Virus record (IMG/VR): IMGVR_UViG_3300040806_002556
Span: 1-20,370 of that record
Source: a virus
Reading direction: 5' to 3' (one strand)
Length of the DNA: 20,370 nt
Position 1 is the first letter of the stretch. Every line of letters begins with the position of its first letter. The translations under genes were made by a program, and so were the position numbers. The notes under the pieces are model-generated. The model was not told the origin of the DNA. It saw only the letters and a program-made list of their open reading frames with translations, and did no database searches. Of the stretch, positions 1-20,370 are shown in pieces.

Positions 1-194
1 TTTAGGTCCCAAAGTATCTGTTTCATTTTTACATTTTCCCAACAGTACGTGTCTGGCAAAGGTGATTTCAACTGCGGCAGGCTGGAATTCTTGTTACTAT
101 CATTCCATATCCTGATAGATATTGTCTCATATTCGGTGTATTTGGCATCTAGGAATTGTTTGAAATTGAAATCAATAGAAATTTTTGCATACAT
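1..194 (-). CDS. Partial hypothetical protein, runs off the left edge
   Basis: An uninterrupted minus-strand frame runs from an ATG at 194 to the window edge. It gives about 64 residues beginning MYAKISIDFNFKQF and containing the stretches TEYETISIRIWND and DTYCWENVKMKQ. I do not recognise the family. Support for it being a real gene is the open frame, plausible composition, and a T4-type late promoter box (AATAAATA, 200-207) ending 5 nt before the ATG. No Shine-Dalgarno is visible, so translation would be leaderless or nearly so. The late box suggests a virion or other late function, but that is inference. The C-terminus lies outside the window. Confidence 0.6.
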   Translation of the reverse strand, partial: MYAKISIDFNFKQFLDAKYTEYETISIRIWNDSNKNSSLPQLKSPLPDTYCWENVKMKQILWDL

Positions 195-199
195 GCAAA

Positions 200-207
200 T
201 ATTTATT
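200..207 (-). promoter_or_regulatory. Late promoter box AATAAATA
   Basis: The minus strand reads AATAAATA, one base from the T4 late consensus TATAAATA. It ends 5 nt before the ATG of the partial gene at 194. In T4 the start site lies about 6 nt past the box, so the transcript would begin at the start codon. It also abuts a 7-bp inverted repeat (184-199). Confidence 0.55.
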
Positions 208-230
208 GGCCTGTCGAACGTGGTGATTTC

Positions 231-695
231 TTATTGGATCAAGCCAGGCTTGTAGACGGTCTTGCCGTTTTCTTTCATCGCAGTCAGCACACTCTTACGA
301 TTTCCCTCCGACTTGTATGAAACGTGTACCCAACCAGAGTCAGGTATTCCTGGTGTGTAGAATTCCAGGATAAGTTGATCGAAGTCTAGGTTGTCTTCTA
401 TGAACTTTGCGACGTCATAGTTTGGTGTGCCCGGACATTCTATGTCCACTGCTTCACCTTTGCAGTGCTGTGACTTGCTTGAACCACCCACCGCTTCGTT
501 CAGTGCTGGTCCCCTGTAGCCTGAGTTGATCACCGTGACCCCAAATTGATCCCTGACCTTTTGTACTACATTCTCAAAAAGTTCTTTTGCGTTAGCGAGG
601 TGTTCCTCACCTGGAGTGTTATCGATGCCTTGTCTAAGGGCAGTCTGGCTCTTGGTGAATTCCTGCAACGTGAAATTTGTGCTTAATCTTGTCAT
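231..695 (-). CDS. Peptidase M15-type zinc carboxypeptidase/endolysin candidate
   Basis: This 154-aa protein matches the peptidase M15A (D-Ala-D-Ala carboxypeptidase-like) fold. An SGYR motif sits at residues 58-61. The zinc site follows as SQHCKGEAVDI, with H77 and D84 as ligands, and WVHVSY supplies the third ligand H124. Such enzymes cut peptide cross-links in bacterial peptidoglycan. In a T4-like phage this could be the lysis endolysin or a virion-associated muralytic enzyme. There is no signal peptide, so a separate holin or virion placement would be needed. The start codon overlaps the stop of the upstream 244-aa gene (TAATG), so the two are translationally coupled and probably late. 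The family call is firm; the exact role is inferred. Confidence 0.88.
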   Translation of the reverse strand: MTRLSTNFTLQEFTKSQTALRQGIDNTPGEEHLANAKELFENVVQKVRDQFGVTVINSGYRGPALNEAVGGSSKSQHCKGEAVDIECPGTPNYDVAKFIEDNLDFDQLILEFYTPGIPDSGWVHVSYKSEGNRKSVLTAMKENGKTVYKPGLIQ

Positions 696-1429
696 TATAT
701 TTTACTTAACAGAGCAGACTCGCCACCCTTGCTGAAAATGAATCTGTCCTCTGTGGTCTTTGTGATCTGATATGGTCCGAAATATTTTGTTAGAAACAAA
801 CACTCACTTATGGCACTCTCGTCTAGCCTAAATGCCTTGACTTCGTTCATGATCATGTTGGTGTTACCAAATGCGTGTAATTCAAATTTCAGTGTGTCTG
901 CACCCCGCTTCTTGACTTCTATTACGTTGTTGTCCAGTTTGAATTCCATCATCTGGAACTTGTCAAAGAACGTCTTGACCTCCCCCAGTCTCATGCTCTG
1001 TATCTTCTGTGTGTAGGCTATCGGTGTTCTGGGCAGTATGTCTGCCAGGTTCTTGGCCGATGCCTCGAAAGGTGTTGGATCCTTGTGGTAAGTGAATTCG
1101 AAAGTTTCGATGTTTGTTAGTTTTGCGAGATCATCAAGGAACTTCCTGATCTCCCTGTCCACTTTCTCTGTCCTGGCGAACTCAACGAACACCCTGTGCT
1201 TGCCGTCCTCCAGCGTGCCCGGTGTAGCGTCAGCGTCCAGCACTTCCTTGTATCCGGTCTCTGCGAAACGTTCTAGGTCCTTGGCTGGAGCCTGTCCGTC
1301 CACTGATAATGCCAGCACCATGATGTTGCGGTCATCGCCCATCTTGGATTTGAATTGGTCTACCGAGAATCGTTTGTGTACGACTCCGTCTAGGTCTCCG
1401 GCTTTTAATCCTTCTTTAAGAAATGTCAT
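695..1429 (-). CDS. Conserved T4-like marine phage protein, possible virion component (244 aa)
   Basis: This is a 244-aa soluble, mixed-charge protein with no signal peptide, membrane segment or cysteine motif. I recognise no enzymatic motif. It lies between a 160-aa gene with a late promoter and the M15 peptidase gene, overlapping both (14 nt upstream, TAATG downstream), so all three are probably one late transcript. That context, and the general look of conserved T4-like cyanophage proteins, suggests a structural or assembly role. This is an inference only. The ATG at 1429 has no strong ribosome site, so coupling to the upstream gene is likely. Confidence 0.75.
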   Translation of the reverse strand: MTFLKEGLKAGDLDGVVHKRFSVDQFKSKMGDDRNIMVLALSVDGQAPAKDLERFAETGYKEVLDADATPGTLEDGKHRVFVEFARTEKVDREIRKFLDDLAKLTNIETFEFTYHKDPTPFEASAKNLADILPRTPIAYTQKIQSMRLGEVKTFFDKFQMMEFKLDNNVIEVKKRGADTLKFELHAFGNTNMIMNEVKAFRLDESAISECLFLTKYFGPYQITKTTEDRFIFSKGGESALLSKI

Positions 1430-1898
1430 TTAGATTACTTAATTCTCCAGATGCCTCATCTGTGGCATCTTGGCTTTCAATCTCGTCTTTACCGTGCTTG
1501 AAGTTGCCGATCAGTTCCTTGGGCATCCTGATCTCCACCACCCAAATGTCATGGCTGTCAATCTTGCCTTTCGTGGTGCCGGGCCTGTAGTCTTCCGGTC
1601 CCTTGATCTGTCTTGGCTTCAGTAATTCGTCTCGTTTGTAGAATACCTTGCATCCTCTGTCCAGCAATCTCTGTCCTCCCGCTGGATCTGGCATCTTGTC
1701 CGCTGGCCACATGAATGAACACGTTACAAAGTGTCTGGAATCAACAGGACCGGATAATAATTCACCGTCCTCCCAGTTCTTGAACACGTACACGTCTAGT
1801 TCATCTATCACGCGTTCGAAGTCCTTCAGTATGGATAGGGTAGGACCCACAGCGTAAAGTGATTGTACATTTTTAATGATATCTAAGACGTCATGCAT
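1416..1898 (-). CDS. Conserved hypothetical late phage protein (160 aa)
   Basis: This 160-aa protein has a helical N-terminus (HDVLDIIKNVQSL), a central segment VYVFKNWEDGELLSGP, and a conserved-looking CSFMWPADKMPDPAGG. The C-terminal tail is acidic and low-complexity. I do not know the function, but the central segment resembles conserved proteins of T4-like cyanophages. The ATG at 1898 is preceded by a late box (GATAAATA, 1908-1915) with 9 nt between box and ATG and no Shine-Dalgarno. It is the first gene of a three-gene late unit with the 244-aa protein and the M15 peptidase. A virion or lysis-related role is likely from context only. Confidence 0.75.
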   Translation of the reverse strand: MHDVLDIIKNVQSLYAVGPTLSILKDFERVIDELDVYVFKNWEDGELLSGPVDSRHFVTCSFMWPADKMPDPAGGQRLLDRGCKVFYKRDELLKPRQIKGPEDYRPGTTKGKIDSHDIWVVEIRMPKELIGNFKHGKDEIESQDATDEASGELSNLNDIS

Positions 1899-1907
1899 AG
1901 CAAGTGT

Positions 1908-1915
1908 TATTTATC
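1908..1915 (-). promoter_or_regulatory. Late promoter box GATAAATA
   Basis: The minus strand reads GATAAATA, one mismatch from T4 TATAAATA. It lies in the 138-nt gap between the divergent genes at 1898 (minus) and 2037 (plus). The predicted start site falls about 3-4 nt before the ATG at 1898, which would give an almost leaderless mRNA. The rest of the gap (1916-2036) shows no second clear promoter or terminator. Confidence 0.65.
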
Positions 1916-2026
1916 AGAAATATCTGTGTTGTAAAATATGCATAGTTTATCTGGTAATTTGATAGTAAGTATTTGTACATGAGTCCAACACAGAGACACA
2001 TCAAATCACAATCCAACACAACCTAC

Positions 2027-2032
2027 GAGGAG
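2027..2032 (+). promoter_or_regulatory. Ribosome binding site GAGGAG deciding the 2037 start
   Basis: GAGGAG ends 4 nt before the ATG at 2037 on the plus strand. It is the main reason for choosing this frame over the overlapping frame that starts at 1979, which has no ribosome site. Confidence 0.5.
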
Positions 2033-2036
2033 CCCT

Positions 2037-2255
2037 ATGCTACCATATCAGAGCCTACAAATGCGACCTTTATTCCAGAGGAAACTGTGGAAACTAATGA
2101 GGAAGAAGCGTGTATTCGACAAGCGAGTCAAGATGTACTTGCTGAACGAGGGCTGGCTCAAGATACGGAAACAGAAGGATCGTAGGCGCAGAAGGGTGCT
2201 AAGGAAGATGTTCAAGGCCACCCAACTGGCCTATCTCCGACGTGTTTGTGCGTAG
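2037..2255 (+). CDS. Small Arg/Lys-rich protein on the plus strand (72 aa)
   Basis: This is one of only two genes I accept on the plus strand. It encodes 72 aa, very basic, with KLMRKKRVFDKRVKMYLL and an RRRRR run near residue 50. Evidence for it: GAGGAG 4 nt before the ATG; codons rich in G or C at the third position (AAG, AGG, CTG, TTC), like the neighbouring genes; and a stop codon (2253-2255) that directly abuts the stop of the convergent minus-strand gene at 2256. A nucleic-acid-binding role fits the composition but is a guess. A second plus frame (ATG at 1979, 68 acidic residues) overlaps it in the +1 register, so a frameshifted longer product is conceivable. Confidence 0.55.
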   Translation: MLPYQSLQMRPLFQRKLWKLMRKKRVFDKRVKMYLLNEGWLKIRKQKDRRRRRVLRKMFKATQLAYLRRVCA

Positions 2256-2531
2256 TTATTTGACGAACTGATCCATGGCATCGGCGTACCACTGGCGGTA
2301 GTGCTGTTCTATGCGTTCGAATGGGATCTCGTCCCTCTGGGCCACTGGTATGCCCGGTAGTTCATTCTTGATGACTTCCTTGTTCACGAGATCTAATATT
2401 ACTGTGTATTCCAGTGCCTTGCCTGGTCCTATCTTCTTCTTTGAGAGTTCAACGAACTCATCGAACTTCTTGTCTGCTTTTATTATGTACTTCACACAGA
2501 AGTATCTCTTCTTGTTGTGTTTGCTACCCAT
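2256..2531 (-). CDS. 91-aa protein directly after gp44, in the usual gp62 position
   Basis: This is a 91-aa protein with a lysine-rich N-terminal half (residues 5-34) and a C-terminal IEQHYRQWYADAMDQF helix. It starts inside the end of the clamp loader gene (8-nt overlap), with GAGG 8 nt before the ATG. In T4 and relatives, gene 44 is followed by gene 62, the small clamp loader subunit. This protein is half the length of T4 gp62 (187 aa) and I see no convincing sequence match, so the gp62 role rests on position alone. It could equally be an unrelated replication or regulatory protein. Confidence 0.7.
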   Translation of the reverse strand: MGSKHNKKRYFCVKYIIKADKKFDEFVELSKKKIGPGKALEYTVILDLVNKEVIKNELPGIPVAQRDEIPFERIEQHYRQWYADAMDQFVK

Positions 2532-3450
2532 TCTGTAACCTCGCTAGTTTTATCATGCAACTGGCTAAATTTATCTCAGGGTCAGCGACAAACGAATGAT
2601 CCACCAACGCCTGCTTGATAATTAGCACCGCCTTGTCCTGCTGGTCCTCATCTTTGGACACCAGTTCCAGGTTGTCATACAGCCATCTGTATATCTCCTC
2701 ACACTCCTCTGGTCTGGCCTGTGCGCAGACAAGTTTACGTGCTTCCTGTATCTTGCCCTGCTTGAACAGTTCTACCATCTCCAACCTGTAGTCCTGTTGA
2801 CCACTATCGCCCTTGGCAGGTGGCATCAACTTGCCATCCCTCACGTTCTGTTGCACCATGTTGATGCACTTCCTCAGATCCGGATAACTTGCCTTCACAT
2901 ACGTGTCTAAAGTGTCTATGTCCTGTTCAACATTCTCCGCGATCAAGATCTCCGCGACCCTGGCGGTGAATTCCGTCTTGTCTATGGTCTCCATGTGGAA
3001 GCCCTGGCATCTGCTGTGAAGTGCCGGGATCACCCTGTTGGGATAGTTACAGGTCAGTATGAATCTTGCTGAGGTGTGATAAGCCTCCATCACGCCACGC
3101 AGTGCGGCCTGTCCGTTTGGACTCATGTAGTCCGCTTCATCCAGCAACACATACTTGTATGCGCCGAAAGGCATGATCTGTACGAAGTTGTTGATCTTCT
3201 CCCTGACCGTGTCCACCGAGTTCTCCCTGGATGCGTTTATCTCCAGTATGTCATAACTGCTAACGTCTAGTTCATGGAACAGCATCTTGGCCAGTGTGGT
3301 CTTGCCTACTCCTGGTGCTCCTGATAGTAGCAAGTGTGGTATGGACTTCTCGTCAATCCAGCTCTGTATCTGTTGTCTTTGTGCTTCGTCCCTGACCACG
3401 TACTCCTTCAGAGTCTTAGGCCTGTATTTTTCTACCCATAAATCTTTCAT
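2524..3450 (-). CDS. 44: Sliding clamp loader ATPase, T4 gp44-like (RFC small subunit family)
   Basis: This 308-aa AAA+ protein is close to the usual gp44 length (319 aa in T4). The N-terminus WVEKYRPKTLKEYV is the RFC/gp44 signature. Walker A is GAPGVGKTT (residues 44-52), Walker B VLLDEAD (101-107), sensor 1 lies near TCNYPN (133-138), and the SRC motif is at 146-148. The protein is expected to load the gp45 sliding clamp onto primed DNA with gp62 and to supply ATP hydrolysis, for both replication and late transcription. It lies between uvsE and the 91-aa gene. A weak sigma-70-like promoter in the end of uvsE points at its ATG. The family assignment is secure. Confidence 0.95.
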   Translation of the reverse strand: MKDLWVEKYRPKTLKEYVVRDEAQRQQIQSWIDEKSIPHLLLSGAPGVGKTTLAKMLFHELDVSSYDILEINASRENSVDTVREKINNFVQIMPFGAYKYVLLDEADYMSPNGQAALRGVMEAYHTSARFILTCNYPNRVIPALHSRCQGFHMETIDKTEFTARVAEILIAENVEQDIDTLDTYVKASYPDLRKCINMVQQNVRDGKLMPPAKGDSGQQDYRLEMVELFKQGKIQEARKLVCAQARPEECEEIYRWLYDNLELVSKDEDQQDKAVLIIKQALVDHSFVADPEINLASCMIKLARLQNG

Positions 3451-3455
3451 ATGTG

Positions 3456-4499
3456 CTATATTACAGAAGTTTCCTTCGCTTGTCTATATAATTGTTCCGA
3501 GGCCATGTTTTTACCTTTGGCCTCCACCTGTATGTCGAAGTTTTCCGAGAACGAAAGAGCCCAATCATTTACCTTACGATTTGGTAATAGGTCCGAGTGT
3601 GCCCTCAGTTTCTGTTTCTTGCAACCTCTCGCAAGTAGATCTTTAATGTCATGCATCTCGGTGTGTGTTCGTTCACCAAGGTCTGCTACCGCAAGATGTT
3701 CGTCTCGTGAATACGAATAATGCATACTGGGTCTCTGACCACGCCACGAATCTATCACACGTTTGACCCTGTCGTCCGTGGGTTCGATGTACTCCTCGTC
3801 ACGGATCCAGTGGTGATGCACATCTAGGACCAATGCGAGATCCTTCTCCAATTCCAGGCTCTTCTCCAAGCCGTGTCCCATCTCGTCATTCTCGATCGTT
3901 ATCAGGTTCCTTGCCTCTGTTGATAATCTGGGTAGTGCCTTCCTGATGCCGTCTGGTCCTTGACGGCCTGATATGTGTACATTAATTTTACAACCATCCT
4001 GGAAGCTCTTGCCAAACCCCATCCATCTGGCCATGTCCGCGTGGTATTCGAATTCTTCTATGCTACGTTCAACTATGTCTGGTGTGTCTGACGCCAGCAC
4101 ACAGAACTGTCCCGGATGGAATGAAACTTTCACATCCAACTTCCTGGCCATCTCTCCCACGGGTGCGAATAGGTTCGCTAGGTGATCCTGTATGTCCTGT
4201 TGTTGCCACCATGACTTCCAGTCCTTCTCGGTGTAGCCCTGTAGCATTTCGCTACCTAGCCTCACCATCCTACGTTCCGGTGGCAGTGTGCCCACACGTT
4301 CTATCAACCTACGTGCGGCCGTTGTGTTGTGTGTCATGATGTCCCACTGTCGCTGTTCGGCCTCTTCCTGGTGTTCACGTAGCCAACGCATCGTGGTGCT
4401 TCTGCCGTTTAGATCACGGTCCTTGGCGTTGACTTTCATGCCGCCAAACTCCGACTCGTCGTTGAGCCATTTACAACAGAAACCAAAACGCTGTATCAT
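3456..4499 (-). CDS. uvsE: UV damage endonuclease (UvdE/UvsE family)
   Basis: This 347-aa TIM-barrel endonuclease cuts 5' to cyclobutane dimers and 6-4 photoproducts, starting alternative excision repair. Family motifs are visible in order: N-terminal RFGFCCKWLN (4-13), RLGSEM (80-85), VSFHPGQF (125-132), H153 in EYHADMA, KINVHISG (171-178), IENDE (202-206) and DVHHHW (226-231). These include the His, Glu and Asp residues that bind the metal cluster. Length is normal for the family. A phage in sunlit water would gain protection of its DNA. The start is fixed by the conserved N-terminal strand. A consensus sigma-70 promoter ends 6 nt before the ATG, so the gene is probably early and leaderless. 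Confidence 0.93.
   Translation of the reverse strand: MIQRFGFCCKWLNDESEFGGMKVNAKDRDLNGRSTTMRWLREHQEEAEQRQWDIMTHNTTAARRLIERVGTLPPERRMVRLGSEMLQGYTEKDWKSWWQQQDIQDHLANLFAPVGEMARKLDVKVSFHPGQFCVLASDTPDIVERSIEEFEYHADMARWMGFGKSFQDGCKINVHISGRQGPDGIRKALPRLSTEARNLITIENDEMGHGLEKSLELEKDLALVLDVHHHWIRDEEYIEPTDDRVKRVIDSWRGQRPSMHYSYSRDEHLAVADLGERTHTEMHDIKDLLARGCKKQKLRAHSDLLPNRKVNDWALSFSENFDIQVEAKGKNMASEQLYRQAKETSVI
3458..3486 (-). promoter_or_regulatory. Weak sigma-70-like promoter for gp44
   Basis: On the minus strand TAGACA (3481-3486) and TAATAT (3458-3463) are 17 nt apart. The -10 box ends 7 nt before the gp44 ATG. The match is 5/6 and 4/6, weaker than the other promoters here, but the geometry is the same: the -35 box lies in the last codons of the upstream gene and the start site falls at the ATG. 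Confidence 0.35.
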
Positions 4500-4505
4500 C
4501 CTACA

Positions 4506-4533
4506 ATTATAGCACTGATTGCCTATTTGTCAA
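4506..4533 (-). promoter_or_regulatory. Consensus sigma-70 promoter for uvsE
   Basis: Minus strand TTGACA (4528-4533), 16-nt spacer, TATAAT (4506-4511): both boxes match the consensus perfectly. Six bases separate the -10 box from the ATG at 4499, so the start site would be at the start codon. The -35 box is made from the final codons (I-D-K) of the upstream ParB-like gene. Confidence 0.85.
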
Positions 4534-4906
4534 TTTGTGATTGTGCCCAATCATTGATCAATCCGGACACTTTCAAGCGGAATTTTGATTCCCTGTCCAC
4601 ATCTCTGAGGATCTTGTTGGCCTTCGCCAATTGCAATCCTTGTGCGACTGGTAATTTTATTGCTGTTGCAGTCTTTTTTCTCTGCTTCTTGAGTGCCTGT
4701 ACCCTGTGCCAGCCGTCCAATAATATAAAGTATCCAGAATCTTTTATTGGTGCCACTAAAATAGGTTTCTGTTTTTTATTTTTTGTGAGTCCTTTGATCC
4801 AGGTCCTCTTCTCTCGGTTCAATGGCCGTTCAACACCCAGTCCAATGTCGGCCATTGTGACCAGTTTCTTTATTTCAACTTCAATCGGTTTCATAGTCCA
4901 ATCCAT
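4523..4906 (-). CDS. ParB-like nuclease-domain protein
   Basis: This 127-aa protein carries the ParB/sulfiredoxin N-terminal motif. KKQKPILVAPI is followed by YFILLDGWHRVQALKK, where DGWHR (about residues 64-68) corresponds to the GxHR nucleotide/phosphate-binding core of ParB-like domains. A basic KKQRKKTATAIKLPV strand follows. Only the ParB-like domain is present, with no helix-turn-helix partition domain, so plasmid-style partition is unlikely. Phage proteins of this type may be nucleases or CTP-binding switches. It is the last gene of the gp31 unit and overlaps the zinc protein gene. The start could also be the ATG at 4894, giving 123 aa. Confidence 0.75.
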   Translation of the reverse strand: MDWTMKPIEVEIKKLVTMADIGLGVERPLNREKRTWIKGLTKNKKQKPILVAPIKDSGYFILLDGWHRVQALKKQRKKTATAIKLPVAQGLQLAKANKILRDVDRESKFRLKVSGLINDWAQSQIDK

Positions 4907-5126
4907 TTATGTCAATTATTATCTGCCATTCTGGTCCTTTTGGTAGTGGCCTGCGTTGTGGGTAATCGTTCTCGTCTGAGATCTCCCTGTATTGATTGGC
5001 GCAGACGGGCCCACAGAACGGTCTGATTATCCTCTTGTCATATTTTGTGTCATGTAGGCTGTCGTACCAGTAAATCGCATTGAAGAATTCTTTTTTACAA
5101 ACGTAACAGGTGTGTGATCTAGTCAT
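4881..5126 (-). CDS. Small zinc-binding protein (81 aa)
   Basis: This 81-aa protein has two cysteine pairs, CYVC (C7, C10) and CGPVC (C38, C42), that would form one zinc-binding treble-clef-like site. The C-terminus is acidic. I do not recognise the family; small treble-clef proteins in phages often bind nucleic acid or RNA polymerase. It overlaps the aminotransferase-like gene by 8 nt at its start and the ParB-like gene by 26 nt at its end, so the three are almost certainly co-translated. No strong ribosome site precedes the ATG, in line with coupling. Confidence 0.75.
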   Translation of the reverse strand: MTRSHTCYVCKKEFFNAIYWYDSLHDTKYDKRIIRPFCGPVCANQYREISDENDYPQRRPLPKGPEWQIIIDINGLDYETD

Positions 5127-5988
5127 TTTTTAATAACAGGTTGGCTACCCCAACCATCCCTTCATTTTCTTTGCTGTAAGCACTCATCAAAGTTTTCAAA
5201 GGCTTCAAATCATGTTTATTGCATAAGTCATAGTATTTTTTTTTGTATTTGGTGATCAGGTAATCCATTGGGAATTTGTCAAGATAGTATTTCCCTATCA
5301 TCACATTAGGATAGGAGACCATTCTGTATTGGTTCTCGATCTTTATCGTGTCGCTTGTTTCGTGCTTGAGCCATCTCACACCAATCCTGCACCAATGCAT
5401 ACCAAAAGGTTTGCTTAGACTTGTCGCCATGCCTTTGATACAGTGTGCGCCTAGATCCAAATCTTGCTCCCAAGCGCAAGGTAACCAAGCACAATCCAGG
5501 TACACATCGATTCCCATGTCGTCGGCCCTGCTTATGATTTCATTGTATTGTGGATGTCTATCTCCTGAAGACGGAAATGGGTATTCCAATATCAACGGTT
5601 TGCCAGGCATCATGCTATCTAAATCAACATGTGCGAATTCCGGGTCTAATTTTCGATAATAGTTATATCCACCTTTGAAAACTTGTATGTTCCGCAGGCC
5701 ATGTGTCATTATTATTTGATCTATGAAGTGTTGGCATCCTGTGATGACATCTCTCTGGGTAAAGAGCTCTAAACCTTTCACTTTGATGTATTTGTGTGAC
5801 AACAAAGACTGCTGAAATGCGTGTATGAAATTATTGTATTCCGAAGTTATGTATGGGAATGATTTGTTTTCTTTGTTTTTGAAGAAATCGCCTCTTGCCT
5901 GGAGCAATTGGCGGTCATTGGAAAAGGGAGGTATCCAGTCTATCGCGAAACCTTTGTCATCGAAAAGTCTGTTTTGTTCACTAGTCAT
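5119..5988 (-). CDS. Short PLP-dependent aminotransferase-like protein (fold type I, class I/II)
   Basis: This 289-aa protein has the hallmark layout of class I aminotransferases. VYLDCAW (D165) corresponds to the DxAY motif whose Asp pairs with the pyridoxal ring nitrogen. ATSLSKPFGMHWCRIG (188-203) fits the class-I PLP attachment pattern with one mismatch: K193 as Schiff-base lysine and R201 as phosphate-side Arg. EYPFPSSG (135-142) sits where NPTG normally lies. The protein is about 100 residues shorter than typical enzymes, so substrate-binding parts are reduced. Substrate and pathway are unknown. The gene overlaps the gp31-like gene by 8 nt upstream and the zinc gene downstream. I am fairly sure of the fold, unsure of activity. 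Confidence 0.7.
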   Translation of the reverse strand: MTSEQNRLFDDKGFAIDWIPPFSNDRQLLQARGDFFKNKENKSFPYITSEYNNFIHAFQQSLLSHKYIKVKGLELFTQRDVITGCQHFIDQIIMTHGLRNIQVFKGGYNYYRKLDPEFAHVDLDSMMPGKPLILEYPFPSSGDRHPQYNEIISRADDMGIDVYLDCAWLPCAWEQDLDLGAHCIKGMATSLSKPFGMHWCRIGVRWLKHETSDTIKIENQYRMVSYPNVMIGKYYLDKFPMDYLITKYKKKYYDLCNKHDLKPLKTLMSAYSKENEGMVGVANLLLKND

Positions 5989-6424
5989 TGCCCGGCAGTG
6001 AAGTCATCTGTCGCATACCGCCCGTGTTGATGTAGCCGGCCTGCCTGTTGTTGAAGTCTGGTTCCTCTTCGGATACCAGCAGGATGTCATTCTCGTCGAT
6101 CATCCTAACTTCCAGCTCTTCGCCCGCTTTCTTGACCTTGAGTGCCCTGGACCATCTGCCGTGTGCCACGAGTAGCCATTCGCCCACCCGCACGTCTTCC
6201 TGTTCCTTGCCAACTGCGTATACCTTGGCCCATCTTGGGTGTATGCCCGCTTCTGTGCCGTCGTCGTCAAGCAAGATGATTCCACCCTTTGATTTTGTGG
6301 CTCCGAACTGCATGTCTGAAACCAAAACCCTCTTCTTCAGTGGTGTGATGTCGTAGTCAACGGTGTACTGCTTACCACCATGCGATCCGAATCCTTTTGC
6401 TTGTAGATCTTCTATCTGTCCCAT
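5981..6424 (-). CDS. 31: GroES-like cochaperonin, T4 gp31-like
   Basis: This 147-aa protein carries the GroES barrel signature. KKRVLVSDMQ (30-39) is followed by a mobile-loop segment GATKSKGGIILL (41-52), whose GGIIL corresponds to the GroEL-binding GGIVL of GroES. ARWAKVYAVGKEQ-type and VRVGEWLLVAHG segments follow as in GroES. It is longer than GroES (about 95 aa) and T4 gp31 (111 aa), with an extra C-terminal tail. T4 gp31 replaces GroES so that host GroEL can fold the capsid protein gp23. A near-perfect sigma-70 promoter lies just before the ATG, implying early expression with the PLP, zinc and ParB-like genes behind it. Confidence 0.88.
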   Translation of the reverse strand: MGQIEDLQAKGFGSHGGKQYTVDYDITPLKKRVLVSDMQFGATKSKGGIILLDDDGTEAGIHPRWAKVYAVGKEQEDVRVGEWLLVAHGRWSRALKVKKAGEELEVRMIDENDILLVSEEEPDFNNRQAGYINTGGMRQMTSLPGND

Positions 6425-6433
6425 TGTAGAAGT

Positions 6434-6462
6434 ATTATAGCGGATCTATTCCAATCCGTCAA
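6434..6462 (-). promoter_or_regulatory. Consensus sigma-70 promoter for the gp31 operon
   Basis: Minus strand TTGACG (6457-6462), 17-nt spacer, TATAAT (6434-6439). The -10 box ends 9 nt before the ATG at 6424, leaving a predicted leader of about 3 nt. The -35 box is embedded in the final codons (L-D-G-L-E) of the upstream Pro-rich gene. Confidence 0.85.
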
Positions 6463-6889
6463 GAGCGGCGTCTATGCCTTTTTTCTCCGTGCTCTCTGTC
6501 TTGGGTTTGAATGTAGCCACTGGTGTGGGTTCCGCTTCTACCTTGGGTGCCACCACCGGTTCCGGCGCTGGCCGTTGTTTGATCTCTGTCTTGGCGACAG
6601 GTGTCATCGTCTGCACGGTCTTTTGTGGTGGTGTCCTTGGTGCTGGTGCGGGTTTGGCCCTCGCTGGCGTGTCGTCCACCATGCCCCTAGGTTGTTCGTA
6701 GTATTTCTTTATGACTGTCTCTTTCTTGGTAACGACCTGTCCACCTGGTCCTAAAACGTCTCCACGAGCATTCACGTTCATGTTGCCTACCGCTTGTACG
6801 GTCTCGTTGGCCGCTCTCAATTTCTCTATGTCTACCATACGTCCCTGCATGGTTCTATACATTCTTTTTCTTGTGGGTCTTGCTACCAT
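6446..6889 (-). CDS. Conserved Pro/Lys-rich phage protein (147 aa)
   Basis: The protein has two parts. A basic ordered N-terminus (RKRMYRTMQGRMVDIEKLR, then NVNARGDVLGPGG) is of a type conserved in T4-like cyanophages. From about residue 70 on it is a disordered tail rich in Pro, Ala, Lys and Glu, ending GIDAALDGLE. Function is unknown; a virion or scaffold-like role is possible from its place at the end of the structural block. AGGAG (6899-6903) lies 9 nt before the ATG, and a late-like GATAAGTA (6912-6919) is further upstream. The last codons contain the -35 box of the gp31 promoter. Confidence 0.75.
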   Translation of the reverse strand: MVARPTRKRMYRTMQGRMVDIEKLRAANETVQAVGNMNVNARGDVLGPGGQVVTKKETVIKKYYEQPRGMVDDTPARAKPAPAPRTPPQKTVQTMTPVAKTEIKQRPAPEPVVAPKVEAEPTPVATFKPKTESTEKKGIDAALDGLE

Positions 6890-6911
6890 TTTAATATGCT
6901 CCTATATTGAT

Positions 6912-6919
6912 TACTTATC
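6912..6919 (-). promoter_or_regulatory. Possible late promoter box GATAAGTA
   Basis: Minus strand GATAAGTA differs from the GATAAATA box seen elsewhere by one base. It is followed by AGGAG and the ATG at 6889, a normal leader arrangement. It lies at the very end of the DnaE-like gene. Low confidence because of the mismatch. Confidence 0.3.
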
Positions 6920-7439
6920 ATCGCAGGAATTCGGTGATGTCCAAATCGTACAGCATGGGATTGATCTTGTGTACTCCTATCAGGAACAGACAGAAACTGG
7001 CCACGCTGGATCCCCTGCCCACACCCCAAACAATATTATTAGCTCGTAGCGTGTCAACAAAATAGATCAGGAACTGTAGTACCCTTATAAATTTTTTCTT
7101 TTCAAATAGGTTGTATTCCAGTTGTACCCTCTGTCGTTCTTCGTCACTCTGACATCTCTCCAAAAGCCATTCCAGCATATTGATCTTGTAGTACTGTTCT
7201 GGCATGTGCCATGTGTTGATGTTCTTGTGATCGAACTCTGCCAGTGGTTCCCTGTTGGGTGCTGTGTTAATTTTTGGTAAATCCAGTCCAAGCTCTTTTA
7301 GTGCCATGCTGTATTTTGCAGTGTCTTCGAAGAACAGTCTTGATATGTCAAAATCTGGATCGGTGTAAAGCAAGTCAACGGCATCCTCTTCCGAGAACGT
7401 CACGTCTCCGTGGTCATTTGTCTTTGTCTTTTCCGCCAT
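6918..7439 (-). CDS. DnaE-like fragment lacking the catalytic aspartates (173 aa)
   Basis: The last 65 residues resemble bacterial DNA polymerase III alpha (DnaE) just before its active site. FEKKKFIRVLQFLIYFVDTLR is followed by WGVGRGSSVASFCLFLIG (138-155), which matches the DnaE GPGRGSgaGS motif, then INPMLYDLDITEFLR for the DP..YDLLFERFLN segment. In DnaE the catalytic PDxDxDF follows within about ten residues; here the protein stops after FLR. It therefore has the phosphate-contacting GRGS loop but no catalytic Asp and cannot be a polymerase alone. The N-terminal 80 residues are unassigned. AAAGGTG lies 5 nt before the ATG, and the gene overlaps the upstream 211-aa gene by 26 nt. Confidence 0.7.
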   Translation of the reverse strand: MAEKTKTNDHGDVTFSEEDAVDLLYTDPDFDISRLFFEDTAKYSMALKELGLDLPKINTAPNREPLAEFDHKNINTWHMPEQYYKINMLEWLLERCQSDEERQRVQLEYNLFEKKKFIRVLQFLIYFVDTLRANNIVWGVGRGSSVASFCLFLIGVHKINPMLYDLDITEFLR

Positions 7440-8049
7440 CTAGCACCTTTGGGTTGAACTTGAATATTTTAGCATGTTCCTGGTGCTGTTTGTCAATGGT
7501 GTTATGTTGGGTTTTCCAACTGAAATGTCCTGTGTATATGCCTTTGTCAAGTTCCTCATCATATGTTGCTGTGTCTGGCCTTAACCACCACGGATCAAAT
7601 TTGCTGTATTTTTCCGAAAACCAGTCGGGCCTATCTAAAAGTATAAGCTCATTGCTGTCTTTGTCAACCGTGTAGGTAATACCATCTCCTTGCCATGAGC
7701 TGAGGGCTATGTGATTTATGGTGATGTTGCTCTCCAGTATTGAATTGGCCTTGCAGAAACATGCCGCGGCCATGATCTGGTCATAGGGAGGTCTTGGGAG
7801 TTCTATGAACCTGTTGCGACTGTTCATCTTCAACGTCTGGTAAAGTTTCTCTTCCCTCCAGGCCGTGATCGTGTTGGCGAACACCTGTTCGAAAAGATTC
7901 TTTAACCTGTCGAAGTACTCGGTCTGTTCCTTGAGGCTCGCGGTGTGCGGTGTCAGTGATAACTCTACACTGTACTCGTTGGGAAACAGTTCATTGTCTA
8001 CTATGATTATTGATTTGAATTTAGTCTTCCAAGTGAAACTGCCTGACAT
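7414..8049 (-). CDS. Conserved hypothetical phage protein (211 aa)
   Basis: This protein of 211 aa begins MSGSFTWKTKF and ends in a lysine/aspartate-rich tail. It has Trp-rich stretches (DRPDWFSEKY, FDPWWLRP, GHFSWKTQHN) but no motif I recognise. The N-terminal FTWKTKF and the late FSWKTQHN look like a weak internal echo. The frame is open to a TTG at 8055, but the ATG at 8049 is chosen because a late-like box (AGTAAATA, 8056-8063) covers the region before it. Its place among structural genes suggests a virion or assembly role. No function is claimed. Confidence 0.7.
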   Translation of the reverse strand: MSGSFTWKTKFKSIIIVDNELFPNEYSVELSLTPHTASLKEQTEYFDRLKNLFEQVFANTITAWREEKLYQTLKMNSRNRFIELPRPPYDQIMAAACFCKANSILESNITINHIALSSWQGDGITYTVDKDSNELILLDRPDWFSEKYSKFDPWWLRPDTATYDEELDKGIYTGHFSWKTQHNTIDKQHQEHAKIFKFNPKVLDGGKDKDK

Positions 8050-8055
8050 CGGCAA

Positions 8056-8063
8056 TATTTACT
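8056..8063 (-). promoter_or_regulatory. Possible late promoter box AGTAAATA
   Basis: Minus strand AGTAAATA, two mismatches from TATAAATA, ends 6 nt before the ATG at 8049. The spacing matches other late boxes here that sit right against an ATG. No Shine-Dalgarno is present. Moderate to low confidence. Confidence 0.35.
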
Positions 8064-8313
8064 ATTCCATGTTTATGAGGTCACCGATATCTGGTTCGTT
8101 GCGAAGTTTCTTGTTGTTCTTGTGCCACTCCTCGATTCGTCTCTGTCTTATGGCATCACGATATGTGTTCAGTGCCAACTGAAGATTGTGGAGCATCTCA
8201 GGATTACGTCCACGCCTGGCTATCGCGACCTTCCTCGAAAGTTCCTTGATGCGTTTGGAGATGTCCTCCTCGCTCATGTTGCCTATCTCTTCTTGTAATG
8301 GATGGAAATACAT
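8062..8313 (-). CDS. Small conserved helical protein (83 aa)
   Basis: This 83-aa highly charged, predicted helical protein contains SEEDISKRIKELSRKVAIARR and NLQLALNTYRDAIRQRR, a coiled-coil-like pattern. I recognise no family. The start is set by a full AGGAGG site (8319-8324) 5 nt before the ATG at 8313; a GTG one codon earlier would be too close to it. It sits between the 187-aa and 211-aa genes of the late block, so a small virion or assembly chaperone role is possible but not shown. Confidence 0.72.
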   Translation of the reverse strand: MYFHPLQEEIGNMSEEDISKRIKELSRKVAIARRGRNPEMLHNLQLALNTYRDAIRQRRIEEWHKNNKKLRNEPDIGDLINME

Positions 8314-8318
8314 CACTA

Positions 8319-8324
8319 CCTCCT
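8319..8324 (-). promoter_or_regulatory. Ribosome binding site AGGAGG for the 83-aa gene
   Basis: A perfect AGGAGG on the minus strand, 5 nt before the ATG at 8313. It decides this ATG over the in-frame GTG at 8316. Confidence 0.7.
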
Positions 8325-8325
8325 A

Positions 8326-8889
8326 TTAGATGTAGTTGTCGCCTAACTGGTGCATCAGTATCGTTGCGCCTGCGTCTGGACTCATGAACTCATAAAGGTA
8401 TCTGCCCGAGGTCGGTACCGTGATGGTGTCTGAACTGCCGTCTCCACCTGACACATTTCCCGCGACCAACACCGCGCTGGGTATTGTTATGGTGTGTGCG
8501 GTTGATGCCACTGTCAAGTCCAGTATGATCCTGCCTAGTTTGCCTGTGTTTGGTAAGTTAAGGAAACTCAGTGTGATCGTTCCTGTTGTGGTCAACGTCT
8601 GGTAGTGTCCGTTCTCATGGTTCAGTGTGATTGTTCCGTCTATGGAACCGTGTGCGTACACCGTCTCTGAGTTGTCCTTCAATTCGGCGTCTGCGACAAT
8701 GTTGCCTGAGAAATCGTTTGAAGCGTTGAGGCTGGCTTTGTTTGACTGGAGTGCCTCTATCTCGGATTTGGCCTCCGTGAAGTTGTTCTTTGTGGCCGTG
8801 AAGTTGTCCCTGAAGCCCTGTGAACTGTTGTCCTGTCCGGCTACCGGATACGTTCCGTCTATGTTTCCTGGTACTATGTTGCTTGCCAT
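8326..8889 (-). CDS. Fibre-like structural protein (187 aa)
   Basis: This 187-aa protein is rich in Thr, Ser, Asn and Gly. The N-terminus NIDGTYPVAGQDNSSQGFRDNF resembles the short repeated N-terminal motif of the three paralogues at 11329-13659 (DGTGDTLR..MDKVNDNFNEI). A heptad-like segment follows (NNFTEAKSEIEALQSNKASL), then beta-rich repeats such as TITLSFLNLPNTG. This layout is typical of T4-like tail or accessory fibre proteins. It starts at a TAATG junction with the 738-aa gene and also has its own late box (8914-8921) and AGGGA 9 nt before the ATG. The exact particle location is unknown. Confidence 0.75.
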   Translation of the reverse strand: MASNIVPGNIDGTYPVAGQDNSSQGFRDNFTATKNNFTEAKSEIEALQSNKASLNASNDFSGNIVADAELKDNSETVYAHGSIDGTITLNHENGHYQTLTTTGTITLSFLNLPNTGKLGRIILDLTVASTAHTITIPSAVLVAGNVSGGDGSSDTITVPTSGRYLYEFMSPDAGATILMHQLGDNYI

Positions 8890-11105
8890 TATGTTATGTC
8901 CCTAAATCTTAGATATTTATCGTTCAATCTCTCCACCCTGATGACATCTCCGTCCGCGGGCACCGACGCCACATTGAAAACAATGGTTGTTCGTTGATTT
9001 GCTACGTCATGTGTGATATGGTAATCTGTGCCATCACCGGTGTCATCGCGTGCCTGTGTGATGTTGTTCACTTTTACCAAAATGTCTTCTTCATGCACTA
9101 TTTCGTCCAGTTGGAATGACAGTGTTGAGCCATCACCAGTGAAAGAAACCGGAGATATCTTGCTCTTGCTGACAGTGTACCTGTCTATGATGAAGTCGAT
9201 GTTCTTGAAGTTTAGGTTTAGATCCTCTATCCGCTTCTTGAGTTTGGCGGAAGTACCAGGTTTACAGTACAGTATCGGCACGGCCTTGATGTAGCCCAGT
9301 GGTCCCTGCTGTCCGGCCTGTTCGGTCTTCATCCATAGTGGTAGAAATGTCCACTCGTCGTGTCCTAGGGCCTTGATCCTGTCCCTCATGTTTTCTACCG
9401 CGTTGGGTCTGATGGTGGTGGCTCCGGTTTCAACACCGTCGTTGTTGACGAAAGGGTCCACCATGTCGATGTACACAACCTCGTACAGAACAGTTCCGCT
9501 CTGCTTGGCCACGGCTGTCTTGATGTCCCCGAACCACAGTGTTATGGGTGCGTGGTTCAACTCCATCTGGTTTTGGAACGTGGTCAGCGTCTGTGCTTCT
9601 ACGCCCGCCATCATCAGCATCTCCGGTCTCAGTTTCATACCAAAGTTTGAGTCCTCTGGACGATATATCTCTTCCGGTGAGTTGATGTTGGGATCTTGTG
9701 CTATGTTGTAGAATATGTTCTGGTCAATGAATGACGTGGCGTGCCCCATCATGTCACCGTACTCGATGGTGGTGTATGGTATGTTTATGGTCAAAGTGAA
9801 TTCCTTGGTGGCCGCGGACTCCTGGTATTGATCACTCACCGTCACGGTGAAAGTGAACGTCCTTGTTGAATCCGTGAAGTCGCTGGGGTCTATTGTGCCC
9901 ACTAGATTGCCCAGTGGTGAGAGGGTGATACCAGTCGGCAGTGCACCTCCTGTCACAGAATATGATAGAACTCTGTTGGGCTCGTCCGCCACCGCCTGTA
10001 TGGAAAGTGTGCTTGGTATGTCTGCGGTCAGTGTGCCCACATTGGCGGGTGTGATGAAAGACACACCTATGTCTATCTCTCCCAGCACGGTCATGGTGAA
10101 AACTTGATCAGTGTAAACCAACTGTCCTGTGTCCATGGTCCTCGTGGCCCTCATGGTGAATGAATAATCTGTCGTGACCGCTCCCTGTCTTGGTAGATAT
10201 CCAAATATCTCTCCCGAGTTTGGATCAACCTGTAGACCCGTGGGCAGTGTGCCTCCCACTTTAGAATACACAAGATCGTTTCCAGTGGAATCAGCGTCAT
10301 CCACATCTATCTTGATCACCATCTGGTTGTCGTGCCTGAAAGTGCCTAGGTTGCTGTCCGTGAGGAACACCGGTCTCCTTTGTGAAGTGTGATCCATGGT
10401 GATTGGGAAATTGTTGATCTCGGTCATGTCCACTGTGATGTTTGGATTGTTCACATTCCAGTATGCCGCAGAGTAGACGTAGATCGAATTTTCTTGTGTT
10501 GTCACAGATGTGCTGTCACTGACCCTGACCGTGATCGGAAAGGTCATCGCTATCTGTCTCGTGGAATCCTCGAAGTAGTCGTCCGTGAGTTGACACGTGC
10601 CCGAAAGCAGTCCATCCTCCCGCAGTGTCAGTCCAGGCGGCAGTATGCCAGACACCACCTCGAACTTTTTAGATCCTCCCAATCTCGTGTCCTCGTCCGT
10701 GGCCTGGAACTGGAAGTTCACGTACTCACCATCCAACACCCAGTACAGTCCCACACGTGTGGAATCATCCAACTGTAGTTGTCCCGATGCCGTGGTGAAA
10801 ACGGGTGCGTCCTGTCCTTCTATGTCTATAGAGAAGGTCCTGTCCGTGATTTGGGCGCCGGCCGTGGCTCGCACGACGAAGGTGTAAAGAGTTCTCTTGG
10901 CAACCTGGGCCGGAGTGCCCGTAAGCAGTCCTGTTGATGTGACCCTCATGCCCGAGGGCAGGCTACCTGCTATCACTGAGTAAGTTATGGCCGTTGAATC
11001 ACCTAGTGCTACTGGGTCATTCGCCTCCAGTTGTAGTGAATACGAACTGTCCTCGTTGAACGTGGCCAGTTTTCCTGCCGCTGTTGTCCACACCGGTGTT
11101 GCCAT
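8889..11105 (-). CDS. Large virion protein with four putative Ig (He_PIG-like) repeats (738 aa)
   Basis: This is the largest gene in the window. Four repeats of the form GxLPxGhxhxxxGxhxGxh are visible at GSLPSGMRVTSTGLLTGTP (47-65), GILPPGLTLREDGLLSGTC (153-171), GTLPTGLQVDPNSGEIFGYL (285-304) and GALPTGITLSPLGNLVGTID (387-406). This is the signature of putative immunoglobulin (He_PIG-type) modules, used in adhesive surface proteins. The last 280 residues form a different domain with DEWTFLPLWMKTEQAG and a beta-rich end (FTGDGSTLSFQLDE). The protein is probably a tail, baseplate or fibre component that meets the host surface. A late box and a strong TAAGGAGT site precede the ATG. Confidence 0.85.
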   Translation of the reverse strand: MATPVWTTAAGKLATFNEDSSYSLQLEANDPVALGDSTAITYSVIAGSLPSGMRVTSTGLLTGTPAQVAKRTLYTFVVRATAGAQITDRTFSIDIEGQDAPVFTTASGQLQLDDSTRVGLYWVLDGEYVNFQFQATDEDTRLGGSKKFEVVSGILPPGLTLREDGLLSGTCQLTDDYFEDSTRQIAMTFPITVRVSDSTSVTTQENSIYVYSAAYWNVNNPNITVDMTEINNFPITMDHTSQRRPVFLTDSNLGTFRHDNQMVIKIDVDDADSTGNDLVYSKVGGTLPTGLQVDPNSGEIFGYLPRQGAVTTDYSFTMRATRTMDTGQLVYTDQVFTMTVLGEIDIGVSFITPANVGTLTADIPSTLSIQAVADEPNRVLSYSVTGGALPTGITLSPLGNLVGTIDPSDFTDSTRTFTFTVTVSDQYQESAATKEFTLTINIPYTTIEYGDMMGHATSFIDQNIFYNIAQDPNINSPEEIYRPEDSNFGMKLRPEMLMMAGVEAQTLTTFQNQMELNHAPITLWFGDIKTAVAKQSGTVLYEVVYIDMVDPFVNNDGVETGATTIRPNAVENMRDRIKALGHDEWTFLPLWMKTEQAGQQGPLGYIKAVPILYCKPGTSAKLKKRIEDLNLNFKNIDFIIDRYTVSKSKISPVSFTGDGSTLSFQLDEIVHEEDILVKVNNITQARDDTGDGTDYHITHDVANQRTTIVFNVASVPADGDVIRVERLNDKYLRFRDIT
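8914..8921 (-). promoter_or_regulatory. Late promoter box GATAAATA
   Basis: Minus strand GATAAATA within the final codons of the 738-aa gene (residues N-D-K-Y). It is 24 nt before the ATG at 8889, with AGGGA between: a conventional late promoter with a leader. Confidence 0.65.
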
Positions 11106-11112
11106 TGATCTT

Positions 11113-11120
11113 ACTCCTTA
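11113..11120 (-). promoter_or_regulatory. Strong ribosome binding site TAAGGAGT
   Basis: Minus strand TAAGGAGT ends 7 nt before the ATG at 11105. Together with the late box it sets the start of the 738-aa structural gene and predicts high expression. Confidence 0.75.
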
Positions 11121-11126
11121 CACGGG

Positions 11127-11134
11127 TATTTATT
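11127..11134 (-). promoter_or_regulatory. Late promoter box AATAAATA
   Basis: Minus strand AATAAATA lies just after the stop of the 51-aa gene (11140) and 21 nt before the ATG of the 738-aa gene, with a strong ribosome site between. This is the best formed late promoter of the window. Confidence 0.75.
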
Positions 11135-11139
11135 GGAGA

Positions 11140-11295
11140 TCAGCGCCTGTCGTTCTGGGCACGTTGCCAGTGTTCTATGTGCTGTCTTATGCCCTCGCGA
11201 TCCACGGGATCCGTGGTCCTTTTGAGCTGTTCCTCTAACCTTGCGATCTCTGATCGCGGTGATCTATGCTGTGGTCTTCTGTTGTTCCTTCTCAT
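11140..11295 (-). CDS. Small basic protein (51 aa)
   Basis: A short gene read directly from the minus strand: ATG at 11295, stop TGA at 11140-11142, 51 residues. It begins MRRNNRRPQHRSPRSEI, continues ARLEEQLKRTTDPVDREGI and ends RQHIEHWQRAQNDRR. The second half is a predicted helical hairpin with an R-x-x-I/Y-x-Q-H-x-E-H pattern reminiscent of small phage and alphaproteobacterial basic proteins (DUF4167-like C-terminal helix). That likeness is from memory and weak. It fills what would otherwise be a gap between two structural genes. No ribosome site is evident. Confidence 0.6.
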   Translation of the reverse strand: MRRNNRRPQHRSPRSEIARLEEQLKRTTDPVDREGIRQHIEHWQRAQNDRR

Positions 11296-11307
11296 ATGTG
11301 GTTTGTC

Positions 11308-11323
11308 AGTAGTTTAAACTACT
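11308..11323. repeat. 16-bp perfect palindrome
   Basis: AGTAGTTTAAACTACT reads the same on both strands. It lies in the 33-nt gap between the stop of the 328-aa gene and the start of the 51-aa gene. There is no loop and no T-run, so it does not look like an intrinsic terminator; a protein-binding site is a better guess. Confidence 0.6.
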
Positions 11324-11328
11324 TTACA

Positions 11329-12315
11329 TTATAAGTCTATTGTTGTCCTCTGGAACTTGAACACAGTGCTATCACTAGTGATGTTTGTGGCCTTCAACCT
11401 CACGTTTCCGTTCAACACATCAACTGAGAATTGTGCTATAGGAAGTGTTGAACCGTCACTGGAATAATTCGACAGTTCCCCAAACACCGTGATGTAGGCC
11501 TCTGTTGTGCTGTCAGCACTGGGACCATGCACCACGTTGGCCTCCACCATCTCGTACCTGTCGTTGGTGGTGTCTGATATTGAGATGTAGTATTTGGCAC
11601 TCCTGTAAGTGGCTGAGTCGAATGTGTCTATCACTGTGGTCGCGGAAGACGCCACTGTTGAGGTGTTGTCGTTGATGTCTGAATGGCTGAGCGTAGCAGT
11701 GGCAGTCGCAAATCCTAGATTGCCCGCGCCGTCTGTCTTGAGGAACTGTCCTGTTGTCCCGTCTGATGTGGGGAATTTTAAACCTTGTATCGAGACTGTG
11801 CCCGTGCCGTTGCCAGTGATCTCCAGGTCAGCGTTGGTTGTTATTGGAGTGATCGTGTTGCTTGTGATTTCCACACTGCCGATGCTGGCCGAGGTACTGG
11901 CTGTAAGCGTGGTGAAACTTCCGGCCACCGCCGTGTTGGCTCCTATCACTGTGTTGTCTATAGCACCACTGTTGATGTCCACTTTTGAGATTACCACACT
12001 GCCTATACCGTTTGGTTGCAGTACAAGATTGGAATCGCTCACGGTGGTCTTGATTATGTTGTCAGTGATGTTGATGTTTGAATCTACTGTCAGAGACGGC
12101 GCTGTTACCACACCCGTGCCCGAAGGTTCCAGCACTAGATCATCATTGGACCTGTTGGCTCTTATCTCGTTGCCGGTGATGGTTATGAAGTCACTGATGA
12201 TGGGACTGGCGTATATCTCGTTGAAGTTGTCGTTGACTTTGTCCATTGCGACACGTAGAGTGTCACCTGTGCCATCATTGGCCGTTGCTCCTATGTTCAG
12301 TGTCTGCTGTGCCAT
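11329..12315 (-). CDS. Fibre-like structural protein, paralogue A (328 aa)
   Basis: This 328-aa low-complexity protein is rich in Thr, Ser, Asn, Ile and Val. The N-terminus LNIGATANDGTGDTLRVAMD leads into KVNDNFNEIYA, a motif shared with the next two genes. The middle has repeats of the type DLVLEPSGTGVV and NLVLQPNGIGSV. The C-terminal domain YRSAKYYISISDTTNDRYEM is shared with paralogue B. Such proteins are usually tail or head fibre components of T4-like marine phages. It starts at a TAATG junction with paralogue B and has AAGG just before. A 71-bp segment (11798-11868) is identical to paralogue B. Confidence 0.78.
   Translation of the reverse strand: MAQQTLNIGATANDGTGDTLRVAMDKVNDNFNEIYASPIISDFITITGNEIRANRSNDDLVLEPSGTGVVTAPSLTVDSNINITDNIIKTTVSDSNLVLQPNGIGSVVISKVDINSGAIDNTVIGANTAVAGSFTTLTASTSASIGSVEITSNTITPITTNADLEITGNGTGTVSIQGLKFPTSDGTTGQFLKTDGAGNLGFATATATLSHSDINDNTSTVASSATTVIDTFDSATYRSAKYYISISDTTNDRYEMVEANVVHGPSADSTTEAYITVFGELSNYSSDGSTLPIAQFSVDVLNGNVRLKATNITSDSTVFKFQRTTIDL
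11798..11868. repeat. 71-bp exact repeat, copy 1
   Basis: Bases 11798-11868 are identical to 12775-12845, although the flanking sequence of the two genes has diverged. It encodes a segment including ITSNTITPITTNADLEITGN in the same frame of both proteins. Identity extends through third codon positions. Confidence 0.9.
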
Positions 12316-13292
12316 TATACCTTAATCAATCTCCTCACGAATTTTATCACGTGATTGTTAGTGTTATTTAATCTTCCCTGCAGGGCAATATTGCCGCCCG
12401 CAACTATGGCGTTGAAATCCATGGTGTCATACACGGTGGATCCGTCCCCATCACCGTTGTCCACACCACCAAAAACACTAATGTATGCTATAGATCCATC
12501 ATGTGTGACCGTGGCCTCGATCAACCTGTACCTGTCCGCCGTGGCGTCTGAGATCTGTATGTGGTACTTGGCGCTCCTGTAGGTGCTCAGGTCCCAGGAA
12601 TCTATGGTCTGGTATGCCGAAGTCGCAGTGAGCGTGGCCGTGCCATCGTCTATTAATGTTTGATCGAAAAGAATGGGTGAACTGAAGAATGTTAGGTTCC
12701 CGGCGCCGTCTGTCCTGATCACTTGATGTTGTGCACCGTCCGTGGATGGCATCTTCAGCCCTTCGATGGAAACAGTGCCCGTGCCGTTGCCAGTGATCTC
12801 CAGGTCAGCGTTGGTTGTTATTGGAGTGATCGTGTTGCTTGTGATGGCCACCCCGTCCGCATTGAGGGTGGTGGCCGAAAGTGTTGTGAATGTTCCCGCC
12901 GCCGGTGTTGTGCCTCCGATCACGGTGCCGTCTATGTCGCCGGAGTTGATGTCTGATTTTGTTATCTGTATCGACCCTAAATTAGATGCATCTAATTGTA
13001 GATCGTAATTAGTCACATCCACCTTGATCACATTGTCTGTGATGTTGATGGTGGAATCTATTGTTATGGTCGGGATGGCAACCACACCAGTTCCTGATCC
13101 TGCCAGCACGAGGTCTCCGTTTGTCAGGGTGTTTTTGATGTTATTCCCTGATATACTGATATTAGATGACATGGCCGAGTTGGCGTATATCTCGTTGAAG
13201 TTCGAGTTTATCTTTGCGCCCGCGGTCCTGATGCTGTCGCCGGTACCGTCGGCACCGCCTAATGTACCTAGGTCAATCGTCTGTTTCGCCAT
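12315..13292 (-). CDS. Fibre-like structural protein, paralogue B (325 aa)
   Basis: This 325-aa paralogue of the 328-aa protein downstream has the same layout: an N-terminal DGTGDSIRTAGAKINSNFNEIYA-type motif, central DLVLAGSGTGVVAIPT and DLQLDASNLGSIQI repeats, and the C-terminal domain TYRSAKYHIQISDATADRYR. The two differ along most of their length but share one exact 71-bp block. The stop overlaps the ATG of paralogue A (TAATG). The start at 13292 lies next to the stop of the 121-aa paralogue, with only a weak AGGCG upstream, so coupling is likely. Probable tail or accessory fibre protein. Confidence 0.78.
   Translation of the reverse strand: MAKQTIDLGTLGGADGTGDSIRTAGAKINSNFNEIYANSAMSSNISISGNNIKNTLTNGDLVLAGSGTGVVAIPTITIDSTINITDNVIKVDVTNYDLQLDASNLGSIQITKSDINSGDIDGTVIGGTTPAAGTFTTLSATTLNADGVAITSNTITPITTNADLEITGNGTGTVSIEGLKMPSTDGAQHQVIRTDGAGNLTFFSSPILFDQTLIDDGTATLTATSAYQTIDSWDLSTYRSAKYHIQISDATADRYRLIEATVTHDGSIAYISVFGGVDNGDGDGSTVYDTMDFNAIVAGGNIALQGRLNNTNNHVIKFVRRLIKV
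12775..12845. repeat. 71-bp exact repeat, copy 2
   Basis: Second copy of the identical 71-bp block, inside paralogue B. See copy 1 at 11798-11868; the distance between copies is 977 bp, in direct orientation. Confidence 0.9.
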
Positions 13293-13293
13293 T

Positions 13294-13659
13294 TTATATC
13301 GCCTGTAATACTAGTTTCTTCCAGATGGCAGTTGAACCATCATAGTTGGCAGTGCAGATGTACAGGTTGGTCGCGTCCCAACTGATTGATCCCGCTACAT
13401 CACCCGTGGCTCCTATTGCTGTTGGTGTCTTGGTGGTCGTGATCACTAATCTGTCAGCATTGACTTGTACTTGTCCCGTGCCATTTGGATCTAATATGAT
13501 GTTTCCGTTGGTGTCAGCACTCAGTAAAGTGTTGCCTGACATCTGTAGGTCACCGGCCAACTCCGCGAAATTGGTGTTGATCTTGGTCATCGCCGTGCGT
13601 AAAGTGTCGCCCGTCGCTGGATTTCCCGCCGTTCCTGTGTCTATCGTTAATCTAGCCAT
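13294..13659 (-). CDS. Short fibre-like paralogue C (121 aa)
   Basis: This 121-aa protein begins MARLTIDTGTAGNPATGDTLRTAM and then TKINTNFAEL, the same N-terminal motif as paralogues A and B. It has one beta repeat (NIILDPNGTGQVQV) and a different C-terminal domain, SISWDATNLYICTANYDGSTAIWKKL, which resembles the end domains of many phage fibre proteins that read SxxWDxxxLYICT. It is the first gene of the structural block and has a late box (13673-13680). A short adaptor or tip protein of the fibre is plausible. No Shine-Dalgarno is visible. Confidence 0.75.
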   Translation of the reverse strand: MARLTIDTGTAGNPATGDTLRTAMTKINTNFAELAGDLQMSGNTLLSADTNGNIILDPNGTGQVQVNADRLVITTTKTPTAIGATGDVAGSISWDATNLYICTANYDGSTAIWKKLVLQAI

Positions 13660-13672
13660 AATCTGTTATGCG

Positions 13673-13685
13673 TATTTATTAAATA
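13673..13685. promoter_or_regulatory. Bidirectional late promoter (overlapping opposed boxes)
   Basis: TATTTATTAAATA is an inverted repeat with 6-bp arms and a 1-bp centre. On the minus strand it gives AATAAATA (13673-13680), 13 nt before paralogue C. On the plus strand it gives ATTAAATA (13678-13685), 5 nt before the ATG at 13691. It appears to drive the divergent pair from one overlapping site. Confidence 0.55.
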
Positions 13686-13690
13686 TCAAT

Positions 13691-13894
13691 ATGTTCATAG
13701 AGACGCAGAAGACCCTCAAACTGTTCAAGAGGGAGAGCAAACTGGGTGTCTGCCACACCGTGCGTCGCAACAACATCATGTACATCTTCAGGTGTGACCG
13801 CTGTGGTGACACTTTCAAGAAGCCCAAATCACGGGTAGATCCCGAACGCATGGACAAGGGCCACGAGCACTTCTGTGACCGTTGTGATCTATAA
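13691..13894 (+). CDS. Plus-strand zinc-ribbon protein (67 aa)
   Basis: This 67-aa protein begins MFIETQKTLKLFKRESK. It has two CxxC knuckles, CDRC (C35, C38) and CDRC (C62, C65), separated by a basic stretch KKPKSRVDPERMDKGHEHF. Two such pairs make a single zinc ribbon or HNH-like treble clef; similar small proteins are common in T4-like cyanophages. The role could be nucleic acid binding. The frame is open further upstream, but that part is antisense to the 121-aa gene; the ATG at 13691, right after the promoter inverted repeat, is the natural start. The stop overlaps the end of the convergent GNGxSR gene by 6 nt. Confidence 0.72.
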   Translation: MFIETQKTLKLFKRESKLGVCHTVRRNNIMYIFRCDRCGDTFKKPKSRVDPERMDKGHEHFCDRCDL

Positions 13895-14632
13895 TCGCAT
13901 CCAACTGATGTCGTCACGCCGGCCTGTGATCCAACGCTGTAGGTCAGCATAGATGCCCGACCTTATGTTGGGCTGATCGAAGTACCAACGCAGGAACGTG
14001 TTGCCGTCCAGGTACTCGCGCCTGTTGATGAAGCGGAAGTTGGTGTCGGGGAATCGCCTGAATATTTGTCTCAGTTGGTACATCCACTCGTACTTGAGAT
14101 AGGCCTTCATGCTGTGCCTGTCCGGGTAGTTGGGGGAACTTTTATAAATGTTGTTCTGTATCCTGCTGGGTTCCGGCATCTCCCACTGCTGTGCGCCCAG
14201 GATGTCGAATCCTATTATCACTACATTTTTAATACCACTCTCCGCGGCCATCAGCACCGCCGAACAGCCTGAACCCCTGTTGTTGGAGAAGTCCTCGGTC
14301 TTGATACGGCCACCCTTCTTCATGTTGCCACCACGCCATATCCTGTAGATCTTGAGTCCCCGGGGCACGTCCATCTCCCGGTCTCCGTCACAGATGTAGT
14401 TCCAACGACTGATGTCCTCTATGCCGTGTATCTGAGTAGAACTATCTGTTGTATCGTGCCACTGTTTCAATTCTTCATACATGGGAGGGTTCACAGCCAC
14501 TATGTGATCACACAGTTTTGGATGATCCCTATAGATGGCGTTACAGCCATACACTATGCCCTTGCCTTTTAATGTTTCTATGGGGAATATCTTTCTTGAC
14601 TCACCGTTGCCTATGACAAATGCGGTGTCCAT
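13889..14632 (-). CDS. GNGxSR/CNAIYRD Rossmann-type protein, copy 1 (247 aa; possible glycosyltransferase)
   Basis: The N-terminus FVIGNGESRKIFPIETL (GNGES at 8-12) followed by VYGCNAIYRD (27-36) is a Rossmann-like sugar-nucleotide or nucleotide-binding layout. The G-N-G-x-S plus C-N-x-x-Y pattern recalls GT42 sialyltransferases and DUF115/MptE-type proteins. A later VVIIGFDILG strand fits the same fold. It is paralogous to the protein at 18639-19274. The frame is open to 14788, but the ATG at 14632 is chosen because it overlaps the iscA stop (TAATG) and starts right before the fold. Function is inferred from fold only. Confidence 0.7.
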   Translation of the reverse strand: MDTAFVIGNGESRKIFPIETLKGKGIVYGCNAIYRDHPKLCDHIVAVNPPMYEELKQWHDTTDSSTQIHGIEDISRWNYICDGDREMDVPRGLKIYRIWRGGNMKKGGRIKTEDFSNNRGSGCSAVLMAAESGIKNVVIIGFDILGAQQWEMPEPSRIQNNIYKSSPNYPDRHSMKAYLKYEWMYQLRQIFRRFPDTNFRFINRREYLDGNTFLRWYFDQPNIRSGIYADLQRWITGRRDDISWMRL

Positions 14633-14967
14633 TATATACCAAAAGACTCTCCACAACCGCATGCGGAGGTTGAGTTGGGATTGCTTATCTCGAACTGTGA
14701 TCCAAACGTCTCTTCGATCCAATCGATCCGGGTGCCCGCCACGTACAGCATCGAGGTCTCGTCCACCACGAAACGTCCCGTGCCCCAATCCTCAACGTGG
14801 TCTCCCTCGGCTATGCTCTCCATGGTGTCTGCGAATCCCCATTCGTACTTGAAGCCCGCGCATCCACCACCCAGCACCGCCAGGCTCACAGCCCACTTGC
14901 CGGGGTTCTTGGCCAGCAGTCGTTCTATCTGTTGTTTGGCCGCGTCTGTTATTTCGAATAAACTCAT
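14632..14967 (-). CDS. iscA: A-type iron-sulfur cluster carrier (IscA/HesB family)
   Basis: This 111-aa protein has the complete A-type carrier signature: C36 in LGGGCAGFKYEW, and C103 and C105 in SACGCGESF at the C-terminus. These three cysteines bind the iron-sulfur cluster. FEITDAAKQQIERLL at the start is also typical. The family passes clusters to apo-enzymes; in a marine phage it would support host or phage iron-sulfur proteins during infection. The frame is open to 15129, but that part overlaps the upstream gene and lies outside the family domain, so the ATG at 14967 is used. A CATAAT lies 7 nt before it with no good -35 box. Confidence 0.92.
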   Translation of the reverse strand: MSLFEITDAAKQQIERLLAKNPGKWAVSLAVLGGGCAGFKYEWGFADTMESIAEGDHVEDWGTGRFVVDETSMLYVAGTRIDWIEETFGSQFEISNPNSTSACGCGESFGI

Positions 14968-14981
14968 ACTAGTAATTATGC

Positions 14982-15308
14982 TTACCTGTTTCCCATGTTC
15001 TTGACTCCGATTGCTAACCAGAATCTTGAAGCGTCCCTTTTCTTCTCGAAGCTCATGTAGGCGTCCTGTTCCTCCCAGTTGTGCCACTGCTCGTCGTACA
15101 GGTTCTTGTTCTCGAACCACCAACCCCAACGGCCCTCACAATTGACCTGGCACCACTCGATGCAGTCGCCCATTATGCCGTTGGCGTTCATGTCGATGTT
15201 GAAACGGAACTTCTTCTCGTATCCACAGTCCTCTGGGATCTCATCTAGGTGTGCCCTAACACGTGTGATTTTGGCGGCTTCGTAAAACTTTTTCTCCCCT
15301 ATGCTCAT
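14982..15308 (-). CDS. Conserved hypothetical phage protein (108 aa)
   Basis: This 108-aa protein is rich in aromatic residues. A stretch GDCIEWCQVNCEGRWGWWFEN includes three cysteines, and the C-terminal AYMSFEKKRDASRFWLAIG looks like a conserved phage motif. I recognise no function. The cysteines might bind a metal, and the neighbour is iscA (15-nt gap), so a link to iron-sulfur proteins is possible but only a guess. A consensus sigma-70 promoter sits 5 nt before the ATG, which suggests strong early expression of this gene and of iscA and the GNGxSR gene behind it. Confidence 0.75.
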   Translation of the reverse strand: MSIGEKKFYEAAKITRVRAHLDEIPEDCGYEKKFRFNIDMNANGIMGDCIEWCQVNCEGRWGWWFENKNLYDEQWHNWEEQDAYMSFEKKRDASRFWLAIGVKNMGNR

Positions 15309-15313
15309 TCTTT

Positions 15314-15342
15314 ATTATAGGATGACTATTTCCAGTTGTCAA
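15314..15342 (-). promoter_or_regulatory. Consensus sigma-70 promoter for the 108-aa gene and iscA
   Basis: Minus strand TTGACA (15337-15342), 17-nt spacer, TATAAT (15314-15319): perfect boxes with ideal spacing. The -10 box ends 5 nt before the ATG at 15308. The -35 box is part of the V-I-D-N-W-K codons ending the glycosyltransferase gene. Confidence 0.87.
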
Positions 15343-16021
15343 TCACGAACTGATCAGCACATTCCATGGGGTTTGGTAAACCATGGAACACCGCTACCCG
15401 GTTGCCGGGTTCTATCTTGGCCGGAGTGCGGAACCACTTACGACCATCCTTGGTCAGCAGTTTGGTATCTTTCAATCCCACCATCTCCCACTTGTAGGAT
15501 CTGATCCATTCCTCAGGGAACCAAGTGATGTCCTTTGATGCTCTCTTTGTGATCCAGTCCTGGTCTCCGTGATTTGACTGCATGATCTGTGCGGAGCGAT
15601 CCTTGAATTCGGTCCACAGGTAATCCATGGTGCCCGACTGCCATCGCATGCAACTGCTGTTGCTCAGTTTCCAGTCCTTGACCCTGCACCTGTTGAAGTC
15701 CCTGATTATGTTGAACTTGCCTGTGTGTGAGAACAAGGAATCAATGTTGTCAAATATCACCACATCCAGGTCGAAGAACAGTATGTTGCCCTTCACTGGC
15801 ATCTCGGGTGCGAACATCCACAGTTTGCTCCACCAACTCTTGATCCAAGGATCATTGGGAAGTTTGACAACATTGACGTCAGGATCTAATCCAGTGGGAT
15901 CGTCGGTGAGGCAATGGAACTGGTAGGGCACAGTGGTGTGCCTCTTGACCATGCTGTTCAATACATTCGCATACTTGGGGATATACTTATTGCCCCATTT
16001 CACACAAACCACGTGATTCAT
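15326..16021 (-). CDS. Glycosyltransferase with DxD motif (GT-A fold, GT8-like; 231 aa)
   Basis: This 231-aa protein has the layout of a small GT-A glycosyltransferase. VVCVKWGNKYIPKYANVLNSM sits at the start, then SWWSKLWMFAPE, then NILFFDLDVVIFDNIDSLF (79-97), where DLD (84-86) is the metal and nucleotide-sugar binding DxD motif. A late VAVFHGLPNP gives the C-terminal metal-binding His seen in the GT8-type fold. It probably moves a sugar from a nucleotide donor to an unknown acceptor: virion protein, DNA or host glycan. The frame is open to 16108, but AAGGAGGG 4 nt before the ATG at 16021 fixes the start. It overlaps the 383-aa gene by 35 nt. Confidence 0.82.
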   Translation of the reverse strand: MNHVVCVKWGNKYIPKYANVLNSMVKRHTTVPYQFHCLTDDPTGLDPDVNVVKLPNDPWIKSWWSKLWMFAPEMPVKGNILFFDLDVVIFDNIDSLFSHTGKFNIIRDFNRCRVKDWKLSNSSCMRWQSGTMDYLWTEFKDRSAQIMQSNHGDQDWITKRASKDITWFPEEWIRSYKWEMVGLKDTKLLTKDGRKWFRTPAKIEPGNRVAVFHGLPNPMECADQFVIDNWK

Positions 16022-17138
16022 AACCCTCCTTGAGATAATCCATTTGTATCTTCTTCCAATCATCGTCATCAAGCCTGTACGGATATTCACAAACTGTGTC
16101 CGGCGCACCTCTGACAGTGATCTTTTTTATATTTAAATTGTTTTTCATCTGTTTGTAAACTTCCAAAAAGTCCTGCGAGCCAAAATTTTTCTGTGTGTCT
16201 ATCTGGCCCAGTTTGATGTACCCCAAAGACAATTTAGGATCTTCCCAGTCGTATCCATTTTGTGCAAGCCACGACCTGTAATTGTGCATCTCTTCTTTCT
16301 TCCAATCAAAGGTGTCCTCTACTATTGTTTGTCCCCATTCTATGTCGAATTCACCTGAATAATATTTCTGATGATTGATTGTGCTACATATCGCATCGGT
16401 CATCTCGGGTGCGTCCTCATCTCTCCACACTTCGAACAGTGTCTTGCCCACCTGGCTCCAGTGAAGGTAAACTCCACCCAGTTCCCGGTCATACCTGTTC
16501 TTTTTGAACAGTTCAAAATCTTCATCATGAAGGTCGTGTCTCGGTGCGTTGAGGAACGTGGTGATCTGTGAAGGTCGCATCCATTCCGGTTCTATGTGTT
16601 TTTTCCTGTCGGCCTCTACCCAACTTTCTATTTCGTGGCATATGTTGTTCAATTGCCTGATCGCATATTTGGTCGGATAGTCTGCTTGTTTGTAAAATTC
16701 CGATAATCGCCAAGCGGTGCCCTGCAGATCCTCGAAATACCTGTGCAGTAGATTACAGGCATCGTGCTTGAGTCTGAGTCCTGGCGTCTTGCTTATGTCT
16801 CCATCGGGTGCTTTGCCTATTGGCAAGCGACCGCTGTATTGGAAGTCGTCTGCTACGAAAGGGTGTATGTGTTTGTATGGAGGATCAAAATGGAAAGAGT
16901 TTATTTGTTCAACATTGTTGTTCAGTTCTTGAACAAGGTAATTTAGATCCCTTGAGCTATCGGCCCAGCCCAGCCAACAAAAATTTTTCTCCAGCACTCT
17001 CTTTCTAGATAGATTGTCACGCAGTGCATCTAAAAAACGATGCGACAAAGGCGAGTCATAGATATCAACTGTTACATCTCGATCGTCGAGAGATAAAACG
17101 ATTTTGTCTTTGATTTTATTTCCTTGTGTAGATGGCAC
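15987..17138 (-). CDS. Conserved hypothetical phage protein (383 aa)
   Basis: This protein of about 383 aa is rich in Trp, Asp and charged residues, with no motif I can assign. Notable stretches are NSFHFDPPYKHIHPFVADDF, GGVYLHWSQVGKTLFEVW and YRSWLAQNGYDWEDPKLSLGYI. It has no signal peptide or membrane segment. The start is uncertain: the frame has no nearby ATG. GTG at 17138 has GGAG 6 nt upstream and is preferred; GTG at 17168 has its GGAG-type site too close. It overlaps queD at its start and the glycosyltransferase at its end, so it shares their transcript. A link to glycosylation or deazapurine chemistry is possible from context only. Confidence 0.72.
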   Translation of the reverse strand: MPSTQGNKIKDKIVLSLDDRDVTVDIYDSPLSHRFLDALRDNLSRKRVLEKNFCWLGWADSSRDLNYLVQELNNNVEQINSFHFDPPYKHIHPFVADDFQYSGRLPIGKAPDGDISKTPGLRLKHDACNLLHRYFEDLQGTAWRLSEFYKQADYPTKYAIRQLNNICHEIESWVEADRKKHIEPEWMRPSQITTFLNAPRHDLHDEDFELFKKNRYDRELGGVYLHWSQVGKTLFEVWRDEDAPEMTDAICSTINHQKYYSGEFDIEWGQTIVEDTFDWKKEEMHNYRSWLAQNGYDWEDPKLSLGYIKLGQIDTQKNFGSQDFLEVYKQMKNNLNIKKITVRGAPDTVCEYPYRLDDDDWKKIQMDYLKEGYESRGLCEMGQ

Positions 17139-17565
17139 TGTTTGCTCCGTGTTCCATGCATTCCACACTCTCCACGAAACATCTTCCGTTGGTCTGTTTT
17201 CTAACTAGATCGTCAGCGAAGTCAAATGCGTGTTTGGCAAACATCTCCGCACCCACTCCGTCGAACTCCACGATCTCCGCGAGGTCATGTTTCTCCAGTT
17301 CTTTCAGTTTGTCCAGGTGTGGATCATTCTTGTCCACTGCTGTCTTGTGATCGAAGTGATCTTCCAACCATTTCTTGAGAGGTTTGAGTCCACCAAAGTC
17401 CACCGCCCAGTTCTTGTTGTCCAGTTCGTTGCAACCAAACGTGAATCTGAAAGCAAGGCTGTAGCCGTGCAGTAAGTGGCAGTGTGAATGGTCCGCGTTG
17501 GGTTGTCTGAACACACAGGCCAAGCCTATGTTGTGTCCGTATGTTTTTGTTGAGTAGTAAGTCAT
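17116..17565 (-). CDS. queD: 6-carboxytetrahydropterin synthase-like (QueD/PTPS family)
   Basis: This 149-aa protein of the QueD/6-pyruvoyl-tetrahydropterin synthase family would make the second intermediate toward preQ0 from dihydroneopterin triphosphate. Visible features: GHN (H11), SHCHLLHGYSLAFRF with C29 and H33, WAVDFGGLKPLKKWL, FDHK (H73), and VECMEHGANSA with the acid-base Glu. The usual HGH zinc pair reads HGY here, a change I recall from a bacterial and phage subgroup. Phages use deazapurines to modify DNA or to affect host tRNA; no other queuosine gene is in the window. AGGAG lies 8 nt before the ATG. Confidence 0.85.
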   Translation of the reverse strand: MTYYSTKTYGHNIGLACVFRQPNADHSHCHLLHGYSLAFRFTFGCNELDNKNWAVDFGGLKPLKKWLEDHFDHKTAVDKNDPHLDKLKELEKHDLAEIVEFDGVGAEMFAKHAFDFADDLVRKQTNGRCFVESVECMEHGANSAIYTRK

Positions 17566-17595
17566 CTTTTTTCTCCTATGTGATGACTTGCAGAA

Positions 17596-17603
17596 TGTTT
17601 ATA
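17596..17603 (-). promoter_or_regulatory. Possible promoter box TATAAACA for queD
   Basis: Minus strand TATAAACA differs from the T4 late box by one base. It is 30 nt before the queD ATG in a 70-nt gap that also holds the AGGAG site. No clear -35 box is present. The gap shows no terminator. Confidence 0.3.
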
Positions 17604-17635
17604 GAGGGATGAAAGTCTTGAAGTCCTCTTTGACA

Positions 17636-17893
17636 TCAGTTCAACCTTTTGTTGATCCGGCTGTCGAGTTCCTGTTGGAATGCCGCATCTCTGATGCGAT
17701 CCGTCAGTTCGTTGGGTATATTTAACTCACCATCGATGATGCTCTTGAGGAAATGCACCAACACCGTGAACTCCGGCCTGTTGGCCACAGTCTCAGGATC
17801 AACCCCATGCTTCTCCATGGCGTTCAGCATGGCCTCCGATGTGTCCATCAAGGCTTCTATGCTCTGGCTGTGTTTCTTGAAGTGTTTGCTCAT
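17636..17893 (-). CDS. Small hypothetical protein (85 aa)
   Basis: This 85-aa predicted helical protein starts MSKHFKKHSQSIEALMD and ends DSRINKRLN. It has no cysteines and no recognisable motif. Its ATG overlaps the stop of the upstream 101-aa gene (ATGA), so the two are coupled and share the sigma-70 promoter at 18201. Function unknown. Confidence 0.7.
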   Translation of the reverse strand: MSKHFKKHSQSIEALMDTSEAMLNAMEKHGVDPETVANRPEFTVLVHFLKSIIDGELNIPNELTDRIRDAAFQQELDSRINKRLN

Positions 17894-18195
17894 GTTATGA
17901 TGCTGGGTTTCTTGGGCACCTCGATCTTGCTGAACACCCTGTCGTATTCGGCCTGTATCTTGTCATTGATGTAGGCTATCGAAGTGATCTTGTCCTTGGC
18001 GATGTTGATCGGTTTGTCCTGTTGTGCGGTTGAAAAGAATGTTCCGAATGCGAGACCCTGTGGTCCCTGCATCAGTACAAGTGCCTTCTCGATGCTTATG
18101 TACGAGTCAGCGCCGCCTTTGTATTTCGCAATGACTTCCTCTCCTGAAGCCAGTTTAAGAGTGATATGATCTCCATCTTTTATATTTTCAAACAT
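17890..18195 (-). CDS. Small conserved beta-barrel-like protein (101 aa)
   Basis: This 101-aa protein has an N-terminal half that reads like a small beta barrel: GDHITLKLASGEEVIAKYKGG, then SYISIEKALVLMQGPQGLAF, then PINIAKDKITSIAYI. The K-L-x-x-G-x-E-V pattern recalls Sm/LSm or SH3-like barrels, but I cannot assign a family. Similar small proteins occur in T4-like cyanophages. A strong sigma-70 promoter (TTGACA-N16-TACAAT) ends 5 nt before the ATG, so it is probably an abundant early product. If Sm-like, it could act on RNA; this is speculation. Confidence 0.72.
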   Translation of the reverse strand: MFENIKDGDHITLKLASGEEVIAKYKGGADSYISIEKALVLMQGPQGLAFGTFFSTAQQDKPINIAKDKITSIAYINDKIQAEYDRVFSKIEVPKKPSIIT

Positions 18196-18200
18196 ACCTA

Positions 18201-18228
18201 ATTGTACACTATCCTAAGAGTTTGTCAA
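18201..18228 (-). promoter_or_regulatory. Sigma-70 promoter for the 101-aa gene
   Basis: Minus strand TTGACA (18223-18228), 16-nt spacer, TACAAT (18201-18206). The -10 box ends 5 nt before the ATG at 18195. The -35 box is formed by I-D-K codons near the end of the MBD4-like gene, whose stop codon lies inside the spacer. Confidence 0.82.
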
Positions 18229-18619
18229 TGTATTTCCGCAATTCCTTGTCCTGAACGTTTGGTGGAATCGTGTTTCGGAAGAATATCTGGTAACTGTCCG
18301 ATCCGTACTTGCCAATGCCGTGTAGGTCACTGGCCTCCCGGCCATCCCAATCAAGGTACTGTTCTGTCATCTTACGTATTCGCTTTGACCTCATCTCCCA
18401 CATGCCTAACGGCTTCAACATCTCCTGTTGCGTCTTGAGCCTACCACGTAGGTATGCCTGTGGATTTGGATATCTTGCGAACAATTTTGGTAAGATTATT
18501 TTCACGTGTTTTCGATAGGTAAGATTCAGACACATCACACCCACCATATGCTTCCATTTCTTGTGCGGAGATTTAATCTGTTGCTGGACCATGAGGTGAT
18601 CCACCATTGGTTTGATCAT
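18209..18619 (-). CDS. MBD4-like HhH-GPD DNA glycosylase (136 aa)
   Basis: The sequence resembles the glycosylase domain of eukaryotic MBD4. VGVMCLNLTYRKHVKIILPKL corresponds to its IATIFLNRT helix. EMLKPLGMWEMRSKRI corresponds to ELLKPLGLYDLRAKTI. DLHGIGKYGSDSYQIF (98-113) matches the helix-hairpin-helix LHGIGKYGNDSYRIF. QDKELRKYIDKLL carries the likely catalytic Asp (D124). No bifunctional lysine replaces it, so a monofunctional glycosylase that removes T or U from G mismatches is expected. There is no methyl-CpG domain. A consensus sigma-70 promoter ends 6 nt before the ATG. The comparison is from memory, but the match is unusually close. Confidence 0.8.
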   Translation of the reverse strand: MIKPMVDHLMVQQQIKSPHKKWKHMVGVMCLNLTYRKHVKIILPKLFARYPNPQAYLRGRLKTQQEMLKPLGMWEMRSKRIRKMTEQYLDWDGREASDLHGIGKYGSDSYQIFFRNTIPPNVQDKELRKYIDKLLG

Positions 18620-18625
18620 ATGTAA

Positions 18626-18653
18626 ATTATATTTTGTTTTATTTCTTTGTCAA
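18626..18653 (-). promoter_or_regulatory. Consensus sigma-70 promoter for the MBD4-like gene
   Basis: Minus strand TTGACA (18648-18653), 16-nt spacer rich in A, TATAAT (18626-18631): both boxes perfect. Six bases separate the -10 box from the ATG at 18619. The -35 box overlaps the L-T-K-K end of the upstream GNGxSR gene. Confidence 0.87.
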
Positions 18654-19274
18654 CTGCCGGTTGATGAACTTGACCATACCGTCGTAGGTCTCCTGGTACA
18701 CGTTGGAATGTTTGCGCCATTCCTCTGGCATCTCCCAACGATCATGATTCACCACTATCCATCTGGTGTCTGGATCCGAGTAGCCCATCAGTTTGTGGAA
18801 CTGGTAAATCCAGTAACTGGGATCAACTGGTCTCTTGATGTAGGTGTAGCCCTCCGATCCCGTGTACATGTTGTTGATCTTGTCCTTCTCTAAAGGATGT
18901 AGATCGAATCCCAACATGAATATGGCCTTGGGCTTGTAGGTCAGTGCCAGGTTGCCCGCGTGCGGTCCGGTGCCCCAGTGGAACGGGTCATCCTGTCGCT
19001 TGTCTCCCGAGTAGGGTAGGTCTGGTAATTTGCGGACGTTGGGCCACGCCGCGAACTGATCCGCCCAGTCCTGTCTGGTGAATATCGTGGTGCCCTTACC
19101 AACCGCGTTCGCGGCCTGTTGGCACATGTGGCGGTCAGCACACACCAGGTATTCCGTGACGAAGTCTCGGTAGATGGCATTACAACCAATCACCGTGCTG
19201 AACGATTTCAATGGAGAGATGTCAAATCCCCGCCTTGATTCACCGTTGCCTATTATGCTCACATACTTGGTCAT
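18639..19274 (-). CDS. GNGxSR/CNAIYRD Rossmann-type protein, copy 2 (211 aa; possible glycosyltransferase)
   Basis: This paralogue of the 247-aa protein at 13889-14632 has SIIGNGESRRGFDISPLK (GNGES at 9-13), VIGCNAIYRD (28-37), LVCADRHM, and a later AIFMLGFDLHPL strand that parallels VVIIGFDILG. The layout suggests a Rossmann-like fold of the GT42/DUF115 kind, perhaps a glycosyltransferase. The two copies differ in length and middle region, so they probably have different acceptors. The ATG is preceded by ATTAAATA (19280-19287) with 5 nt between and no ribosome site. Its last codons hold the -35 box of the MBD4-like gene. Confidence 0.7.
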   Translation of the reverse strand: MTKYVSIIGNGESRRGFDISPLKSFSTVIGCNAIYRDFVTEYLVCADRHMCQQAANAVGKGTTIFTRQDWADQFAAWPNVRKLPDLPYSGDKRQDDPFHWGTGPHAGNLALTYKPKAIFMLGFDLHPLEKDKINNMYTGSEGYTYIKRPVDPSYWIYQFHKLMGYSDPDTRWIVVNHDRWEMPEEWRKHSNVYQETYDGMVKFINRQLTKK

Positions 19275-19279
19275 AACGC

Positions 19280-19287
19280 TATTTAAT
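19280..19287 (-). promoter_or_regulatory. Possible late-type box ATTAAATA
   Basis: Minus strand ATTAAATA ends 5 nt before the ATG at 19274, the same sequence and spacing as the plus-strand box before 13691. The remaining 81-nt gap (19275-19355) holds a CA-rich stretch (19311-19320) and no terminator. Confidence 0.35.
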
Positions 19288-19355
19288 CACCCCTTTAAAC
19301 GCACACAGAAGCACACACACTGCTGGTAAAATTCAAATTGGAATAGTTGTACATA

Positions 19356-19634
19356 TCACTCATTTTCGTTGATTAAATGCCATATGGTGCGGTATTGATC
19401 CCAGGCTTTCTTCAGTGCCGGATGCTTCCTACGGAGTGCTATGGCCTCAGTTCCTACCATGTCCAACTCCTCGAAGGCTTGCTCGTTGTCCTTGGCTTTT
19501 TGCGATTGTTCCACCAGTTTGCGTTCACCGTTTGGTAATTGCTCGTACACGGTCTCGCCCCCGTCCGGTGACGTGTAGATGGGCATGGGTATTATCTTCC
19601 TGCTGACTTTCTTTTTCTTTTTTATTCTTTTCAT
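19356..19634 (-). CDS. Small basic-N-terminus hypothetical protein (92 aa)
   Basis: This 92-aa protein has a lysine/arginine run at the N-terminus (MKRIKKKKKVSRKI), then PMPIYTSPDGGETVYEQLP and a helical C-terminal half. No motif is recognised. Its ATG overlaps the HIT gene stop (TGATG), and AAGGA lies 9 nt upstream inside that gene, so the two are co-translated. Nucleic-acid binding through the basic tail is possible. Confidence 0.7.
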   Translation of the reverse strand: MKRIKKKKKVSRKIIPMPIYTSPDGGETVYEQLPNGERKLVEQSQKAKDNEQAFEELDMVGTEAIALRRKHPALKKAWDQYRTIWHLINENE

Positions 19635-20035
19635 CAGTAGTGTTCCTTGTGGTCGGCGCCCGGGTGTGCGTACCTTATTCCGCCCTTGTGCTTGGCATCG
19701 TTCTTGTGCCTAGGTATGAAATGTACGTGTGGCCATAAGATGGTCTGTCCAGCACAGATGCCCATGTTCATGCCGATATTGAAACCATCAATCTTGCCTT
19801 TCTTGATCTGTTCATTTCCGTAGTCGTATGCCATGCCGTAGGACCTGCCCAGGAAGTGCGAGTTGTTCTCCTTTGGGATGAATAGTCGGTGTCCCTTTAC
19901 GCAGGGATACCTGTCGTCAAAAACGAAAGTGAAATCCGTCTCCATGACTGGTGCGTCGTTGCTGAACCAAACGCTCTCGTCAACACGGTCAACTTTCTCG
20001 TATGGCTTCTTGTAGATAGGTTTTTTCGATTGCAT
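19634..20035 (-). CDS. HIT-family protein with altered histidine triad
   Basis: This 133-aa protein belongs to the histidine triad superfamily. FVFDDRYPCVKGHRLFIPK (38-54) is the HIT strand-helix that reads DxxP...GHxLhhPK, and GQTILWPHVHFIPR (96-109) is the triad motif. The first His of HxHxH is Trp (W101); the central nucleophile H103 and H105 are kept. HIT proteins hydrolyse or transfer nucleotides (AMP-lysine, Ap4A type). Loss of the first His occurs in some subgroups. The ATG overlaps the upstream gene by 47 nt and has no good ribosome site, so the start may lie slightly downstream. Confidence 0.8.
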   Translation of the reverse strand: MQSKKPIYKKPYEKVDRVDESVWFSNDAPVMETDFTFVFDDRYPCVKGHRLFIPKENNSHFLGRSYGMAYDYGNEQIKKGKIDGFNIGMNMGICAGQTILWPHVHFIPRHKNDAKHKGGIRYAHPGADHKEHY

Positions 20036-20357
20036 TGGTTTCTATGATTCCTATCCTTATATTACTGGAATTTGGTCTGTGTCGCAACCTGATTTCCTGC
20101 CAGTACTTGGTCTTGGGCACACTGGGATTGTGATCATGTACGTCCAGTAGGTTTACCAATGCCTTGCGGACCTTCTCAGCACCACCGTGTTTGCGACAGG
20201 TGTCGGACCTGCCCACGTGTACCACTTTGTTCGCAATCTTGATTTTGTAAACACAGGACAATCTTATCCATGGTGTCTTGGGATTACGGTTGTGTCGGAT
20301 CTTGTATCGCTCTATGGTGTAAAGGTCCTCTATCTGATACCACTTAACGTCTGCCAT
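19989..20357 (-). CDS. GIY-YIG-like protein (122 aa)
   Basis: This 122-aa basic protein has an SCVYKI strand (34-39), 6 residues, then VVHVGRS (45-51), which mimics the GIY...YIG core of GIY-YIG endonucleases. Possible catalytic Arg residues follow (R55, R65), and Glu residues occur in IETNAIEKTYLQEAI near the C-terminus. The match is partial: GIY reads CVY and YIG reads HVG. If correct it could be a degenerate or free-standing nuclease. The first gene visible at the right edge; 13 bases of sequence upstream are not enough to see its promoter. Confidence 0.6.
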   Translation of the reverse strand: MADVKWYQIEDLYTIERYKIRHNRNPKTPWIRLSCVYKIKIANKVVHVGRSDTCRKHGGAEKVRKALVNLLDVHDHNPSVPKTKYWQEIRLRHRPNSSNIRIGIIETNAIEKTYLQEAIRES

Positions 20358-20370
20358 CTTTGATGCCCAA

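Follow-up and report, generated by a model that had tools for sequence, protein, structure and literature searches.

Class I/II aminotransferases (PF00155; AvtA, HisC, AspC) share with the phage protein described here (P0001) the fold, the Lys, the Asp, the phosphate-binding Ser and Arg and the spacing of these residues, and the two align by catalytic-core profile. They measure 335-420 aa, as against about 290 aa for P0001. Unlike PF00155 enzymes, the clade to which P0001 belongs (clade A) does not have Asn at the N194 position, carries Trp at Y225 and lacks the R386 segment, and P0001 has no Pfam match. As for PLP enzymes carried by viruses, the phage 5-ALA synthase vAlaS has an essential lysine and published activity (PMC11480375), and activity has been demonstrated for a viral ornithine decarboxylase (PMC9992855). 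The sequence-only reading of our locus, which held that known phage PLP enzymes act in base hypermodification or amino-sugar synthesis, was therefore too narrow on this point. vAlaS is a full-size alpha-oxoamine synthase making 5-ALA, and P0001 matches no such family in Pfam or NCBIfam.

Other counterparts were found among phages. Protein QOI69043.1 of Pelagibacter phage Mosig EXVC030M ('putative aminotransferase') is a distant member of the same family, with the motif SLSKCFG and a C-terminal R-I-N-I-S; compared with P0001 it sits on a very long branch and has kept the C-terminal Arg. Its gene is surrounded by Asp_Arg_Hydrox, desaturase and dioxygenase genes, and the Mosig genome announcement makes no mention of an aminotransferase. 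A search of viral structures returned one closely similar miniature fold, the uncharacterized BFVD entry A0A6J5KXV0 from an uncultured Caudovirales phage (282 aa, TM 0.87/0.89, 30% identity), which has the same miniature fold as P0001. Finally, the amino-then-amidino tailoring known from streptomycin, which pairs the inosamine-phosphate amidinotransferase StrB with an aminotransferase, resembles the situation in a sister group of the family (group B), likewise found beside an amidinotransferase, the best solved relative of which is StrB. It differs in that the phage PLP protein is class-I-like and not of the DegT type, and in that the P0001 locus shows no amidinotransferase.

The PLP gene and its locus

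The window, i.e. the whole stretch of DNA analysed, is an entire IMG/VR virus record of 20,370 bases, itself a genome fragment. The features around the PLP gene, with the codons discussed below, are as follows:

1..194, minus strand: small AspH-like oxygenase gene, first 64 codons; window 1-700 is 100% identical to L004:10751-11450
2524..3450, minus strand: clamp loader ATPase, T4 gp44-like (phrog_168, 3e-81); 53% to PA5oct-like jumbo phages
3456..4499, minus strand: endonuclease, which we take to be UvdE-like (phrog_8420, 1e-67); far border of the cargo slot
4523..4906, minus strand: ParB-like protein, 127 aa, next in the array (phrog_1033, 3e-5)
4881..5126, minus strand: 81-aa Cys-rich, zinc-ribbon-like ORF; 8-base overlap with the 3' end of the PLP gene
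5119..5988, minus strand: P0001, predicted miniature fold-type-I PLP enzyme, 289 aa (homologue conservation, AlphaFold, Foldseek/VIA, profile alignment)
5386..5388, minus strand: codon of R201, position of AAT Arg266 (PLP phosphate); R in 73/75 homologues, K in 2/75
5410..5412, minus strand: codon of K193, predicted Schiff-base lysine (SLSK, in SLSKPFG); K in 75/75, on the catalytic Lys of AvtA/AspC/HisC
5485..5487, minus strand: codon of W168, position of AAT Tyr225 (PLP O3' ligand); W in 15/15 of clade A, Y in 57/75 overall
5494..5496, minus strand: codon of D165, predicted partner of the pyridine nitrogen (LDCAW); D in 75/75, on the Asp of AvtA/AspC/HisC
5981..6424, minus strand: gp31/GroES-like cochaperonin, upstream of the PLP gene with an 8-base overlap (phrog_931, 4e-12; phrog_3188 (GroES), 6e-6)

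The PLP gene does lie behind a cochaperonin gene, as had been noted from the sequence, and its neighbours in the window are replication and repair genes; glycosyltransferase-like genes are also carried in the window. The label 'T4-like' holds for the replisome genes, which are of T4 type, but the clamp loader is closest to those of PA5oct-like jumbo phages. The overlaps with the cochaperonin gene and the Cys-rich ORF are as would be expected for a co-transcribed gene array. Family searches with the latter ORF, including PHROGs, gave no match.

Among 56 related loci possessing both the cochaperonin and the endonuclease gene, the PLP gene was present between them in eight, once in the opposite orientation. 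The window's own gene accounts for two of these eight contigs and further ones are duplicates, which lowers the number of independent cases. In the remaining 48 loci the PLP gene was missing and the gap between the bordering genes shrank to as little as 46 bases. The Cys-rich ORF is conserved in the slot, including at loci that lack the PLP gene. Judged from these loci, the PLP gene is an optional cargo of a lineage of large T4-related phages.

Further copies occur in related genomes. The contig L004, identical to the window over the 700 bases compared, reveals the genes immediately left of the window: a 175-aa oxygenase-like gene (L004:11257-11784), of which window 1-194 is the beginning, is followed by a group B paralogue larger than P0001 (L004:11777-12715), and then by UDP-glucose dehydrogenase and epimerase genes. 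A 196-kb contig (G001) encodes a PLP protein 54% identical to P0001 and, amid tail genes, a second PLP copy belonging to clade A and paired with a small oxygenase-like gene.

Catalytic residues and conservation

We collected 75 distinct homologues from viral contigs, drawing on contigs with neighbouring clamp-loader and cochaperonin genes and on an alignment-based scan. The lysine in SLSKPFG and the aspartate in LDCAW, read earlier as a class I active site in correct order and spacing, were confirmed in the ORF, in the profile alignment and in every homologue; none lacked the lysine. K193, D165, G84 and P137 are invariant in 75/75 and S190 is present in 74/75. The spacing from K193 to R201 (+8), to S190 (K-3) and to G203 equals that of K258, R266, S255 and G268 in aspartate aminotransferase (AAT), and by position S255, K258, R266, G268, D222 and G108 of AAT are all kept in the family. 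In close relatives dN was 0.19-0.41 with synonymous sites saturated, i.e. the gene is under purifying selection. Because of this low dN and the residue conservation across the 75 homologues, we regard the gene as real and constrained.

The small size of the enzyme, also pointed out before, is genuine in comparison with its structural matches, which are mostly 335-421 aa long, but P0001 is no lone oddity. By sequence comparison, it belongs as one branch to a large family of viral proteins, which mostly measure about 260-340 aa. The sole member met in a scan of a genome collection lies on a contig (L243) of the Verrucomicrobia MAG TMED56; phage-like carbohydrate genes surround it, so this contig is probably a mis-binned phage.

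Fold and remote homology

The AlphaFold model of P0001, computed from 16 sequences derived from the window and the locus, reached pLDDT 88.7 and pTM 0.88. Structure prediction and comparison with PLP families yielded a fold-type-I architecture, large PLP domain included, in line with the sequence-only reading. Foldseek against the PDB returned 547 matches at E<=0.001, headed by T. maritima HisC (E 9.3e-11, prob 1.00). By VIA, the best match was MalY (1d2f; Z 18.7, 269 residues aligned at 3.9 A), with which numerous aminotransferases, C-S lyases and PLP enzymes dependent on O2 (RohP, MppP, Plu4) were tied; all 999 chains aligned to the model had Z>=8, and absence of a fold family from this list excludes nothing.

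Profile comparison placed the same residues. With hhalign, K193 and D165 of the family profile fell on the catalytic Lys and Asp of E. coli AvtA (94.6% probability, E 6.6e-8), AspC (80.8%) and HisC (44%), whereas five E. coli proteins taken as unrelated controls stayed below 2%; MalY reached only 7-19% by sequence. Several relatives, all belonging to group B, passed the Aminotran_1_2 (PF00155) cut-off of 19.7, with scores of 28.2 (L039), 23.0 (L007) and 22.7 (L004). P0001 alone matched nothing in Pfam, PF00155 included, nothing in NCBIfam and nothing in PHROGs (best E 0.09); tblastn against phages and a distant blastn of the locus gave no match either. The family profile found chance-level matches among PDB sequences, although one of them, HisC 1h1c (E 0.097), had the Lys and Asp placed right. 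No match to the DegT/DnrJ/EryC1/StrS sugar aminotransferases (PF01041) was obtained at E<=1 with P0001 and eight relatives. A Shedu match of P0001 in a phmmer search of PDB sequences (0.05) was dismissed as spurious. From the model, the profile alignment and the conserved residues, we conclude with high confidence that P0001 is a fold-type-I PLP enzyme, PLP binding being predicted.

An altered active site in clade A

In a maximum-likelihood tree of 42 rows, P0001 fell into clade A, which comprises 15 rows with support of 99/99. At the position of the PLP O3'-binding Asn (AAT N194), none of 75 family members has Asn, and the second O3' ligand (AAT Y225) is Trp in all 15 rows of clade A. The C-terminal motif R-[LIV]-x-[FLIV]-[STA], the Arg of which was equated with AAT R386 (substrate carboxylate) by motif and position, not by coordinates, occurs in 24/27 other rows of the tree vs 0/15 rows of clade A. 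Group B retained a canonical C-terminal R-L-C-F-S and the Tyr. Since clade A lacks the C-terminal motif, it has probably lost the usual handle for the amino-acid carboxylate, and for this reason we prefer the term fold-type-I PLP enzyme to plain aminotransferase. The latter name, given to P0001 from its sequence, is plausible: structure and profile alignment agree with it as regards the fold, but the activity is only putative. The missing O3' Asn, the replacement of Tyr by Trp and the lost C-terminal Arg argue against ordinary transamination of amino acids.

Gene company of the family

We surveyed up to eight genes on either side of 78 family genes using naive gene calls; the contigs are fragments and mutually related, so the following counts are not independent. 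A small AspH-like oxygenase was found near 54 family genes, an amidinotransferase near 49 and a fused SpoChoClust_2/_1 ('sporadic carbohydrate cluster') protein near 38. In the small oxygenase family, H-x-D...H is invariant; its profile gave no match among PDB sequences, and the predicted structure of the group B partner had an aspartyl/asparaginyl beta-hydroxylase as best Foldseek match (1.0e-5). The amidinotransferase matched StrB (1bwd; streptomycin inosamine-phosphate amidinotransferase) at 1e-81 by phmmer, better than glycine amidinotransferases. The fused protein matched TIGR04324 and TIGR04323, each below the curated cut-off.

These associations differ between branches. Members of group B accompany the AspH-like oxygenase, the 'sporadic carbohydrate cluster' protein and the StrB-like amidinotransferase. 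In clade A, outside the sub-clade linked to the cochaperonin, an oxygenase-like HxD...H gene adjoins the PLP gene in 9/9 rows; these neighbours form two families, judged by motif alone. Within the cochaperonin-linked sub-clade, which includes P0001, such a gene adjoins in 0/6 rows and no amidinotransferase is adjacent. Further family members adjoin radical SAM, carbamoyltransferase, DegT aminotransferase, UDPG dehydrogenase and epimerase genes. Among cultured phages, the amidinotransferase occurs in Synechococcus phage S-SCSM2R and in Campylobacter phages CP220 and F379, in surroundings of glycosyltransferase or nucleotide-sugar-transferase and radical SAM genes.

Two observations on these neighbourhoods may be recorded separately. 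The StrB-like amidinotransferase, the group B PLP gene, the small AspH-like oxygenase and the TIGR04324+TIGR04323 fusion make up an apparently undescribed amino/guanidino tailoring cassette of phages (L188:3081-4106, L039, about 49 neighbourhoods). In L188:523-1635 and its homologues, the first metal motif of the TIGR04324-like oxygenase half is not HxD but HQG, resembling non-haem iron halogenases in this respect.

Other features of the window

Of the features in this section, those at 17116-17565, 14632-15129, 6918-7439, 13889-14788, 18639-19274 and 11329-13659 lie on the minus strand. At 17116-17565 the window encodes a QueD-like 6-pyruvoyl-tetrahydropterin synthase (PF01242, 9e-15), which may serve pterin metabolism or part of a queuosine pathway; QueC, sought alongside it in ten related records, was not found. 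An A-type Fe-S carrier (HesB/IscA-like; PF01521, 9e-14) is located at 14632-15129, inside the glycosyltransferase region. A 173-aa ORF at 6918-7439 matches a DNA polymerase family of 171 positions (phrog_11127, 4e-46), has a GRGSS motif and appears to be a free-standing fragment of a protein resembling Pol III alpha. Related proteins encoded at 13889-14788 and 18639-19274 (both phrog_30607, the first also sialyltransferase-like) flank a glycosyltransferase-like gene at 15326-16108. Three consecutive proteins at 11329-13659 have internal repeats and a common N-terminal motif (roughly GTGDTLRTAM.K.N.NF.E) and are probably tail-fibre or virion-surface paralogues. In L270, a region syntenic with window 11329-17565 contains a very diverged PLP family member (L270:6782-7774, motif SMHK) between a 108-aa gene and a glycosyltransferase gene, a place where the window has no member.

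Proposed role and alternative explanations

We tentatively propose that P0001 is a miniature PLP enzyme in the tailoring of phage glycans or small molecules; as a whole, this mechanism is a serious possibility, somewhat short of probable. P0001 would bind PLP through K193 and D165 and is most likely catalytically active. A partner oxygenase would make or oxidise a sugar, a glycan precursor or another non-standard small molecule, and P0001 would most likely transfer an amino group to a carbonyl of that compound, or react there otherwise. In the sister group, the StrB-like amidinotransferase would then guanidinylate the new amine. The substrate would probably be of the sugar, glycan or other small-molecule class rather than a free amino acid; we infer the amino transfer, the order of steps and the identity of the substrate. 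The function of P0001 is carried over from relatives, because its own sub-clade lacks an adjacent oxygenase or amidinotransferase. A more far-reaching version, rather unlikely in our judgement, is that clade A represents a virus-specific, trimmed PLP class with altered cofactor chemistry, forming with a small 2OG-oxygenase-like partner a two-enzyme module by which large phages oxidise and then aminate a phage glycan, a protein or a metabolite.

The altered residues might instead reflect a changed reaction and not a changed substrate. P0001 could then be a lyase, decarboxylase, epimerase or O2-using oxidase, an explanation we consider possible but on the unlikely side. The Trp throughout clade A, the absence of Asn at the N194 position from the whole family and the lost C-terminal Arg agree with it, as does the presence of C-S lyases and of RohP, MppP and Plu4 among the top structural matches; these are tied in Z, however, and such ties cannot discriminate reactions, and group B has kept the canonical R-L-C-F-S and the Tyr. 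The lost O3' ligands, together with the trimmed domain, would suit a catalytically dead protein serving as scaffold or regulator, and moonlighting of the MalY kind is known, but Lys and Asp invariant in 75 distinct members and purifying selection make this barely credible. An ordinary amino-acid aminotransferase boosting nitrogen metabolism of the host during infection would fit the best scores of group B, which are to valine-pyruvate, LL-DAP and aspartate aminotransferases; given the missing substrate-carboxylate Arg of clade A, the small size and the special neighbourhood, we regard it as very improbable.

Two other explanations concern the target. PLP enzymes take part in some phage base-hypermodification pathways, and the adjoining replication and repair genes as well as the QueD-like gene in the window would suit an enzyme that works on a modified base of the phage's DNA. 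A thymidylate-synthase-family enzyme is needed for 5-hydroxymethyl bases, and G001, though incomplete, contains neither a gene of this family nor QueC, which weakens the base-modification reading; other clade A copies lie amid tail genes or beside oxygenases. We consider this target distinctly unlikely. When nearby sugar or base-modification genes were looked for, as had been recommended, the surroundings of relatives suggested sugar or small-molecule tailoring, and the longest close relative showed no base-modification signature. Modification of protein side chains, in which an AspH/prolyl-hydroxylase-like partner would hydroxylate a peptide and the PLP enzyme act on the product, appears quite improbable: the group B partner does have aspartyl/asparaginyl beta-hydroxylases as its top structural matches and the two-gene pair stands alone amid tail genes in G001, but AspH-like folds act on small molecules too, the locus of P0001 lacks the pair, and the sister group is repeatedly accompanied by carbohydrate genes.

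Significance

The fold of P0001 is ordinary; its trimmed active site, its size and the recurrent partners of the family are unusual, and a literature search of open-licence papers found no account of this miniature family. The family is a widespread group of phage PLP proteins mostly missed by current annotation libraries. Its recurrence with an oxygenase, a StrB-type amidinotransferase and carbohydrate-cluster genes points to a phage-encoded amino/guanidino tailoring chemistry. The trimmed clade A, in turn, poses the question of what minimum size and what degree of alteration are compatible with a functioning fold-type-I PLP enzyme.
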